A stretch of DNA of 64,000 nucleotides from Actinotalea endophytica (GTDB taxonomy: Bacteria > Actinomycetota > Actinomycetes > Actinomycetales > Cellulomonadaceae). Below the pieces are notes generated by a model, which was not told the origin of the DNA, did no database searches, and was given only the letters and a program-made list of their open reading frames with translations. The translations under genes and the position numbers were made by a program. The stretch spans positions 1-64,000 of the forward strand of contig NZ_JAOVZU010000013.1 in NCBI RefSeq assembly GCF_025717005.1, given 5' to 3'. Positions 1 to 64,000 of this stretch are shown here, piece by piece. The first letter of the stretch is position 1. Each line of letters opens with the position of its first letter.

Positions 1-76
1 GGTCACGCCGCAGATCGACCGCCATCCGGATCGCCCGCTCCCGGAGCTCCTCCGGGTACTTCCTCGGTGCTGCCAT
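1..76 (-). CDS. IS3-type transposase OrfA, N-terminus only
   Basis: The visible 25 codons begin MAAPRKYPEELRERAIRM, the typical start of the helix-turn-helix OrfA (IS3/IS911 class) that binds element ends and is frameshifted into OrfAB. The ATG is at 76-74 on the minus strand, about 50 nt inside the putative terminal repeat. The gene continues beyond base 1, so intactness cannot be judged. Confidence 0.75.
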   Translation of the reverse strand, partial: MAAPRKYPEELRERAIRMAVDLRRD

Positions 77-127
77 GACTCTCATCCTCCGTGGATTGAG
101 AGCCTCTACGAAACCCGGGGCGGTTCA
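1..127 (-). mobile_element. IS3-family element, one terminus (truncated by window edge)
   Basis: Only the upstream end of an insertion sequence is visible. Read on the minus strand it begins TGAACCGCCCCGGG near position 127, the TG-initiated type of inverted repeat seen at IS3-family ends. A short leader follows and then the start of an orfA-like transposase at position 76. The other terminus and the target duplication lie outside the window. The boundary at 127 is inferred from the TG end. The element sits 53 bases from the stop codon of the radical SAM gene at the end of the sulfatase cluster. Confidence 0.6.
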
Positions 128-180
128 CAGAGGGCCGCCACCGGAACGCCGGGGCGGGCTTCCGGCTGTGTCGTACGCCG

Positions 181-1437
181 TCAGTGAAGGTCCATGACGT
201 CCGCCGCCGGCCCGCCCGCACGCAGGAGCGAGGCCATCGCATCCAGGGCAGGCCCCGCGTGGGTGTAGAAGCGGTAGTACCCGGCACACAGGTAGTTCAG
301 CCCTGGTTCGCCTGCGGCGGTCGTGGTGAACCGATCCTTGGGGCAGCCGCCGTGGCACGCCCACCGCACCGGGCAGTCGAGGCACTGGCCGGGCAGCTCG
401 GTGAGCTTGGACCCGCCGAACCGGCGCTGCTCAGGTGAGCCCAGCATGCTGCGGAACGAGTCCTCGGCCACGTTCCCGAGTCGGTACTCCGGCTCGACGT
501 AGTGGTCACAGGAGTACACGTCGCCGTTGTGCTCGACCGCCAGCGCGGCGCCGCACTCGGGCGAGTGCACGCAGAGGCTGTAGTGCCCGAACAGGTTGCC
601 GAGCGCCACGTCGACGTCCTGGACGAACACCGTGCCGACGTCGCGCGAGAGCCACTCGTCGAAGATCGCGACCAGGAACTCGCCGTACGCGGCCGGGTCG
701 ACCGACCGCGACGTCACGGCGTCGCCGCGCTGCTGGTAGAGCAGGGTGCGCGGGCCGTGCGCGCCCGGACGCCACCCCTGCTCGGCCAGCGGCAGCGAGT
801 CCGCCGGCACGCGCTCGACGATCGGGATGAACTGCAGGTACCGCGCGCCGAGCTCGTCACGGAAGTAGCGGTACACCTCCAGCCCGTGCTCCTGGTTCGC
901 GGCATGGACGGTGCACAGGATGTTCGTCTCCACGCCGTGCCGCTGCAGGACGTCCCAGCCGCGCAGCACCTGGTCGTGCGTGCCGCGGCCGGCCTTGTTC
1001 ACCCGGTACGCGTCGTGCAGGTGCGCCGGGCCGTCCATCGACAGCCCGACCAGGAAGTGGTGCTCGGCCAGGAACGCGCCCCAGTCGTCGTCCAGCAGGG
1101 TGCCGTTGGTCTGGATCGCGTGATGCAGCTGCTGACCCGGTCGGGCGAGCTCGGCGGCCAGTGCCACGGCCCGCCGGAAGAACGCGAGCCCACGCATCGT
1201 CGGCTCGCCCCCTTGCCAGGCGATCTCCACCGGCCCGTCGGGCTGGGAGTCGAGCAGGTTGGCCAGGTAGGTCTCCAGGCCCTCCTCGCTCATCCGCTGG
1301 GAGTCGTGGTCGTACAGCAGCTCCTTGGACAGGAAGAAGCAGTACGTGCAGTCCAGGTTGCACGCCGCGCCCGTCGGCTTGGCCAGCACGCTGAACGGCA
1401 GCCGACGAGCCCCGGGCGGTGGAGCGGGCGCGCTCAT
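181..1437 (-). CDS. Anaerobic sulfatase-maturating enzyme (radical SAM/SPASM)
   Basis: A 418-residue enzyme expected to convert the active-site Cys (or Ser) of sulfatases to formylglycine using S-adenosylmethionine. The radical SAM cluster motif is C26-x3-C30-x2-C33, followed by the GGEP motif near residue 77. The C-terminal SPASM region carries eight cysteines (about 289, 295, 310, 352, 355, 361, 365, 384), enough for two auxiliary [4Fe-4S] clusters, as known for anSMEs. Its ATG overlaps the stop of the upstream DUF202 gene (ATGA), and two Cys-type sulfatases lie just upstream on the same strand, which are the obvious substrates. An O2-independent matures system fits a facultative anaerobe. 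Related SPASM peptide-modifying enzymes are the alternative, but context favours anSME. Confidence 0.9.
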   Translation of the reverse strand: MSAPAPPPGARRLPFSVLAKPTGAACNLDCTYCFFLSKELLYDHDSQRMSEEGLETYLANLLDSQPDGPVEIAWQGGEPTMRGLAFFRRAVALAAELARPGQQLHHAIQTNGTLLDDDWGAFLAEHHFLVGLSMDGPAHLHDAYRVNKAGRGTHDQVLRGWDVLQRHGVETNILCTVHAANQEHGLEVYRYFRDELGARYLQFIPIVERVPADSLPLAEQGWRPGAHGPRTLLYQQRGDAVTSRSVDPAAYGEFLVAIFDEWLSRDVGTVFVQDVDVALGNLFGHYSLCVHSPECGAALAVEHNGDVYSCDHYVEPEYRLGNVAEDSFRSMLGSPEQRRFGGSKLTELPGQCLDCPVRWACHGGCPKDRFTTTAAGEPGLNYLCAGYYRFYTHAGPALDAMASLLRAGGPAADVMDLH

Positions 1438-1763
1438 CTGGACACCGCCATCACCAGAACCGCGGCGATCGCCACACCAGCAACCCCGCTGACGGCTACC
1501 GCGACCGCCGCCGGGAGCCGGCCGTCAGGTAGTCGGGGCTGCCCTGCGAGGAGCGCCGCGACGGCCGCCGCCGATCGCCGGTGCGCCGCGACCCCAAGAA
1601 GCCCCGCGGCCCCCAGCACGAGCACCGCGAGGACCACCCCGACCACCCCGACCAGCCCAGGGAGCACCTTCAGCCCGGCCACACCCGCGACCGCGAGCGA
1701 CAGCGAGGTCCGGTTCCACGCGAGCGCGGTCCGCTCAGGCTGCAACCCCGGATCGAAGGTCAT
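1434..1763 (-). CDS. DUF202 small membrane protein
   Basis: A 109-residue protein starting MTFDPGLQPERTALAWNRT, the N-terminal signature of DUF202 (x-x-ERTxLAWxRT), followed by about three hydrophobic segments. Function of the family is not established. It overlaps both neighbours by four bases (ATGA at each junction), so it is translationally coupled to a second DUF202-type protein upstream and to the anSME downstream. It may be membrane scaffolding or simply a two-gene cassette inserted into the sulfatase operon; the sequence gives no catalytic motif. Confidence 0.85.
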   Translation of the reverse strand: MTFDPGLQPERTALAWNRTSLSLAVAGVAGLKVLPGLVGVVGVVLAVLVLGAAGLLGVAAHRRSAAAVAALLAGQPRLPDGRLPAAVAVAVSGVAGVAIAAVLVMAVSR

Positions 1764-2104
1764 CCGCCATCTCCCACCATGACGCCCAGGACGGACAGGA
1801 TCCCTACGATCAGCACCCCGACGGCCATCGGGAGGCCCAGTCGCGGCACGGGCAACGGGCGGCCGTGACGCATCGCCGTCTCGACGTGGGTCCAGTGCCA
1901 CCATGCGACGACCGGCACGACCAGCCCCATACCGAGGAGCAGGAGCGAGGCCGCCAGGCGGAGCCCGGGGTGCAGCGGCAGACCCAACGCCTCGAGCGCG
2001 ACACCGCCCGCGATCAGGGCCAGGGCCGTCCGTATCCATGCCAGCAGCGTGCGCTCGTTGGCCAGCGTGAACCGGGGATCCGGCTCCACGCCTGCGTCGT
2101 ACAC
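1760..2104 (-). CDS. YidH-type DUF202 membrane protein
   Basis: About 114 residues with RFTLANERTLLAWIRTALAL near the N-terminus, the hallmark of YidH/DUF202, then three predicted membrane helices. The start is uncertain: GTG at 2104 or 2089 puts the family motif near the N-terminus, while an in-frame ATG at 2176 would add 24 poorly conserved residues. The stop overlaps the ATG of the next DUF202 gene. The pair (YidH plus a shorter DUF202 protein) is a common tandem in actinobacteria, but its placement between sulfatases and their maturase is odd. Confidence 0.8.
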   Translation of the reverse strand: MYDAGVEPDPRFTLANERTLLAWIRTALALIAGGVALEALGLPLHPGLRLAASLLLLGMGLVVPVVAWWHWTHVETAMRHGRPLPVPRLGLPMAVGVLIVGILSVLGVMVGDGG

Positions 2105-2222
2105 ACGCCCCGGGAACCGACGCCTCACCGCTCCCGCTCCCGTGTCCGCGGCGGACCCACCGCTACCCACCGGCATCGGACCGAACCACCCTTCCCGCGC
2201 ACCACCCGCCCGGAGATCACAA

Positions 2223-3692
2223 CTAGCCCTTGATCTGCCTGCGGCTCTCGTTCGTGAGGTCACCGGGCCGGCGGAACTGCGAGGGGTGCGGCGCGTCGTG
2301 CAGGCGCTCCTGCTCGCGGCCCATCGCCTCGGTGAGACCGGCACGCACCGACGCGTAGGCCGGGTCGTCGGCGAGGTTGTTGAGCTCTGACGGGTCCTCG
2401 AGCAGGTCGTAGAGCTCCCACTCCCCCGGGTACTGGAAGACACCCGTCCCCGGCAACCCCAGGCCGTCGTTGTAGTAGTAGATCAGCTTGTAGCGCTCGG
2501 TCCGGTACCCGTAGTGCGCAGGGGCGTGATGGAAGACGTCGTCATGCTCCCAGTAGCGGTAGTAGATGCCCTCCCAGTCCGGCTGGGCGGCGACGTCGGC
2601 CGCGATGTCGCCGAAGAAGCTCCGGCCCTGCATCCGCTCGTGCGCCGGTACCCCGGCAGCCTCGAGGAAGGTCTGGGCGAAGTCCACGTTCGTCACCAGG
2701 CCGGAGTGCACCTGCCCGGGTGCGACACGCCGCGGGAAGCTCATCAGCATCGGCATCCGCAGCGACTCCTCGAACATGAACCGCTTGTCGAACCAACCGT
2801 GCTCACCAAGGAAGAACCCTTGGTCGGAGGCGTACATCAGCACGGTGTCATCGAACTCGCCGCGCTCCTCGAGCCAGTCGATCACGCGACCGACGTTCTC
2901 GTCGACGGCGTCGACGCACCGCAAGTAGTCCTCCATGAACCGCTGGTACTTCCACAGTGCCGCGTCCTCGTAGGACAGGCCCGATGGCGGTTCCTCCTTG
3001 AGGTCCTCGGTGTTGAGGTTCTCCGCGAGGCGCATGAGGGCGCGACGGACTGACGCCGACCGCGTCGAGTAGTCGTCGTCCCACGTGTCGGGGACCGGGA
3101 TCGTTCCCGTGTAGTTGTCCTTGTGGCGCGGGTGGGGCTCCCAGGGGCGGTGCGGTGCCTTGTGGTAGATCAGCACGCACCACGGGTCATCGCCCTCGAG
3201 CGAGTCCACCCACCCGGTCGCCATGTCCGTGATCTTGTCGGTCGAGTACCCCTCGACGATGCGGTCCCCGCCCTCGTCGAGGAAGATCGCGTCCCAGTAC
3301 TCGCCCTGGCCATCGTGCCCGATGAGGATGTCCCAGTAGTCGAAGGACTCCGGACGGTTCCCCTCGTGCTCCCCCATGTGCCACTTCCCGACGATCGCCG
3401 TCTTGTAGCCGGCCGCCTTGAGCTGGGAGACGAACGTCGGCTGCGTGGCATCGATCGGCGTGACCAGGGTCGTCACGCCGTTGACGTGCGAATAGGTGCC
3501 GGTCAGGATCGACGCGCGGCTCGGCGAGCACAGCGCGTTGGTGGCGAAACAGTTCTCGAAACGCACACCCCGCTCGCCGATCTCGTCGATCCGTGGCGTG
3601 CGGTTGTAGACCGATCCGTAGGCGCTGATCGCCTGCGAGCCGTGGTCGTCCGTGAGGATCATCACGATGTTCGGGCGGCGTGGATCCGTCAA
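2223..3692 (-). CDS. Sulfatase (S1, Cys-type)
   Basis: A predicted sulfuric ester hydrolase of the alkaline phosphatase superfamily, 489 residues from the chosen start. The core motif C-S-P-S-R (Cys about residue 55) marks the formylglycine precursor, and the metal-binding LTDDHG (about residues 14-19) and KWHMGEH segments are present. An upstream ATG at 3734 exists, but TTG at 3692 has an AAGGAG Shine-Dalgarno (3700-3705, minus strand) with 7-nt spacing and begins just before the conserved PNIVMILTDD strand, so TTG is preferred. No signal peptide is seen, so the substrate would be desulfated in the cytoplasm after import. Substrate is unknown. Confidence 0.9.
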   Translation of the reverse strand: MTDPRRPNIVMILTDDHGSQAISAYGSVYNRTPRIDEIGERGVRFENCFATNALCSPSRASILTGTYSHVNGVTTLVTPIDATQPTFVSQLKAAGYKTAIVGKWHMGEHEGNRPESFDYWDILIGHDGQGEYWDAIFLDEGGDRIVEGYSTDKITDMATGWVDSLEGDDPWCVLIYHKAPHRPWEPHPRHKDNYTGTIPVPDTWDDDYSTRSASVRRALMRLAENLNTEDLKEEPPSGLSYEDAALWKYQRFMEDYLRCVDAVDENVGRVIDWLEERGEFDDTVLMYASDQGFFLGEHGWFDKRFMFEESLRMPMLMSFPRRVAPGQVHSGLVTNVDFAQTFLEAAGVPAHERMQGRSFFGDIAADVAAQPDWEGIYYRYWEHDDVFHHAPAHYGYRTERYKLIYYYNDGLGLPGTGVFQYPGEWELYDLLEDPSELNNLADDPAYASVRAGLTEAMGREQERLHDAPHPSQFRRPGDLTNESRRQIKG

Positions 3693-3764
3693 GGAGCTGC
3701 TCCTTCGTGACGTAGGGCGATGCTCGGGCGGCATCCCCCCGGGAGAGGACGGTGCCAGAGCGCG

Positions 3765-5264
3765 TCAGGCATCGTCGGCCGCGCGATAGGTCGACTCGTC
3801 GAGACCGGACATCGTCGGGTCGTACTCGACGTCACCGATCTCGAACATCGTGGTCATCCAGTGGAAGAAGTTGTCCCCACGGTCACGAAGGAGGCGGTAC
3901 AGGCGAGCCATCAGATCCCGACGGACCTCGGCGTGCTCCGGGTGACCGTAGACGTTGTGCAGCTCGTCCGGGTCGGCGCGGAGGTCGTACAGCTCGTTGA
4001 CGGACTCCGGGTTGACCACCAGCTTGTAGCGGTCGGTCCGGAGCATTCGCTGGGGGTACGGGAAGTGGTGTCCGTGGAACTCGCCGACGATCTCCTGGCG
4101 CCAGTCCACCTCCTCGCCTCGGAGCAGCGGGACCAGGCTCACCGAGTCCACGGCATCACCCGTGGGAAGCCCGGCGAGCTCGAGGATCGTCGCGGTGCAG
4201 TCCATCAGGCTGACGAACTCGGAGCGCACCTGGGCCGGAGCCCCGGGCACCCGCACGATCCCGGGGGTGCGGTAGATGTCGTCGTACATCGCCGGCCCCT
4301 TGTCGTGCAGGCGGTGCGATCCCGTGAACTCGCCGTGGTCCGCGGTGAAGACCACGGCGGTGTCGTCGGCCAGGCCGAGGCGTTCCACGGCCGCCATCAC
4401 ACGCCCGATCTCATCGTCGATCAGCGCGACGTACCCCCGGTAGACCGCGAGCAGCTTTCGGGACACCTCCAGCGGCATGGTGTCGAACGTCCAGTGCGCG
4501 CTGTAGTTCGCCTGGACCGGCGGCTTGCCGGCGAAGGTCTCCTGGACCGAGGGTGGCAGCTCCACCTCGGTCGGGTCGACCAGGTCGAAGTACCTGTCGG
4601 GCAGCACGTACGGCAGGTGCGGGCCGAAGAAGTGCAGCGCGAGGAAGAACGGGCGCCGCCCGGCGCGGAAGTCCTCCCCGTAGCGCTCGAGCATCTCGAT
4701 GGCCCTCGTGGCGAGGTAGTGCTCGAACGTCGCTTCGACGGGCTGGTCGAGACGGGCCGCCAACAGGTTGCCGGGTCCGCCGTTGGGCAGTACCCCGCGG
4801 ATCTGGTCATGGACCCTGTAGGGCGGGTACCCGTGCTCGTCAAGGTAGGCGAGGTAGTCGGGATGGTCGACGGGGTTGTGCCAACCGGCAAGGCTGGGAC
4901 CGTCGAAGCCGAACGTCGCTGCGGTCTTCTCCGTCCCCGCGTGCCACTTGCCGATGAGCCCACAGTTGTAGCCGGCCGCACGCAACGGCTGCGAGAACGC
5001 CCACTGCCCGTCCGGGAGGTCCTCGAGATAGCCGACGTTGCGCTCGTAGTTCGCCAGGAGCCTGTGCCGGAAGGGTGCACTCCCCGTCAGCAGGCTCGCC
5101 CTGGCCGGCGTGCAGATGGCCGTCGGGGTGTACCAGTGGTCGAACCGGGTCCCGGCACTCGCAAGCGCGTCGAGCGCGGGGGTCAGAGCCGGGGTGGCGC
5201 CGTAGGCGCCGAGGGTGTCCGCCCGATGCTGGTCGGTCATCAGGAAGAGGATGTTCTGTGCCAT
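3765..5264 (-). CDS. Sulfatase (S1, Cys-type)
   Basis: A 499-residue sulfatase with the formylglycine motif C51-T-P-A-R, an N-terminal metal-binding FLMTDQHRAD strand, a GKWHAG segment and a FTADHGE motif carrying further metal ligands. Only moderately similar to the neighbouring sulfatase, so the two probably act on different sulfate positions. No export signal is visible. It lies 52 nt downstream of the solute-binding protein gene and 72 nt upstream of the second sulfatase, so one transcript with the importer is likely. SD GGGAG lies about 10 nt before the ATG. Confidence 0.9.
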   Translation of the reverse strand: MAQNILFLMTDQHRADTLGAYGATPALTPALDALASAGTRFDHWYTPTAICTPARASLLTGSAPFRHRLLANYERNVGYLEDLPDGQWAFSQPLRAAGYNCGLIGKWHAGTEKTAATFGFDGPSLAGWHNPVDHPDYLAYLDEHGYPPYRVHDQIRGVLPNGGPGNLLAARLDQPVEATFEHYLATRAIEMLERYGEDFRAGRRPFFLALHFFGPHLPYVLPDRYFDLVDPTEVELPPSVQETFAGKPPVQANYSAHWTFDTMPLEVSRKLLAVYRGYVALIDDEIGRVMAAVERLGLADDTAVVFTADHGEFTGSHRLHDKGPAMYDDIYRTPGIVRVPGAPAQVRSEFVSLMDCTATILELAGLPTGDAVDSVSLVPLLRGEEVDWRQEIVGEFHGHHFPYPQRMLRTDRYKLVVNPESVNELYDLRADPDELHNVYGHPEHAEVRRDLMARLYRLLRDRGDNFFHWMTTMFEIGDVEYDPTMSGLDESTYRAADDA

Positions 5265-5316
5265 AGCGTGTTGTCTCCCTCGGCGCCTACGGTCTGCTCA
5301 GCGTCCGGCGCTGGGT

Positions 5317-6357
5317 CTAGTTGCCTGCCTCGGCGAACATGTCACCGAGGTAGTAGGTGGCGGGGTCCCCGTTGGCCTCGAGCTTGCCCGCCGAGACGAA
5401 GAAGTCACCCATGTTCGACAGCCAGGTGTCGATGAGGCCGTTCTCGGTCCACTCGGTGACCTCGTCCACGGTCAGGATCTGCTGGTTGGCCGCGTCGGCG
5501 CTGACGTCAGCGGCATCCAGCCCGAGCATGTCGGCGGTGAGCTGGATCGCCTCCTCCGGGTTGTCGGTGCGCCACTGCATGGCCTCCTTGAGAGCCGCGA
5601 GCACCGCTTCGACCGTCGCGGGGTCATCGGCAACCAGGTCGTTGCCCACCACGAAGGCCGTCGGGAAGGCCATGGTGTCGATGAAGTCCGCGTTCTTCGC
5701 GAGCTCGACGAGGTCGGGCACCTGCTCCTTGATGGTCGCGATCGCGGGGTACCAGTAAGCGGCCGCGTCGACCTGGCCGGACGCGAACGCCGTCACGATC
5801 GCAGCAGCGTCCATCGGGACTGCTTCGATGTCGTCCTTCGTCATGCCGTTCGCCTCGAGCGCGAGTGTCAGGATCATGTCGCCGCTGGTGCCCTCGGGGT
5901 AGGCGACGGACTTGCCCTCGAGGTCTGCGATCGACGTGATCCCGGGCTGGGCGATGACTCGGTCCGCGCCGCCGACCGTGTTGATCATGGCGATGGAGAC
6001 CTCGCCCGACATCGGCAACCAGAACGCGCCGGGGCCGATGTAGCCGAAGTCGAGGTCGCCGGTGCCGATCGCCTGGATCTGCAGCGGCCCATTGGTGAAG
6101 ACAGGGGTCTGAACGTCCAGGTTGTACTCGTCCCAGATCCCCTGGTCCGCGGCGATGGCCAGGAGCGAGGCTCCGTTGAAGTCGGCGATGTAGCCGAAGT
6201 TCACCTTCGTCGGCTCGGTCGCACCTGCCGCGGTCCCGGCCGCCGAGCTCCCCTCCGTGGAGCCGTCGCCGGAACCGCCGCATCCGGCGAGCATCAGTGC
6301 GACCGCAGTCGCGGCGACGACGCCGAGGCGCCGACGCAGTGGGAGTGCGAGAGACAT
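5317..6357 (-). CDS. ABC transporter solute-binding lipoprotein, sulfonate/taurine type
   Basis: A 346-residue SsuA/TauA/NitT-like binding protein. Residues 1-26 form a lipoprotein signal ending in LAGC26; a Ser/Gly-rich linker follows, then the bilobal domain (FGYIADFNGASLLAIA). The ATG at 6357 is chosen because GAGGAG sits 7 nt upstream; a second ATG at 6372 has its SD touching the codon. With the ATPase and permease just upstream it completes an importer. The sulfatases downstream suggest that the ligand is an organosulfate or sulfonate, but the binding-protein family also covers other small anions and thiamine precursors. Confidence 0.88.
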   Translation of the reverse strand: MSLALPLRRRLGVVAATAVALMLAGCGGSGDGSTEGSSAAGTAAGATEPTKVNFGYIADFNGASLLAIAADQGIWDEYNLDVQTPVFTNGPLQIQAIGTGDLDFGYIGPGAFWLPMSGEVSIAMINTVGGADRVIAQPGITSIADLEGKSVAYPEGTSGDMILTLALEANGMTKDDIEAVPMDAAAIVTAFASGQVDAAAYWYPAIATIKEQVPDLVELAKNADFIDTMAFPTAFVVGNDLVADDPATVEAVLAALKEAMQWRTDNPEEAIQLTADMLGLDAADVSADAANQQILTVDEVTEWTENGLIDTWLSNMGDFFVSAGKLEANGDPATYYLGDMFAEAGN

Positions 6358-6442
6358 CGTCGTTCTCCTCATCCTCTTCCTATGGTGGTCACCCCGAGCG
6401 GGGCAGTTCCGTTCACGTCTGCTGCGCCGCCGGCGCGGGCGC

Positions 6443-7237
6443 TCAGTGCTCCCCCGGCTCCGACTGGTGGTAGACGGCGGTCCAGACGCGGTTGCGCAGC
6501 TCGGAGAACTCCGGCGAGAGCCGGACCTCCTCGGTGCGCGGGTAGGGCAGGTCCACATCGATGACCTCGAAGATGCGGCCCGGTCTCGCGGCCATCACCA
6601 CGACGCGGTTGCCGAGAATCACGGCTTCGTCGACGTCGTGCGTGATGAACATGACGGTGCGCTTCTCAGCGCTCCACGTGTCGAGCAGCTGTTCCTGAAG
6701 CTTCACGCGGGTCAGGGCGTCGAGGGCACCGAAGGGCTCGTCCATGAGCAGGATCTCGGGGTTGACGGCGTACGCGCGTGCGATGGCGCACCGCTGCTTC
6801 ATGCCGCCCGAAAGCATCTTGGGCAACGCGTCAGCGAACTGGTCGAGGCCGACGAGGCTGATGAAGTGCTCGGCGCGCTCGCGGCGTTCAGCCTTGCCGA
6901 CCCCCGCCGTCTTGAGGCCGAACTCGACGTTCTTGCGCACGGTGAGCCACGGGAAGAGCGCGTACTGCTGGAAGATCACACCCCGCTCCGGGCCCGGCCC
7001 GTTGACGGCAGCGCCGCCGACGAGGGCCTCGCCGGACGTCGGGCTGTCGAGCCCGGCGAGGATGTTCAGCAGCGTGGACTTCCCACAGCCGGACGGTCCT
7101 ACGACTGTGACGAACTCGTTGTCGGCGATCTCGAGATCCACGCCGTTGAGAGCGACGAACTCCTCGCCCTTGAGCGGGAAGACCTTACGGACTCCCCGCA
7201 CGGAGATCCTTGGAGCCGTGCCGGTCTGCTCAGTCAT
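6443..7237 (-). CDS. ABC transporter ATP-binding protein, SsuB/TauB type
   Basis: 264 residues with Walker [10 protein letters not shown] (about 48-56), signature LSGGMKQR and Walker [13 protein letters not shown], the sequence style of the nitrate/sulfonate/taurine importer ATPases. The ATG at 7237 has AGGAG 6 nt upstream and overlaps the permease stop (ATGA). It powers import together with the permease at 7234-8016 and the lipoprotein at 5317-6357. Confidence 0.92.
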
Positions 7238-8016
7238 CGCCGCTCCTGCCATCCGGTGAGCTTCTCCTCCGCGGCCAGCAGCAACCGGTCCATGATCAGA
7301 CCGAGCACACCGATCAGCACGATGCCGACGAAGATCGTCGGGAGGTCGTAGTAGATCTGGGCGAACTGCATCCGGTGGCCGATGCCCGCCTGCGCGGCGA
7401 GGAGCTCGGCGGCCACCAGGGTCGCCCACGCAGAGCCGAGACCCACCCGCATCCCCACCAAGATGAAGGGGGTCGAGGCCGGCACGACGACTCGCGAGAA
7501 GATGATCCAGTCGTTGGCCCCGAGCACCCGCGCCGCATTGATGAGCGTGCGGTCGACGCTGACGACGCCTTGGTAGGTGGAGATGACCGAGGCGAGGAAC
7601 GCCGCCAGGAAGATGACGAAGATCTTCGGCGTCTCACCGATCCCCATGAGAACCAGGACGAGCGGTAGCAGGGCCAGAGGCGGGATGGTCCGGAAGAACT
7701 GGATCCACGGCTCGAAGATGCCGCGCGCAACCACGTACCAGCCCATCAGGAAGCCCGTGGGCACCGCCGCCGCCGTGCCGAGGAGGAATCCGCTCAGCAC
7801 CCGGCCGAGCGAGGCCATCACGTCCTCCTGCAGCAGCCCCTTCTGCCACAGGTCGACCGCCGCCTCGACGACCTCGGGCGGGGTCGGGAAGTTGAAGCCG
7901 TGCTCGGCCAGGTACCACCAGAGGGCGATGCCTCCCACCACGGAGGCGATGTTGAGGACGACGAGCCGCGCACTGGGTGATATGCCGCGTCGTGTCGTCA
8001 GGCTGGCGGTTGCCAT
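7234..8016 (-). CDS. ABC transporter permease, SsuC/TauC type
   Basis: 260 residues, about six membrane helices, with the inner-membrane permease EAA region (near [17 protein letters not shown]). The ATG at 8016 overlaps the last base of the ROK gene stop (TGATG) and has GGGAG 4 nt upstream. Tight overlap on both sides places it in one operon with the regulator and the ATPase. Substrate specificity is inferred only from neighbours. Confidence 0.9.
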
Positions 8017-9233
8017 CAGGCTCCCATCCTCGGGTGCACCGATCTGTGCACGGGTTGACTCCCGGCCGCGGGCAGCAGGTCGGTGCGGTAGAGCGCCGCG
8101 ATGGCGCCATGGGCGCCACCGACATCGCCGAGGTGTGCGCCCCTGACGTTCGGTACGGTCTCGGCGATCGGCGAGAGCTCGAACTTGAGGGTCTGGGCGA
8201 CCGCCTCGATGATCGCGGGGGCCACTCGGCCGGCCTGGCCCGCGACGACGACCTCGCTCGGGTTCACGACCATGGCGACACCGGCGAGGACGCGCCCGAT
8301 CGTCGTGCCGACACTTCGGAGCACTCGATCGACCGCCGGGTTCCCCGACTCGACCGCTGCAGCGAGATCGTCGATGCTCGCGACGTTCGCTCCTGCGGCG
8401 CGACAGCTCTCGAGGATCGCCGGGAGCGAAGCGACCGTCTCGAGGCATCCGGTCTTGCCACAGCGGCACACCGCGCCATCCGGGGCCACGCTGACGTGCC
8501 CGAACTCACCCGCCAAGCCGGCCGACCCGGAGACGAGGTGCCCGTCCACGATCACCGCGCCCCCCACCCCGTCGCCGATGCGCAGGTACAGGAGGTCCCG
8601 CACGTTCTCGGCCCCCGCAAGGATCGCCTCGGCCAGGCCGGCGAAGCGCGTGTTGTTCTTGACCAGGACGGACACACCGAACCGCTCGAGGAAGGCATCC
8701 TCGACCCCGGGAGGAACTCGCGGGGCGAACGCCTGCGAACCTGGAGACCTCGGCGGCGGATAGGGGCCGGGCACTCCGATCCCGACGCCCTGGATGGCGT
8801 CGAGGTGCGTCCCGGTCCTCCTGGCCTCGCGCTCGATGAGATCGATCGCGGCGGCGATTCGCTCTGGCCACGGCGTCTCGGCGCTGTACGTGGCGGTGCC
8901 CGATGCGACGATGGCGTGCGACGCGTCCGCGATGGCCACGTGTACCCGTTGATGCCCGAAGTCCACACCGACGAACTGCCCCGCGGCCGGGTCGAGCGCG
9001 AGGTACTCGGCCGGTCTGCCACTGCCGAGGCGGGTGTCCGCATCTGTGGCAGCGACAACGATCGCACCGCGGGCGAGCAGGTCGGCGGCGATCTCCGACG
9101 TAGTCGTGCGCGACAGCCCGACCTGCTGGGCGATCTGCGCCCGGGACATCGCGCCTCGCTCGCCGAGTGCGGCGAGAACGCGCGCCTCATGGGTGCGACG
9201 CAGCTGCGCGTGGATCCCGGTCGACTCTGACAT
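8016..9233 (-). CDS. ROK-family transcriptional regulator
   Basis: 405 residues: N-terminal MarR-like helix-turn-helix (about 25-58, [19 protein letters not shown]) followed by a ROK sugar-kinase-like domain with the GVDFG phosphate-binding segment (about 89-93) and a zinc site H246/C256/C258/C263 (CRCGKTGC). The usual catalytic Asp in the NDAN motif is Asn here (KNNTRFA), suggesting a ligand-binding repressor without kinase activity. It heads the sulfatase/importer operon, so it probably senses the imported substrate or its desulfated sugar. The ATG at 9233 lacks an SD but lies 7 nt after a -10 box, so a leaderless start is likely. Confidence 0.88.
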
Positions 9234-9240
9234 GTGATGG

Positions 9241-9269
9241 AACGTACGGAGGCCACATTCTTCCGTCAA
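9241..9269 (-). promoter_or_regulatory. SigA-type promoter of the ROK/sulfatase operon
   Basis: Read on the minus strand: -35 TTGACG (9264-9269), 17-nt spacer, -10 TACGTT (9241-9246), then 7 nt to the ATG at 9233. The spacing implies transcription starting at or next to the start codon. Confidence 0.6.
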
Positions 9270-9307
9270 GAGTCCGGCATAATTCCCTTTTCCTTCTACC
9301 GGACTCT
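9269..9307 (-). promoter_or_regulatory. Inverted repeat, candidate ROK operator
   Basis: Perfect 9-bp arms AGAGTCCGG (9269-9277) and CCGGACTCT (9299-9307) separated by an AT-rich 21-bp spacer. The proximal arm abuts the -35 box of the ROK promoter. The centre-to-centre distance of 30 bp is about three helical turns, which would suit a regulator dimer or tetramer. Autoregulation is inferred. Confidence 0.5.
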
Positions 9308-9464
9308 GGCCGAATGGGGTCGCGGGTCACCGCCGTGAGACCCATCCCTTCGCTTCGGGCGGCGGCAGCTGCCGACACCGACGTCGCGGCGCACGCGACG
9401 CCGTGGGCGATCTCGAGCAGACGCGTGCGCTGCAGGCCATGCGCCCGGGCCAGCGGGCCCCTGG

Positions 9465-10382
9465 TCAGCGGGCGTCCAGCTCCCGCGGCTCGGCGATCAC
9501 GTCGACCAGCGCACCGTTGCGCCAGACCGTGATCTCCACCGGCCGGCCGATCGCACCCTCGACCATCAGCTTCTGAATCTGCGTGGTGGTCGTGATCGTC
9601 CCGCCTGCGATGGCCACCACCAGGTCGCCGCGGCGCAGCCCGGCCTGCGCTGCGGGGCTGCCCGGGACCACCTGGGCGACCTGCACACCGGTCGGCCGCC
9701 CGAGCCTCGCGGCCAGCGGTGCCGGCAGGTGGGTGGGCGTGCCTGCGATCCCGAGCCAGGCCCGCCGCACGGAGCCGTGGCTGATCAGGGTGGTGATGAT
9801 CTCCCGCGTGGTGTCGTTGATCGGCACGGCCAGGCCGAGGCCGACACCGGCCACAGCCGTGCTCACCCCGACCATCCTCCCGAGGCTGTCCGCGAGCACC
9901 CCGCCGCTGTTGCCCGGGTTGAGCGCCGCGTCCGTCTGGATCACCTCGTCGACCACCCGGCCGGCACGGGTCGGCAGGGATCGCCCGAGCGCCGAGACGA
10001 TCCCGGCCGTCACGCTGCCGGCGAGCCCGAGGGGGTTGCCCAGCGCGATGACGAGCTGACCCACCCGGAGACCGGAGGCATCACCCATCGGCACGGGCGC
10101 GGGGACGTCGCCGCGGGCCAGCAGCACCGCGAGATCGGACAGCGGGTCCCGACCCACCACGTCCGCGACGGTCTCCGTCGCGTCGGAGAGGGTGGCCGTC
10201 GCGCGGTCGGCGCCCTCGACCACGTGCGCGCTGGTCAGCAGGTAGCCGTCGGTGGTGAGCACGCTCGCGCTCCCCGCGCCGGCGCCCCGGGCGGTGCGCA
10301 CCTCGAGGCTCGCGACACTGGGCAGCACAGTCTCCGCGACCCGCACGACCGCAGCCGAATAGGCGTCCAGGGGCTGCTCCAC
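9465..10382 (-). CDS. HtrA/DegP-like serine protease with PDZ domain, apparently cytoplasmic
   Basis: 305 residues: trypsin-like domain with triad H53 (SAHVVEG), D83 (SDLAVL) and S159 (NPGNSGG), then a C-terminal PDZ domain (about 210-300). HtrA proteins degrade misfolded proteins outside the cytoplasm, but no signal peptide or membrane anchor is seen here, even allowing for the GTG start at 10382. Either the true start is further upstream or this is a soluble intracellular form. It stands alone, transcribed away from the esterase gene. Confidence 0.85.
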   Translation of the reverse strand: MEQPLDAYSAAVVRVAETVLPSVASLEVRTARGAGAGSASVLTTDGYLLTSAHVVEGADRATATLSDATETVADVVGRDPLSDLAVLLARGDVPAPVPMGDASGLRVGQLVIALGNPLGLAGSVTAGIVSALGRSLPTRAGRVVDEVIQTDAALNPGNSGGVLADSLGRMVGVSTAVAGVGLGLAVPINDTTREIITTLISHGSVRRAWLGIAGTPTHLPAPLAARLGRPTGVQVAQVVPGSPAAQAGLRRGDLVVAIAGGTITTTTQIQKLMVEGAIGRPVEITVWRNGALVDVIAEPRELDAR

Positions 10383-10530
10383 ACCTCATCCAACGTCGCA
10401 GCACCCACGCCCGACCACCGCGTTCACCCAGAGCGCACGAGAGCCACGGGTCGGGTGCTCCCGGACGCTCGGCGCCCGCTCCGAGTCGAGGATCACGTGG
10501 GGCTGACGGCCTCCGGCCCGTCTGCAGACA

Positions 10531-10553
10531 TGCGTCACGGTTTCTGTGACGCA
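10531..10553. promoter_or_regulatory. Perfect inverted repeat upstream of the esterase promoter
   Basis: Arms TGCGTCAC (10531-10538) and GTGACGCA (10546-10553) with a 7-bp spacer. It overlaps the CRP-type site at 10545-10560, so two regulators, or two dimers of one, may compete here. Confidence 0.45.
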
Positions 10554-10560
10554 GGTCACA
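10545..10560. promoter_or_regulatory. CRP/GlxR-type binding site
   Basis: TGTGACGCAGGTCACA is an exact match to the TGTGA-N6-TCACA consensus of the CRP family (GlxR/Crp in actinobacteria). It is centred about 50 bp before the expected transcription start of the downstream esterase and only 7 bp upstream of its -35 box, a usual activator position. Confidence 0.65.
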
Positions 10561-10567
10561 CACATCG

Positions 10568-10596
10568 TTGACACGTGCACAGGGCGGTCCTAGGTT
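10568..10596 (+). promoter_or_regulatory. Strong SigA-type promoter for the secreted esterase
   Basis: -35 TTGACA (10568-10573), exactly 17 nt spacer, -10 TAGGTT (10591-10596). This gives a leader of roughly 80 nt before the ATG at 10686. Confidence 0.7.
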
Positions 10597-10685
10597 CGAG
10601 GGCGTCGCGCCGCAAGGGCGCCGCGCGACGGTGACGAGCGACCCGGTCCACGGCGCGGCATCGTTCACCAGCGGATGGAGTTTCG

Positions 10686-11930
10686 ATGAAGAGACTGCGC
10701 ACTCCGGTCATCGCACTCGTCGTCCCGGTCCTGCTCGCACTGACCGCGGGCCAGGCCCAGGCGACGCGGCCACCGGTCACGAACCCGTCGAGCGCCACGT
10801 TCACCATGAACGCCGAGGTGCTCGACGGCGGGCAGCAGATCGTGTCCCTGACGATCGACACCAAGCGATTCGGGGTGAAGCGCTCGAGCGTGTCGACCGA
10901 CACGTTCAGCGTGCACGCCACGGGGGTCAACCCGTACACCTCGCTCGACCCGAGCACGGTGTTCGGAACCTTCGACGTCGACCGCGAGGTCACCGGGGCC
11001 CACGTCGACCGCGCCGGCCGGATCGTCCTCGACCTCGCGTACGGGTTCGGCACTCCCGGCGCCTCGACGTTCGCATGGGCCAACAGCATCGGTCGCAACA
11101 TCATGCTCGACCTGACGTACACGATCACCCAGAACGAGCCGATCACCGTGCGCGGCGACCGCTCGTTCACCTTCGCCGCGCTCGAGCAGGGCGACGTGGT
11201 CGACCGGGAGGTCGACGCGTTCGCCGCCGGCGAGTCGAACGGGCTGAGCTACCGGCTCTACAGCCCGCGGCGCAGCAGCGACCGGCCGCTGATCGTGTGG
11301 CTGCACGGTGGCGGCGAGGGCGGCTGGGCCGAGGCCCAGGACAACGACCTGCCGCTGATCGCCAACCGCGGCGCCCTCGGGTTCGCCACGCCAGAGGCCC
11401 AGCGGATCTTCCGCGGCGCCTACGTGCTCGCCCCGCAGGCGACGGACTACTGGCTCAACGACCCCGTGATGGGGTACTCCGCCCAGCTCAAGGCGCTGAT
11501 CGACGACGTCGTGGCCACCCACGACATCGACCCCGACCGGATCTACGTGGTCGGTGCGTCCAACGGCGGGTACATGGCGCCGCGCCTCGCGGTCGACTAC
11601 CCGGACTACTTCGCGGCCGTCGTGCCGATCTGCCCGGCGCTCGTCTTCGGGACCACGACCATGATCTCGGACGCGGAGCTCGCGACGCTGTCCTCGACGC
11701 CCACCTGGATCGTCCAGGCGGTGAACGACCCGGTTCTCCCGTTCGCCGCGAACGGCCAGCACATGGCCGACGTCATCGACGGCTCGATCCTGTCCGCCTA
11801 CCCGGACGTCACCTGGGACGGCGTCACCTACCTCGGCCACTGGTCGTGGATCTACGTCGCCCGCAACGACCCGGTCGACGACGCGGGCGTGCACATCTGG
11901 CAGTGGATGGCGGCCCAGTCGCTCGACTGA
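10686..11930 (+). CDS. Secreted alpha/beta-hydrolase (esterase/peptidase-like)
   Basis: 414 residues. A Sec signal peptide (about 1-26, ending AQA) is followed by an immunoglobulin-like N-terminal domain (about 30-165) and an alpha/beta-hydrolase domain with the oxyanion motif HGGGEGG and nucleophile G-A-S292-N-G-G. The two-domain layout resembles extracellular esterases with an N-terminal Ig-like module. SD GGAG lies 5 nt before the ATG. Upstream are a strong promoter and a CRP-type site, so expression is probably tied to cAMP/carbon status. Substrate may be a polysaccharide-linked ester or a peptide; not determinable here. Confidence 0.8.
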   Translation: MKRLRTPVIALVVPVLLALTAGQAQATRPPVTNPSSATFTMNAEVLDGGQQIVSLTIDTKRFGVKRSSVSTDTFSVHATGVNPYTSLDPSTVFGTFDVDREVTGAHVDRAGRIVLDLAYGFGTPGASTFAWANSIGRNIMLDLTYTITQNEPITVRGDRSFTFAALEQGDVVDREVDAFAAGESNGLSYRLYSPRRSSDRPLIVWLHGGGEGGWAEAQDNDLPLIANRGALGFATPEAQRIFRGAYVLAPQATDYWLNDPVMGYSAQLKALIDDVVATHDIDPDRIYVVGASNGGYMAPRLAVDYPDYFAAVVPICPALVFGTTTMISDAELATLSSTPTWIVQAVNDPVLPFAANGQHMADVIDGSILSAYPDVTWDGVTYLGHWSWIYVARNDPVDDAGVHIWQWMAAQSLD

Positions 11931-11949
11931 GCTCGCAACCCTGCCGGCA

Positions 11950-11988
11950 GGCTCCGGCGCGGCGTCCTCGTGGCGCCGTGCCGGAGCC
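11950..11988. terminator. Hairpin terminator between convergent genes
   Basis: A 15-bp stem with one G-T pair: outer arms GGCTCCGGC (11950-11958) and GCCGGAGCC (11980-11988). It lies between the esterase stop and the convergent ABC permease stop. No U-tract on either side. Confidence 0.65.
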
Positions 11989-11991
11989 GTC

Positions 11992-12768
11992 TCACACGTT
12001 CGTGTCCCGGCGCACGAAGCCCGCGATCCCCGCGGTCGCGGCCAGGGCGCCGAGCACGACCAGCGCGGCCATTCCGACCCAGTCCGCGCCGTTCAGCAGC
12101 GGGCGGTCGCCGACGTACCACCAGTACGGCGAGAGGTTCGTCATCCAGTCGAGCTCTGCGAGCGGGCCCAGGTACGCGAGCAGGTACGACGCGACGGCCA
12201 GGCCGCTCCCGGCCGCGAGGGCGTGGGCGCGCCGACCGGTGATCGCCCCGATCGCGTAGGTGACCGTCCCGATCGCGCCCGCGAACAGCCACAGGGCGAC
12301 AGTCGCGGCGACCAGGTGCCCGACGGGGATCTCCAGCGAGAGGACGGGGTCCAGCACACCGACGACCAGCAGCACACCCCCGGCCGGACCGAGAAGGAAG
12401 ACCCACAGGGTCGCGATCCGGTGCCAGTAGACCGCGCCGCGGCTCACCGGCGCGGCGAGCTCGAGCTCGAGAAGACCGCGTTCCTCCTCGCCGGCGATCA
12501 GCCGCGCGCCGGCGCCGATCCCGCAGGTCAGCGTGAGCACCGCACCCACCAGCGAGAAGACCGTGGCGTTCACGTACCCGGCACCCGAGGTGAACGCGTC
12601 CCAGCCGAGCGCGACCAGCACCGCGTCCGGGAAGGACTCCAGCATCCCCTCGATCTGCATGCCCCCGATGACCGGGTAGAACGCGGTGTACATCGCGGCG
12701 ACCGCGGCGATCGCTACGGTCCACCAGAGCATGGCCCGCCGCCTGGTCCCGAGCAGGTACGCGGTCAC
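11992..12768 (-). CDS. ABC transporter permease (ABC-2 type exporter)
   Basis: 258 residues from GTG at 12768, about six hydrophobic segments, with the EERGLLELELAAPVSR loop typical of ABC-2 permeases of drug/antibiotic or lipid exporters. The GTG overlaps the stop of the ATPase gene (GTGA), so the pair is one operon. Substrate unknown. Confidence 0.85.
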   Translation of the reverse strand: MTAYLLGTRRRAMLWWTVAIAAVAAMYTAFYPVIGGMQIEGMLESFPDAVLVALGWDAFTSGAGYVNATVFSLVGAVLTLTCGIGAGARLIAGEEERGLLELELAAPVSRGAVYWHRIATLWVFLLGPAGGVLLVVGVLDPVLSLEIPVGHLVAATVALWLFAGAIGTVTYAIGAITGRRAHALAAGSGLAVASYLLAYLGPLAELDWMTNLSPYWWYVGDRPLLNGADWVGMAALVVLGALAATAGIAGFVRRDTNV

Positions 12769-13625
12769 CGGTAGAACTCCATGAACAGGTCCTCCAGCTC
12801 GCGGTCCTGCGCGCGGAGGTGGACGACGTGCCACGGCGTCACGGCGCGCAGCAGCGGATCCGCCTCGCCGTGCAGCAGCAGCCGAGCCGTGGTGCCGGTC
12901 ACCTCGACGTCCGTCACGCCCGGCACAGCCAGCACGTCCGCGGGCACGGGCGCCGCGAACGTGATCTCGACCTCCTGACCCGCCCGCCTGCGCAGCGTGT
13001 CGACGTCGTCGACGTCCACCACCACACCGGCGCGCACGATCGCGACCCGTGTGGTCAGGGTCTCGACCTCGGCGAGCACGTGCGAGGAGAGGAACACCGT
13101 GGCGCCGTCGGCGACGCGCTCGCGCACCAGGGCCCGGAACTCCTGCTGCAGCAGCGGGTCCAGGCCGGACGTGGGCTCGTCGAGCACGTACAGCTCGGGC
13201 TCGTGCATGAAGGCCTGGACGAGGGCGACCTTCTGCTTGTTGCCGCGGGACAGCGTCGCCATCGAGCGCGACAGGTCCAGACCGAACCGGGCCGCCAGCG
13301 GTCCGGGATCCACTCGGCCGCGCAGACGGCCCAGGTAGCCGAGGTACTCCCCCGCCGTGACGTCCGGGAGCGCCGGCTCACCCGGGAGGTACCCGATCCG
13401 GCGTCTCAGGTCGGCCGCACCGCGCGGCGACCGCCCGAACACCTCGACCACGCCCGACGTCGGGCGGATGAGGTCGAGGACGAGCCGGATGGTCGTCGTC
13501 TTCCCGGCGCCGTTGGGGCCGAGGAACCCGGTCACGCTGCCGGACTCGACCTCGAGGTCCAGGCCCCGGAGCGCCTCGACCGAGCCGTAGTGCTTCACCA
13601 GGCCGCGCGTCGCGATCGCGAGCAT
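12765..13625 (-). CDS. ABC transporter ATP-binding protein (exporter type)
   Basis: 286 residues with Walker A GPNGAGKTT (36-44), a variant signature LSRGNKQKV in place of LSGGQ, and Walker B LYVLDEPTSGLDP; the C-terminal third is typical of drug-export ATPases. AGGAGG sits only 1 nt before the ATG at 13625, unusually close, so initiation may be weak or the start misjudged. Works with the downstream permease. Confidence 0.9.
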   Translation of the reverse strand: MLAIATRGLVKHYGSVEALRGLDLEVESGSVTGFLGPNGAGKTTTIRLVLDLIRPTSGVVEVFGRSPRGAADLRRRIGYLPGEPALPDVTAGEYLGYLGRLRGRVDPGPLAARFGLDLSRSMATLSRGNKQKVALVQAFMHEPELYVLDEPTSGLDPLLQQEFRALVRERVADGATVFLSSHVLAEVETLTTRVAIVRAGVVVDVDDVDTLRRRAGQEVEITFAAPVPADVLAVPGVTDVEVTGTTARLLLHGEADPLLRAVTPWHVVHLRAQDRELEDLFMEFYR

Positions 13626-13701
13626 GCCTCCTGTCTAGCAGGTCGTGTGCGCCGTGGAGGCACCCTTGCCCGCGAGGTGCACGTGGAGCACGCTGGCGGG
13701 C

Positions 13702-14136
13702 ATGGAGATCGTCGAGGTCCCGCAACAGCTGCTCGCAGTCATCACCGGCGAGGTCCCGGCCCCTGAGCTTCCCGCGTTCTTCGACCGGGCCTTCCACGAG
13801 CTCGGCGAGCTCATCAGCGCCGGACAGCTCGAGCCCGTCGGCCCGCCACTGGCCCGGTACCCGAGCATGCCGACCGACACGGTCCTCGTCGAGGTCGGTT
13901 TCCCGGTCGCCGCCCCCACCACCTCCGAGCGCGTCGAGTCCCGGGTCCTCGACGCGTGCCGCGCCGCGCACACCGTCCACCGGGGCGACTACGCGGGCCT
14001 CGCCGACGCCTGGCAGGCCCTGATGGAGTGGAGCGCCGAGCGCGGCCTGTCACCGCGGGGACCGTTCTGGGAGGTCTACGTGACCGACCCGTCCCAGGGC
14101 GAACCCGTCACGGAGCTGTACCAGCCCGTCGGCTGA
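13702..14136 (+). CDS. GyrI-like small-molecule-binding domain protein
   Basis: 144 residues with no DNA-binding domain, consisting of a stand-alone effector-binding domain of the GyrI/AraC/BmrR-C type. It is divergent from the ABC exporter, with 76 nt between the two starts, and could bind the exporter's substrate. No strong SD is seen (GGCGGG only). Function inferred from fold-level resemblance. Confidence 0.6.
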   Translation: MEIVEVPQQLLAVITGEVPAPELPAFFDRAFHELGELISAGQLEPVGPPLARYPSMPTDTVLVEVGFPVAAPTTSERVESRVLDACRAAHTVHRGDYAGLADAWQALMEWSAERGLSPRGPFWEVYVTDPSQGEPVTELYQPVG

Positions 14137-14145
14137 GGTTGCCGC

Positions 14146-14994
14146 TCACCCGGGACGCTCGGTCCCGTCGCGGGAGGCCTCCCGCCGCCGGGCCCGCGCG
14201 GGACCCCAGGGCACGGCCCGGGGCCCGCCCCGGCGCACCGGGGCCCGGCGGTACCGCTCGGTCGCCCGGGCCATCTTGCGCTCGCGGTAGAGCCGTCGGG
14301 CCCAGAAGGACTCGGGCCTGGCCAGCCGGACCGCGCCGACCAGGGCGATGCCGGGCAGCGGCAGGCCGACCAGGCCCATGACGACCTTGCCCTTCAGCAA
14401 GCACGTCACGGTCGTCGCGGTGTGGATGACGATGCCGACCGCGACGACGCCCCACCCGGTCTCCGCGACGTCCGACGAGCCCACGCCGACCGGCGACGTC
14501 CCGGCCAGGAGAGCCGCGCCGACCACGACGGCGATGAGCACGGCGTCGATCGACTTGCGCCCCTCCTCGGTCCAGTACACGTCCTCGAGGTGGAGCCAGA
14601 GCGCGAACTCGTCCAGCGCGAGGGCCGCGCCGGCGCCGAACAGCAGGGCGAGGACCTCCAGCCACGGCGACCCGGGACGGAAGCGCAGCTCGAGCACGCC
14701 GGTGAGCAGCACGAGCAGGATGCCCCACACCTGGTGGTGCACGTGCACACCGCCGATGTGCACGTCCTTGATCGCCGAGCCGCTGCCGCCACCGCGGGCC
14801 GCCCGGCGCCGGATCGTGACCGTGACCCAGCGAGTGACGCCGAACGTCACCACGAACCCGAGGAGGAGCCAGATCGTCGCCGCCCGGCCGGAGTCGACCA
14901 GGTCCGTGTACCAGGCGCCCGCCATCGGCGCCCCGTGCTCGATCACGCCCACGCCCTGGCCTCCGGTCCCCGGTACGTGCAGGAGACCCACCAT
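14146..14994 (-). CDS. Conserved actinobacterial integral membrane protein
   Basis: 282 residues with about six membrane segments, a conserved H-V-H-H-Q-V-W-G segment and acidic loop residues (LALDEFALWLHLEDVYW), and a very basic C-terminal tail (YRERKMARATERYRR). No catalytic domain recognised. The His/Asp/Glu-rich membrane motifs could hold a metal or be catalytic; this is inference only. It follows fucO on the same strand, but a hairpin separates them. Confidence 0.6.
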   Translation of the reverse strand: MVGLLHVPGTGGQGVGVIEHGAPMAGAWYTDLVDSGRAATIWLLLGFVVTFGVTRWVTVTIRRRAARGGGSGSAIKDVHIGGVHVHHQVWGILLVLLTGVLELRFRPGSPWLEVLALLFGAGAALALDEFALWLHLEDVYWTEEGRKSIDAVLIAVVVGAALLAGTSPVGVGSSDVAETGWGVVAVGIVIHTATTVTCLLKGKVVMGLVGLPLPGIALVGAVRLARPESFWARRLYRERKMARATERYRRAPVRRGGPRAVPWGPARARRREASRDGTERPG

Positions 14995-15001
14995 GGCGCG
15001 A

Positions 15002-15027
15002 ACGGCGGGCCGTTGCCAGCCCGCCGT
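15002..15027 (-). terminator. Hairpin terminator downstream of the FucO-like gene
   Basis: Perfect 9-bp stem: ACGGCGGGC (15002-15010) and GCCCGCCGT (15019-15027), 8-nt loop. It begins 6 nt past the stop at 15034. Confidence 0.65.
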
Positions 15028-15033
15028 CCACGG

Positions 15034-16185
15034 TCACAGCACGGAGCGGTACAGCTCCTCGAGCTCGGCCACCGACGCCGACCGCGGGTTGCCACCCGCA
15101 CACACGTCGTCGAACGCGGCCTGGGCCAGCGGGGCGAGGTCGGCCTCGCTCGCGCCGATCGCGGAGATCCTGGTCGGGTTGCCCAGGTCGACCGTGAGCT
15201 GCGCGACCGCGTCCACCGCGGCCTTGCGGACCTCGTCAAGCGGCATCGCCGCTGCGCCCGGCACCCCGAAGGCCAGCGCGATGTCCCGGTACTTCTCACC
15301 GGACGCCGCGGCGTTGAAGGCCATCACCGGTGCGAGCAGGATGCCGTTCGCGAGCCCGTGCGGCGCCGAGAAGAACGCGCCGAGCGGGTGCGCCATCGCG
15401 TGCACCAGTCCCAGGCCGACGTTGGAATAGCCCATCCCGGCCACGTACTGGGCCAGCGCCATCCGCTCCATGGCCTGCTCGTCGCCGTCCGCCGCCGCGC
15501 GCAGCGACGAGGCGATCACCTGGATCGCCTTGAGGTGGAACAGGTCGGAGAGCTCCCACGCGCCCGCCGTGATGTAGCCCTCGATCGCGTGCGTCAGCGC
15601 ATCCAGGCCGGTAGCGACCTTCAGCGCGCGCGGGGCGGTGGCCATCATCTCGGAGTCCACGACCGCGAGGACGGGGATGTCGTGCGGGTCGACGCAGACG
15701 AACTTGCGGCGGTTCTCCACGTCGGTGATCACGTAGTTGATCGTCGTCTCCGAGGCCGTGCCGGCCGTCGTCGGCACGGCCACGATCGGGACGCTGGGGT
15801 TCTTCGTCGGCGCCACGCCCTCGAGCGAACGGACGTCGGAGAACTCGGGGTTGGCGACGATGATGCCGATCGCCTTGCAGGTGTCCTGCGGCGAGCCGCC
15901 GCCGATCGCGACGAGCACGTCCGCGCCGCTCGCCCGGAACGCGGCCACGCCCGCCAGGACGTTCTCGATCGGCGGGTTGGGCGCCACGTCGGTGTACAGC
16001 TCGTAGGCGAAGCCCGCCTCGTCGAGCAGCGCCGTCACCTTGGTGGTGACGCCGGTCTCGACGAGCACGGCGTCGCTCACGACGAGCGCCTTGGAGAAGC
16101 CTCGCGAGGTCAGCTCACCCGGGATCACCGAGATCGAGCCGGCCCCGAAGTACGCCATCTGGTTCCACACCATGCGATGCGCCAC
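15034..16185 (-). CDS. fucO: Iron-dependent alcohol dehydrogenase, lactaldehyde reductase (FucO) type
   Basis: 383 residues, the same length as E. coli FucO and collinear with it (AIGGGSPQDTCKAIGI, PTTAGTA, GLDALTHAIEGYIT, VHAMAHPLGAF). Asp and three His in the last two segments are the Fe ligands of the family. It would reduce L-lactaldehyde to 1,2-propanediol with NADH during anaerobic fucose/rhamnose use. GTG at 16185 aligns with the FucO start and has AAAGGAT 8 nt upstream, while the ATG at 16191 is too close to that SD. No fucose or rhamnose pathway genes are adjacent. Confidence 0.9.
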   Translation of the reverse strand: MAHRMVWNQMAYFGAGSISVIPGELTSRGFSKALVVSDAVLVETGVTTKVTALLDEAGFAYELYTDVAPNPPIENVLAGVAAFRASGADVLVAIGGGSPQDTCKAIGIIVANPEFSDVRSLEGVAPTKNPSVPIVAVPTTAGTASETTINYVITDVENRRKFVCVDPHDIPVLAVVDSEMMATAPRALKVATGLDALTHAIEGYITAGAWELSDLFHLKAIQVIASSLRAAADGDEQAMERMALAQYVAGMGYSNVGLGLVHAMAHPLGAFFSAPHGLANGILLAPVMAFNAAASGEKYRDIALAFGVPGAAAMPLDEVRKAAVDAVAQLTVDLGNPTRISAIGASEADLAPLAQAAFDDVCAGGNPRSASVAELEELYRSVL

Positions 16186-16207
16186 GAGCATGATCCTTTC
16201 ATCGGGA

Positions 16208-16219
16208 TGAATCGATTCA
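16208..16219. promoter_or_regulatory. LacI-type operator upstream of fucO
   Basis: TGAATCGATTCA is a perfect 12-bp palindrome with the central CG typical of LacI/GalR-family operators. It lies 23 nt upstream of the GTG start. The cognate regulator is not in this window. Confidence 0.5.
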
Positions 16220-16310
16220 CAGAGTAGTGATCGCACCAATGGGATCAGCGGGCTCAAGGTCCTGCGCCGGAAGGTGACGCGGCGCCGCCGCGCGCGGCCG
16301 AACGGTCGCC

Positions 16311-16574
16311 CTACCGCCCGGTCTCCGACCACCCGTACCGCGGGCCCGGCTGCGACGGTGGGAAGGCCAGCGCCTGGGGGTGCCAGACGGGCATCGGGAT
16401 CGGCTCCCTCGGGGCGGCAGCCAGCACGGCCGGCTCGGGCGGGTCGTCCACCGCGCGGCCCCGGCCCGCGAGCACGAGCCAGACCGCGCAGACGACCGCG
16501 GCCAGCCACAGGAGCCCGGTCACCGCGGCCAGCCAGAGCGTCGTCGCGTCGATGTCGCACCTCCGACGTGTCAC
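16311..16574 (-). CDS. Small single-pass membrane protein, hypothetical
   Basis: About 87 residues with one strongly hydrophobic segment (WLAAVTGLLWLAAVVCAVWL) followed by a Pro-rich cytoplasmic or external tail. Codon use has GC-rich third positions, favouring a real gene. The start is uncertain between GTG at 16574 and ATG at 16610. No family recognised. Confidence 0.45.
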   Translation of the reverse strand: MTRRRCDIDATTLWLAAVTGLLWLAAVVCAVWLVLAGRGRAVDDPPEPAVLAAAPREPIPMPVWHPQALAFPPSQPGPRYGWSETGR

Positions 16575-16711
16575 CCGGATGGAGCAGTCCTTGTCCCGAT
16601 CGTGACACACCGGGGCTCCGTCCGTCTCCCCTTGCCGACATCATCGCCCCTGCGCCCCGGATGGGCCGTAGGCCTCACGCCCCCACCCGACGACCGCGCC
16701 AGAGTGAAGGT

Positions 16712-18229
16712 ATGCGGACCACGCGCGGGGTGGTCGCCGCACTCCTCGCGCTGGCCGTGCTCGGCGGCGCCGGGTGCGCACAGCCCCCGGGCGACGGGAC
16801 CGACCAGGCGCGCGAGTGGGCTGCGTCGGCCGAGACCTGGCTCGGCGCGTATCGCGCCGCGCTGGGCGACCGCGGCGGTGCGCCGGCGCTGTTCTACGCG
16901 GTCGACGCCGTCGACGACGCGACGATGCTCGGCGGCCGGTACCTCGCCGAGGGACGCGTCGCCGTCGCCGAGCTCGAGCAGGACGTCCTGAGGGACGTCC
17001 CGACCGGGCCGCTCTACCTGGGCACCGGATCGGCCGTGCGCGTCGGTGCCTGGACGTCACCCGACGGGCACCGGCTCGGCACCCTCACCAGGCTCGAGAT
17101 CGACACCCCGGGAATCGTCCGGCTGACGAGGTACGTCGGGGCCTGGAGCACGTGGGGGGCCGGAGTCACGCTCCCCCAGCAGAACGCCGGGACGACCGCG
17201 ACGACCCTCGCCGAGGACTACCTCACCGCGTGGCGGACCGGAGACCGCACCCTGCTCGGCACGCTCTACGACCCGGACGCGACCGTGACGGACCGCCTCA
17301 CCGGTGCGGCCGCCCGTGGGCTCGACGCGATCTCGACGCTGGCCGACGAGGGCCGCCCCACACTGTCGCTCCTGACCGCCGACGACACGCTCGACCGTGC
17401 CGCGATGGTGTTCACCCTCCTCGAGCCGACCCGGCACGGCCGGCTCACCGAGGTCTGGTTGCTGGTGACCGGCGCCCCGCCGTGCGCGGACCAGATGGCG
17501 GTCGCGCTCCACCTCGGGAGCCGAGGGGTGATCGACGCCGAGCAGAGGTTCCCGGCCGTCGGTGCGGCTCGGCGCTGCACGACCCTCGCGGACGGCCCCG
17601 ACGGCTGGTGGACGGACCGCGACCTGCCCGTGCCGCTCGGGGAACGCGTCACCGGGGTGCTGGCCACCGACGCGGGTCCGGTCCAGCTCCGCAACGGCTC
17701 GGCGACCGCCGACGCGCTGGTCGCGTGGGCCTTCGGACGGTTCCGCGAGGCGGGCCTCACGGCACCGCAGGTGTCGACGGTCGCCTTCGACCCGTACGAC
17801 CAGCGGTGCTCGGACGCCACCGGTCACGCGGAGTGGAACGACGGGGCGACGACGATCCTGGTCTGCCTCGACGCCAGCCAGGTCCGGTCGCCGGCTGAGG
17901 CCCCCGCGCACACCGGATGCTCCCCGGGCACGACCTCGGACGCCCACGTCCTGCTGCACGAGCTGGGCCACGCGTGGGTCGCGACGCACGTCGACACACC
18001 CACCCGGACCGCACTCACGGCGCTCGTCGGAGCGCAGACCTGGGCGGCGCCGAGCAGCCCGTGGCGCCTGCGCGGGTCCGAGTGGGCGGCCGAGGTCCTC
18101 GCCTGGGGACTCGACGAGGTGGCCGTGCCCGCGGGGTGGATGGACGGCCCGTCGAACGAGCTGCTGACCGACGCGTTCGCGCTCCTGACCGGAGTCGCGC
18201 CCCTGACGACCTGCACCGGCGACCTTTGA
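16712..18229 (+). CDS. Lipoprotein with HExxH zinc-metalloprotease motif
   Basis: 505 residues. Lipobox LGGAGC22, then a region resembling an NTF2/SnoaL-like domain (about 160-260) and a C-terminal domain with H416-E-L-G-H420-A-W, the zincin motif, and a downstream Glu-rich helix (SEWAAEVLAWGL) that could give the third ligand. Six or more cysteines in the C-terminal half suggest disulfides outside the membrane. It may be a surface peptidase, but no specific family is recognised. The 11-bp inverted repeat at its end is likely the terminator. Confidence 0.65.
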   Translation: MRTTRGVVAALLALAVLGGAGCAQPPGDGTDQAREWAASAETWLGAYRAALGDRGGAPALFYAVDAVDDATMLGGRYLAEGRVAVAELEQDVLRDVPTGPLYLGTGSAVRVGAWTSPDGHRLGTLTRLEIDTPGIVRLTRYVGAWSTWGAGVTLPQQNAGTTATTLAEDYLTAWRTGDRTLLGTLYDPDATVTDRLTGAAARGLDAISTLADEGRPTLSLLTADDTLDRAAMVFTLLEPTRHGRLTEVWLLVTGAPPCADQMAVALHLGSRGVIDAEQRFPAVGAARRCTTLADGPDGWWTDRDLPVPLGERVTGVLATDAGPVQLRNGSATADALVAWAFGRFREAGLTAPQVSTVAFDPYDQRCSDATGHAEWNDGATTILVCLDASQVRSPAEAPAHTGCSPGTTSDAHVLLHELGHAWVATHVDTPTRTALTALVGAQTWAAPSSPWRLRGSEWAAEVLAWGLDEVAVPAGWMDGPSNELLTDAFALLTGVAPLTTCTGDL

Positions 18230-18253
18230 TCTCCTCCTCGGCCGCCGGTGCAG
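18211..18253. terminator. Hairpin between convergent genes
   Basis: Perfect 11-bp arms CTGCACCGGCG (18211-18221) and CGCCGGTGCAG (18243-18253), 21-nt loop. The left arm lies within the last codons of the metalloprotease gene. It can serve both converging transcripts. Confidence 0.6.
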
Positions 18254-18277
18254 GTCCTGCGTGATCGACAGCTCGGG

Positions 18278-18949
18278 TCAGCCCGTGACCAGCGTGGTCT
18301 CGACCGGTGTGGTGTTGGCGAACAGGTCGAGCACCGGGCAGTGCTCGTCGACGACGCGCGCGAGCTCGGCGTACCGCTCCGCGGTCTCCGGCCCGGACGG
18401 GCGAACCCGCACGCGCACCCTGCTGAACCCGGGACGCACGCCCGGCTCGAGCCCGAAGAAGCCCCGGACGTCGAGGTCACCCTCGGCGTCCAGCTGCAGG
18501 TCGTCGAGCCGGATCCCGAGGCGGGCGGCCCAGAACCGGTAGGTCACCGTCTGGCAGGCAAGGAAGGCTCCGAGCGCCGCCTCGACCGGGTTGAGCGCCT
18601 CGTCGTCGCCGCCGAGGCTCCCCGGCTCGTCGACGAGCCACGCGTGGCCCCGGGACAGCAGCGCCGTCGCGACGGCGCCGGTCGCGTGGCCGGTCGTCGA
18701 GAAGGTCACCGACGCGGCGCCGGGCGTGGTCTCGACGGCACTGCGGGTGGCCTCGACGATGCCGACGAGAGCTCGGTCGGTCGCTCCGCGCTCGTCGGTG
18801 GGGTCGCCGATCGCGGCGAGCTCCGCCGCGAGCCGTTCGGTGCTCGCGGTGGCGCTCTGGGCCCGGGTCCCGGAGCCTGCGGCGCCGTTGGTGGTCGGGT
18901 CGATGATCTCGGTCGGGTCGGTCGTGCTCGTGTCAAAGGTCGTGGACAT
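18278..18949 (-). CDS. OsmC-family protein
   Basis: 223 residues with the OsmC/Ohr fold signature: the EAALGAFLACQTVTYRFWA helix containing one redox Cys and a C-terminal VDEHCPVLDLF segment with the second conserved Cys. Such proteins reduce organic hydroperoxides or handle thiols and persulfides. The N-terminal 60 residues are a Thr/Ala-rich extension. ATG at 18949 has GGAG 7 nt upstream; an upstream in-frame start adds only low-complexity sequence. Confidence 0.82.
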   Translation of the reverse strand: MSTTFDTSTTDPTEIIDPTTNGAAGSGTRAQSATASTERLAAELAAIGDPTDERGATDRALVGIVEATRSAVETTPGAASVTFSTTGHATGAVATALLSRGHAWLVDEPGSLGGDDEALNPVEAALGAFLACQTVTYRFWAARLGIRLDDLQLDAEGDLDVRGFFGLEPGVRPGFSRVRVRVRPSGPETAERYAELARVVDEHCPVLDLFANTTPVETTLVTG

Positions 18950-19031
18950 GGTCGTGCTCCGATGCTGGTTCCGTCGTGGTGGCGGGGCGGGCACGCACGG
19001 ACCGCGGGCCCCGGCGCGAGCCGGTCGGCGC

Positions 19032-19280
19032 TCAGACGGTGCGCGTGCCCCGGAGCATTCGGGCCACCATCGCGCAGGTCATCGACATCGACGACGCCGC
19101 GGTACCCATCGACAGACCGGCCTCCCGTACGACGGCCGGACCGGCCGTCACGGCGCAGCGCGTTGCCCGCAGGGCGGACGCGGCGGCCGAGGTGGTCATG
19201 ACGCCGAACGCAACCACGACGCACCCCGACGGTCCAGCAGCATCCGCGATCCGGGCATACCCGGTGGGGTGCCCGGCCAC
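19032..19280 (-). CDS. Short ORF, possibly a membrane-protein remnant
   Basis: The 344-base stretch between the OsmC and MntH genes holds this 82-codon frame with two weakly hydrophobic segments. The last (AGLSMGTAASSMSMTCAMVA) loosely recalls the final helix of P1-type metal ATPases, which raises the possibility of a decayed transporter end. There is no SD and no recognised family. It may equally be non-coding. Confidence 0.22.
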   Translation of the reverse strand: MAGHPTGYARIADAAGPSGCVVVAFGVMTTSAAASALRATRCAVTAGPAVVREAGLSMGTAASSMSMTCAMVARMLRGTRTV

Positions 19281-19293
19281 CCGCCGCGAACCG

Positions 19294-20535
19294 CTACCCG
19301 CGGCCGAGCACGGTCAGCACGACGAGTGCGACGTTCAGCGCCGCGATGGCGCCGACCACGAGCCAGGCGACGGCCGTGAGCACCCGGCCGTTCGCGTGGC
19401 CACGCATCACGCTTCGGCGTCCGGTGAGGACGACCAGCGGCACGAGCGCGAACGGTATCCCGATCGACAGGAACACCTGGCTGAGCACGAGCGCCCAGGT
19501 CGGGTCCACTCCCCACGCGAGCACGGCGAGGCCCGGCAGCATCGTCACCGCGCGCCGCGCGAGGAGCGGGACGCGGACTCGCAGCAGGCCGGCCATGATC
19601 GTCGACCCGGCGTAGCAGCCGACCGACGTCGAGGCGAGCCCCGAGGCGAGCAGCCCGACCGCGAACAGCGCCCCGACCACCGGCCCCAGGCTGTCGGTGA
19701 TCGCAGCGTGCGCGCCGTCGATGGTGTCTGTACCGGCCCGGCCACCGAGCCCGGCGGCGGCGAGCAGCAGCATCGCGACGTTGACCGAGCCGGCCACCAG
19801 CAGCGAGAGCACCACGTCCAGCCTGGTCGCCCGGAGCACCCGACCGAGCTCGGCTCCGGACGGGGCACCGTGCCGGTCCCGCGAGAGGCTCGAGTGCAGG
19901 TAGATGGCGTGCGGCATCACGGTCGCCCCGAGCATGGAGGCGGCCAGGAGCACCGAGCCGGTGCCCTCGAACCGGGGCACCAGCCCGCCGAGGGCGTCGG
20001 GCACCGACACCGGCGCGACCACGAGGCCGGCGAGGAACCCGACGGTGATGACCGCGAGCAGCCCGACCACGAGCGTCTCGAAGGGCCGCTGGCCGCGACG
20101 GTTCTGCACCTCGAGCACGACCATGGACACGATCCCGACGATCACGCCGCCGAGCAGCAGGGGGACGCCGAACAACAGCTGCAGCGCGATCGCACCGCCG
20201 ATCACCTCGGCGAGGTCGGTCGCCACGGCGACCGACTCCGCCTGCAGCCAGAACCCGACGCGTGCGCCTCGAGGGAGCCGCTGCCCGAGCAGCTCGGGAA
20301 GGCTCGCACCGGTCACCAGCCCGAGCTTGGCCGAGAGGTACTGCACGAGCACGGCCATCAGGTTCGCGGCCACGAGCACCCAGACCAGCAGGTAGCCGTA
20401 CCGCGCCCCTGCGGTGACGTTGGCCGCGACGTTGCCCGGGTCGACGTAGGCGACCGCCGCGACGAACGCCGGTCCGAGCAGCCACCCGATGCCGGATCGG
20501 CGCCGAGCGCCGGAGACATCGGTCGTCGCGGTCAC
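19294..20535 (-). CDS. mntH: Nramp-family Mn2+/H+ symporter
   Basis: 413 residues, about 11 helices. The helix 1 metal motif DPGN (VAYVDPGNVAANV) and the helix 6 MPH motif (GATVMPHAIYLHS) are intact, as required for Mn2+/Fe2+ transport. GTG at 20535 has no SD and follows a TAGGTT -10 box by 7 nt, so a leaderless mRNA is likely. Divergent from the thioredoxin/DUF4395 operon. With the TerC riboswitch 5 kb away it suggests careful Mn control, but no MntR box is obvious here. Confidence 0.92.
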   Translation of the reverse strand: MTATTDVSGARRRSGIGWLLGPAFVAAVAYVDPGNVAANVTAGARYGYLLVWVLVAANLMAVLVQYLSAKLGLVTGASLPELLGQRLPRGARVGFWLQAESVAVATDLAEVIGGAIALQLLFGVPLLLGGVIVGIVSMVVLEVQNRRGQRPFETLVVGLLAVITVGFLAGLVVAPVSVPDALGGLVPRFEGTGSVLLAASMLGATVMPHAIYLHSSLSRDRHGAPSGAELGRVLRATRLDVVLSLLVAGSVNVAMLLLAAAGLGGRAGTDTIDGAHAAITDSLGPVVGALFAVGLLASGLASTSVGCYAGSTIMAGLLRVRVPLLARRAVTMLPGLAVLAWGVDPTWALVLSQVFLSIGIPFALVPLVVLTGRRSVMRGHANGRVLTAVAWLVVGAIAALNVALVVLTVLGRG

Positions 20536-20542
20536 GCGAGCC

Positions 20543-20548
20543 AACCTA
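20543..20548 (-). promoter_or_regulatory. -10 box of mntH (leaderless)
   Basis: TAGGTT on the minus strand, 7 nt before the GTG start. No good -35 hexamer is seen 16-18 nt upstream. Confidence 0.45.
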
Positions 20549-20600
20549 GGGCCCGTGGTGCGCACGACGCGCGCCGAGGCTCCACTGCGTGGACGGATAT

Positions 20601-20630
20601 TTGACACGGCCCCCGGCGGGTCTCTAGCGT
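20601..20630 (+). promoter_or_regulatory. SigA-type promoter of the leader peptide/thioredoxin/DUF4395 operon
   Basis: -35 TTGACA (20601-20606), 18-nt spacer, -10 TAGCGT (20625-20630). Transcription would start near 20637, about 44 nt before the leader-peptide ATG. Confidence 0.6.
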
Positions 20631-20680
20631 CCGGGCCAGCCCGATCGACTCTCGATCGGCACGTCCGGGGAGGAGGAGCG

Positions 20681-20734
20681 ATGGAGCGTCGAATGTCGTG
20701 CGCTGCGCCCACGCCCTCCTGTCGGTGTCGCTGA
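20681..20734 (+). CDS. 17-residue Cys-containing leader peptide
   Basis: MERRMSCAAPTPSCRCR then TGA, preceded by a near-perfect SD (GGAGGAGGAG, 2 nt before the ATG) and a good promoter. Three Cys codons, two of them in the final C-R-C-R, resemble cysteine-responsive attenuator uORFs known upstream of actinobacterial sulfur genes. The strong SD shows that it is meant to be translated. It ends 61 nt before a thioredoxin-fold gene. That Cys-tRNA supply controls the downstream genes is inferred. Confidence 0.6.
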   Translation: MERRMSCAAPTPSCRCR

Positions 20735-20795
20735 GGCGCAGCCCTCGCACGACCCCGCACGCCCGCGGCCCTGCCGCGACGACCCCAGGACACCC

Positions 20796-21212
20796 ATGAT
20801 CCCGCTGATCACCGCCTTGCTCCTCGCCACGCTCGTCGGCCTCGCGCTGCGCCGACGCGACGGCCGCTTCACCGCACCCACCGCGTCCTCCCCGACCGAC
20901 CTCCCGGTGGTGGGCAGCGTCGCCACGTTGGTCCAGATCTCCGCCGAGGCGTGCGCGGTGTGCCCGCGCGTGGCCCGCACGCTGACCGAGGTCGCCGACG
21001 CGACACCAGGCGTGGCCCATGTCGAGCTTCGCGCGGAGGACCACCCTGAGCTCCTCACCCGGCACGACGTGCGACGCTCTCCGACCGTCCTCGTCGTCGA
21101 CGGGCTCGGACAGGTCCGTGGCCGCGCGTCGGGGGCCGTGACCGCTGCTCAGGCCCGCACCGTCCTCGCTCCCCTGCTCGACCCGGAGGCCCTCGATGTC
21201 CACGCCGCCTGA
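20796..21212 (+). CDS. Membrane-anchored thioredoxin-fold protein
   Basis: 138 residues: one N-terminal helix (MIPLITALLLATLVGLAL), then a thioredoxin-like domain with C53-A-V-C56 and the cis-Pro loop RRSPTV. It overlaps the DUF4395 gene by 17 nt. This thioredoxin/DUF4395 pair recurs in actinobacteria, often near sulfurtransferases, suggesting thiol or sulfane-sulfur chemistry at the membrane. SD is weak. Expression may be coupled to the Cys leader peptide upstream. Confidence 0.75.
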   Translation: MIPLITALLLATLVGLALRRRDGRFTAPTASSPTDLPVVGSVATLVQISAEACAVCPRVARTLTEVADATPGVAHVELRAEDHPELLTRHDVRRSPTVLVVDGLGQVRGRASGAVTAAQARTVLAPLLDPEALDVHAA

Positions 21213-21744
21213 GACCACGCCACCTCAGACCACGCCACCCCAGACCACGCCACCCCAGACCACGCCGCCTGGCCCCGCGCTCGCCGGCTCCGCGACCACG
21301 ACGCCCGTACCCGCGGCCGGCATCGACCCGCGCGGGCCGCGAGCGGGCGCCGCCGTGACGTCCGCGCTCCTCGCGGGAGTCCTGCTGCTCGGCGACGGCG
21401 CAGCGGGTCGCGCCCTGCTCGGGCTCGTCGTGCTCCTGTTCGCCAGCGGCGTGCTGCTCGGCCCGGCACGGTCGGTGCTCGGCGTCGCCTACCGACGGCT
21501 CGTCGCTCCACGCCTGCGACCCACGACCGAGCGCGAGGATCCTCGGCCGCCCCGCTTCGCCCAGGTGGTGGGCCTGCTGGTCGCGGGCACCGGACTCGCC
21601 CTCGCGCTGCTCGGGGTCCCGGGCGCACTCGTCGTCGCCACTGCCCTCGCGTTCGTCGCCGCGTTCCTGAACGCGGCGTTCGGCGTGTGCCTGGGGTGCG
21701 AGCTCTACCTGATCGGCCTACGGCTCCGGACCCGCCGAGCCTGA
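21196..21744 (+). CDS. DUF4395 membrane protein
   Basis: 182 residues with an N-terminal TPPQT repeat (about 5-25), about four membrane helices and the family motif FGVCLGCELYL near the C-terminus, whose C-x2-C pair could bind a metal or take part in thiol exchange. Role unproven. Overlap with the thioredoxin-fold gene argues that they work together, perhaps passing electrons or sulfane sulfur across the membrane. Confidence 0.78.
   Translation: MSTPPETTPPQTTPPQTTPPQTTPPGPALAGSATTTPVPAAGIDPRGPRAGAAVTSALLAGVLLLGDGAAGRALLGLVVLLFASGVLLGPARSVLGVAYRRLVAPRLRPTTEREDPRPPRFAQVVGLLVAGTGLALALLGVPGALVVATALAFVAAFLNAAFGVCLGCELYLIGLRLRTRRA
21211..21270 (+). repeat. Four 15-bp tandem repeats
   Basis: Four near-identical 15-bp units (consensus CAGACCACGCCACCC) encode the TPPQT repeats of the DUF4395 protein. 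The in-frame unit length means copy number can vary without frameshift. Confidence 0.85.
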
Positions 21745-21772
21745 CGACCGCCCGAGCCGGCACCCGCGCGAG

Positions 21773-23347
21773 TCAGCCCGAGTCGCGCACGGCGCGGCTC
21801 TCGACGTCGTCGAGCACCTCGTCCGCGGCCTCGGGGCTGACCTCGCCGCGTCGCCGCGCCTCGATGACCACGTCACGCTCCACCTCGGCCGCCCGGCGCA
21901 GCAGGTCGTCGACCGCCTGCTCGTCGCCGGTGTCGTCGTCCACCGCCTCGTCGCCGTGGCGCGCGGTCACGAGGGCGTCCTGCGCGGCGAGGTAGCCGCG
22001 GTACTGCATCACCACGGCCTCGTGCACCCGCTCGGGCACGTCCGAGGTGTCGCTGCGGAGCATGTCGAGCGCCTCCGCGGTCGCCCGGCGCCGCAGGCGG
22101 CGCGCCTCGAGCGTCACGTCCACGTCGCTGCCCACGCCGAGCCACCGGACCACCGGGGCGAGGGTGAGCCCTTGGACCACCAGTGTGATCAGCACGGTCA
22201 CCAGGCCGACGAAGACGATCACCCGGCGTTCCGGGAAGGCGGACCCGTCGCCCGTCACGGCGGGCAGCGCGAGGGCGGTCGCGACGGTGACCACGCCGCG
22301 CATGCCCGCCCAGGCGGTGACCGCGGTCTCCCGGCCGCCGACCGGCGTCGCCTCCTCCGGGTGACGGCGCCGCCGCAGCCGTGACGCGGCCACCGCAGGG
22401 AACAACCACCCGAACCGCACCACGACGATCGTCCCGACGACCGCGAGGGCCAGGACGATCGTGCTCGAGTTCAACGGCTCGGTCTCGAGGACCGCCGTGA
22501 GCTCGAAGCCGATGAACACGAACACCAGGCTCGTGATGATGTAGTCGGCGTACCGCCACACGGCCCGGCCGAGCAGCCATCCGCCCGACGTCATGGCGGT
22601 GTGGCTGAAGGTCCGCAGGTACAGGCCCATCACCAGCACCGCGAGCACGCCCGACCCCTCGAGGTGGTCGGCCAGCAGGTAGACGCCGAAGGGGACCGCG
22701 AGCGTGACCGTGGTCTCCGGCGCCGCCAGGTGCAGGCGCGCCAGCGCCGCCTGCGCCAGAGCCCCGCCGACCAGCCCCACGCCGATGCCGACGACCACCG
22801 CGAGCACGAGCGAGATACCCAGCGAGGCTCCGGAGAGCCCGCCGACGACCACCGCAGCGACCGCGACCTTGTAGAGCACGAGCGCCGTGGCGTCGTTGAA
22901 CATGCCCTCGCCCTCGAGCACGGTGACCAGCCGGCCAGGCAGCCGGAGTCGCCGCGCCACCGCCGTCGCCGCGACCGGGTCGGGCGGCGACACCACGGCG
23001 CCGAGCACGAACGCCGGACCCCAGGCCAGGCCCATCAGGTGCGCGACCACGGCCGCCGCCACGGCCGTCACCGTGGTCAGACCGACGGCGAGGACGAGGA
23101 TCGGGCGCGCGTTCTCCCGGAAGTCGCGGGCCGTGGCCCGCTGGGTCGCCGCGAACAGCAGCGGCGGCAGCACCACCGGGAGGATCAGCTCGGGCTCGAT
23201 GCGCAGCGACGGCACGCCCGGGACCAGCGGGACGAGCAGGCCGAAGATGGTCAGGAGCACGGGGAACGGGACCCGCCAGCGATCGGCCAGCGGCGTGAGC
23301 ACGACGATGCCGGCGAGCAGGGCTCCGAGCAGGAGGACTTCGGTCAC
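21773..23347 (-). CDS. Na+/H+ antiporter, CPA1 family
   Basis: 524 residues from GTG at 23347, about 12 helices. The ion-binding region VVSPPDPVAATAVARRL, with PPDP in place of the more usual TDPV, and FNDATALVLYK match bacterial CPA1/NhaP antiporters. The cytoplasmic tail (about 430-524) is rich in Glu/Asp/Arg and likely regulatory. It exports Na+ in exchange for H+. It converges on the DUF4395 gene with only 28 bp between. Confidence 0.88.
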   Translation of the reverse strand: MTEVLLLGALLAGIVVLTPLADRWRVPFPVLLTIFGLLVPLVPGVPSLRIEPELILPVVLPPLLFAATQRATARDFRENARPILVLAVGLTTVTAVAAAVVAHLMGLAWGPAFVLGAVVSPPDPVAATAVARRLRLPGRLVTVLEGEGMFNDATALVLYKVAVAAVVVGGLSGASLGISLVLAVVVGIGVGLVGGALAQAALARLHLAAPETTVTLAVPFGVYLLADHLEGSGVLAVLVMGLYLRTFSHTAMTSGGWLLGRAVWRYADYIITSLVFVFIGFELTAVLETEPLNSSTIVLALAVVGTIVVVRFGWLFPAVAASRLRRRRHPEEATPVGGRETAVTAWAGMRGVVTVATALALPAVTGDGSAFPERRVIVFVGLVTVLITLVVQGLTLAPVVRWLGVGSDVDVTLEARRLRRRATAEALDMLRSDTSDVPERVHEAVVMQYRGYLAAQDALVTARHGDEAVDDDTGDEQAVDDLLRRAAEVERDVVIEARRRGEVSPEAADEVLDDVESRAVRDSG

Positions 23348-23384
23348 GCAGCGATCGAACCATCGGGGGTCACACCCCGTCGAC

Positions 23385-24101
23385 TCACATCGCCTCCTTG
23401 ACGCCGCGCCGGATGAGCCACCAGTTCACCGGGTAGGCCGTCGCGAACCCCGCCAGCATCGCGACCTGCATCACCGCCCAGAACTGGGGCGTGCTCACGG
23501 CGACCCGACCGCCGAGCAAGGTCGGCAGCACCAGCAGCTGCGCGAGCCCCATCACGCCGTACATGCCGACCTGCCAGGACGTGATCGACCACGTGTCCGC
23601 CTTGACCGCCTGCCACAGCACGGCGCGCCGCGGCCCGCCACGCATCGGCGCCAGGGCGGCGTACTGGAACGCGATCCCGAACAGGTACGCGGCGACGAAG
23701 TCGACGATCCAGCGCGCGTAGAGATCGTCCGAGTACAGCGTCCCGAGGCCCACGGCGGTCGCAAGGGCCGGCACGAGGACGAGCAGCGTCTCCCCCACCA
23801 TGTCGCCGAGCGCGCACCCCGCGCCGCAGTGGCTCGCCCCGGTCGCGACCGAGACCCGCATCGGCGTCTCGCCCCTGCGGGTCGCCCGGCCCCAGCGAAG
23901 GTAGAACCACAGCCAGAGCAGCCCGCCGAAGAGCATCGTCACCGGCCACACGACGGCCATCACCCGCATCCGCGGCGGGTGGCGGACGACGTCGAGGGTG
24001 ACCCACGCGGAGCACACCACCCCGACGCCGAGCAGGATCCCCGAGACCACGGTGCTCCAGGTCGGGAGGTCGGCCAGGGTCAGCGGGTCGGACGAGGTCA
24101 T
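23385..24101 (-). CDS. DUF4396 membrane protein
   Basis: 238 residues with about six helices and the family's H-C-G-A-G-C-A-L-G-D motif in mid-protein, where His and two Cys could bind a metal. Function unknown. The ATG at 24101 lies 7 nt after a TAGCGT -10 box, so a leaderless start is likely. It ends 38 nt before the antiporter start on the same strand, so the two may be cotranscribed. Confidence 0.75.
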   Translation of the reverse strand: MTSSDPLTLADLPTWSTVVSGILLGVGVVCSAWVTLDVVRHPPRMRVMAVVWPVTMLFGGLLWLWFYLRWGRATRRGETPMRVSVATGASHCGAGCALGDMVGETLLVLVPALATAVGLGTLYSDDLYARWIVDFVAAYLFGIAFQYAALAPMRGGPRRAVLWQAVKADTWSITSWQVGMYGVMGLAQLLVLPTLLGGRVAVSTPQFWAVMQVAMLAGFATAYPVNWWLIRRGVKEAM

Positions 24102-24108
24102 CGAGTCG

Positions 24109-24114
24109 ACGCTA
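24109..24114 (-). promoter_or_regulatory. -10 box of the DUF4396 gene (leaderless)
   Basis: TAGCGT on the minus strand, 7 nt before the ATG at 24101. Confidence 0.45.
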
Positions 24115-24176
24115 GGGCGCCCATGCCCGCCCCGCACCCTGGGAGCGCCGCGCCCACGGCGCCACGACCAGGGCTC

Positions 24177-24208
24177 GCGGCCGGGTCCGAGGTTCGGATC
24201 CCGGCCGC
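24177..24208 (-). terminator. Hairpin terminator downstream of terC
   Basis: A 14-bp stem with a single bulge; outer arms GCGGCCGGG and CCCGGCCGC. It begins 10 nt past the TerC stop. Confidence 0.65.
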
Positions 24209-24217
24209 GTCCCGCAC

Positions 24218-25255
24218 TCAGCCGTCCGTCGCCTCCGCGGTCCGCCCGGCCGCGGACGCGTCCGCCTCGCGCCGGGTCGCGAGCAGGCTGGTGACGGTGA
24301 CCAGCGCGAGGATGCCGAGCACCCCGACCAGCGAGGCGAGGGTCGGGATGGTCGGCACGCCGGGCCAGATGCCGTGCGCCCAGTGCAGCACGAGCTTCAC
24401 GCCGATCAGCGCGAGGATCGCGGCCAGGCCGTAGCCCAGGTGCACCAACCGGGACAGGGCGCCGGCCAGCAGGAAGTACAGCGCGCGCAGGCCGAGCAGT
24501 GCGAACGCGTTCGTGGCGAACACGAGGTAGGGGTCGCCGGTGATCCCGTAGACCGCCGGGACCGAGTCGACCGCGAAGACCACGTCGGTCGCGAACACCG
24601 CGACCACCACGACCGCGAGCGGCGTCAAGGCGCGTCGGCCGTCCTCCACGACCGACATCCGGGTGCCGCGGTAGTCGTCGGTGACCGGCCAGAGGCGACG
24701 GAGCAGGCGCACCGACCGCATCGACGACACGTCGACCTCGTGCGACTCGGAGCGCTGGTCGCGCAGCAGCTTCACGCCCGTCGCGAGCAGGATGAGCCCG
24801 AACGCGAGGAACGCCCAGCTGAGGTTCGCGAGGGCCGCGGCGCCGATCGCGATGAAGACACCGCGGAGCACCAGCGCGCCGACGATGCCGTAGAGGAGCA
24901 CCCGTTGCTGGAGCTTCGCCGGCACGGCGAACGCGCTCAGCAGCAACATGAAGACGAACAGGTTGTCGACCGAGAGCGACTTCTCCACCAGGTACCCGGT
25001 CAGGTACTCGACTCCGGTCTGCTGCCCGTACCGGGCCCACAGGAACGCGCCGAACCCGAGCGGCAGGGCGATGTAGAAGACGCTCCACCCGGTCGCCTCC
25101 CGCATCGAGACCTCGTGCGGGCGGCGGGTGAGCAGGAAGTCGACCACGATCAGCAGCGCGACGGCGCCCAGCGTGACCGCCCACAGGGTCGGGGTGCCGA
25201 TCGTGGAGAGGGCAGCCGTGGCCGGTTCGACGGGTGCCGTGGGTGTGGTGAGCAT
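24218..25255 (-). CDS. TerC-family membrane protein (Mn export/homeostasis)
   Basis: 345 residues, about nine helices, with the TerC metal motifs SLSVDNLFVFMLL and FATDVVFAVDSVPA carrying paired Asp residues. TerC/Alx/MeeF-type proteins export Mn2+ or assist metal loading of exoenzymes. SD AAGGA lies 8 nt before the ATG. A yybP-ykoY riboswitch candidate fills its leader, which supports a Mn role rather than tellurite resistance. Confidence 0.88.
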   Translation of the reverse strand: MLTTPTAPVEPATAALSTIGTPTLWAVTLGAVALLIVVDFLLTRRPHEVSMREATGWSVFYIALPLGFGAFLWARYGQQTGVEYLTGYLVEKSLSVDNLFVFMLLLSAFAVPAKLQQRVLLYGIVGALVLRGVFIAIGAAALANLSWAFLAFGLILLATGVKLLRDQRSESHEVDVSSMRSVRLLRRLWPVTDDYRGTRMSVVEDGRRALTPLAVVVVAVFATDVVFAVDSVPAVYGITGDPYLVFATNAFALLGLRALYFLLAGALSRLVHLGYGLAAILALIGVKLVLHWAHGIWPGVPTIPTLASLVGVLGILALVTVTSLLATRREADASAAGRTAEATDG

Positions 25256-25261
25256 CAAGCA

Positions 25262-25385
25262 GAGTCCTTCCTCGGAACGTGGTCCGAGGTCTCTTCCACC
25301 CTGGTCGGGCCACCGTCCGAGGTCGCGTGTGCGCCGTACTGACCGGATCGGTGCGTGGGAGTACTCCCCTCGCCGCACAGCGTAG
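25262..25385 (-). promoter_or_regulatory. yybP-ykoY (Mn2+) riboswitch
   Basis: In the leader of terC, minus strand: GGGGAGTA (25362-25369) near the 5' end and AGAGACCT (about 25287-25294) near the 3' end, the two conserved strands of this riboswitch class, with GC-rich pairing segments between them. It precedes a TerC gene, its most frequent partner. Recognised by motif and context; not folded computationally. Confidence 0.7.
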
Positions 25386-25519
25386 GCGACGCCCGGCCGC
25401 GACGCACCGCCGTCCATGGCGCCCGCACCGACGGACTCCCCCGTCCCGTCCCCGTCCGCCTGCCCGTCTGCGTACCCGTCCGCCTCCCGCGCGGGTCGAT
25501 GACGTGGCACCGTGGTGGG

Positions 25520-26485
25520 ATGGAGAACGCACCGCACGGCAGCATCACCGATGTGCCCGGTGTACGCGTGGGGCACGCCCAGCGCAGCGACGAGGGCTGG
25601 CTCACCGGAGTGACCGTCGTCCTCCCGCCACCCGGCACGGTCGGTGGCGTCGATGTCCGCGGGGGTGGGCCGGGTACGCACGAGACCGACGCGCTCGACC
25701 CACGCACCCTGGTACCGACCGTCGACGCCGTAGTGCTCACCGGGGGCAGCGCCTTCGGCCTCGTCAGCGCCCACGGCGCACAGCGCTGGTGCGCCGAGCA
25801 CGGGCGCGGGTTCCCGGTCTCCGACCGACCAGGCGAGGTGGTCCCGATCGTCCCGGCCGCCGCCGTGTTCGACCTGGGTCGCGGCGGGGTGTTCGGCCAC
25901 CACCCCGACGAGCAGATGGGCTACGACGCCACGGCGGCGGCCGCCGCGACCCCCGAGCACGCGCCGGTCGCACGGGGCACGGTGGGTGCCGGCACGGGCG
26001 CCGCGATCGCGGCCCAGCGGTTCAAGGGCGGCGTCGGCACCGCGTCGGTGCGGATCAGCGGAGGGCCGGTGGTCGGGGCGATCGCCGTGGTCAACGCCGC
26101 CGGCGCGCCGGTCGTCCCCGGTGCACCGGTCCCCGACCTGCCACCGTGGGCGACGACGGAGCTGAACACCACCCTCGCCGTGGTCGCCACGGACGCCGCG
26201 CTCGACCCGTCCGAGGTCTCGCGCACCGCGACCGCGGCCCACGACGGGCTCGCACGGGCCCTGGACCCGGTTCACACGCTCGCCGACGGCGACACCGTCT
26301 TCGCGCTCGCCACCGGGCGGCTGGAGCTGCCGTCCGACCGCCCGGCGCGGGTCACCTCGCTCGTCGCGCTCCAGGCGGCCGCGGCGACAGCGGTCCGACT
26401 CGCGGTGCTCGACGGGGTCACGCGGGCGACCGCCGTGCACACGTCCCGGGTCGACCTCCCGGTCTGGCCGCATGCGCCCGCGTGA
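25520..26485 (+). CDS. P1-family peptidase (DmpA/L-aminopeptidase-D-esterase type)
   Basis: 321 residues matching Ntn-hydrolase P1 peptidases: an N-terminal ITDVPGVRVGHA segment, VVLTGGSAFGL in the middle, and an autoprocessing region around TTELNTTLAVVATDA, where Thr replaces the usual nucleophilic Ser before the second chain. It would be made as a precursor and self-cleaved. Length is typical. It stands alone, divergent from terC. Confidence 0.85.
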   Translation: MENAPHGSITDVPGVRVGHAQRSDEGWLTGVTVVLPPPGTVGGVDVRGGGPGTHETDALDPRTLVPTVDAVVLTGGSAFGLVSAHGAQRWCAEHGRGFPVSDRPGEVVPIVPAAAVFDLGRGGVFGHHPDEQMGYDATAAAAATPEHAPVARGTVGAGTGAAIAAQRFKGGVGTASVRISGGPVVGAIAVVNAAGAPVVPGAPVPDLPPWATTELNTTLAVVATDAALDPSEVSRTATAAHDGLARALDPVHTLADGDTVFALATGRLELPSDRPARVTSLVALQAAAATAVRLAVLDGVTRATAVHTSRVDLPVWPHAPA

Positions 26486-26580
26486 CGCAGGAACCCCTGC
26501 CGCGTGGCGCTCGGGGTGCCGTACCCGGAGCGGTCTGGGACCGTCGGCCCCCGCGGGAATAGTGAGGACTCGCTAGCGTT

Positions 26581-26596
26581 ATACCCCCCGGGGTAT
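26581..26596. promoter_or_regulatory. CsoR/CstR-type operator upstream of thioredoxin
   Basis: ATACCCC-CC-GGGGTAT, perfect 7-bp arms with a 2-bp centre, 27 nt before the ATG. This is the C-rich ATACCCC palindrome bound by CsoR-family repressors. Related sites precede the SQR-like gene (40777-40792) and the rhodanese gene (43100-43117), so a persulfide-sensing CstR-like regulator is more likely than a copper CsoR. No such regulator is encoded in the window. Confidence 0.7.
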
Positions 26597-26623
26597 CCCG
26601 AGACCACGGAGCAAGGAGCACAC

Positions 26624-27325
<702 letters not shown>

Positions 27326-27329
<4 letters not shown>

Positions 27330-27703
27330 CCGACGCGCCCATCCGTACCGAGCCGCGCGCCGGCGCGCTGACCCGGCGGCTGCACCCTCGGCGGGTCGCG
27401 GCGTGGGCCGTGCTCGCTCCCCTGGTGGGCGCGATCGGCTGGGGTGTGCTGCACCCTGGCGACCCGGCCGGGGTCGTCGGGCTCACGCTCGTCGCCGTGC
27501 TCGGTGCGGCGACCCTCGCCGACTACGTCCCCACCTCCGGTCGCACGCTCGACGTCGGGTGCGGGTCCTGCGCCGTGGGCGCCGCGCTGAGCGTTCCTGC
27601 AGCGATCCTCCTCAGCACCGCCGTCGGGCCGCTGTTCGGCGTCGCGATCGCCACGGCCGGGCTCCTGCAACGCCTCCGCCAACCGGACGCCTGCCCCACC
27701 TGA
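27326..27703 (+). CDS. Small membrane protein with CGSC motif
   Basis: 125 residues with three or four hydrophobic segments and DVGCGSCAVGAAL in the middle, a C-x2-C pair in or near the membrane. Starts inside the stop of the preceding gene (ATGA). Together with the thioredoxin it could form a membrane thiol relay, as CcdA/DsbD-type proteins do, but it is much shorter and not recognisably homologous. Confidence 0.55.
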
Positions 27704-27773
27704 CGTGGCCGGCCGCCGACGCACACTAGGGCTTTGGTCCCACGCGACACCGTCTGACAGGTACCGTGGCCGC

Positions 27774-28361
27774 GTGGGAACTCCGGACGGACGCGTCGCG
27801 ACCGTCGCGCGTGCTGCCACCGTGGCGACCACGACCACGGCGACGTCGGCCGCAGCCCACGCCGTCGGCGGCGGCCACCTCACCCCGCCCGTGCTGCTCG
27901 GTGCACTGGGTGTGCTGCTGCTCGCCGCTGCGGTGCCGATCGCCCGCCGACGGCTCACCGCGCCCGTCCTTCTCGCGTGGACCGGCGCCGCGCAGCTGGC
28001 CGTGCACCTCGCCCTCAGCTGGCTGCACCCGGTCGCCGGCACGGCCGTCTCCGTCGCTGCCCACCACGGCGTCGAGTCCGCGACCGCGCTGACCGGTGCG
28101 GCGCCCGGCGCCGCACTCCCCATGCTCGCCGCGCACATCCTCGGGACCGTCCTCGCCGTGTCGCTCGCCGTCTCGGCCGACCGCTCGGTCGAGCTCGCCC
28201 GCTCGTGGTGGGCAGGCACTGTCGCGGTGCTCCTCGGCATCGCTCAGCCCGGCGCTCGCCAGGCCCGCGCCGTCGCCCCCGCGCACGTCGACCGCCCGAC
28301 CGTCCGGATCCTCGCGCACGCGGTCGCCCGGCGCGGCCCCCCGCTGCCGACGGCCGCCTGA
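27774..28361 (+). CDS. His-containing membrane protein upstream of copC
   Basis: 195 residues from GTG at 27774, with about four helices and scattered His residues in loops (GGGHLTPP, SWLHPVAG, VAAHHGVES), suggesting metal contact at the outer face. No family firmly recognised. It precedes CopC by 73 nt on the same strand, so a Cu-related role is plausible. The C-terminal 50 residues are soluble and basic. Confidence 0.55.
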   Translation: MGTPDGRVATVARAATVATTTTATSAAAHAVGGGHLTPPVLLGALGVLLLAAAVPIARRRLTAPVLLAWTGAAQLAVHLALSWLHPVAGTAVSVAAHHGVESATALTGAAPGAALPMLAAHILGTVLAVSLAVSADRSVELARSWWAGTVAVLLGIAQPGARQARAVAPAHVDRPTVRILAHAVARRGPPLPTAA

Positions 28362-28434
28362 CCGACGCCCCGCGCTCGGTCCGGCACACCGCTGCCCTGC
28401 CGCCGTAGCGGCCCACCCGACCGAGGGAACCACA

Positions 28435-29079
28435 GTGCTGCACGTCCGACGTGCCCTGGCATGCCTGCGCCCTGCGCTCGCCACGCTCACCGTGGCGACC
28501 GCTCTCGTGGTGGCCGGCGCCCAGGGGGCTTCCGCTCACGACGTCCTCGTCGCCACCGATCCGCAGGACGGTGCCGTGCTCGACTCCGCACCCGACCAGG
28601 TCTCGCTGACGTTCAGCGCCGACCTGCTCGACATCTCGGCCACGATCCTGGTGAGCGGGCCCGAGGGCTCGGTGCCGACCACGGTGACGGTCGATGGCCC
28701 GGTGGCGAGCGCCGAGCTGCCGGAGGGCCTCGGCAGCGGCGACTACACCGTCACGTGGCGGGTGGTGTCCAGCGACGGGCACCCCGTGCAGGGCAGCTTC
28801 GGCTTCTCGGTCACCGGCCCCGCCACCTCCCCGTCGGGCACCCCGTCCGACACCGCGTCCGGCGCGACCACCGAGAGCGCGCCTCCCGCCACCACAGACA
28901 CCCCGTCCGCGTCCGCCCAACCCGCGGCCTCCGCCACACCGTCGAGCACTCCTGCGACCTCCTCCGACGCATCCTCGGGCACCACTGACGTCCCGTGGCT
29001 GCCGATCGGGGCCGCCGTGCTCGGTGCGGCTCTCGTCGGGCTGCTGGCCGCGTGGGCGTTCCGAAGGAGATCCTCATGA
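28435..29079 (+). CDS. CopC-domain copper-binding protein, membrane anchored
   Basis: 214 residues: signal peptide (about 1-34), mature protein beginning at or near H35 (SAHDVLVATDPQDGAVL), the CopC beta-sandwich with a second ligand region VVSSDGHPVQG, then a Ser/Thr/Ala/Pro-rich linker and one C-terminal helix with RRR. The N-terminal His and the DGHP His are the usual Cu(II) ligands. GTG start with GAGGGA 7 nt upstream. It overlaps the PCuAC gene by ATGA. Confidence 0.88.
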   Translation: MLHVRRALACLRPALATLTVATALVVAGAQGASAHDVLVATDPQDGAVLDSAPDQVSLTFSADLLDISATILVSGPEGSVPTTVTVDGPVASAELPEGLGSGDYTVTWRVVSSDGHPVQGSFGFSVTGPATSPSGTPSDTASGATTESAPPATTDTPSASAQPAASATPSSTPATSSDASSGTTDVPWLPIGAAVLGAALVGLLAAWAFRRRSS

Positions 29080-29630
29080 CATTCCTCCGCCGCGCCGCCC
29101 TGGCGCCGCTCGTCGCCCTCGTGGCGACCCTCGCCGCCTGTGGCTCGACCCCGGGCGGCACCGACGGGCTCACCGTCACCGACGCCTGGGTCAAGGCCGC
29201 CGACTCCGGTATGACCGGAGCGTTCGGCATGCTCGTCAACGACACCGACAACGACATCACGATCACCGCCGCGAGCAGCGACGTCGCGCGCATGGAGCTG
29301 CACGAGATGGCGATGAACGACGCCGGTGAGATGGTCATGCGCCCGAAGGAGGGTGGGTTCGTCGTGCCCGCGCACGGCACCCACGAGCTCGCACCTGGTG
29401 GCGACCACATCATGTTCATGGACCTCACCACGGCGCTGCAGCCTGGCGACGAGGTGACGGTCACGCTGACGACCTCGGACGGCGAGACCTACACGTTCGA
29501 CGCCGCGGTGCGGACCTTCACCGGCGCCGACGAGAACTACGAGGGCTCCGACACGAACGGCGACATGAGCACCGACATGAGCACCGACGGAGCCACGGAC
29601 ATGAGCACCGACGGAGCCACGGACTCGTGA
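29076..29630 (+). CDS. PCuAC-type copper chaperone lipoprotein
   Basis: 184 residues. Lipobox LAAC22, then a PCuAC/DUF461 domain with the Cu(I) motif spread over MELHEMAM...MVM...HGTHELAPGGDHIMFM (His/Met-rich). The C-terminus carries near-repeats MSTD-GATD. AAGGAG is 7 nt before the ATG. Such chaperones deliver Cu(I) to extracellular oxidases. Neighbours CopC and a DyP peroxidase reproduce the copper-trafficking arrangement known around dtpA in Streptomyces. Confidence 0.9.
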   Translation: MTFLRRAALAPLVALVATLAACGSTPGGTDGLTVTDAWVKAADSGMTGAFGMLVNDTDNDITITAASSDVARMELHEMAMNDAGEMVMRPKEGGFVVPAHGTHELAPGGDHIMFMDLTTALQPGDEVTVTLTTSDGETYTFDAAVRTFTGADENYEGSDTNGDMSTDMSTDGATDMSTDGATDS

Positions 29631-30820
29631 CCGTCGATCGCCGGACCTTCCTCCAGGGCGGGGCCGTCGCCGTCGGCGGCGCGGCCCTCGCCCTGGGGGG
29701 CCGGACCGTCTGGGACCACACCGTCGCGCCGCAGCCGGCCGACGACGCCGTCGGGACGGCCACCGAGTCCTTCCGCGGCGCCCGGCAGGCCGGCGTGTCC
29801 ACCGCACCGCAGGCGTTCGCGGCCTGGACCGCGTTCGACCTGCTGCCCGGGACCGACCGCGACGCACTGGTGCGCCTCATGCGGATCTGGACCGATGACA
29901 TCGAGCGCCTGATGGGTGGCCGACCGCCGCTCGCCGACACCGAGCCGGAGCTCGCGACCGCACCGGCCCGCCTCACCGTGACGCTGGGCCTCGGCGAGGG
30001 GTTCTTCACCGCGGCCGGGGCCGAGGACCGTCGTCCCTCGTGGCTCGCACCTCTGCCGGACCTCGCCGTGGACCACCTCCAGGAAGGCTGGTCCGGCGGC
30101 GATCTCGTGCTGCAGGTCGCCGCCGACGACCTCATGGCCGTGACCCATGCACTGCGGGTGCTCACCAAGGGAGCGACGACGTTCGTCGTGCCGCGCTGGA
30201 CCCAGCGTGGCTTCCGCGAGGCGGTCGGGACCCGGCCGTCGGGCACCACGATGCGCAACCTGATGGGCCAGGTGGACGGGACCGCGAACCCCGACCCCGT
30301 GCTCCAGCCGGACCTCGTGTGGTTCGGCAGCGACGCGGAGCCCTGGCTGGTCGGAGCGACCTCGATGGTGGTGCGACGCATCGCCATGGACCTGGACGGC
30401 TGGGACAAGGTGGACCGCACCGGCCGCGAGTTCACGATCGGCCGGCGGCTGGACAACGGCGCACCGCTGACCGGCACCGACGAGCACGACGCCCCGGACC
30501 TGACCGCGACGGACGCGCTCGGACTGCCCGTGATCGACACCGCGGCCCACATCCGCCGCGCCGCCGCCTCCGGCCCGCGCGAGCGATTCCTGCGCCGGCC
30601 GTACTCGTTCGACGATCCGGACCAGCCCGCGGCGGAGCGGTCCGGCCTGGTGTTCGTCACCTTCCAGCGGGACGTGGTCGAGCAGTTCCTGCCCGTGCAG
30701 CGCAGGCTCGCCGAGATGGACCTGCTCAACCAGTGGACCACCCCGATCGGGTCCGCCGTGTTCCTCGTCCCGCCCGGGCCCGGGCCCGGCGAGCACCTCG
30801 CACAGTCGATCTTCGCGTGA
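29627..30820 (+). CDS. Dyp-type haem peroxidase, Tat-exported
   Basis: 397 residues. Twin-arginine signal (D-R-R-T-F-L, residues 4-9), then the DyP fold with the distal G214-Q-V-D217-G218 motif, proximal haem ligand H308 (DTAAHIRRAA) and a distal Arg near residue 349. GTG start overlaps the PCuAC stop (GTGA). In Streptomyces a Tat-exported DyP (DtpA) from a similar locus is needed for maturation of the copper oxidase GlxA; no GlxA-like gene lies in this window. EfeB-like iron-uptake function is the alternative, but no efeU/efeO is adjacent. Confidence 0.9.
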   Translation: MTVDRRTFLQGGAVAVGGAALALGGRTVWDHTVAPQPADDAVGTATESFRGARQAGVSTAPQAFAAWTAFDLLPGTDRDALVRLMRIWTDDIERLMGGRPPLADTEPELATAPARLTVTLGLGEGFFTAAGAEDRRPSWLAPLPDLAVDHLQEGWSGGDLVLQVAADDLMAVTHALRVLTKGATTFVVPRWTQRGFREAVGTRPSGTTMRNLMGQVDGTANPDPVLQPDLVWFGSDAEPWLVGATSMVVRRIAMDLDGWDKVDRTGREFTIGRRLDNGAPLTGTDEHDAPDLTATDALGLPVIDTAAHIRRAAASGPRERFLRRPYSFDDPDQPAAERSGLVFVTFQRDVVEQFLPVQRRLAEMDLLNQWTTPIGSAVFLVPPGPGPGEHLAQSIFA

Positions 30821-30836
30821 TGCACCTGTGCTCAGC

Positions 30837-30852
30837 GTCACACGCCTGTGAC
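30837..30852. promoter_or_regulatory. Inverted repeat GTCACA-N4-TGTGAC
   Basis: Perfect 6-4-6 palindrome 17 nt after the DyP stop and about 120 nt before the SpeD-like gene. It could be a weak terminator or an operator; the same half-sites occur at 10531-10553 and 34467-34484. Confidence 0.35.
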
Positions 30853-30886
30853 TGAAACGATCTGTCGCCACGGCCTAACGTCCCGT

Positions 30887-30897
30887 TACTGTCAGTA
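30887..30897. promoter_or_regulatory. Small palindrome TACTG-T-CAGTA upstream of the SpeD-like gene
   Basis: A perfect 5-1-5 palindrome in the 153-base leader of the SpeD/LuxI-like pair, with another TACTG at about 30909. It is a candidate regulator site. No convincing -35/-10 pair was found in this stretch. Confidence 0.3.
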
Positions 30898-30973
30898 CGA
30901 AACGTCCATACTGCGGCTTGTCGACTGCCCCCGCGGCCGACCTGTCATGCGAACGATGACTGGAGACGCGACC

Positions 30974-31315
30974 GTGATCGATCTGGCCCCGGAGATCTAC
31001 CGGCAGCGGATGGTCGTCGAAGGGCTCGTGACCGAGTCGATCGACGCGGAGTCGATCAAGGGGTACCTCTCGCAGCTCTCCAAGGCCATCGACATGGTCG
31101 AGCTGATCGAGCCGGTCACCCATCAGTCCCCGCTCTACGGCTGGGCCGGCTGGATCCACTGGGAGACCTCCGGAGCCCACTTCTACGCCTGGGACGAGCC
31201 GCGGCTCTTCTTCTCGGTGGACGTCTACGCCTGCAAGCCGTTCTCCGCCCAGACCGTCGTGGACCTCACCCGCGAGTGGTTCGACGCCACGACCATCGAG
31301 TACAAGGAGTTCTGA
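30974..31315 (+). CDS. S-adenosylmethionine decarboxylase (SpeD)-like protein, atypical
   Basis: 113 residues, close to the length of class 1B AdoMet decarboxylase proenzymes. The region GWAGWIHWETSGAHFYAW...FFSVDVYACKPF follows the pattern of SpeD around its cleavage site and the IDVYTCG strand. However, the self-cleaving E-S-H motif reads E-T-S-G, and the following conserved His is changed, so pyruvoyl formation is doubtful. GTG at 30974 is chosen for its SD GGAGA at 7 nt; ATG at 30956 has none. TGATG overlap couples it to the LuxI-like gene. A binding or repurposed SpeD fold is likely. Confidence 0.6.
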   Translation: MIDLAPEIYRQRMVVEGLVTESIDAESIKGYLSQLSKAIDMVELIEPVTHQSPLYGWAGWIHWETSGAHFYAWDEPRLFFSVDVYACKPFSAQTVVDLTREWFDATTIEYKEF

Positions 31316-32049
31316 TGTCGGTCGACGCGCGCCTGCACGTCAACCCGACGGGCGACCTGCTCGAGGCGGCCAAGGACTGTGAGGCCGACGTCTTCCTGCG
31401 GTGGTACGGCAACACCCGAGCAGAGCTCGACGACGAGTACGGCCCGTACGAGGACGCCTCCGTCTTCCTGGCCGTCACCGACGCGCTCGGTGACGTCGTC
31501 GCCGCGATGCGGCTGCTGGTCCCCGGCGGTTCGGCCGGGCTCAAGACGCTCAACGACGTCGCGCGCGAGCCATGGCAGGTGGACGGAGCACGGGTCGCCG
31601 CGGCCGCCGCCCTGGATCTCGCGTCGACCTGGGAGATCGCCACGCTGACCAGCCGACGCCAGCAGGCCGCCAGCCAGATCCGTAACGCGATGACCCTGTA
31701 CCACGGCTTCGGGACGGTGGCGCGAGTCAATGCGATGAGCGCCTTCGTCGCCATCCTCGACGCCCGGGTCCGACGGCTGCTCGACCAGGTCGGCTACGTC
31801 ACCCGGACCTTGCCCGGAACCCGGCCGGGGTACTACCTCGGCTCGGAGTCCTCGGTGCCCGTGTTCGCGAACATGGCCACGATGGTCGGCCTGCAGCGCC
31901 GGGACTACCCCGACTCGTTCGCGTTGGTCACCCTCGGCAACGGCCTCGACGGTGTCGCGGTCCCGACGGACGAGGAGTTCCTGGTGATCTCCCGGCCCGA
32001 CCCGATCCCGTCGAGCTGGCTCTCCCCCGGGATGCTCGCGACCGTCTGA
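31315..32049 (+). CDS. LuxI/GNAT-like acyltransferase homologue
   Basis: 244 residues with AAGGAG 5 nt before the ATG. The central part resembles autoinducer-synthase-fold GNATs: acidic VTDALGDVVAAMRLLVPG (about 54-71), compared with LuxI's D..G.V.G..RLLPT, and T-W-E-I-A-T (105-110), compared with the WE-S-R strand. LuxI enzymes join acyl-ACP and S-adenosylmethionine; relatives acylate amino acids. Coupled to a SpeD-like gene whose family also handles AdoMet. Product unknown; classic LuxI residues are only partly kept, so the assignment is tentative. Confidence 0.5.
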   Translation: MSVDARLHVNPTGDLLEAAKDCEADVFLRWYGNTRAELDDEYGPYEDASVFLAVTDALGDVVAAMRLLVPGGSAGLKTLNDVAREPWQVDGARVAAAAALDLASTWEIATLTSRRQQAASQIRNAMTLYHGFGTVARVNAMSAFVAILDARVRRLLDQVGYVTRTLPGTRPGYYLGSESSVPVFANMATMVGLQRRDYPDSFALVTLGNGLDGVAVPTDEEFLVISRPDPIPSSWLSPGMLATV

Positions 32050-32100
32050 GCGGGCCGCCCGCGGATCCACCAGCGGCGGGGTGCTGCGCTCCGTCGGCTC

Positions 32101-34356
32101 TCAGGAGAGCCGGGTGGACAGGTGCAGCTCGGTCCAGTGCCGCACCCACGGGCCCACCGCGTCCGGCGGCATCGGACGCGCGATGTGGTAGCCCTGCAGC
32201 ACGTCGACGCCGAGCGGCACGAGCTCGCCGACCGCGATGGCGTCCTCGACGCCCTCGGCCACGAACCGCAGGCCGAGCGCCCGGGCCATCTGGGTCGTCG
32301 TCTGCACGATCATCCGGCTGCGCTCGTCGCTCGCGACCGGGGCCACGAACGCCCGGTCCATCTTGAGCTCCTGGACCGGCAGGTCGCGCAGGTAGGCGAG
32401 CGACGAGAACCCGCTGCCGTAGTCGTCGATCGCGACCTGCACACCGTGCGCGCGCAGCTCGTGGAGCACCATCCGCGCCCGCTCGGGGTCCGCGAGGAAC
32501 GAGTCCTCGGTGACCTCGACGAGCAGCGAGTCGGCCGGCAGTCCGGCGCGCTCCAGCGCGGTGAACAGCTTCGGCAGCAGCTGACCGCTCACGAGCTCGG
32601 GGGGCGCCCAGTTCATCGCGACCCGGAACGTGAGGCCCTCGGCGCGCCACCGCGCCGCGTCCTTGATCACCTGGAGCATCAGGGCCTCGGTCAGCGCAGG
32701 CATGAGGCCGGCACGGCGGGCGTCGGGGAGGAACGCGATCGGCGGGAGCAGACCCTCGGTCGGGTGCCACCAGCGGACGAGGGCCTCCATGGCGACGACC
32801 TGCCGCGTGCGTGCGTCGACCTGCGGCTGGTACCAGGCCAGCAGCTGTCCGTCCGCGATCGCCGCGCGCAGCGCCTCGCCGCGCAGCAGCCTGAGGTGCG
32901 ACATCCCGTCCTGCGCCCGGTCGAAGAGCAGCACACCCGCGCGGGACTGCTTCGCCTCGTACATCGCGACGTCCGCACGCCGGAGCATCTCGATCGCCGA
33001 GGTGTCGCTGTCCTCGCGCACCGCGATGCCGACCGAGGCGTCCAGCGACAGGTCGATGCCCTCGACCCTCAGCGGCTGGCGCAGCGCCGCGCGGATCGAC
33101 TGCGCGACCTCGAAGAGCTCGAGGTCGTCCTCGCTCGGCACCACGAGCGCGAACTCGTCGCCGCCGAGCCGGGCGACCGTCGTGCCGGGCGCCGCGACCG
33201 CGCGCATCCGCTCGGCGAGGCTGATCAGGACCTCGTCACCGATGGAGTGGCCGAGCGAGTCGTTGATGTCCTTGAACGAGTCGAGGTCCAGCAGCAGCAC
33301 CGACACGGGGCCGTGATGCTGGATCGCGTGGTCCGTCGCCGCGGTCACCGAGCGCCGGTTGGGCAACCCGGTCAGCTCGTCGGTCAGCGACAGCCGCATG
33401 GCCTCGGCGGCCCCGCGCGCCTCGCGCAGCGCGAGCGTGAGCCGCCACCCGGTCGCCGCGAGGGTCACGGCTGCGGGCAGCCGGACGATCCAGCCGACCG
33501 CGTCCGACGGGGCGAGGACGAGGACGACGATCGCGAGCGTGGCGGCGACCAGGAGCACGGTGGCCGAGCCCGTGCGGCGCGGGACGAGGATGTCGACCGG
33601 TCGGCGCGACGCCGCCTCGGCGATCAGGCCGAACCCGATGCCCCACACCACCGCGAGGAGCACGCTGGTGGTGTAGACGCCGCTCGCGCTGAGGCTGAGC
33701 AGGAAGCTCGAGTCGGCCGCGGCGATGAGGATGAAGCCGACCGCCAGCATCGCCGACCGCAGCGTGCGCGCCCGCGCGCGCAGCATGATCTGGCTCAGCA
33801 CGACCGCCGCGAGCATGAGGTTGATCAGCGGGAACAGCACCGCGACCAGCAGCGCCAGGAGGCTGTCGGTGAACTCCCGCGCGACCGGGAGCACCAGGAC
33901 GAACGCCGACAGGCAGACGGCCGCGCCCCAGACCACCACGGCCTCGAGGCCCACGGACAGCGAGACGCCCCGACGGGCGTCGACGATGAGGAACGCGGCG
34001 AGACCCACGTACGCGAGCACGCACCCGATCTCGCCGGGAGCGGGGAACGCGACCGACTCGATGGTCTGCTCGGCATTGACGGTCGCGGACCCGAGCGCCC
34101 ACAGCAGGATCGAACCCGTGAGGGTCAGGACCGCGAGCCGGCGCCCCGGCTCGAGCGCAGCGACCAGGGCGAGCCGGAGGACGACCGCCACGAAGAAGCC
34201 GGTGAGCGTGGCGAGCACGGTCATCCTGGCCGGGGGGTCGTCCGGCCCGCCGGGGACGAACGCGTACACGATCACCCCGAGGACGATCACGACCCACGGC
34301 ACGGGCGCGAGCAGGCGCACGGCACGCGTCAGCGCTACCGTCCGTCCCTCCTGCAT
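32101..34356 (-). CDS. Membrane GGDEF-EAL cyclic-di-GMP enzyme
   Basis: 751 residues: about 9-10 N-terminal helices (1-305), then GGDEF (RLGGDEFALV intact) and EAL (MEALVRW, with downstream N, E, DDYGSGFSSL and K residues) domains. Both active sites look competent for diguanylate cyclase and phosphodiesterase activity. No RxxD inhibitory site precedes GGDEF. The start is ATG at 34356 with GGGAGG 5 nt upstream, rather than GTG at 34374. It converges on the LuxI-like gene. The membrane domain probably senses an external or lipid cue. Confidence 0.9.
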   Translation of the reverse strand: MQEGRTVALTRAVRLLAPVPWVVIVLGVIVYAFVPGGPDDPPARMTVLATLTGFFVAVVLRLALVAALEPGRRLAVLTLTGSILLWALGSATVNAEQTIESVAFPAPGEIGCVLAYVGLAAFLIVDARRGVSLSVGLEAVVVWGAAVCLSAFVLVLPVAREFTDSLLALLVAVLFPLINLMLAAVVLSQIMLRARARTLRSAMLAVGFILIAAADSSFLLSLSASGVYTTSVLLAVVWGIGFGLIAEAASRRPVDILVPRRTGSATVLLVAATLAIVVLVLAPSDAVGWIVRLPAAVTLAATGWRLTLALREARGAAEAMRLSLTDELTGLPNRRSVTAATDHAIQHHGPVSVLLLDLDSFKDINDSLGHSIGDEVLISLAERMRAVAAPGTTVARLGGDEFALVVPSEDDLELFEVAQSIRAALRQPLRVEGIDLSLDASVGIAVREDSDTSAIEMLRRADVAMYEAKQSRAGVLLFDRAQDGMSHLRLLRGEALRAAIADGQLLAWYQPQVDARTRQVVAMEALVRWWHPTEGLLPPIAFLPDARRAGLMPALTEALMLQVIKDAARWRAEGLTFRVAMNWAPPELVSGQLLPKLFTALERAGLPADSLLVEVTEDSFLADPERARMVLHELRAHGVQVAIDDYGSGFSSLAYLRDLPVQELKMDRAFVAPVASDERSRMIVQTTTQMARALGLRFVAEGVEDAIAVGELVPLGVDVLQGYHIARPMPPDAVGPWVRHWTELHLSTRLS

Positions 34357-34427
34357 GTGCGCCTCCCGTGTCACAGTCCGCCCCGTGCCTCGACGTCATC
34401 GACCGTCGATCTTCCCGGCTTGAGCGT

Positions 34428-34450
34428 TTCGCACGTCCCGAATGTGCGAA
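34428..34450. promoter_or_regulatory. Inverted repeat TTCGCAC-N9-GTGCGAA
   Basis: Perfect 7-bp arms, about 72 nt upstream of the GGDEF-EAL start. Candidate operator; a smaller palindrome ATCGAC-C-GTCGAT lies at 34398-34410. Confidence 0.4.
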
Positions 34451-34466
34451 TTCACCCTCTCAGCCT

Positions 34467-34484
34467 GTCACGAAACCCTGTGAC
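34467..34484. promoter_or_regulatory. Inverted repeat GTCAC-N8-GTGAC
   Basis: Read on the minus strand its spacer is AGGGTTTC, close to the GGTTTCT spacer of the repeat at 10531-10553. It lies between the feoC stop and the GGDEF-EAL promoter region. Confidence 0.35.
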
Positions 34485-34492
34485 CGCGACAC

Positions 34493-34789
34493 TCACCTGG
34501 AATGACGCACGATGACCGGCACGCGCGGCCGTTCGCCCGAGGTCCCGGATCCTGAGACCGCTCCCGCCTGGAGCGGACAGCCGCGGCACGCGGCCGACGG
34601 CGCGCACGACGTGCACGGCTCGTGCCGGACCCCGGTCGGGGTGACCTCGACGAGGCCCATCCGCGCGAGCTCGTCGACCATGGTCGCGGCGAGGTCGGGC
34701 GCGATCCCGAGGCGGGCGGCGATGCTCCCGGTCGTGCTGCCCGCCGCGACCAGCGCCGCCACCGCCTGCAGGTCCGCGCGCGGGCTCAC
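34493..34789 (-). CDS. feoC: FeoC-like winged-helix protein
   Basis: 98 residues: a small HTH domain (about 5-50) followed by C59-x2-C62-x5-C68-x2-C71, the four-Cys pattern of FeoC proteins that can hold an Fe-S cluster. FeoC modulates FeoB or its expression. GTG start overlaps the feoB stop (GTGA). The C-terminal 25 residues are an unstructured extension. Confidence 0.75.
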   Translation of the reverse strand: MSPRADLQAVAALVAAGSTTGSIAARLGIAPDLAATMVDELARMGLVEVTPTGVRHEPCTSCAPSAACRGCPLQAGAVSGSGTSGERPRVPVIVRHSR

Positions 34790-36651
34790 GGGACGAGCCG
34801 CCCGAGCTGGAACACCACGACCGCGAGCGTCCACGCCGCGACCAGCTGCACGCCGACGGCGACCACGGTCCATCGGGTCCCGAGGATCCGCCGCTGCTCG
34901 GCGATCGTCGCCACGCACGGGGTGTAGCCGAGCACGAAGACCATCAGCGCGAGACCGGCCGCCTGCGGGTGGCCGCCGGACGTGGCGTCCAGGGTCGACT
35001 CGATCGCACTGACCAGCCCGCGCGGCTCGGCCTGGGCGTCGACCGCGTAGGACTGTGCGAGCTGGCCGACCACGACCTCCTTGGCCACGAAGCCCCCGGC
35101 GAGAGCCGAGACCACGTGCCAGTCGTCGAACCCGGCGGGGCCGAAGACCGGGGCGACCGACTCGGCGGCCCACCCGTACAGGCTGTCCTGCGGTGAGTCC
35201 CCGCCCTGGTGGCCCGGTGCAGGGATCGCCAGCAGCGCCCACACGATCACCAGCGCCGCCACGACCACCTTGCCCGCACCGGTCGCGAAGGCCCACACCC
35301 GCGCCCACACGGTGGCGAGCATCGGGCGCAGGCGGGGACGCTGGTAGGGCGGCAGCACGAGCACGAGCGGCTCGGCCCGCATCTCCCGGAAGGTCGTCAG
35401 CCGCAGCGCCGCCCCGCCGACCAGCACGAGCGCGACGCTCAGCACGTACATCCCGAACACGACGAGACCGGCGTGCTGCGGGAGCACGACCTCGGCGAGC
35501 ACCACGTAGACCGTCAGGCGAGCGGTGCAGGACGTCCACGGGACGAGCAGCGCGGTGAAGAGCCGGTGCTTGATGCCCGGCAGCGTCCGGGTCGCGGCAA
35601 GCGCCGGGACGTTGCAGCCGAAGCCGAGCACGAGCGGGAGGATCGCGCGACCGTCCAGCCCGACGACCCGCATCGCGTGATCGGCCAGGTACGCGGCCCG
35701 GGCCAGGTAGCCGCTGTCCTCGATCACCGCGAGGGCCAGGTAGGTGATCGCCATCACGGGCAGGAAGGTGGCGACGACGCCGAGACCGACCAGCACGCCG
35801 TCGACCAGGAGACCGACGACCCAGTCCGGCGTGAACCCGCCGAGCCAGCTCGCGGCGACCGTCGCGACCGGACCGGTCACCACCCGGCTCACCAGGTCGA
35901 TGACCGGACCCGCCACGCTCGTGGTCAGCTCGAACAGCGCCCACAGCACGAGCAGGAACACCGGCAGACCGATCCACGGGTTGAGCAGCACCCGGTCGAC
36001 CCGGTCGGTGCGGGTGACCCGCGGCGTGGGCTGCGGCAGCAGGCTCGCACCGATCTGCTCGACCCAGCCGAACAGCTCCTGCGCCTCGGCGAGCCGGGCC
36101 GTGAGCTCGCCGTCCCCGCTCACGTCGGACGCAGCGACGCCACGCACGTGCCCGGCGCCCGGCAACGCCTCGGCAAGCTCGGCCAGACCGGCGCCGGTGC
36201 GCGGGTCGACCCCGACGACGGGCACCCCGAGCAGGTCCGCCATCACGTCGAGGTCCACTGCGGTGCCGTGCTCACGGGCGACGTCGAGCATCGTCACGGC
36301 GACCACCACGGGCCGCCCCGTGCGGGCGACCTGCGCGAGCAGGTACAACGAGCGGGACAGCGCCGCCGCGTCCAGGACGACGACCGCGATCGCGTCCCGG
36401 TCGGCGAGCGCGTCGACCACCACGTCCTCGTCCGGGGAGCGCGCGATCAGGCTGTAGGTGCCGGGCAGGTCGAGGACGTCGCGGACCATGCCGGGCCGGC
36501 GCCAGACGCCCCGCTGCATCTCGACCGTGGTGCCGGGCGCGTTGACGACCCGGGCGCGGGTCCCGGTCATCCGGGAGAACAGCGTGGACTTGCCGGCGTT
36601 CGGGTTGCCGACGAGCAGCACCGCCGCCAGGCGCGTGGTCGCGCTGCTCAC
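34786..36651 (-). CDS. feoB: Ferrous iron transporter FeoB
   Basis: 621 residues: an N-terminal GTPase domain with G1 GNPNAGKST (15-23) and G3 DLPG, then about eight helices with the duplicated gate regions (FGCNVPALAATRTLPGIKHR and GYTPCVATIAEQ). The G4 motif reads V-T-M-L-D where FeoB normally has N-x-x-D, so nucleotide specificity may be relaxed. GTG start overlaps the feoA stop. Imports Fe2+, useful under the anaerobic conditions suggested by the pfl genes. Confidence 0.95.
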   Translation of the reverse strand: MSSATTRLAAVLLVGNPNAGKSTLFSRMTGTRARVVNAPGTTVEMQRGVWRRPGMVRDVLDLPGTYSLIARSPDEDVVVDALADRDAIAVVVLDAAALSRSLYLLAQVARTGRPVVVAVTMLDVAREHGTAVDLDVMADLLGVPVVGVDPRTGAGLAELAEALPGAGHVRGVAASDVSGDGELTARLAEAQELFGWVEQIGASLLPQPTPRVTRTDRVDRVLLNPWIGLPVFLLVLWALFELTTSVAGPVIDLVSRVVTGPVATVAASWLGGFTPDWVVGLLVDGVLVGLGVVATFLPVMAITYLALAVIEDSGYLARAAYLADHAMRVVGLDGRAILPLVLGFGCNVPALAATRTLPGIKHRLFTALLVPWTSCTARLTVYVVLAEVVLPQHAGLVVFGMYVLSVALVLVGGAALRLTTFREMRAEPLVLVLPPYQRPRLRPMLATVWARVWAFATGAGKVVVAALVIVWALLAIPAPGHQGGDSPQDSLYGWAAESVAPVFGPAGFDDWHVVSALAGGFVAKEVVVGQLAQSYAVDAQAEPRGLVSAIESTLDATSGGHPQAAGLALMVFVLGYTPCVATIAEQRRILGTRWTVVAVGVQLVAAWTLAVVVFQLGRLVP

Positions 36652-36872
36652 GAGAGGGAGCGGACCTCGACGCCGGCGGCGGTCCCCCCGTCGATCGCCA
36701 GCCGGGCCCCACCGAGCGCGATCACCCGCGCACCGAGCGGCCCGCGGTGCAGCACCCGGAGCGTCGAGCCGACCCGCAGACCCAGCTCGCCGGCACGCAG
36801 CAGGGCGGCCTCGTGCAGGCCGAGCGAGACGACCTCGACCTCGACACCCGGCGGGCAGGTCCGCAGCTGCAT
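36648..36872 (-). CDS. feoA: FeoA, SH3-like iron transport accessory protein
   Basis: 74 residues, typical length. The LRAGELGLRVGSTLRVLHRGPLG region matches the FeoA SH3-like fold. ATG at 36872 follows a TAGGAT -10 box by 6 nt and has no SD, so it is probably leaderless. First gene of feoABC, under the iron box at 36888-36906. Confidence 0.9.
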   Translation of the reverse strand: MQLRTCPPGVEVEVVSLGLHEAALLRAGELGLRVGSTLRVLHRGPLGARVIALGGARLAIDGGTAAGVEVRSLS

Positions 36873-36878
36873 GCGGTC

Positions 36879-36884
36879 ATCCTA
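36879..36884 (-). promoter_or_regulatory. -10 box of feoABC (leaderless)
   Basis: TAGGAT on the minus strand, 6 nt before the feoA ATG. Confidence 0.55.
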
Positions 36885-36887
36885 GGG

Positions 36888-36906
36888 TGAGGTAAGGCAA
36901 ACCTCA
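36888..36906. promoter_or_regulatory. IdeR/DtxR iron box
   Basis: TGAGGTAAGGCAAACCTCA matches the 19-bp DtxR/IdeR consensus TTAGGTTAGGCTAACCTAA at most positions and keeps its palindromic ends. It sits directly upstream of the feoA -10 box, so Fe-loaded repressor would block RNA polymerase. Confidence 0.8.
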
Positions 36907-36915
36907 GGCTCCGAA

Positions 36916-36949
36916 GGTCCCAGCCACCAGGGACCGTCCGCCCCGACGG
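36916..36949 (-). terminator. Tandem small hairpins after the 79-residue gene
   Basis: CCGTC-N6-GACGG (36934-36949) and GGTCCC-N8-GGGACC (36916-36935) directly follow the stop at 36951 and separate it from the feo promoter. The stems share two bases, so only one can form fully. Confidence 0.4.
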
Positions 36950-36950
36950 A

Positions 36951-37190
36951 TCAGGCCGTCAGCGCCAGGTAGGCCTCGTCCTGCGCGCAGCCCACGACCC
37001 GCGCCACCGCCCCGGACAAGGCACCGAGGGTGACGAGCAGCCCCTCGGGCCCGATGCGGTGCCCGCCGGACGGCCCGCGCAGCTCCGCCCAGTAGCACTC
37101 GAAGACCTCGTCGTAGCCCCACGTGGAGTCGGTCGACCAGCCCTCGATCGCGAGGCTGCGCCGGAACGCCGGTCGGTCGTGTGCCGCCAT
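36951..37190 (-). CDS. Hypothetical 79-residue protein
   Basis: Compact, aromatic-rich sequence (EGWSTDSTWGYDEVFECYWAEL then GPEGLLVTLGALSGAVARVVG). No family recognised. ATG at 37190 has a GGGGGAG stretch about 11 nt upstream. A position between feoABC and a divergent transporter gives little functional hint. Soluble, two Cys. Confidence 0.5.
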   Translation of the reverse strand: MAAHDRPAFRRSLAIEGWSTDSTWGYDEVFECYWAELRGPSGGHRIGPEGLLVTLGALSGAVARVVGCAQDEAYLALTA

Positions 37191-37343
37191 GGAGCCATGC
37201 TCTCCCCCGCCACCGACACGGGTGGCCGCCGGAGCGTTCCCCGCCCCTGCCCGCGGCAGCGTTCCCCGGCACGTCACCCGCCGTCCACCCGCGCACCGCC
37301 GCGCATCCGCCTGCTGCACACCGCCTGGCAATACGATGCCGCG

Positions 37344-38834
37344 ATGGACACCGGCGCCCCCCAGGGTTCTCCGACGCCTGACCCCCGCCCCGACCTGACC
37401 GAGGGGCCCGCTGCCCAGGGCGCAGCGCCCGCCGCGTCCCCTGCGGCCGGGCCGTCCGCGCTCGATGCGCTGCCCGCTCCTGTGCGCCGGCGTCGCATCG
37501 TGTCCTGGGCGCTGTGGGACTGGGGGTCGGCCGCCTTCAACGCCGTGATCACGACGTTCGTGTTCACCGTGTACCTGACCGGCACGTCCTTCGTGGATCC
37601 CGACGTGGTGTCCGCCGCCGACGGCGCACCGGACGGGTCGGCCGCGGCGCAGGCGCTCGACTCGGCGATCGCCGCCCACTCCTCGTGGCTCGGGTGGGGC
37701 CTCGGCATCGCCGGGTTCACGATCGCACTGCTCGCCCCGGTCATGGGCGCCCGCGCGGACGCGACCGGGCGTCGCCGTTTCTGGCTCGGCGTGCACACCA
37801 TGATCGTGGTCGCGCTGAGCGCGGCGATGTACTTCGTCCGGCCCGCGCCCGGCAGCCTCGACTTCTACGTCCTGCTCGGGATCGGTCTGCTCGCCGCCGG
37901 CAACATCTTCTTCGAGCTCGCCGCGGTGAACTACAACGCGACCCTGTCGCAGGTCTCCACGCCCGCGAACGTCGGCAAGGTCAGTGGCTTCGGCTGGGGG
38001 GCCGGGTACCTCGGCGGGATCGTCCTGCTGCTCGTGCTGTTCTTCGCGTTCATCGACCCGGAGGTCGGCCTGTTCGGCGTGACCAGCGCGGACGGCCTGA
38101 ACGTGCGGGTCTCGATGCTGGTGGCCGCGGCCTGGTTCGGCCTGTTCGCGATCCCGGTGCTGGTCGCGGTCCCGGCCGCCCCCGCCACCGGGGGCCGGGG
38201 CGACGGTGGGCTGATCGCGTCCTACCGGGGGCTCTTCCGGGACGTCGCACGCCTGTGGCGCGAGGCGCGGCACACCGTGTACTTCCTCGTCGCCAGCGCC
38301 ATCTACCGGGACGGCCTCGCCGGGGTCTTCACGTTCGGCGCGATCATCGCGGCCGGCACCTTCGGCTTCTCCAGCTCGCAGGTGATCATGTTCGGGATCG
38401 CGGCGAACGTGGTGGCCGGGCTCGCGACCATCGCCTCGGGGTGGTTCGACGACCGGTTCGGCCCCAAGGCCGTGGTCGTGACGTCGCTGATCGGCCTGAT
38501 CGTGGCAGGCATGGCCGTCTTCTTCGGCCACGCGGGCGGTCCGACCGTCTTCTGGGTCTTCGGCCTCGTGCTGACGATCTTCGTCGGGCCCGCGCAGTCG
38601 GCCAGCCGCACGCTGCTGTCCCGGGTGATCCCGCCCGGCCGCGAGAGCGAGGTGTTCGGCCTCTACGCCACCACCGGCCGCGCAGCGAGCTTCCTGGCCC
38701 AGGTGGGCTTCGCCGCCTTCATCCTGATCGGCGGCGCGCAGTACTGGGGCATCATCGGGATCATGCTGGTCCTGGCCCTCGGACTCGCCCTGCTGCTGCC
38801 CGTCCACCCCGAGCGCGCCACGTGGACCGACTGA
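37344..38834 (+). CDS. MFS transporter, UMF1 (Atg22-like) family
   Basis: 496 residues. After a Pro/Ala-rich cytoplasmic leader (about 1-50) comes W-A-L-W-D-W-G-S-A-A-F-N, the diagnostic start of UMF1/Atg22-like permeases, then about 12 helices. Atg22 exports amino acids from yeast vacuoles; bacterial substrates are unknown. It overlaps the downstream hydrolase gene by 13 nt. Confidence 0.85.
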   Translation: MDTGAPQGSPTPDPRPDLTEGPAAQGAAPAASPAAGPSALDALPAPVRRRRIVSWALWDWGSAAFNAVITTFVFTVYLTGTSFVDPDVVSAADGAPDGSAAAQALDSAIAAHSSWLGWGLGIAGFTIALLAPVMGARADATGRRRFWLGVHTMIVVALSAAMYFVRPAPGSLDFYVLLGIGLLAAGNIFFELAAVNYNATLSQVSTPANVGKVSGFGWGAGYLGGIVLLLVLFFAFIDPEVGLFGVTSADGLNVRVSMLVAAAWFGLFAIPVLVAVPAAPATGGRGDGGLIASYRGLFRDVARLWREARHTVYFLVASAIYRDGLAGVFTFGAIIAAGTFGFSSSQVIMFGIAANVVAGLATIASGWFDDRFGPKAVVVTSLIGLIVAGMAVFFGHAGGPTVFWVFGLVLTIFVGPAQSASRTLLSRVIPPGRESEVFGLYATTGRAASFLAQVGFAAFILIGGAQYWGIIGIMLVLALGLALLLPVHPERATWTD

Positions 38835-39925
38835 GCGACTGGCGCCCCGACCTGCTGCCCGGGTGGCAGCAGGCCACGATCGACCTCGGCGAGGACGACG
38901 AGGGACCACTCGTCGCCACCCTCGTCCGGCGCGACCCGGGCGAACCGGAGATCGCCCGCCACCTCGCCGCGGGCCGCACCGCGCAGCGACCGGCCGTGCT
39001 CTACGTGCACGGGTTCAACGACTACTTCTTCCACACCCATGTCGCCGACGCCCTGGCCGGCGAGGGGTACCAGCTGTACGCGCTGGACCTTCGCCGGTGC
39101 GGACGGTCCATGCGTGCCGGCCAGACCCCCCACTGGTGCACCGACCTCACCGAGTACGCCGAGGAGCTGACCATCGCCGCCCGGCTGCTGCGGGGCGAGC
39201 TCGGCCACGACCGGCTGGTCGTGATGGGGCACTCCACGGGAGGCCTGGTGGCGAGCCTGTGGGCGCACAGCCTGCGACACGCGAGGGTCGTGGACGCGTT
39301 GGTGCTCAACAGCCCGTGGTTCGACCTCAACGCCGGCTGGTTCCACCGGGTGGTGTCCACCCGGATCCTCGACGTGGCCCCGGTGGACCCGCGGCAGGTC
39401 GTCGTGGACGGCCCCTCGGCCTACTCGTGGCACCTGCACGTGGACCACGGCGGCCGCTGGGACTACGACCTCGACCTCAAGCCACCCGGCGGGTTCCCGG
39501 TCCGGGCGAGCTGGCTGCGCGCCGTCCGGCGCGGTCAGTCACGGCTGGCCCGCGGGCTCGAGATCGCCGCACCGGTGCTGGTGGCGACGTCGACCGAGAG
39601 CGGCCCGAACACGCTCGACAACCCCGCGCTCGACGCGCAGGACACCGTGCTCGACGTCGAGCAGATCGTCGACCGTGCGTTGCGCCTCGGCACCGAGGTG
39701 ACCCTGCTCAGGGTGCCCGGTGCGGTGCACGACCTCGCGCTGTCGGCGCCGCGGCCCCGGGCGATCTACCTCGACGCCGTCCTGGCCTGGCTCGCCGCCG
39801 TGCTGGACCACGCGGACGACGCGACGGTGGCGGCCGACCGCGAGGAGCAGGCCGCCCGGGCCGGGCTGCGTGCCTCGGCCCTCAGCGAAGAAGACCGGCC
39901 GTCCGCGCCGGGTCGTCCGTCGTGA
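38822..39925 (+). CDS. Alpha/beta-hydrolase (lysophospholipase/S33 type)
   Basis: 367 residues from GTG at 38822. LYVHGFNDYFF (oxyanion strand), nucleophile elbow G-H-S-T-G-G, and a late PGAVHDLALS segment with the catalytic His. Resembles monoacylglycerol lipase/lysophospholipase-like hydrolases. Its 3' end overlaps the convergent GDPD gene by 44 bp, and both could act on phospholipid breakdown products. No signal peptide. Confidence 0.8.
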   Translation: MDRLSDWRPDLLPGWQQATIDLGEDDEGPLVATLVRRDPGEPEIARHLAAGRTAQRPAVLYVHGFNDYFFHTHVADALAGEGYQLYALDLRRCGRSMRAGQTPHWCTDLTEYAEELTIAARLLRGELGHDRLVVMGHSTGGLVASLWAHSLRHARVVDALVLNSPWFDLNAGWFHRVVSTRILDVAPVDPRQVVVDGPSAYSWHLHVDHGGRWDYDLDLKPPGGFPVRASWLRAVRRGQSRLARGLEIAAPVLVATSTESGPNTLDNPALDAQDTVLDVEQIVDRALRLGTEVTLLRVPGAVHDLALSAPRPRAIYLDAVLAWLAAVLDHADDATVAADREEQAARAGLRASALSEEDRPSAPGRPS

Positions 39926-40700
39926 CCTCCGTGACGCCGAGCGCCAGGCACGCCTCGACGTCCGCCGCGGTCGACACGGTCCACACCCGCACCACCCGCC
40001 CGGCCGCGACCCACCGCGTGACCCGGTCGGGGTGCGCCGCGAGGTAGGCCACCGACGGCCCCACCCCGCCCACCTCGTCCGCCAGCGCGACCGCGTCCCC
40101 GACCAGGGCGGCCGCCACGCCCGCATCGACACCGTGCGCCACGAGCTCGGCGACCTCGGCCGCGTCCAGCAGCGGCATGAGGCAGTGCGCCGGCGCGCCG
40201 AGCCGGGCCAGCTCACGCAGGGCGCCGGGATGGAAGCTCATCAGGCTCACGGTGACGCGCCCGTCCGAGCCCAGCCGACCGTCGTGGAAGCCCGCGTCGG
40301 CCAGGATGTCGAGCACCGCGCGCTCGGCGGCGAACCCGTAGGGCGCGGGGTGCTTGAGCTCGATCACGAGGGTCACCGGCCGCCCGGCGTCGAGCGCGAG
40401 CCCGACGAGCTCGGCGAGGGTGAGCACCTGGTCGCGCGGACCACCCCAGGCCGGAGGCGGCACCGCGCCGCGCAGCACGTCGAGCGCGCGGAGCTCGGCC
40501 AGGGTGTGCGCGTGCACCGGTCCCGTGCCGTCGCTGGTGCGATCGACCGTGTCGTCGTGCCAGCAGACCGCGACGCCGTCCGCCGTCAGGTGGACGTCGC
40601 ACTCGAGGCCGTCCGCGCCGTCCGACAGCGCTTGGAGGTAGGCCGCCCTGGTGTGCTCGGGCCAGCTCGCACTGGCGCCGCGGTGTGCGATCACTCTCAC
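39882..40700 (-). CDS. Glycerophosphodiester phosphodiesterase
   Basis: 272 residues with the GDPD signature: VIAHRGAS at the N-terminus, GLECDVHLTADG with metal-binding Glu/Asp, HDDTVDRTSDG and ELKHP. Hydrolyses glycerophosphodiesters to glycerol 3-phosphate and an alcohol; no signal, so intracellular. GTG at 40700 is preferred over GTG at 40709 because a TAGCGT -10 box ends 7 nt upstream and the upper GTG lies inside that box. Confidence 0.9.
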   Translation of the reverse strand: MRVIAHRGASASWPEHTRAAYLQALSDGADGLECDVHLTADGVAVCWHDDTVDRTSDGTGPVHAHTLAELRALDVLRGAVPPPAWGGPRDQVLTLAELVGLALDAGRPVTLVIELKHPAPYGFAAERAVLDILADAGFHDGRLGSDGRVTVSLMSFHPGALRELARLGAPAHCLMPLLDAAEVAELVAHGVDAGVAAALVGDAVALADEVGGVGPSVAYLAAHPDRVTRWVAAGRVVRVWTVSTAADVEACLALGVTEVTTDDPARTAGLLR

Positions 40701-40707
40701 GCCGACC

Positions 40708-40713
40708 ACGCTA
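40708..40713 (-). promoter_or_regulatory. -10 box of the GDPD gene (leaderless)
   Basis: TAGCGT on the minus strand, 7 nt before the GTG at 40700. Confidence 0.45.
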
Positions 40714-40776
40714 GCGACCCCGCACGACCCGGGCGCCCGGAGCCGGCGCGCGTGCCGATCCGGGACCTTCGTCCGT

Positions 40777-40792
40777 ATACCTGGCGGGGTAT
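40777..40792. promoter_or_regulatory. CsoR/CstR-type operator upstream of the SQR-like operon
   Basis: ATACCTGGCGGGGTAT matches the thioredoxin operator ATACCCCCCGGGGTAT at 13 of 16 positions and keeps both ATACC/GGGGTAT ends. It lies 94 nt upstream of the GTG start. Confidence 0.6.
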
Positions 40793-40886
40793 GACGAACG
40801 TCCTGGTGCGGGCCCGCGCCATTACCTAACCTTGGCCGTACCGACCCGATCCGGGCCGGCTGGATGGACCTGACGAAGGAGTCACC

Positions 40887-42164
40887 GTGCCATCACTCGT
40901 CGTCCTGGGCGCCGGGACCGCCGGCACCATGGTCGTGAACAAGCTGCGGCCGAAGCTCGGCCCCGAGTGGTCGATCACCGTGGTCGATCCGTCCGAGCTG
41001 CACCACTACCAACCCGGCTACCTGTTCCTGCCGTTCGGCACCTACCAGCCGAAGGACGTCGTCAAGCCGATGACGCACGTCCTGCGCAAGGACGTGGACC
41101 TCGTGCGCGCGTCCGTCGACCGGGTCGACGTCGACGCCCGGACGGTGCACCTCACCGACGGCCGGACGCTCGACTACGACTACCTGGTGATCGCCACCGG
41201 CACCACACCGCGCCCCGACCAGACGCCCGGCATGGCCGAGGCGATGGGCAAGAACGTGCACGAGTACTACACGTACGACGGCGCGATGGCCCTGCGCCGC
41301 GCTCTCGACGGCTTCACCGGGGGCCGCCTGGTGGTCCACATCACCGAGATGCCGATCAAGTGCCCCGTCGCGCCGCTCGAGTTCGCCTTCCTCGCGGACT
41401 CGTACTTCTCCGAGCGCGGCATCCGGGACAAGGTCGAGATCTCCTACGTCACGCCGCTGCCGGGCGCCTTCACCAAGCCGGTCTCTGCGCGGGCCTTCGG
41501 CGACGCGCTCGCCCACAAGGGGGTGCAGCTCGAGCCCGACTTCGTGGTCGAGCACGTGGACGGCGAGGAGGGCCTGCTGGTCTCGTACGACGAGCGCGAG
41601 ATCCCGTTCGACCTGCTGGTCACGATCCCGCTGAACATGGGCGCGGACTTCGTCGGTCGATCCGGGTTCGGCGACGACCTCAACTACGTGCCGGTCGACA
41701 AGCAGACCCTGCTCTCGGACTTCTCCGACCGGGTGTTCGCGGTCGGCGACGCGACGAACATCCCGGCGTCCAAGGCGGGCGCGGTCGCGCACTTCGCCGT
41801 GGACGGCTTCGTGCCGAACTTCCTCGCGCACATCCAGGGCAGGCCGATGACCCACCTGTTCGACGGGCACGCGAACTGCTTCATCGAGTCCGGGCACGGC
41901 AAGGCGCTGCTGATCGACTTCAACTACGACACCGAGCCGCTGACCGGCGTCTACCCGTACGCGAAGGTCGGCCCGCTGAGCCTGCTCAAGGAGACCCGGC
42001 TCAACCACCTCGGCAAGCTCGCGTTCCGCTACATCTACTGGCACATCCTGATGCCGGGCCGTCACCTGCCGGTGCCCATCCGGATGTCGATGGCGGGCAA
42101 GGTGCCCGCTGCGGACGTCGAGGCCGAGCCCCACGACGACGCGCCACCCATCCCCACGTTCTGA
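40887..42164 (+). CDS. Sulfide:quinone oxidoreductase-like flavoprotein
   Basis: 425 residues: N-terminal FAD Rossmann motif VVLGAGTAGTMVVNKL, YQPGYLFLPFGTY, VIATGTTPRPD, and C-terminal FAVGDATNIPASKAG. Two well-placed cysteines, C159 (IKCPVAP) and C331 (HANCFIESG), could carry the redox disulfide/polysulfide as in SQR. It would oxidise sulfide to sulfane sulfur and reduce quinone. AAGGAG lies 5 nt before the GTG. TusE/DsrC and DsrE2 genes follow within 50 nt each, and a persulfide-type operator precedes it. Confidence 0.85.
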   Translation: MPSLVVLGAGTAGTMVVNKLRPKLGPEWSITVVDPSELHHYQPGYLFLPFGTYQPKDVVKPMTHVLRKDVDLVRASVDRVDVDARTVHLTDGRTLDYDYLVIATGTTPRPDQTPGMAEAMGKNVHEYYTYDGAMALRRALDGFTGGRLVVHITEMPIKCPVAPLEFAFLADSYFSERGIRDKVEISYVTPLPGAFTKPVSARAFGDALAHKGVQLEPDFVVEHVDGEEGLLVSYDEREIPFDLLVTIPLNMGADFVGRSGFGDDLNYVPVDKQTLLSDFSDRVFAVGDATNIPASKAGAVAHFAVDGFVPNFLAHIQGRPMTHLFDGHANCFIESGHGKALLIDFNYDTEPLTGVYPYAKVGPLSLLKETRLNHLGKLAFRYIYWHILMPGRHLPVPIRMSMAGKVPAADVEAEPHDDAPPIPTF

Positions 42165-42212
42165 CGACACACGCCGCCGGAGGACCTGCGGCCCACCACC
42201 CGAGGAGGGGAC

Positions 42213-42527
42213 ATGCCCACCACCACCATCAACGGCAAGGAAGTCCACATCGATGCCGAGGGGTTCATGACCGAACCCTCGGAATGGGACGAGGGGATCG
42301 CGAACGTCCTCGCCGGGAACATCGGCATCGAGCTCACCGAGGCGCACTGGCGGCTCCTGAAGTTCCTGCGCGAGGACTTCGCGCAGCAGGGCGAGACCGC
42401 CACCACGCGCCGCGTGCAGACCGTCGGCGGCGTGCCGACCAAGGAGCAGTTCGCCCTCTTCCCCAAGAAGCCCGCCAAGAAGATGGCCTACATCGCCGGG
42501 CTGCCGAAGCCCAAGGGCTGTGTCTGA
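42213..42527 (+). CDS. TusE/DsrC-family sulfur carrier
   Basis: 104 residues; EGFMTEPSEWDEGIANVLA and HWRLLKFLREDF are typical DsrC/TusE segments, and the penultimate residue is the conserved C-terminal Cys (GLPKPKGCV). The second Cys, about 10 residues earlier in true DsrC, is absent, so it should carry persulfide on a single Cys as TusE does. No tusBCD or dsrAB nearby, so its donor and acceptor are probably the SQR-like and DsrE2 proteins. Confidence 0.9.
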   Translation: MPTTTINGKEVHIDAEGFMTEPSEWDEGIANVLAGNIGIELTEAHWRLLKFLREDFAQQGETATTRRVQTVGGVPTKEQFALFPKKPAKKMAYIAGLPKPKGCV

Positions 42528-42557
42528 CCCCCACCCACTCCGCGGAAGGACAACCCC

Positions 42558-43061
42558 ATGACCGACCAGCCCGTGATCCCGTCGTTCGGTGACGACGAGG
42601 AGTCGGACCGCAAGCTCGCCATCATCTGCTCCAAGGGCAACCTCGACATGGCGTACCCGGGTCTGATCCTGGGCAACGCCGCGCTCGGAGAGGGCGTCGA
42701 GACCCACCTGTTCTTCACCTTCTGGGGCTTCGACATCATCACCAAGTCGCGGATGCACGACCTGAAGTTCACGCCGGTCGGCAACACCGCGACCCACATG
42801 CCGATGGGCCTGACGCCCCTGCCCGGGATGACCGGCATGGCGACGAAGCAGATGAAGAAGGCGATGGACGACCTCGAGATCCCGACGGTGCCGGACTTCC
42901 TCGACCAGATCGTGGCGTCCGGGGGCCACCTGTGGGCCTGCCGCCTGTCGGCGGACATGAACAAGCTGACCGACGCCGACCTCCGGGACGACGTCGAGGG
43001 CATCATCAGTGCGTCCGACTTCATCGAGATGACGGCCGGCGCACAGCTGCTCTTCATCTGA
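42558..43061 (+). CDS. DsrE2-type sulfurtransferase
   Basis: 167 residues of the DsrE/DsrF/DrsH-like (DsrE2A) type: LAIICSKGNLDMAYPGLILGN at the N-terminus and the late LWACRLSADMN Cys, the persulfide-carrying position. One hydrophobic stretch (ETHLFFTFWGFDII). Works as a sulfane sulfur carrier between SQR/rhodanese and TusE-like proteins. SD GGAAGGA is about 9 nt upstream. Ends just before a strong hairpin. Confidence 0.85.
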   Translation: MTDQPVIPSFGDDEESDRKLAIICSKGNLDMAYPGLILGNAALGEGVETHLFFTFWGFDIITKSRMHDLKFTPVGNTATHMPMGLTPLPGMTGMATKQMKKAMDDLEIPTVPDFLDQIVASGGHLWACRLSADMNKLTDADLRDDVEGIISASDFIEMTAGAQLLFI

Positions 43062-43067
43062 CCGCCC

Positions 43068-43099
43068 GGTGCCGGGGTCGCCGTCGCGACCCCGGCACC
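43068..43099 (+). terminator. Strong terminator of the SQR-TusE-DsrE2 operon
   Basis: Perfect 14-bp stem (GGTGCCGGGGTCGC with GCGACCCCGGCACC) and a 4-nt loop CGTC, starting 7 nt after the dsrE2 stop. It abuts the operator at 43100 with no gap. Confidence 0.85.
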
Positions 43100-43117
43100 T
43101 ATACCCCCGGGGGTATA
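43100..43117. promoter_or_regulatory. CsoR/CstR-type operator upstream of rhodanese
   Basis: TATACCCCCGGGGGTATA is a perfect 18-bp palindrome and overlaps the rhodanese -10 box, so binding would block transcription directly. Confidence 0.75.
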
Positions 43118-43121
43118 TACT
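43116..43121 (+). promoter_or_regulatory. -10 box of the rhodanese gene (leaderless)
   Basis: TATACT, 7 nt before the ATG at 43129; shares bases with the operator. No SD precedes the ATG. Confidence 0.5.
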
Positions 43122-43128
43122 CCTCGCC

Positions 43129-43563
43129 ATGACCCAGCGTTCCCGTCTCCTGCGCGGTGTGGCCGCAGCCGCCTTCGGCGTCGCCATCGCCGTGTCCGCC
43201 GCCGGCTGCTCGTCCTCGGCCGAGGGCACCAGCCAGTCCACCTCCGCCGCCACCCTCTCCGTGGTCGACTTCGCCAAGCGCGTCGCCACCGACGGCGTGG
43301 TCACCATCGACGTGCGCACTCCCGAGGAGTACGCCTCCGGCCACCTGCCGGGAGCGATCAACATCGACGTCGAGGCGGCCGACTTCGCCGACCAGGTGGC
43401 CAAGCTCGACCACACGGCTCCCTACGCGCTCTACTGCCGGACGGGCAACCGCTCCGGCATGGCGATGGGGATCATGGCCGACGAGGGCTTCACCGACCTC
43501 GCCCACCTCGACGGCGGGATCACCGACTGGGCCCAGCAGGGCGGCACGATCGTCACCAACTGA
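43129..43563 (+). CDS. Rhodanese-domain lipoprotein
   Basis: 144 residues: lipobox AAGC27, a Ser/Thr linker, then a single rhodanese domain with catalytic C104 in the loop C-R-T-G-N-R-S and VTIDVRTPEEYASGHL. Anchored outside the membrane, it could transfer sulfane sulfur from thiosulfate or polysulfide at the cell surface, feeding the SQR/TusE/DsrE2 module just upstream. Own promoter and operator. Confidence 0.9.
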   Translation: MTQRSRLLRGVAAAAFGVAIAVSAAGCSSSAEGTSQSTSAATLSVVDFAKRVATDGVVTIDVRTPEEYASGHLPGAINIDVEAADFADQVAKLDHTAPYALYCRTGNRSGMAMGIMADEGFTDLAHLDGGITDWAQQGGTIVTN

Positions 43564-43652
43564 GTGACGCGCAGGGCCCGGCCGGACCGGGTCCGCCGAC
43601 TCGGCGCACGATCGGCCGGGCGCTCGGCCGGGACTGCTGGCAAGGTTGTCGC

Positions 43653-45770
43653 ATGCAGATCTGGCCCGGTCGGCCGTACCCGCTGGGTGCCACCTTCGAC
43701 GGCAGCGGCACCAACGTCGCGGTGTTCTCCGAGGTCGCCGAGCGCATCGAGCTGTGCCTCTTCGACGCCGACGGCGCCGAGACCCGCGTCGACCTGCCCG
43801 AGGTCGACGCCTTCGTCTGGCACGGCTACGTCCCCGACATGCACCCCGGGCAGCGCTACGGCTTCCGTGTGCACGGGCCGTACGAGCCCGAGCACGGCCA
43901 TCGCTGCAACCCCGCGAAGCTCCTCCTCGACCCCTACGCCAAGGCGATCGACGGACAGGTCGACGGGGACCAGGCGCTCTACTCCTACGACTTCGGCGAC
44001 CCCGACTCGCTGAACGCCGAGGACTCGGCCGGGCACACCATGACCTCGGTCGTGGTCAACCCGTACTTCGACTGGGGCCACGACCGCCCGCCGAACCACG
44101 GCTACCACGAGACCGTGATCTACGAGGCGCACGTCAAGGGCCTCTCCGCGCTGCACCCCGACGTCCCCGAACGGCTCCGCGGCTCCTACGCCGGCCTGGG
44201 GCACCCGGCCGTCGTCGACCACCTCGTCGAGCTCGGCATCACGGCCGTCGAGCTCATGCCCGTCCACCAGTTCGTCAACGACCCGACCCTGCAGGACAAG
44301 GGTCTGTCGAACTACTGGGGCTACAACACGATCGGCTTCTTCGCGCCGCACAACGGCTACTCCTCCTCGACCGTCCCGGGCGGGCAGGTCCAGGAGTTCA
44401 AGCAGATGGTCAAGACCCTGCACGAGGCCGACATCGAGGTGATCCTCGACGTCGTCTACAACCACACCGCCGAGGGCAACCACCTCGGCCCGACCCTCTG
44501 CTTCCGCGGCCTGGACAACGCCGCCTACTACCGGCTCGTCGACGACGACCCCGTGCACTACTACGACACGACCGGCACCGGTAACTCGCTCCTGATGCGG
44601 CACCCTCACGTGCTCCAGCTGCTGATGGACTCGATGCGGTACTGGGTCAACGAGATGCACGTCGACGGGTTCCGCTTCGACCTCGCGGCGACCCTCGCCC
44701 GTCAGTTCCACGAGGTCGACCGGCTGAGCGCGTTCTTCGACCTGGTCCAGCAGGACCCGGTGATCAGCCAGGTGAAGCTCATCGCCGAGCCCTGGGACCT
44801 GGGCGAGGGCGGCTACCAGGTCGGTGGGTTCCCGCCGCTGTGGACCGAGTGGAACGGCCGCTACCGCGACACCGTGCGCGACTTCTGGCGCGGCGAGCCC
44901 GCGACGCTCGCGGAGTTCGCCAGCCGGCTGTCCGGCTCGGCCGACCTGTACGAGCACACCGGTCGCCGTCCGATCGCGTCGATCAACTTCGTCACCGCCC
45001 ACGACGGGTTCACCCTCACCGACCTGGTGTCGTACAACGAGAAGCACAACCAGGCGAACGGCGAGGGCAACGCCGACGGCGAGAGCCACAACCGTTCCTG
45101 GAACTGCGGCACCGAGGGCCCCACGACCGATCGCGCCGTGCAGACCCTGCGACGGCGCCAGCGGCGCAACTTCCTCACCACGCTGCTGCTCTCCCAGGGC
45201 GTCCCGATGCTGAGCCACGGCGACGAGCTCGGACGCACCCAGCTCGGCAACAACAACGGCTACTGCCAGGACAACGAGCTCACCTGGATCGACTGGGACC
45301 TCGACCGGAACCAGACCTCGTTGCTGGACTTCACCCGCCACGCCGTGCGCCTTCGCCGCGAGCACCCCGTGCTGCGCCGGCGCAGGTTCTTCGCCGGGCG
45401 CCCGGACCACGGTGGCGAGTCGGAGCTCGGCGACATCGCGTGGCTGACCACCACCGGTGAGCACATGGCCGACGAGGACTGGTCGGAGAGCCACGCCAAG
45501 GCGTTCCAGGTCTGGCTCAACGGCGAGGCGATCGCCGAGCCCGACACCCGCGGCGAGCCCATCGTCGACGACAGCTTCCTGATGCTGTTCAACGCCGCGG
45601 AGCACGGCGTGCAGTTCACGCTGCCCGGGCCCGACTACGGCGAGAAGTGGACGTGCGAGCTCGACACGTCCATCTCGCTCGCCGAGGGGAAGGTCGTCGC
45701 GGCAGGGTCGACCCTGACCCTCGCCGGTCGGTGCTGCCTGGTCCTGAGCCGGAAGGCCACCACGTCGTGA
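43653..45770 (+). CDS. Glycogen debranching enzyme GlgX/TreX
   Basis: 705 residues, GH13 isoamylase type: N-terminal CBM48-like domain (PLGATFDGSGTNVAVFS), then the barrel with nucleophile D343 (VDGFRFDLAA), acid E379 (IAEPWDLGEGGYQVG) and transition-state Asp in TAHDGFTL. Removes alpha-1,6 branches of glycogen or limit dextrin. Here it leads treY-treZ, so it works as TreX, supplying linear maltooligosaccharides for trehalose synthesis. Stop overlaps the treY GTG. Confidence 0.93.
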   Translation: MQIWPGRPYPLGATFDGSGTNVAVFSEVAERIELCLFDADGAETRVDLPEVDAFVWHGYVPDMHPGQRYGFRVHGPYEPEHGHRCNPAKLLLDPYAKAIDGQVDGDQALYSYDFGDPDSLNAEDSAGHTMTSVVVNPYFDWGHDRPPNHGYHETVIYEAHVKGLSALHPDVPERLRGSYAGLGHPAVVDHLVELGITAVELMPVHQFVNDPTLQDKGLSNYWGYNTIGFFAPHNGYSSSTVPGGQVQEFKQMVKTLHEADIEVILDVVYNHTAEGNHLGPTLCFRGLDNAAYYRLVDDDPVHYYDTTGTGNSLLMRHPHVLQLLMDSMRYWVNEMHVDGFRFDLAATLARQFHEVDRLSAFFDLVQQDPVISQVKLIAEPWDLGEGGYQVGGFPPLWTEWNGRYRDTVRDFWRGEPATLAEFASRLSGSADLYEHTGRRPIASINFVTAHDGFTLTDLVSYNEKHNQANGEGNADGESHNRSWNCGTEGPTTDRAVQTLRRRQRRNFLTTLLLSQGVPMLSHGDELGRTQLGNNNGYCQDNELTWIDWDLDRNQTSLLDFTRHAVRLRREHPVLRRRRFFAGRPDHGGESELGDIAWLTTTGEHMADEDWSESHAKAFQVWLNGEAIAEPDTRGEPIVDDSFLMLFNAAEHGVQFTLPGPDYGEKWTCELDTSISLAEGKVVAAGSTLTLAGRCCLVLSRKATTS

Positions 45771-48277
45771 GTGATCGCGGACCGGGCCGGCGTCGTCCCC
45801 CCGAGGGGCGGGTCGTCCCGACCTCGACCTACCGCGTCCAGCTCGGCCCGGGTCTCGACCTCGACGCCGTCGCCGCCCACGTCGGCTACCTCGCCGGGCT
45901 GGGCGTCTCCCACGTCTACCTCTCCCCCGTGCTCCAGGCGGCCCCGGGCTCGACCCACGGCTACGACGTGGTCGACCACGACGCGATCTCCCCCGAGCTC
46001 GGTGGCCGGGCCGCCCTCGACCGGCTCGCCGCGGCCGCCCGCGACGCGGGCCTCGGGCTCGTGGTCGACATCGTGCCCAACCACATGGCCGTGCCCACCC
46101 CCGCGTACCACAACCGTGCGCTGTGGTCGGTGCTCTCCGAGGGCCCGGTGTCGGAGTTCGCCCACTGGTTCGACGTGGACTGGTCGGCCGGCGAGGGCGC
46201 CCTGCTCATGCCGGTGCTCGGCCGTCGGATCGGGGCCGTCCTCGGCGACGGCGAGCTCACCCTGGACGAGATCACCCTGCCCGGCGACGACGTGCCCCAG
46301 CCGGTGCTGCGCTACTACGACCACGTCTTCCCGATCCGACCCGGCACGGAGGCGCTGCCGCTGGCCGACCTGGTCGCCGCGCAGCACTACCGGCTCGCTT
46401 ACTGGCGGGTGGCCGACGAGGAGCTCAACTACCGGCGGTTCTTCGACGTCGGCACCCTCGCCGCGATCCGGGTGGAGGACGAGGAGGTCTTCGCCGCGAC
46501 GCATCGCCAGATCGTGGGCCTCGTGACCGACGGTGTGGTGGACGGCCTGCGGATCGACCATCCCGACGGGCTCGCCGACCCGCAGGGCTACCTCGCCCGG
46601 CTGGCCGAGGTCACCGACGACGCCTGGGTCGTGGTCGAGAAGATCCTGGCGCCCGCCGAGGAGCTGCCGGACGACTGGCCGACGGCCGGCACCACCGGCT
46701 ACGAGGCACTGTGGCGGATCCAGCAGGTGTTCGTCGACCCCGCCGGCGGGGGTGAGCTCGGCGCCCTCATGCACCAGCTCACCGGCGACACCGCCGACGC
46801 GCTCCCCTCGGTCGTCGAGCAGGCCAAGCGGGAGGTGGTCGCCGGACCGCTGTACGCCGAGGTGCACCGGCTCGCCGAGCTCGCCGCCGAGATCTGTGCC
46901 GACGACGTCCGGCTGCGCGACCACACCCGGCGTTCGCTGCAGGACTGTCTGATCGAGCTCCTGGTCGCCGCGGACCGCTACCGGTACTACGTGGTGCCCG
47001 GCGAGCCGATGGCCGCCGAGGCCCGGTCCGCGTTCGGGGAGGCGGTCGAGGTGGCCCGGTCCCGGCTCGAGCCGAACCGGCAGGAGACCATGGACCTGCT
47101 GGCCGAGATGCTGCTCGGCAAGGAGTCGGGCTCGGCCGGCCGGACCCGCGAGCCGCGGCGCGACGAGCTCGTCGTCCGCTTCCAGCAGACCTGCGGCGCC
47201 GTGATGGCCAAGGGCGTCGAGGACACCGCCTTCTACCGCTGGACGCACCTGGTCGGGCTCTGCGAGGTCGGTGGCGCACCGGAACGCTTCGCGATCTCGC
47301 CCGAGGAGCTGCACGCCTGGGCCGCGCACGCCCAGGTGCACGCCCCGGTCGCGATGACGACCCTGTCCACCCACGACACCAAGCGCAGCGAGGACACCCG
47401 AGCCCGGCTCGGCGTGCTGTCCGAGCTCCCGGCCGCGTGGACGGCACTGGTCCAGCACGTGCGCGACGCGACGGCCCCGCTGCGGCCGGCACTCCTGGAC
47501 GGGCGGACCGAGTCGCTCCTCTGGCAGACGCTGGCGGCAACCTGGACCGACGGTCCGCTCGCGGCGGACCGCCTGAACCAGTACCTGACCAAGGCCATCC
47601 GGGAGGCGAAGGAGCACACCAGCTGGACCACCCCGGACGAGGCCTACGAGCAGGCGGTCCTCGGCTTCGCGGCGGCCGCCCTCGAGCACCCGGACGTGCT
47701 CGACACCTTCGAGTCGTGGGCGCGTCGCACGGCGCCCGGGGTCCGCGCGGCGACCCTCGGCCAGAAGCTCGTGCAGCTCACCCTGCCCGGTGTCCCGGAC
47801 GTGTACCAGGGCACCGAGTCCGTGTCGGTCGCGCTGGTGGACCCGGACAACCGGCGCCCGGTCGACCACGCGGCGCTCAGCGACGCGCTGACCCGCCTCG
47901 ACGCGGGTGAGGCGCCACGGGACCTGGCCGAGGAGAAGCTCCTCGTGACGTCGCGCGCGCTCCGGCTGCGTCGTGCCCACCCGGAGGCGTTCATCGGGCC
48001 GCAGTCCGGCTACCTGCCCCTGCCGTCCTCGTCGGGGCACGCGCTGGCGTTCAGCCGGACGCTGGCGGACACCCCGGTCGCGGTCACGATCGCGACCCGG
48101 CTCGCGCTGTCCCTCGACCGCTTGGGCGGCTGGGGCACCCACACGGTCGCGCTGCCCGAAGGGGCCTGGCACGACCTGCTGACCGATCGCGTCGTCCCCG
48201 GCGGCCTGGTGCCGCTCGGCGAGCTGCTCGACGCCCTCCCGGTCGCCCTGCTCGTCCCGGCCCAGGACCGCGGATGA
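45767..48277 (+). CDS. treY: Maltooligosyl trehalose synthase TreY
   Basis: 836 residues. STYRVQLGPGLDLDAVAAHVGYLAGLGVSH-type N-terminus, GLVVDIVPNHMAV, and VDGLRIDHPDGLADP with the catalytic Asp are characteristic. Converts the reducing end of maltooligosaccharides to a trehalosyl unit. GTG start overlaps the TreX stop and the stop overlaps treZ ATG, so the three enzymes are made in a coupled way. Confidence 0.93.
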   Translation: MSDRGPGRRRPPEGRVVPTSTYRVQLGPGLDLDAVAAHVGYLAGLGVSHVYLSPVLQAAPGSTHGYDVVDHDAISPELGGRAALDRLAAAARDAGLGLVVDIVPNHMAVPTPAYHNRALWSVLSEGPVSEFAHWFDVDWSAGEGALLMPVLGRRIGAVLGDGELTLDEITLPGDDVPQPVLRYYDHVFPIRPGTEALPLADLVAAQHYRLAYWRVADEELNYRRFFDVGTLAAIRVEDEEVFAATHRQIVGLVTDGVVDGLRIDHPDGLADPQGYLARLAEVTDDAWVVVEKILAPAEELPDDWPTAGTTGYEALWRIQQVFVDPAGGGELGALMHQLTGDTADALPSVVEQAKREVVAGPLYAEVHRLAELAAEICADDVRLRDHTRRSLQDCLIELLVAADRYRYYVVPGEPMAAEARSAFGEAVEVARSRLEPNRQETMDLLAEMLLGKESGSAGRTREPRRDELVVRFQQTCGAVMAKGVEDTAFYRWTHLVGLCEVGGAPERFAISPEELHAWAAHAQVHAPVAMTTLSTHDTKRSEDTRARLGVLSELPAAWTALVQHVRDATAPLRPALLDGRTESLLWQTLAATWTDGPLAADRLNQYLTKAIREAKEHTSWTTPDEAYEQAVLGFAAAALEHPDVLDTFESWARRTAPGVRAATLGQKLVQLTLPGVPDVYQGTESVSVALVDPDNRRPVDHAALSDALTRLDAGEAPRDLAEEKLLVTSRALRLRRAHPEAFIGPQSGYLPLPSSSGHALAFSRTLADTPVAVTIATRLALSLDRLGGWGTHTVALPEGAWHDLLTDRVVPGGLVPLGELLDALPVALLVPAQDRG

Positions 48278-50073
48278 CCTCACCGGACGGATGGAGCGAC
48301 CGCGGGTGGCTGCCCCGGGTCTGGGCACCGGGTGCTGGCTCGGTCACGCTGCACCACGGCCCCGGAGGGATCGAGGCGTCCCGCCCGATGACGCGCCTCG
48401 AGGCCGGCTGGTGGACGAGCGACGTCGCGCTCGGCCACGGCACCGACTACGCGTTCGCCCCGGACGGCGCCGACCCGCTCCCCGACCCGCGCAGCGCGTG
48501 GCAGCCGCACGGGGTGCACGGCCCGAGCCGGGTGTTCGACCCTCGGCGGCACACCTGGACCGACGCCGACTGGACCGGCGTCGACGCCCGCGGTGCGGTC
48601 GCCTACGAGCTGCACGTCGGCACGTTCACGCCCGAAGGCACGCTCGACGCGGCGATCGGACGGCTCGACCATCTCGTCGCCCTCGGCGTGCAGCTCGTCG
48701 AGCTGATGCCGCTCGCCGCGTTCCCGGGCGTGGCCGGGTGGGGCTACGACGGGGTGGCGCTCTATGCGGTGCACGACCCCTACGGCGGCCCGGCGGCGCT
48801 GCAGCGGTTCGTCGACGCGGCGCACCGGGCGGGCATCGGTGTGTGCCTCGACGTGGTCTACAACCATCTCGGCCCGTCCGGGAACTACCTCATGCAGTTC
48901 GGGCCCTACTTCACCGACACCCACGAGACACCGTGGGGCTGGGCGGTCAACCTTGACGCGCCGCACGCCGCCGGCATGCGATCGTTCCTGATCGACAACG
49001 CGACCCGGTGGCTGCGCGACTTCCACCTGGACGCGCTGCGCCTGGACGCGGTGCACGCCCTCGCCGACGACTCCGAGCGGCACCTGCTCGCCGAGCTCGC
49101 CGACGCCGTCGCGCTGCTCGCCGCGGAGCTCGGCCGTCCGCTGTCCCTGGTCGCCGAGTCGGACCTGAACGACGCGACGATGGTCACGCCCACGGCCGAG
49201 GGCGGCCTCGGGATGACCGCCCAGTGGGCGGACGACGTGCACCACGCCCTGCACGCCTGGGTCACCGGCGAGCGGCACGGCTACTACGGCGACTTCGGCG
49301 ACGCGGCCACGCTCGCGCACGCCCTGACCCGGGTGTTCGTGCACGAGGGTGGTTGGTCGACGTTCCGCGGCCGACCCTGGGGTGCCCCCGTGCCGCCCGG
49401 GACCGACGGGCACCGGTTCGTCGTGTTCGCCCAGAACCACGACCAGGTCGGCAACCGCGCGCTCGGTGACCGGCCCTCGGCCCGACTCGCCCCCGCTCTG
49501 CTGGCGCTCGAGGCCGCCGCGGTGCTCACCTCGCCGTTCACCCCGATGCTCTTCATGGGCGAGGAGTGGGGTGCCCGGACCCCGTTCCAGTTCTTCACCG
49601 ACCACGCCGAGCCGGACCTCGTCGAGGGCATCCGACGCGGCCGCGCGCAGGAGTTCGCCGGTCACGGCTGGGAGGAGCTCTACGGCGGTCCCCCCGACGT
49701 GCCCGACCCCCAGTCCCCCGCGACGGTCGAGGCGAGCCGCCTGGACTGGTCCGAGCCGGAACACCCGGACCACGCACGCATGCTCACCTGGTACCGGACG
49801 CTCGTCGCACTGCGCGCGAACGAACCGGACCTCGCATCGGGCGACCTCGACACCACCGGCGCCGTCGCCGCACCCGACGGCACCTGGGTGGTCCTGCACC
49901 GAGGTCGCCTACGGGTCGTCCTGCACCGGGGGGACGGCCCGACGAGGGTGCCGCTCGGCGGCACGGCCGTCGAGGTGCTCGCTGCCTGGGAGCCGCTCGA
50001 GGCCGGCCTGCAGCACGTCACGCTCCGCGGGCCCGGGGCCGCCGTCGTCCGTGTGTCCGAGGAGGACCGATGA
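48274..50073 (+). CDS. treZ: Maltooligosyltrehalose trehalohydrolase TreZ
   Basis: 599 residues, GH13 with N-terminal CBM48-like domain (VWAPGAGSVTLHH), LVELMPLAAFPGVAGWGYDGV, catalytic Asp in ALRLDAVHAL, acid Glu in LVAESDLND and FAQNHDQVGNR. Releases trehalose from the TreY product. Coupled to treY upstream and ppk2 downstream by ATGA overlaps. Confidence 0.93.
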   Translation: MTSPDGWSDRGWLPRVWAPGAGSVTLHHGPGGIEASRPMTRLEAGWWTSDVALGHGTDYAFAPDGADPLPDPRSAWQPHGVHGPSRVFDPRRHTWTDADWTGVDARGAVAYELHVGTFTPEGTLDAAIGRLDHLVALGVQLVELMPLAAFPGVAGWGYDGVALYAVHDPYGGPAALQRFVDAAHRAGIGVCLDVVYNHLGPSGNYLMQFGPYFTDTHETPWGWAVNLDAPHAAGMRSFLIDNATRWLRDFHLDALRLDAVHALADDSERHLLAELADAVALLAAELGRPLSLVAESDLNDATMVTPTAEGGLGMTAQWADDVHHALHAWVTGERHGYYGDFGDAATLAHALTRVFVHEGGWSTFRGRPWGAPVPPGTDGHRFVVFAQNHDQVGNRALGDRPSARLAPALLALEAAAVLTSPFTPMLFMGEEWGARTPFQFFTDHAEPDLVEGIRRGRAQEFAGHGWEELYGGPPDVPDPQSPATVEASRLDWSEPEHPDHARMLTWYRTLVALRANEPDLASGDLDTTGAVAAPDGTWVVLHRGRLRVVLHRGDGPTRVPLGGTAVEVLAAWEPLEAGLQHVTLRGPGAAVVRVSEEDR

Positions 50074-50921
50074 GCAAGAACCCGTGGGACGTCCACCCCG
50101 TGCAGGCGCTGCGCGCCGGGCCCGGGTTCGACCTGTCGACGTTCGACCCGTCCGCCACGCCCGGCTGGTCGGACGACCGCGACGACGGCGAGGAGCGGAT
50201 GGCCGAGCAGGGCGCGCGTCTGGCGGACCTGCAGGAGATGCTCTTCGCCGAGGGACGCAGCGGCGGCGCGCGCAGCGTCCTGCTCGTGCTGCAGGGCATG
50301 GACACCACCGGCAAGGGCGGGATCGTCCGGCACGTGGTCGGCATGGTCGACCCGCAGGGCGTGGACCACGCGTCGTTCGGCAAGCCGACGCCCGAGGAGC
50401 TGGCCCACCACTACCTGTGGCGGATCCGCAACGCGCTGCCCCGCCCGGGCCGGCTCGGGGTCTTCGACCGGTCGCACTACGAGGACGTGCTCGTCGTGCG
50501 GGTGGAGAACCTCGTGCCGCCGGACGTGTGGGGCCAGCGGTACGACGAGATCAACGCCTTCGAGGCCGAGCTGGTCGGGTCCGGCACCGCGATCGTCAAG
50601 GTCGCGCTGATGGTCTCGCTCGACGAGCAGCGCTCGAGGCTCGGCGAACGCCTCGAGCGGCCCGACAAGTACTGGAAGTACAACCCGGCCGACCTCGACG
50701 CCCGCGCCAAGTGGCCCGACTACCGCGAGGCGTACCAGGCGCTCCTGGACCGCACGTCGACCGAGATCGCCCCGTGGTTCGTGGTGCCGGCCAACCGCAA
50801 GTGGTACGCGCGCCTCGCCGTCACCGAGCTGCTCGTGGACGCGTTCGAGCGCCTCGGGCTGCGCTGGCCCGCCGCGGAGTTCGACGTGGAGGTCGAGAAG
50901 GACCGCCTCGAGAACTCCTGA
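50070..50921 (+). CDS. Polyphosphate kinase 2 family protein
   Basis: 283 residues with Walker A G-M-D-T-T-G-K-G-G (76-84), the lid region and Walker B-like VFDRSHYEDV (about 129-138), the PPK2 (AMP/ADP phosphotransferase) hallmarks. Uses polyphosphate to phosphorylate nucleotides, or the reverse. Overlap with treZ is notable, since trehalose and polyphosphate are both stress reserves. Ends just before a strong hairpin. Confidence 0.9.
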   Translation: MSKNPWDVHPVQALRAGPGFDLSTFDPSATPGWSDDRDDGEERMAEQGARLADLQEMLFAEGRSGGARSVLLVLQGMDTTGKGGIVRHVVGMVDPQGVDHASFGKPTPEELAHHYLWRIRNALPRPGRLGVFDRSHYEDVLVVRVENLVPPDVWGQRYDEINAFEAELVGSGTAIVKVALMVSLDEQRSRLGERLERPDKYWKYNPADLDARAKWPDYREAYQALLDRTSTEIAPWFVVPANRKWYARLAVTELLVDAFERLGLRWPAAEFDVEVEKDRLENS

Positions 50922-50922
50922 G

Positions 50923-50959
50923 GGACCGGTCGACGGCGGCCGGGCGAGCCGACCGGTCC
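50923..50959. terminator. Hairpin terminator between convergent operons
   Basis: Perfect 10-bp arms GGACCGGTCG (50923-50932) and CGACCGGTCC (50950-50959), 17-nt loop, 1 nt after the PPK2 stop. It also faces the flippase-like gene stop at 50974. Confidence 0.65.
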
Positions 50960-50973
50960 ACCGACGACGCGCG

Positions 50974-52068
50974 CTAGCCCGTAGCCGGCTCGACCGCGCC
51001 CCGGACCCGCCGCAGCTCCACGAGCGGGACGAGACCGGCGATCAGCGGCACGAGCTGGATGCACACCCGCCAGACGATCATGCCGGCCACCAGCGCGGCC
51101 GGGTCCGCCGTGCTGCGGTCGGCGATCAGCGCGACCACCGCGGCGTCCAGGATGCCGAGCCCGAGGAACGGCGTCGCCATGAGCAGGTACATGGACATGA
51201 ACGACGCGACGATCACCAGCAGCGGAGCCTCGGAGGGCGGCACGCCGAGGAACCGCAGCGCCGCGACCAGGATGAGCGACTCGGTGACCACCATCATCGC
51301 GAGCGATCCGCTCGCCCAGCCCCAGTACCGCTCCCACCGGCCCGCGACGTTGCCGTGGAAGTCGACGAGCCGCTGCTCCATCGCCTCGGGACCCGGCAGG
51401 CTCGGCCGGATCCGCTGACCCACCCGCCCGAGCAGCCGCCCGAGCGCCGCCGCGGACGACGACCCGCGGAAGAGCACGACGAGCGCGACCACGATGACCG
51501 TCGCCGCAAGGCCGGACACCACGGCGGTCCAGCCGACGGCCGTCTCGTCCCCGACCGTCCAGAGCATCAGCACCGCGCCCACCACCGGGACGGTCAGTCG
51601 CACCGCGTAGAAGAGCACCGAGTTCAGCACCAGCCCGGCGAGCCCGCGCGCCACGTCGATGCCCCATGCCCGGAACAGGGCGGCCCGCGCGACGATGTCG
51701 GCCGGCGCCGGCGTGACCGTCGCGACGAGCACGCCCACCAGGTCGTTCGCCACGGCACGCCGGATGCCGAGCCCCTCGGTGAACAGGGCCAGCGGTGTCG
51801 AGGAGAAGAGCTGCCGCACGGCGACCAGGGCAAGGAGCACCAGGACCTGCCACCAGCTGAGCTGCCCCAGCGCGTGACCGACGGCCGGCCAGTCGACGTT
51901 GCGCAGCACCCGCACCACGTACCAGACGATCCCCGCGAGCGCGGCCCACAGGACGGCGCGGAGGATCGCGGCAAGGATCAGCCGACGACGACTGCGCGCG
52001 GTCAGGAGGGGCGGACCGGGGTCCGGTCGGCCGTTCTCGACGGGACCCGACGGCTCGGCTGGCAGCAC
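50974..52068 (-). CDS. LPG synthase TM-region/AglD-like membrane protein
   Basis: 364 residues, about eight helices, with NDLVGVLVATVTPAPADIVARAALF and the late MATPFLGLGILDAAVVALI segment as in UPF0104/lysylphosphatidylglycerol synthase TM-domain proteins. Usually a lipid flippase; there is no catalytic aminoacyl transferase domain here. GTG at 52068 follows a TAGCAT -10 box by 6 nt. Confidence 0.78.
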   Translation of the reverse strand: MLPAEPSGPVENGRPDPGPPLLTARSRRRLILAAILRAVLWAALAGIVWYVVRVLRNVDWPAVGHALGQLSWWQVLVLLALVAVRQLFSSTPLALFTEGLGIRRAVANDLVGVLVATVTPAPADIVARAALFRAWGIDVARGLAGLVLNSVLFYAVRLTVPVVGAVLMLWTVGDETAVGWTAVVSGLAATVIVVALVVLFRGSSSAAALGRLLGRVGQRIRPSLPGPEAMEQRLVDFHGNVAGRWERYWGWASGSLAMMVVTESLILVAALRFLGVPPSEAPLLVIVASFMSMYLLMATPFLGLGILDAAVVALIADRSTADPAALVAGMIVWRVCIQLVPLIAGLVPLVELRRVRGAVEPATG

Positions 52069-52074
52069 CCGGCC

Positions 52075-52080
52075 ATGCTA
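52075..52080 (-). promoter_or_regulatory. -10 box of the flippase-like gene (leaderless)
   Basis: TAGCAT on the minus strand, 6 nt before the GTG at 52068. Confidence 0.45.
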
Positions 52081-52091
52081 GGGGTTCGTGA

Positions 52092-53093
52092 TCATCCCTC
52101 GGTCAGGGCGCCCAGCCGGGACAGCGCCCGGTAGTACTTCTTCCGGTACCCACCGCGCAGCATCGCGTCGGTGAACAGCTCGCTCGTCCCGGACCCGCCG
52201 AGCAGCACCGGGACGTCCCGGTCGTAGAGCCGGTCCACCAGCACGACGAGGCGCAGGGCGTCGTTCTGGTCGGTCAGCCGGCCCACGCCGGTCAGCCCGA
52301 CCCGGCGCACGCCCTCGAGCAACGCCCCGTACCGGCTCGGGTGCACGGTGCGCAGGTGCTCGACGAGCGCGCCGAAGTCGTCGCACGTCACCCCCTCGCC
52401 GACGGCCCGGCTGCGGACCTCCTCGTCGGGCAGCCCGCGGCTCGCCGTGACCACGTTGCGGTGGCGGTAGTCGTCACCGTCGATCCGCAGCACCTCGAAC
52501 CGGGCCGCCAGCGCCTGGATCTCCCGCAGGAAGTCCTCGGCCGCGAACCGGCCCTCGCCGAGCGACTCGGGCAACGTGTTGGACGTCGCGGCGAGCGTGA
52601 CGCCGGCGTCGCCGACCTCACGGAGCAGGCGGGCCATGAGGACGGTGTCGCCCGGGTCGTCGAGCTCGAACTCGTCGATGCACACCACCCGGCGTGCCGA
52701 GAGCTCACGCACCGTGGCCGCGAAGCCGATCGCACCCACCAGGTGCGTGTACTCGACGAACGTCCCGTACACCACGTCCCCCGCGGATCGTTGCCCCACC
52801 GCGTGCGCGAGACCGGCGAGCAGGTGGGTCTTGCCGACCCCGAAGCCGCCGTCGAGGTACACCGCGGCCGCCGCGCGCGCGCTCGACCGGTGCAGCAGTC
52901 GCGCGAGGCCCTTGGCCGGCGGGGCGGCGAGGCCGTCGGCGACCTGCGCGAGGCGTTCGCGAGCCACCGCCTGGCTCGGGTGCGCGGGCCGGTACGACTC
53001 GAAGGTCGCGTCGCCGAAGTGCCGTGGCACCACGAACCCGGCGAGCAGGGCGTCGGCCGGCACCTCGGGCCGGCGCAGCAGCGTCGTGGTCAC
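52092..53093 (-). CDS. zapE: ZapE/AFG1-type AAA ATPase
   Basis: 333 residues with Walker A GGFGVGKTH (82-90), Walker B VCIDEFEL and a sensor region SNTLPESLG. In E. coli ZapE associates with the division ring under stress and low oxygen. GTG at 53093 overlaps the stop of the epimerase-like gene upstream. Confidence 0.85.
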   Translation of the reverse strand: MTTTLLRRPEVPADALLAGFVVPRHFGDATFESYRPAHPSQAVARERLAQVADGLAAPPAKGLARLLHRSSARAAAAVYLDGGFGVGKTHLLAGLAHAVGQRSAGDVVYGTFVEYTHLVGAIGFAATVRELSARRVVCIDEFELDDPGDTVLMARLLREVGDAGVTLAATSNTLPESLGEGRFAAEDFLREIQALAARFEVLRIDGDDYRHRNVVTASRGLPDEEVRSRAVGEGVTCDDFGALVEHLRTVHPSRYGALLEGVRRVGLTGVGRLTDQNDALRLVVLVDRLYDRDVPVLLGGSGTSELFTDAMLRGGYRKKYYRALSRLGALTEG

Positions 53094-53755
53094 GACACCT
53101 CGACCACGGCCGGTGACGCAGGGTCGGCGAGCGTCCGGACCACGGCTGCTGCGACGTCGGCGCGGTCGACCTCGGAGCCGGGGTCGAGGTTGCGCTCGTC
53201 GCCGCCGACCGCCGCGAGAACGCTGACCTCGTGGAACCGGACGCGTGCACCGACCGGTTCCTCGCGCAGCACGCGCACCATCATCCGCTGGGCGGCACCG
53301 GTGACGTTCACCGGTCCGGAGCCCGGCATCGGTTCGGTCGCCGCGGCGCCGTTGAGCAGCACGTACGCGGGGTCCGGTCCCACCAGCACCGGCGCGATCG
53401 CCCGGACCGCGAGCCAGTGCGCGGTGAGGTGGCTCTCCAGGATCCGCCGCCACACGTCGGGTGCGACGTCGACGAGCTGGTCCCCGAGCCACCAGCCGCC
53501 GAGTGCGGCGACCGCGCCGGTCGGAGCCCACCCGGGCTCGGTGAGGACGTCCAGCAGCGTCTCGGGGTGCTCCCAGTCGACCCCGCGGACCACACGAGCG
53601 CCGTCCGGGGCGTGCGAGTCGGCCCCACGCGTCGGGACCACCACCCGGGCCCCGTCCGCCACCAGTCGCCGGACCACCGCCGAACCGACCAGCCCGGTGC
53701 CGCCGGCCACGACGACCACCTGGGGGTCGGGCTGCTCGGCTGGCACGGCGGTCAT
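53090..53755 (-). CDS. Short NAD(P)-binding Rossmann protein (SDR-like)
   Basis: 221 residues with the dinucleotide motif GGTGLVGSAVV (18-28); the catalytic Tyr-x3-Lys is not evident (YVLLNGAAA), so an atypical SDR or a binding protein. Coupled to zapE by GTGA overlap. Substrate unknown. Confidence 0.75.
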   Translation of the reverse strand: MTAVPAEQPDPQVVVVAGGTGLVGSAVVRRLVADGARVVVPTRGADSHAPDGARVVRGVDWEHPETLLDVLTEPGWAPTGAVAALGGWWLGDQLVDVAPDVWRRILESHLTAHWLAVRAIAPVLVGPDPAYVLLNGAAATEPMPGSGPVNVTGAAQRMMVRVLREEPVGARVRFHEVSVLAAVGGDERNLDPGSEVDRADVAAAVVRTLADPASPAVVEVS

Positions 53756-53788
53756 GGTACGTGCGGGCGGCACGGGCCGCCTGGTGGC

Positions 53789-53794
53789 TAGGCT
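53789..53794 (+). promoter_or_regulatory. -10 box (leaderless)
   Basis: TAGGCT, 6 nt before the ATG at 53801. Confidence 0.5.
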
Positions 53795-53800
53795 CCAGCC

Positions 53801-54274
53801 ATGACCCTCATCGTCGTGCTCACCGAGGAGACCCTCGGCTCCGCGGACGTCGCGAAGATCGCCGAGCTGCACCCCGACGCCTCGTTCCGTGTGCTGGTAC
53901 CGGCCGACACCGAGCGGAACCTGCTCGCCTCGATCGTGGACCACCTGAGCCTCGGCGAGCTCCGCGAGGCGCTGGACGACGTCGTGCGCCGTGAGCCGCC
54001 GACCACCCCGCAGGAGACCGCGGCCCAGCAGCTCTCCGCGAGCCTCGACGCGTTCCGGTCGTCCGGGTCCCAGGCGGACGGCGCGGTCGTGGACGACGAC
54101 CCGCTGCCGGCCCTGCGTACCGCGGTCGCCGAGCTCGACGCCGACGAGGTCGTCGTGGTGACGACCCCGCACGCGCTCGAGGACACCTTCCACACCGACT
54201 GGGCCTCACGAGCGCGCGAGGAGCTCAAGGTGCCGGTCATGCACCTGTACGCCGGGACCAACCAGCTCGGCTGA
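53801..54274 (+). CDS. Conserved actinobacterial alpha/beta protein, function unknown
   Basis: 157 residues with alternating strands and helices (MTLIVVLTEETLG, FRVLVPAD, EVVVVTTPHALE, VPVMHLY), resembling a universal-stress-like fold without its ATP motif. Soluble. Probably leaderless. It converges on the racemase gene with a 3-bp gap. Confidence 0.6.
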   Translation: MTLIVVLTEETLGSADVAKIAELHPDASFRVLVPADTERNLLASIVDHLSLGELREALDDVVRREPPTTPQETAAQQLSASLDAFRSSGSQADGAVVDDDPLPALRTAVAELDADEVVVVTTPHALEDTFHTDWASRAREELKVPVMHLYAGTNQLG

Positions 54275-54277
54275 GAC

Positions 54278-55000
54278 TCAGTCGCGCACCCGGTGCCCGG
54301 CGCGCTCGATCGTGCGCCGGGCCAGGACGTCGAGGGAGTCCACCAGCAAGCGGTCGGCGCTCAGCAGGTCGAAGTCGGCCGCGACGATCGACAGCTCGGT
54401 GCAGCCGAGCAGCACGACCTGGGCACCCGCGGCCCGCAGCCGCTGCACGACACCCTGGAAGGCCTCCAGGTCGATCGGCCGGCCTGCCTTGACCTGGTCG
54501 TAGATGATCCGCATGACGATCGCCTGATCGGCCTCGTCCGGGGTCAGGCAGGTCATCCCGCGTGACTCGATCTCCGCGTGGTAGACCCGCGCGGCGAGCG
54601 TCCCGCTGGTGCCGAGCACCCCGACGCGCTCGAGCCCGGGCACCCGCCGGGCGGCTTCGTCGACGGTCTCCCCGACGATGCTCACGACCGGGATCGAGAC
54701 CGCCGCGTGCACCTGGTCGGTGAAGTGGTGCGCGGTGTTGCACGGGACCACCAGGAACGACACGCCGAACGCCTCGAGGCGCGCCGCGTCGGCGGCCATC
54801 ACCGGACCCGGGTCCTCGTCCGAGGTGCCGAGGATGTACGCGGTGCGGTCCGGGATCGTCGCGTGGTTCAGCACCACCATGTCCAGGTGGTCCTGGTCGC
54901 GCGCGGCCTCGGTCAGCCGCACGATCATGTCCAGGAAGTACGCGGTCGCCTGCGGCCCGACCCCACCGATCACCCCGACGGGCAGCGCCGCCCCGTTCAC
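54278..55000 (-). CDS. Aspartate/glutamate racemase
   Basis: 240 residues; catalytic cysteines C87 (VVPCNTAHHF) and C200 (LLGCTELS) are the two-base pair of PLP-independent Asp/Glu racemases, and IGGVGPQATAYF is the family start. Interconverts L- and D-Asp (or Glu). GTG at 55000 overlaps the stop of the ATP-grasp gene, suggesting that its product is the ligase's substrate. Confidence 0.88.
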   Translation of the reverse strand: MNGAALPVGVIGGVGPQATAYFLDMIVRLTEAARDQDHLDMVVLNHATIPDRTAYILGTSDEDPGPVMAADAARLEAFGVSFLVVPCNTAHHFTDQVHAAVSIPVVSIVGETVDEAARRVPGLERVGVLGTSGTLAARVYHAEIESRGMTCLTPDEADQAIVMRIIYDQVKAGRPIDLEAFQGVVQRLRAAGAQVVLLGCTELSIVAADFDLLSADRLLVDSLDVLARRTIERAGHRVRD

Positions 55001-56301
55001 GGCCGGCCCCCGGCGGCCCGCCACACCTCGACCGGGTAGTGCGTGCCGTACTTGCGGAACTGGTTGAGCTGCGCGACCACGAGGTACGCCACCCTCCGCG
55101 GGTCCCACTCGTGCCGGTACCAGAGCGGGTTGGTCACCCGGCGCGAGCGCCACAGTCGCCGCACCCGCTCACCCAGCGCCGGGTCGGCCAGGTAGCGCAG
55201 CAGGAGCCGCTTCGGCAGGACCGTGTAGAGGTGTTCGGTGGTGAGCTCGGTCGCCGCGCCCTCGGGCAGCGGGTCGAGGCCCTGGACGTGCTCACGCACC
55301 GTGATCTCGGCGGTGTTCTGCCCCGCCGAGGTGATGTAGAAGTTGCTCCGGCCCAGTCGGGGGTTGAGCTCGAAGAAGACCGTCCGGCCGTCGCGCGGGT
55401 CGTGCTTGAGGTCGAAGTTCGCCCACCCGGTCCACCCGATGTGCTCCAGCAGCCGGGTCGCCTGCGCGACCAGCTCGTGGCCCGGGCCGGTGATGATCCC
55501 GGCCGGGTTGCCGAGCGCTCCCGGGGTGTGCTCCTCGAGGAGCACGTCGCCGAAGCAGGCGAACCGCACCCGCCCGTCGCGGTCGCTGTAGCAGGTGAGG
55601 ATCCGCATCCCGGAGTCGTCGCCCGGGATCATGTCCTGGATCACGAACGTGTCCGTGTAGCCCGACGCGCGGACCTTCTCCAGCAGTGCGGTGAGCTCCT
55701 CCGGCGTGTCCACCGTGAAGACCTTCTTCTTCCCGGGGAACTCGACGAGGTGGTACGCCGCGGTGTTCCCGGTCTTCGCGATCACCGGGAACCGCAGGTG
55801 GGCCGTGTCCGGGACACCGCCGCTGCCGACGTCGTGCACCACGGTCGTCGGATGGGCCAGGCCGAGCTCGCCGCAGAGCCTGCCGAAGGACTCCTTGTCC
55901 GTGACCAGGTCCAGTCGCTCGCGCGTGGTGTACGGGATCGTGTATCGGTCCTCGAGTCGTGAGCGCTGCTCGACGATCGTGCGCACCAGCCAGTCCGCGC
56001 TGCCCATCAGGATCAGGTCGGCGTCGGCGTGCTGGTCCGCGATCGCATGCAGCCGGGCGACCACCGCGTCCGGCTCGTCCATCCGCGGCTCGACCACGTT
56101 GGTGAGGATCCGCGAGTGCCGCACGAGCCCGGTCGACACGGTCGAGACCACCACGGCGCGCACGCCGTAGGCCTCGTGGAACGTCCGCGCCAGGCTGTAG
56201 GCGCCGATGTCGCCGCCGAGGATCACCGGCTGCAAGCGCCTGTCCGGCGCATCCCGCCGCTGCTCGACCTCGGCCACGTCCGTCGTCCCCTCGTCCGCCA
56301 C
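54997..56301 (-). CDS. ATP-grasp carboxylate-amine ligase, candidate D-Asp/D-Glu ligase
   Basis: 434 residues: N-terminal Rossmann-like VILGGDIGAYSLARTF, ATP-grasp core (FPVIAKTGNTAAYH with a Lys, FVIQDMIPGDDS) and metal-binding FFELNPRLGRSNF. Resembles the D-aspartate ligase (Asl) of enterococci, which adds D-Asp to the peptidoglycan diamino acid and is also paired with a racemase gene. Here it would build the D-Asp or D-Glu interpeptide bridge. GTG at 56301 is 8 nt after a TACGCT box. Confidence 0.75.
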   Translation of the reverse strand: MADEGTTDVAEVEQRRDAPDRRLQPVILGGDIGAYSLARTFHEAYGVRAVVVSTVSTGLVRHSRILTNVVEPRMDEPDAVVARLHAIADQHADADLILMGSADWLVRTIVEQRSRLEDRYTIPYTTRERLDLVTDKESFGRLCGELGLAHPTTVVHDVGSGGVPDTAHLRFPVIAKTGNTAAYHLVEFPGKKKVFTVDTPEELTALLEKVRASGYTDTFVIQDMIPGDDSGMRILTCYSDRDGRVRFACFGDVLLEEHTPGALGNPAGIITGPGHELVAQATRLLEHIGWTGWANFDLKHDPRDGRTVFFELNPRLGRSNFYITSAGQNTAEITVREHVQGLDPLPEGAATELTTEHLYTVLPKRLLLRYLADPALGERVRRLWRSRRVTNPLWYRHEWDPRRVAYLVVAQLNQFRKYGTHYPVEVWRAAGGRP

Positions 56302-56309
56302 GTCCGGTC

Positions 56310-56315
56310 AGCGTA
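56310..56315 (-). promoter_or_regulatory. -10 box of the ATP-grasp/racemase operon (leaderless)
   Basis: TACGCT on the minus strand, 8 nt before the GTG at 56301. Divergent from an identical hexamer at 56376. Confidence 0.4.
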
Positions 56316-56375
56316 GTGCGCGATCGTCACCCGGATGCCCCGCGCGCCGCCGCCGGTCGGCCGGGTCATGCGACG

Positions 56376-56381
56376 TACGCT
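56376..56381 (+). promoter_or_regulatory. -10 box of the DUF3000 gene (leaderless)
   Basis: TACGCT, 6 nt before GTG at 56388 (an ATG follows immediately at 56391). Confidence 0.45.
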
Positions 56382-56387
56382 GCGAAC

Positions 56388-56948
56388 GTGATGACGGCCC
56401 ACGACGCCCCTCACCCGTTCCTGCAGGCGCTGCACGCCCTGCGGGAACGTCGCCTGCGGGCCGAGGTCAGGTTGACCGAGGTCCCTGCCCCGGCACGCAT
56501 CGCCCCCTACGCCGTCGCGCTGAGCGCCGAGGTCGACCCCGAGCGCAGCGGCGACGAGCTTGCCTCCGGCAGGTTCGTGCTGCTCCACGACCCGGCGGGC
56601 CAGGAGGCCTGGGACGGCACGTTTCGCGTCGTGACCCTGACCCGCGCGACGCTCGAGGCCGAGCTCGCGGCCGACCCGCTGCTCTGCGAGGCCGCCTGGA
56701 GCTGGGTCACCGACGCCCTCGTCGGGACCCCGTACCACTCCCTCGGCGGCACCGTGACCCGCGTCGTGTCGCAGTCGTTCGGCGCCCTCGACGACCGGCC
56801 GGACCAGGTCGAGGTGGAGATCCGTGCCTCGTGGACGCCGGACGACGACGCCGGGTCCCACCTGCAGGCGTGGTCGACGCTGCTGTGCACCGCAGCCGGG
56901 CTGCCGCCCCTGCCCGACGGCGTCACAGCCCTCTCCCGGCACCACTGA
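56388..56948 (+). CDS. DUF3000 protein
   Basis: 186 residues (185 if ATG 56391 is used), soluble, with the actinobacterial DUF3000 features (HPFLQALHALRERR, a central EAAWSWVTDAL segment). Function unknown; the family commonly sits beside the RNase D-type gene and a LuxR-type regulator, as here. Confidence 0.8.
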   Translation: MMTAHDAPHPFLQALHALRERRLRAEVRLTEVPAPARIAPYAVALSAEVDPERSGDELASGRFVLLHDPAGQEAWDGTFRVVTLTRATLEAELAADPLLCEAAWSWVTDALVGTPYHSLGGTVTRVVSQSFGALDDRPDQVEVEIRASWTPDDDAGSHLQAWSTLLCTAAGLPPLPDGVTALSRHH

Positions 56949-57030
56949 CTCTCACCCGCCGGAGTGACTCAAGGGGCCCTTTGCCTCTGCCGATACAAGG
57001 GCAACGTCCCGACACGCCCTGGAGCCACCC

Positions 57031-57552
57031 GTGCCCGTCGAGCAGGTCCGTACCACGCAGGCCGTCCGCGGCCCGGTCCGTCCCGTGCGCCCGCGGGCTC
57101 CGTTCCCGCCGTCGCAGCGCACCGCACCGCCCCGCGAGGGCGCCGCGGTCTGCCTCGTCCTTCCGGAGATCGGCGACGGCGACGCCGCGGTGCTGGTGCG
57201 CAACCTGCGCCGACGCGAGTCGTCCCACGCCGTGCTGCTGGCCCGCTCCGCCGGCCGTCGCGAGCTCGTGACGCTGCTCAACGGCGGCATCCGTGGCGCG
57301 ATCACGACCGAGCCGGACGGCGACGGTGGCCTGGCCTCGGCCGCGCACCGGACCGGTCCCGAGCTCACCGCCCGTGAGCTCGGCGTCCTCGAGCTGGTCG
57401 CCGAGGGGCGGTCCAACAAGCAGATCGGCGAGACGCTCGAGCTCAGCGCCCTGACCGTGAAGAGCCACCTGGCCCGGATCTCCCGGAAGATCGGCACGGG
57501 CGACCGCGCCGAGATGGTGGCCTTCGCGATCCGCAACCAGCTGCTCGGCTGA
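57031..57552 (+). CDS. LuxR-type response regulator-like protein
   Basis: 173 residues. C-terminal LuxR HTH (ELTARELGVLELVAEGRSNK... LTVKSHLARI, about 112-165). The N-terminal half looks like a receiver-fold remnant (AVCLVLPEIGDGDAAVLVRNL) without a clear phosphoacceptor Asp. GTG start with GGAG 7 nt upstream. Position between DUF3000 and RNase D is conserved in actinobacteria. Target genes unknown. Confidence 0.8.
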   Translation: MPVEQVRTTQAVRGPVRPVRPRAPFPPSQRTAPPREGAAVCLVLPEIGDGDAAVLVRNLRRRESSHAVLLARSAGRRELVTLLNGGIRGAITTEPDGDGGLASAAHRTGPELTARELGVLELVAEGRSNKQIGETLELSALTVKSHLARISRKIGTGDRAEMVAFAIRNQLLG

Positions 57553-57604
57553 CCCGCCCCAGGTCGTCCGGTCCGGCGTGCGCCGAGACTGCCCCCGGAG
57601 GGCC

Positions 57605-57610
57605 TAGGTT
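57605..57610 (+). promoter_or_regulatory. -10 box of the RNase D gene (leaderless)
   Basis: TAGGTT, 7 nt before the ATG at 57618. Confidence 0.5.
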
Positions 57611-57617
57611 GGTGGTC

Positions 57618-58847
57618 ATGCATCACGACGACGACCCCGGCGTGCCGGTCGTCGTCCCACTCCTCGAGCCGGCCGACGGCATCCCCGACGTCGTCGTGTC
57701 CGACGCGCAGCTCGCCGCGGCCGTGACAGCCCTGGCCGCGGGCGCCGGTCCGGTCGCGGTGGACGCCGAGCGCGCCTCGGGGTACCGCTACGGGCAGCGC
57801 ACCTACCTGGTGCAGCTCCGACGCGCCGGCGCGGGCAGCTGGTTGATCGACCCGATCGCCCAGCCCGACCTCTCCCCGCTCGGCGACGCGCTGCGGGGGG
57901 TCGAGTGGGTGCTGCACGCCGCCTCGCAGGACCTGCCCGGCCTCGCCGAGCAGCGCATGACCCCCGACGCCGTGTTCGACACCGAGCTCGCCGCGCGGTT
58001 GCTCGGCATGCCCAGGGTCGGGCTGGCCGCGGTCGTCGCCGACACTCTCGGCCTCGGCCTCGCGAAGGAGCACTCGGCCGTCGACTGGTCGACCCGGCCG
58101 TTGCCCGAGGCCTGGCTGCGGTACGCGGCCCTCGACGTCGAGGTCCTCGTCGAGGTGCGCGACGTCCTCGCCGAACGGCTCGAGGCGGCCGGGAAGACCG
58201 AGTGGGCGCACCAGGAGTTCGAAGCCGTGCGCCTCGCCCCGCCACCGGCTCCTCGGCTCGACCCCTGGCGGCGCACGTCGGGGCTGCACGGCGTCCGACA
58301 GCCGCGCGGTCTGGCCGTGGTGCGCTCGCTGTGGCACGCGCGGGACGCCGACGCGCGGCGCCGGGACATCTCGCCCGGACGCGTGCTCCCGGACGCGGCC
58401 ATCGTCGCCGCGGCCGTCGCCCAGCCGCGGAGCGTGGCGGACCTGGTCGCCCTGCCGCAGTTCTCCGGGAAGGGCACGCGCCGCCGCGCCGCCCAGTGGT
58501 TCGGCGCGATCGAGGAGGCCCTCGCGCTGCCCGACGCTCAGCTCCCACCGCTGCGCGGCCCGGGCACACCCGGCCCTCCCCCGCCCCGTGCCTGGGCGGA
58601 CCGGGATCCCGCGGCTGCGGCACGGCTCACCGCGGCCAAGGAGCTCGTCGCCGGCGTGTCCCAGGCCCACGACGTCCCGGTGGAGAACCTGCTGCAGCCG
58701 GACCTGCTGCGGCGGCTGTGCTGGACCCCGCCGGAGCCGGTCACGGCCGAGTCCGTCGCCGCCGCGCTCACGGCCGGCGGCGCCCGTGCGTGGCAGGTCG
58801 AGCTGCTCGCCGGGCCGTTGGCCGGCGCCGTTGTTACTCTCGGGTAA
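57618..58847 (+). CDS. RNase D-type 3'-5' exonuclease with HRDC domain
   Basis: 409 residues: DEDD exonuclease domain with D49-x-E51 (VAVDAERAS), a middle Asp in HAASQDLPGL and YAALDVEVLV, then an HRDC domain (about 220-300) and a C-terminal helical tail. Trims stable RNA 3' ends. The ATG at 57618 follows a -10 box and two weak in-frame upstream codons; leaderless start preferred. Confidence 0.88.
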   Translation: MHHDDDPGVPVVVPLLEPADGIPDVVVSDAQLAAAVTALAAGAGPVAVDAERASGYRYGQRTYLVQLRRAGAGSWLIDPIAQPDLSPLGDALRGVEWVLHAASQDLPGLAEQRMTPDAVFDTELAARLLGMPRVGLAAVVADTLGLGLAKEHSAVDWSTRPLPEAWLRYAALDVEVLVEVRDVLAERLEAAGKTEWAHQEFEAVRLAPPPAPRLDPWRRTSGLHGVRQPRGLAVVRSLWHARDADARRRDISPGRVLPDAAIVAAAVAQPRSVADLVALPQFSGKGTRRRAAQWFGAIEEALALPDAQLPPLRGPGTPGPPPPRAWADRDPAAAARLTAAKELVAGVSQAHDVPVENLLQPDLLRRLCWTPPEPVTAESVAAALTAGGARAWQVELLAGPLAGAVVTLG

Positions 58848-58915
58848 CCCCCGGGCACCGTCGTCCGAGACGTTGCGCACCGGCGGGGTCCGGCCCGAAG
58901 GAGCGGTGAGCGAAC

Positions 58916-60970
58916 GTGATCGAGGACCGACCCACCGCGGAGCACGTGACCCGCGCGTCCGTCAGCGACCACGTCGGCCCGGCGGGGACGATCGCCGTGG
59001 TCACCCTGGACAACCACGAGCGCCGACCCGTGACGCTCGGACCGGTGGGGCTGGCCGGGCTCCGGCAGGCCCTGCTGACGCAGCGCGCCCGCGCCGAACG
59101 GGGCGAGATCCAGGCGGTCGCCGTGACCGGCCGCCCGGGGCACTTCTGCGCCGGTGCGGATCTCAAGGCCGTGGCCGCGATGACCGGCCCGGACCAGGCG
59201 CGTGCCATGGCGCGGGCCGGTCACGACGCCCTGCGGGCCCTGCCTGAGGTCGGCGTGCCCAGCTTCGCGTTCATCAGCGGCCTCGCGCTCGGCGGCGGGC
59301 TCGAGGTCGCCCTGCACGCGCAGTACCGCACGGTCGCCGAGGGCACGCGGGCCCTGGGCCTGCCGGAGGCGTTGCTCGGGCTGGTGCCCGGGTGGGGCGG
59401 GTGCTGGCTGCTCCCCCGGCTCGTCGGCGTCGCCGAGGCGCTGCGGGTGATCCTCGACCACCCGCTCGGCGGCAACCGCACCACGGACGCCGGCACCGCG
59501 CAGCGCGTCGGCCTGGTGGACGTCGTGCTGCCCGCCGACGGGTTCCTCGAGGCGTCGCTGGCCTGGGCTCAGGACGTGCTGGCGGGCAACGAGGTGGTTC
59601 GCCGACCGCTGGACGACGCGGAGACCTGGGCACGCGAGGTCGAGGCCGCCCGGACCCGGGTCGACCGCCGGCTGCACGGCGCCGCCCCCGCGCCGTACCG
59701 GGCGCTGGACCTGGTCGCCGCCGCGCGGGACCGGGACCGCGACGCCGGGTTCGCCGCCGAGGACGACGCCCTCACGGACCTCATGACCACCCCCGAACTC
59801 GCCGCCGGGATCCACGCGCTCGACCTCACGACGAGGCACGCGCGCGCGCCGCTCGGTGTTCCCGAGGCTCCGGCTCGAGCGATCCGTGAGGTCGGCGTCG
59901 TCGGCGCGGGTCTGATGGCGGCCCAGCTCGCCGTGCTCCTGGCCGGCCGGATGCACGTCCCTGTGCGGATGCGCGAGGTCGACGAGGAGCGCGCGCTGGC
60001 CGGGCGCGAGCGGGTGGCCGGCCTGGTGCGACGTCAGGTCGAGCGCGGCAGGCTCACGGACGAGGCCGCCGCCTCGCTGCTCGGCACGATCTCGGTGGGT
60101 ACCGACCTCGGCGCCCTGGCCGGCGCCGACCTCGTGATCGAGGCGGTCACCGAGGTGCTTGAGGTCAAGCGGGCCGTGTTCGCCAAGCTGGAGGATGTGG
60201 TGCGCCCCGACACGGTGCTCGCCACGAACACCTCTGCGCTGTCGGTCTCGGCGATGGCGGACGGTCTGCGACATCCCGAGCGGGTCGTCGGGCTGCACTT
60301 CTTCAACCCGGTCGCGCAGATGGCGCTCGTCGAGGTGGTGCGGGCCGAGAGGACCGACGAGCCGACGCTCGCGACGGCCTTCGCCGTCGCCGGCGGGACG
60401 GGGAAGACCGCGGTGCTCGCCACGGACCGCCCGGGGTTCGTGGTCAACCGGCTGCTGCTGCGCGAGCTCTCCGACGTGCTGCACACGGTCGCCACCGGCA
60501 CACCGGTCGAGGTGGCCAACCGCGCCCTGCGCCCGCTCGGGCTCCCGATGGACCCGTTCACCCTGCTCCAGCTGGTCGGTCTGCCGGTCGCGCTGCACGT
60601 GCTCGACTCGCTGCACGACGACCTCGGGGATCGGTACCACCGCTCCCCCGGACTGGCCGCGCTGGCCGCCGCAGGTCGGCGCGTCGTCGGCGCGGACGGG
60701 AACCTGGACCGCACGATCCAGGACACGTTCGGGTCGCCGGGCGGCCCGAACGCGCTGGACGAGCAGGGTGTGCGCGACGTCGTGCTGGCGGGCCTGGCCC
60801 AGGAGGTCGGGCTCATGCTCGACGAAGGCGTCGTGCTCGCCCCCGGGCAGATCGACCTCGCGATGATCCTGGGGGCCGGCTTCGGCTTCCACCTCGGCGG
60901 GCTGCTGCCCTACCTCGACCGCTCCGGCTGGTCCGAGCGGGTCGCGGGTCGCCGGTTCCTGGGGCGCTAG
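58916..60970 (+). CDS. Fused enoyl-CoA hydratase/3-hydroxyacyl-CoA dehydrogenase
   Basis: 684 residues, FadB/FadJ layout: crotonase domain (about 1-190, with GHFCAGADLKA and the oxyanion region SGLALGGGLEVAL) and 3-hydroxyacyl-CoA dehydrogenase with NAD motif VGVVGAGLMAAQLA (about 325-) and GLHFFNPVAQMALVEVV. Two steps of fatty-acid beta-oxidation. No thiolase adjacent. GTG start about 12 nt after AAGGAG. Its TAG stop lies inside a CTAG shared with the convergent pflA stop. Confidence 0.92.
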   Translation: MIEDRPTAEHVTRASVSDHVGPAGTIAVVTLDNHERRPVTLGPVGLAGLRQALLTQRARAERGEIQAVAVTGRPGHFCAGADLKAVAAMTGPDQARAMARAGHDALRALPEVGVPSFAFISGLALGGGLEVALHAQYRTVAEGTRALGLPEALLGLVPGWGGCWLLPRLVGVAEALRVILDHPLGGNRTTDAGTAQRVGLVDVVLPADGFLEASLAWAQDVLAGNEVVRRPLDDAETWAREVEAARTRVDRRLHGAAPAPYRALDLVAAARDRDRDAGFAAEDDALTDLMTTPELAAGIHALDLTTRHARAPLGVPEAPARAIREVGVVGAGLMAAQLAVLLAGRMHVPVRMREVDEERALAGRERVAGLVRRQVERGRLTDEAAASLLGTISVGTDLGALAGADLVIEAVTEVLEVKRAVFAKLEDVVRPDTVLATNTSALSVSAMADGLRHPERVVGLHFFNPVAQMALVEVVRAERTDEPTLATAFAVAGGTGKTAVLATDRPGFVVNRLLLRELSDVLHTVATGTPVEVANRALRPLGLPMDPFTLLQLVGLPVALHVLDSLHDDLGDRYHRSPGLAALAAAGRRVVGADGNLDRTIQDTFGSPGGPNALDEQGVRDVVLAGLAQEVGLMLDEGVVLAPGQIDLAMILGAGFGFHLGGLLPYLDRSGWSERVAGRRFLGR

Positions 60971-61767
60971 ACGACGGTGAGCGCGCTCGCGCGGAGCTGG
61001 GTGCGCACGCGCTCCAGCAGGCCGCCGTCGGGCTCCTCGGTGAGCTCGAGCCGGTACTCGGTGCCGAGCGAGTGCCACACCTCGCGACCGCTCTGCGCGA
61101 AGGGCAGCACCTCGACGCGCTCGACGTTCTCCAGCGCCGCCAGGTGCTCGCCGACCGCCGCGACGTTGTCCCACGCGTCCGTCAGACCGGGCACCACGAC
61201 GAACCGCGCCCAGACCCGCATGCCGCGCTCGGCGAGCCGCCGCGCGAACTCGAGCGTCGGTGCGAGGTCCCGCCCGGTCACCGTGTGGTAGATGTCCGGC
61301 AGCCCGGACTTCACGTCGAGCAGCACCAGGTCGGTGTCGTCGAGCATCGCGTCGGTCGCGCGGCGGCCCAGGTAGCCCGAGGTGTCCAGGGCCGTGTGCA
61401 GGCCGATCTCCTTCGCCCCGCGCAGCACGGCCGCGGTGAAGGCCGGCTGGAGCAGCGGCTCCCCGCCGGAGATCGTCAGACCGCCGCCCGAGGCGAGCAG
61501 CACCGACGCGTCCCGCTCGATCCTGGCCATGGTCGCGTCGATGGTGTGCATCGACCCGTCCCGCATCAGCCAGGCGTCCGGACCGCTGCAGTACTGGCAG
61601 CGCAACGGGCACCCGGACAGCCGGAGCACGAGCCGCATACCGGGCCCGTCCGCGTCCGTGGTGCGGTCCCAGGAGTGCACGGACCCGATCTCACCGAGGT
61701 GGAGGGCCTTCATCTGCGTGGCACGTCCGTCCTCGCAGCAGGCTGACCTCTCGCCCAGGACACTCAT
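60967..61767 (-). CDS. pflA: Pyruvate formate-lyase activating enzyme
   Basis: 266 residues; radical SAM motif C53-x3-C57-x2-C60 (CPLRCQYC), GGGLTISGGEPLLQ and the C-terminal layout of PflA. Generates the glycyl radical of PflB, whose gene is upstream on the same strand. After the cluster the usual C-H-N-P-D reads C-S-G-P-D. GGAGGT lies 4 nt before the ATG. Confidence 0.92.
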   Translation of the reverse strand: MSVLGERSACCEDGRATQMKALHLGEIGSVHSWDRTTDADGPGMRLVLRLSGCPLRCQYCSGPDAWLMRDGSMHTIDATMARIERDASVLLASGGGLTISGGEPLLQPAFTAAVLRGAKEIGLHTALDTSGYLGRRATDAMLDDTDLVLLDVKSGLPDIYHTVTGRDLAPTLEFARRLAERGMRVWARFVVVPGLTDAWDNVAAVGEHLAALENVERVEVLPFAQSGREVWHSLGTEYRLELTEEPDGGLLERVRTQLRASALTVV

Positions 61768-61870
61768 CTCGACCTCCCCCGATGGTGATCGGCCACCGTC
61801 TGGTTGTCAGTGTGCACCGGCGGGGCCCCCCGGTGGGCGGGCCGGCCGCCGGGGCACCGCGCCCCCGGGC

Positions 61871-61917
61871 GGGGGGGGCGCCCCCCCCCCCCCCCCCCCC
61901 CCGGGCCCCCCCCCCCC
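61871..61917. repeat. Extreme G/C homopolymer tract
   Basis: Between pflA and pflB: G8-C-G, then 22 C (61881-61902), GGG, and 12 more C (61906-61917). The 157-base intergenic region holds no gene. G and C runs could pair, but homopolymers this long are uncommon and may mark a sequencing or assembly error. Confidence 0.7.
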
Positions 61918-61924
61918 GTCCGGG

Positions 61925-64000
61925 TCACAGCGCGCCGTGGAAGGTACGCGACAGGACGTCCAGCTGCTGCTCACGGGTGAGCCGCACGAAGTTGACCGCG
62001 TAGCCCGACACCCGGATGGTCAGCTGGGGGTACTTCTCCGGGTTCTCCATCGCGTCCTCGAGCGTCTCGCGGTTGAGGACGTTGACGTTGACGTGGAAGC
62101 CGGTCGCGACGTTGTAGCCGTCGAGCACGCCGACCAGGTTCGTGACCTGCTCCTCGCGGGTCCGCCCGAGGCCGGAGGGGACGACCGTCGCGGTCAGCGA
62201 GATGCCGTCCTGCGCCTCCTCGTACGGCAGCTTCGCGACGGACAGCGCCGAGGCGACCATGCCGTGGGTGTCGCGGCCGTTCATCGGGTTGGCACCCGGC
62301 GCGAACGGCTCACCCGTGCGGCGCCCGTCCGGCGTGTTGCCGGTGTGCTTGCCGTACACGACGTTCGAGGTGATCGTCAGCACCGACTGGGTGTGCACCG
62401 CGTCGCGGTACGTCGGGTGCTTGCGGATCTTGTCCATGAACGCCGAGACCAGCTCCACGGCGATGTCGTCGGCACGGTCGTCGTCGTTGCCGTAGGTCGG
62501 GAACTCACCGGTGACGTCGTAGTCGACGACCAGGCCGGACTCGTCGCGCACCGCGCGGACCGTCGCGTACTTGATCGCCGCGAGCGAGTCGGCCGCGACC
62601 GACAGGCCGGCGATGCCGCACGCCATGGTCCGCAGGACCACCCGGTCGTGCAGGGCCATCTCGATGCGCTCGTAGGCGTACTTGTCGTGCGACCAGTGGA
62701 TGCAGTTCAGGGCCTCGACGTAGGTGCCGGCGAGCCAGTCGAGCAGCACGTCGTACTTCGCCCGCACGTCCGCGTAGTCGAGCACGTCACCCGCGACCGG
62801 CGTGCTGGCCGGCGCGATCTGCTTGCCGGACATCTCGTCCCGGCCGCCGTTGATCGCGTAGAGCAGGGCCTTGGCCAGGTTGACCCGCGCGCCGAAGAAC
62901 TGCATCTGCTTGCCGACCGCCATGCCGGACACGCAGCACGCGATGGCCGCGTCATCGCCGCACTGGCTGCGCAGCAGCTCGTCCGACTCGTACTGGATGG
63001 CGGAGGTGTCGATCGAGACCTGCGCGCAGAACTCCTTGAAGCCGAGCGGCAGGGCCGGGCTCCACAGCACGGTCAGGTTCGGCTCGGGCGCCGGGCCCAG
63101 GTTGTACAGCGTGTTGAGGTACCGGAAGGACGACTTGGTCACCAGCGAGCGGCCGTCGTCGCCGAGGCCGCCGATCGACTCGGTGACCCACGTCGGGTCG
63201 CCCGAGAACAGGGCGTCGTACTCCGGGGTGCGCAGGAAGCGCACGATCCGCAGCTTGATCACGAAGTCGTCGATGATCTCCTGGGCCTGCGACTCGGTGA
63301 GGGTGCCCTCGGCGAGGTCGCGCTCCATGTAGACGTCGATGAAGGTCGAGGTGCGGCCGAGCGACATGGCCGCACCGTTCTGCTCCTTCACGGCAGCCAG
63401 GTACGCGAAGTACAGCCACTGGACGGCCTCACGGGCGTTCGTCGCCGGGCCGGAGATGTCGTAGCCGTAGGACGCGGCCATCGTCTTGAGCTCGCCGAGC
63501 GCGCGGATCTGCTCGGCGTTCTCCTCGCGCTCGCGCAGCGTCTCCTCGTTCGGCTGCTCCATCATGAGCTCGGCGCGCTCGACGTTCTTCTGGGCGATCA
63601 GCGCGTCGATGCCGTACAGGGCGACCCGGCGGTAGTCGCCGATGATCCGGCCGCGGCCGTAGGCGTCCGGCAGGCCGGTGATGATGTGCGAGTGGCGGGC
63701 GGCCTTGACGCTCGGCGGGTACACGTCGAAGACACCCTGGTTGTGGGTCTTGCGGTACTCGGTGAAGATCTTGGCGACCTCGGGGTCGGTCTCGTAGCCG
63801 TAGGTCTTGAGCGCGCCCTCGACCATCCGCCAGCCACCGTTGGGGATCATCGCGCGCTTGAGCGGCGCGTCGGTCTGCAGGCCGACGATCACCTCGTCGT
63901 CGCGCGAGATGTAGCCGGGAGCGTGCGAGGTGATCGTGCCCGGGGTGTGGGTGTCGATGTCGTAGACGCCGTTGGCCCGCTCCTGCGGGAACATCTCGGT
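61925..64000 (-). CDS. pflB: Pyruvate formate-lyase, C-terminal part (start beyond window)
   Basis: About 690 visible residues; E. coli PflB is 760, so roughly the first 60-70 residues are missing at the window edge. The frame is open to base 64000. [19 protein letters not shown] near the visible N-terminus, active-site pair C-C in [11 protein letters not shown] and the glycyl-radical loop RVSGYAVNF near the C-terminus are all intact. Splits pyruvate and CoA into acetyl-CoA and formate under anaerobiosis. pflA follows after the C-rich gap. Confidence 0.96.

Follow-up and report, generated by a model that had tools for sequence, protein, structure and literature searches.

The two short overlapping genes described here probably form the synthesis side of a self-contained cassette for chemical signalling, for which the GGDEF-EAL gene facing them would supply both receptor and output. 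They lie in the window (the whole 64,000-nucleotide stretch of DNA analysed, from Actinotalea endophytica), and a quorum-sensing-like cassette with a c-di-GMP or two-component output is our best reading of them. The first-pass annotation had proposed a signalling or small-molecule system built on two AdoMet-linked folds. Its signalling idea is strengthened because the pair is linked to candidate receptors, with a regulator domain nearby in 65 of 80 loci (the best 80 of 120 relatives), and its AdoMet chemistry is weakened because active-site residues are changed.

The gene arrangement given at first pass was confirmed in the sequence. The gene 1 stop and the gene 2 start share the A of TGATG, a one-base overlap; SD sequences precede both starts (GGAGA for gene 1, AAGGAG for gene 2); and the GGDEF-EAL gene is convergent with gene 2 across a gap of 51 bp (Table 1). 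The protein encoded by this facing gene matched Pfam GGDEF at 2.2e-39 and EAL at 1.5e-63. It had been mentioned in the first-pass annotation, which missed that it is probably the third component of the cassette. Against the same four relatives, gene 1 had a dN/dS of 0.12-0.21 and gene 2 one of 0.28-0.53, and on these values we regard both as real genes; chance open reading frames were ruled out by these ratios together with the recurrence of both genes.

Table 1. Positions of the features discussed, numbered along the window
Feature	Position	Strand	Description
Gene 1	30974..31315	+	SpeD-fold protein, 113 aa, GTG start, TGA stop
Gene 2	31315..32049	+	LuxI/FeeM-like GNAT-fold acyltransferase, 244 aa, ATG start
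Candidate receptor/output, GGDEF-EAL protein	32101..34374	-	757 aa from putative GTG start; hydrophobic N-terminal part
Proposed sensor, N-terminal hydrophobic domain of the GGDEF-EAL protein	33400..34356	-	FPAPGE motif; multi-spanning look, judged by eye
CATACT, probable -10 element upstream of gene 1	30907..30912	+	assigned by eye

By eye, CATACT was seen in 8 of 10 inspected upstream stretches and so recurs in relatives, with CATAAT in L028 and no such element in L033. A longer upstream similarity was common to L027, L028 and the window. A DyP-type peroxidase gene (29627-30820), whose TAT signal falls slightly under the cut-off, closely precedes the pair on its strand.

Recurrence of the gene pair

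Gene 1 and gene 2 were present in the same 13 of 59 related genomes, all 13 with the TGATG overlap. Of 394 class genomes, 9 carried gene 1 and 12 carried gene 2, with 8 carrying both; related genomes are not independent, and Fisher values are descriptive only. The genome with gene 1 only (G173) carries a diverged sister-type gene, and gene 2 occurred on its own in G077, G297, G220 (a match near a contig end) and G277 (a weak match). Since gene 2 stands alone in G077 and G297, gene 1 is not strictly needed.

A scan of GTDB contigs found 120 relatives of gene 1, of which the best 80 were kept. Because it was seeded on two motifs, with the best 80 of 120 relatives retained, diverged members were missed, and many of these 80 loci belong to metagenome bins whose names are uncertain. 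These best 80 of 120 came from Actinotalea, Pengzhenrongella, Nocardioidaceae, Geodermatophilaceae, Micromonosporaceae, Mycolicibacterium sphagni and Acidimicrobiia, along with about a dozen Saccharibacteria, one Acidobacteria bin and single others. Many actinobacteria carry the pair, but it is not confined to them and is found in Saccharibacteria too.

Gene 2 lay next to gene 1 in 75 of the 80 loci (best 80 of 120), 73 identified by HMM and two (L094 and L102) by hhalign, so that the pair recurs well outside this genome. Neither of the two outcomes named at first pass as refuting its proposal, unrelated folds or a pair confined to this genome, was thus seen. The coupling was as tight as had been claimed, with gene 2 starting between -10 and +17 bases from the gene 1 stop in 66 of the 73 HMM-found loci and a one-base overlap in 21. 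In L094 and L102, the gene 2 counterpart is too diverged for the HMM, though gene 1 there is ~60% identical to the query. The HMM found no gene 2 in the other 5 of the 80 loci (L052, L065, L067, L068 and L083; best 80 of 120), and an ORF downstream in L068, compared as a possible relative, proved not to be one. L052 and L065 are second copies of gene 1, as their bins contain a pair as well (L042 and L037).

We surveyed the neighbourhood from -3.5 to +4.5 kb for ORFs of at least 110 aa whose families occurred in at least 5 loci. The recurrent families were gene 1, gene 2, GGDEF-EAL, kinase and receiver genes, many shadow ORFs and two others. No LuxR-type gene came up among these recurrent families, nor an exosortase gene in the neighbourhoods, in what was a general survey rather than a directed search. 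At a distance of ~1.7 kb or more, the cassette is preceded in 10 loci (e.g., L057, 8655-9533) by an ORF that looks FolD-like by eye and could reflect mere synteny between related genomes. In the Micromonosporaceae locus L071, a Ser/Thr protein kinase gene (11128-12210) follows the pair, similar ORFs occur in about five loci, and such a kinase is possibly a local substitute for the receptor. The Mycolicibacterium sphagni locus (L078) has a Saccharibacteria-type layout in an actinobacterium, consisting of a SpeD-like gene, an acyltransferase gene and a 7TM kinase gene. This layout suggests transfer between Saccharibacteria and actinobacteria in either direction; the grouping has moderate support (81) in a quick gene 2 tree.

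Linkage to regulators and their proposed sensor domain

Linkage was counted from domain midpoints within 4.5 kb of gene 1 in the 80 loci (best 80 of 120). The 65 linked loci comprised 51 with GGDEF and/or EAL and 14 with a histidine kinase, and the two sets were disjoint. As a near/far control, 38 loci with full flanks carried a regulator domain within 4 kb in 29 cases and in equally wide bands at 6-10 kb in 3. Persistent linkage of this kind to a sensor or output gene would be expected of a synthase-receptor system, and it supports the signalling role put forward at first pass. The remaining 15 of the 80 loci (best 80 of 120) showed no regulator domain. In four (L034, L041, L098 and L100), the contig ends about 1 kb or less past gene 1; seven Micromonosporaceae pair loci (L071, L084, L087, L096, L103, L104 and L105) gave no GGDEF, EAL or histidine-kinase match within 4.5 kb; and in four (L052, L065, L067 and L068), neither a regulator domain nor gene 2 was found.

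The position of the regulator varied. By hand-assigned labels, it was convergent in 23 loci (Actinotalea and others), tandem upstream in 23 (mostly Geodermatophilaceae), tandem downstream in 3 (L086, L088 and L089) and divergent in 2 (L076 and L079), with a kinase downstream in 14, mostly accompanied by a receiver gene upstream. A quick gene 2 tree required 10 changes of arrangement when "none/unknown" was counted as a state. Two genomes in which no gene 1 was found keep gene 2 in contact with a GGDEF-EAL gene: in G297, the GGDEF-EAL end (6566-8893) overlaps the gene 2 start (5874-6569) by 4 bases on the minus strand, and in G077, the two genes are convergent and overlapping. Among the kinases, those of L078 and L093 carry HisKA_7TM above the cut-off and that of L057 does not (2 of 3 scanned).

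By eye, the first ~325 residues of the window GGDEF-EAL protein, which are strongly hydrophobic, appear to be multi-spanning. Within its own genome, a strong match to this proposed sensor domain occurred at 1 of 30 GGDEF loci, that of the window, and the next reached 48 bits. Across the 394 class genomes, the domain scored at least 288 bits in 10, all with gene 2; the next scores were 190 (G338, with no gene 1 or 2 nearby) and 99, and the threshold for the strong set was placed at a gap noticed after the search. The sensor-domain and gene 2 profiles were built from gene-1-adjacent genes, so some matches are the profiles' own rows: 4 of the 10 strong genomes (G000, G139, G230 and G307) are profile rows, and 6 (G040, G058, G077, G170, G220 and G297) lie outside, at 44-79% to the nearest row.

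Co-occurrence with the strong sensor domain held within the genus as well, where it was found in 11 of 19 genomes, namely all 10 that bear the pair plus G003; neither gene 1 nor gene 2 was found in the G003 genome, and its contig ends at the sensor gene. Weaker relatives of the domain (E 0.001 or better) occurred in 88 of the 394 genomes, many without the pair, and G439 (Blastococcus type) has the pair with no strong sensor-domain match. The GGDEF-EAL proteins of Geodermatophilaceae match the domain weakly or not at all. Across clades, the regulators examined differ, with N-termini that are hydrophobic and look multi-spanning by eye. Because c-di-GMP enzymes are numerous (30 GGDEF matches in this genome), one GGDEF linkage alone would be unremarkable; this generic explanation was rejected by the far-flank control and the own-genome sensor comparison.

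Folds, active sites and competing explanations

Structure prediction was confident for both proteins. Gene 1 matched SpeD, and gene 2 matched the LuxI-type GNAT fold and the FeeM fold, so that the two fold assignments made at first pass hold. Gene 1 scored 37.5 bits against Pfam AdoMet_dc, above the gathering score of 25, and 14.6 bits against the NCBIfam SpeD equivalog TIGR03330, below its cut-off of 75.65; 49 of 63 members of the gene 1 family matched TIGR03330 at E 1 or better (best, 8.7e-6). A sequence search of the PDB with gene 1 returned weak photolyase and RNA-binding-protein matches only and no SpeD, and the SpeD assignment therefore rests on Pfam and the predicted fold.

We tabulated active-site positions of gene 1 in 81 rows (80 loci, the best 80 of 120 relatives, plus the window), mapping Thermotoga maritima SpeD by eye on the YG-x-x-G and Trp anchors, gap-free between them. 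The pyruvoyl Ser (Ser63) and Cys83 were both kept in all 81 rows. Three positions that we take to be canonical functional sites of SpeD were altered: Ser55 was Ala in 81 of 81 rows, and Glu62 was Thr and Phe49 was Ser in 80 of 81 each (best 80 of 120 plus the window). The position of His68 was Tyr in all 81 rows of the same set; passages of PMC10407285 describe this His as essential for self-processing of SpeD. A new motif, HWETSGAH, is near-invariant around the site, and identity to the window protein was 58-92% across 62 relatives. Because these four positions are changed, with the equivalog score in agreement, gene 1 is unlikely to be a true AdoMet decarboxylase. Its sequence leaves two readings, a pyruvoyl enzyme that has been neofunctionalised or a partner protein; with residues such as His68 lost, it may not be an enzyme.

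Gene 2 had its best fold and sequence matches to FeeM and LasI; protein acetyltransferases also scored high, and SpeG-type acetyltransferases were present among the fold matches. It reached 11.3 bits against Pfam Autoind_synth, under the gathering score of 24, and 24 of 61 family members matched that profile at E 1 or better. The Pfam FeeM profile was matched at E 1 or better by 8 of 61 (best, 1.3e-4). The model matched by most members was NCBIfam TIGR03694, the exosortase-associated acyltransferase (51 of 61 at E 1 or better; best, 4.2e-10); the window protein matched neither of these last two.

We took R24, F28, W34, D45, D48, R68, E97 and R100 (EsaI numbering) as the conserved LuxI residues and mapped them by eye onto 61 gene 2 rows through the LasI alignment. 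F28, R68 and an acidic D/E at E97 were each kept in 61 of 61; R24 was kept in 55 (Lys in the window protein), and D/E stood at D48 in 52. By contrast, W34 was Asn in 60 of 61, D45 was Gly in 47 and R100 was Thr in 55, with residues other than those of LuxI at W34 and R100 in every row. In its own numbering, gene 2 has Glu22, Phe26, Tyr41, Arg65, Lys76, Asp148 and Tyr173 as invariants, and identity to the window protein was 21-68% across 60 relatives. By these marks, gene 2 is LuxI/FeeM-like but no LuxI.

A sub-variant compatible with the signalling cassette is that gene 1 is a pseudoenzyme partner that binds the acyltransferase or its product, with gene 2 alone making the signal. We hold this to be a real, if minority, possibility. 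The absence of His68 from all 81 rows (best 80 of 120 plus the window) fits it, as do the gene 2 and GGDEF-EAL genes of G077 and G297 that stand without gene 1, and PDB titles on trypanosome AdoMetDC offer a prozyme precedent. However, the HWETSGAH pocket is near-invariant and Ser and Cys are kept in that whole set across phyla, which a mere scaffold would not need.

It is unlikely that the pair is instead a true AdoMet decarboxylase with a true LuxI synthase, together making an acylated aminopropyl or homoserine-lactone molecule. The predicted folds, the pyruvoyl Ser and catalytic Cys of gene 1 and the F28, R68 and acidic residue of gene 2 are all as this explanation would have them. Yet the replacement of His68 and Ser55 throughout, the low TIGR03330 score and the Asn and Thr at W34 and R100 oppose it, as does gene 2 without gene 1 in G077 and G297. 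A search of this genome for spermidine synthase (PF01564) gave 0 matches, with controls at 11 of 14, which could also count against this explanation, but its sensitivity is doubtful, as the same type of search with PF02675 missed gene 1 itself. The first-pass argument from two AdoMet-linked folds to AdoMet-derived chemistry is not supported by the scores and residues of both proteins. With several SpeD and LuxI marks changed, a product of aminopropyl or homoserine type is just one possibility among several.

We likewise give little weight to protein modification, in which the acyltransferase would acylate the neighbouring GGDEF-EAL protein or kinase and the SpeD-fold protein would be a regulatory subunit. 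The GNAT fold, with its high-scoring protein acetyltransferases, and the frequent regulator linkage agree with such a role. Still, the best matches, FeeM and LasI, acylate small molecules, and the regulators differ by clade and have membrane-sensor-like N-termini, with HisKA_7TM in 2 of 3 kinases. A metabolic module for amine detoxification or polyamine acetylation that sits beside regulators by local history is improbable, for although the SpeD fold is tied to polyamines and SpeG-type acetyltransferases are among the fold matches, the near/far contrast (29 vs 3 of 38), the co-occurrence of the sensor domain with gene 2 and the several gene orders speak against it.

Proposed mechanism and related systems

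In the preferred signalling cassette, gene 2 would N-acylate a small amine or amino acid, and gene 1, a repurposed SpeD fold, would supply or modify the amine part, perhaps through pyruvoyl decarboxylation in an altered form, or would alternatively act as a partner subunit. Gene 1 is far more conserved than gene 2, as would be expected if the core step stayed constant while the specificity step diversified: fast divergence of gene 2 would set specificity, and the near-constant gene 1 would prepare or modify a common amine or serve as partner. The hydrophobic N-terminal domain would sense the product, and the GGDEF-EAL protein would in response change c-di-GMP. A histidine kinase would take the place of the receptor in Mycolicibacterium sphagni and Saccharibacteria, turning the output to phosphorylation. 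Folds, pairing, linkage and the joint occurrence of the sensor domain and gene 2 come from computation, and from them we infer, as the most economical reading, a small molecule that is made, acylated and sensed by a membrane domain; we file the cassette as a putative variant of the synthase-receptor kind rather than as a member of SpeD or LuxI.

With LuxI/LuxR and FeeM-type synthases, gene 2 shares fold, size and an invariant Arg and Phe. It differs in its SpeD-fold partner in 75 of 80 gene 1 loci (best 80 of 120), in three changed LuxI positions and in having a membrane regulator as its usual neighbour. In CqsA/CqsS-type quorum systems, a synthase gene likewise adjoins the gene for a membrane sensor kinase; the synthase family there is another one, and the output here is usually a c-di-GMP enzyme. 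The synthase-beside-kinase layout is also found in PMC7567580 (mSystems 2020), passages of which report 36 LuxI homologues detected by HMM in CPR genomes, 18 adjoining a sensory kinase, and propose complete quorum-sensing systems. That layout is the same as in the Saccharibacteria loci here and, because the loci probably overlap with those of that paper, is not new. The main text of PMC7567580 contains no mention of SpeD, decarboxylase, adenosylmethionine, c-di-GMP or GGDEF. Seen here and not there are a partner of SpeD fold, the spread through actinobacteria and the GGDEF-EAL candidate receptor.

For gene 1, the nearest known proteins are class 1b AdoMet decarboxylase and the SpeD offshoots SpeDC and SpeDA, which decarboxylate ornithine and arginine according to passages of PMC10407285. 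Fold, length, pyruvoyl Ser and Cys are common to all of them, whereas gene 1 has Tyr for His68, the HWETSGAH motif and acyltransferase and regulator neighbours. Acetyltransferases and autoinducers go unmentioned in the main text of PMC10407285. Passages of PMC13136126 describe solo luxI homologues without LuxR in Actinomycetota, mostly solitary in metabolic regions, and a Salinispora luxI among environmental-sensing genes including sasA and tcrX, a layout that might be related to that of the pair. Term counts for that paper gave 0 for c-di-GMP, decarboxylase, Blastococcus, Actinoplanes, Actinotalea and Modestobacter. The Actinomyces host of Saccharibacteria TM7x and quorum sensing between the two are, by its listing, the subject of PMC6166536. 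We found no description of the pair in open-licence PMC papers, judged by title, the start of the abstract and passages.

Taken together, our results suggest a communication system of uncharacterised type in many actinobacteria and Saccharibacteria. To our knowledge, few actinobacterial small-molecule signals beyond gamma-butyrolactones have been characterised, and the ligands of the many GGDEF-EAL proteins are rarely known. The linked synthase pair names a candidate source of ligand for one class of these proteins and makes the ligand question testable in culturable genera, e.g., Actinotalea, Blastococcus and Modestobacter. The best-known Saccharibacteria live on actinobacteria, and the same cassette in Saccharibacteria offers a route to host-epibiont signalling. 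Tentatively, we propose a new acylated signal, with the SpeD-fold protein normally involved in its synthesis, that would be sensed at the membrane and passed to c-di-GMP in actinobacteria or to a phosphorelay in Saccharibacteria; shared by descent or transfer with the phylum of the known hosts, it might allow epibiont and host to hear each other.

Gene 1 would add one more to the uses that the SpeD fold has found outside polyamine decarboxylases. The diverged SpeD-like gene of G173 (L156, G173:C512, ~963-1316) is of the sister type, with DSG by eye, and lies directly after an EAL-domain gene without gene 2. A mobile origin of gene 1 was considered and rejected: its relatives were absent from phage records and, for the two motifs used, from viral contigs, and the three plasmid matches belong to a distant sister family (28-30% identity) in Acaryochloris, Halioglobus and Nostoc, in which ESG or DSG replaces the TSG of gene 1.
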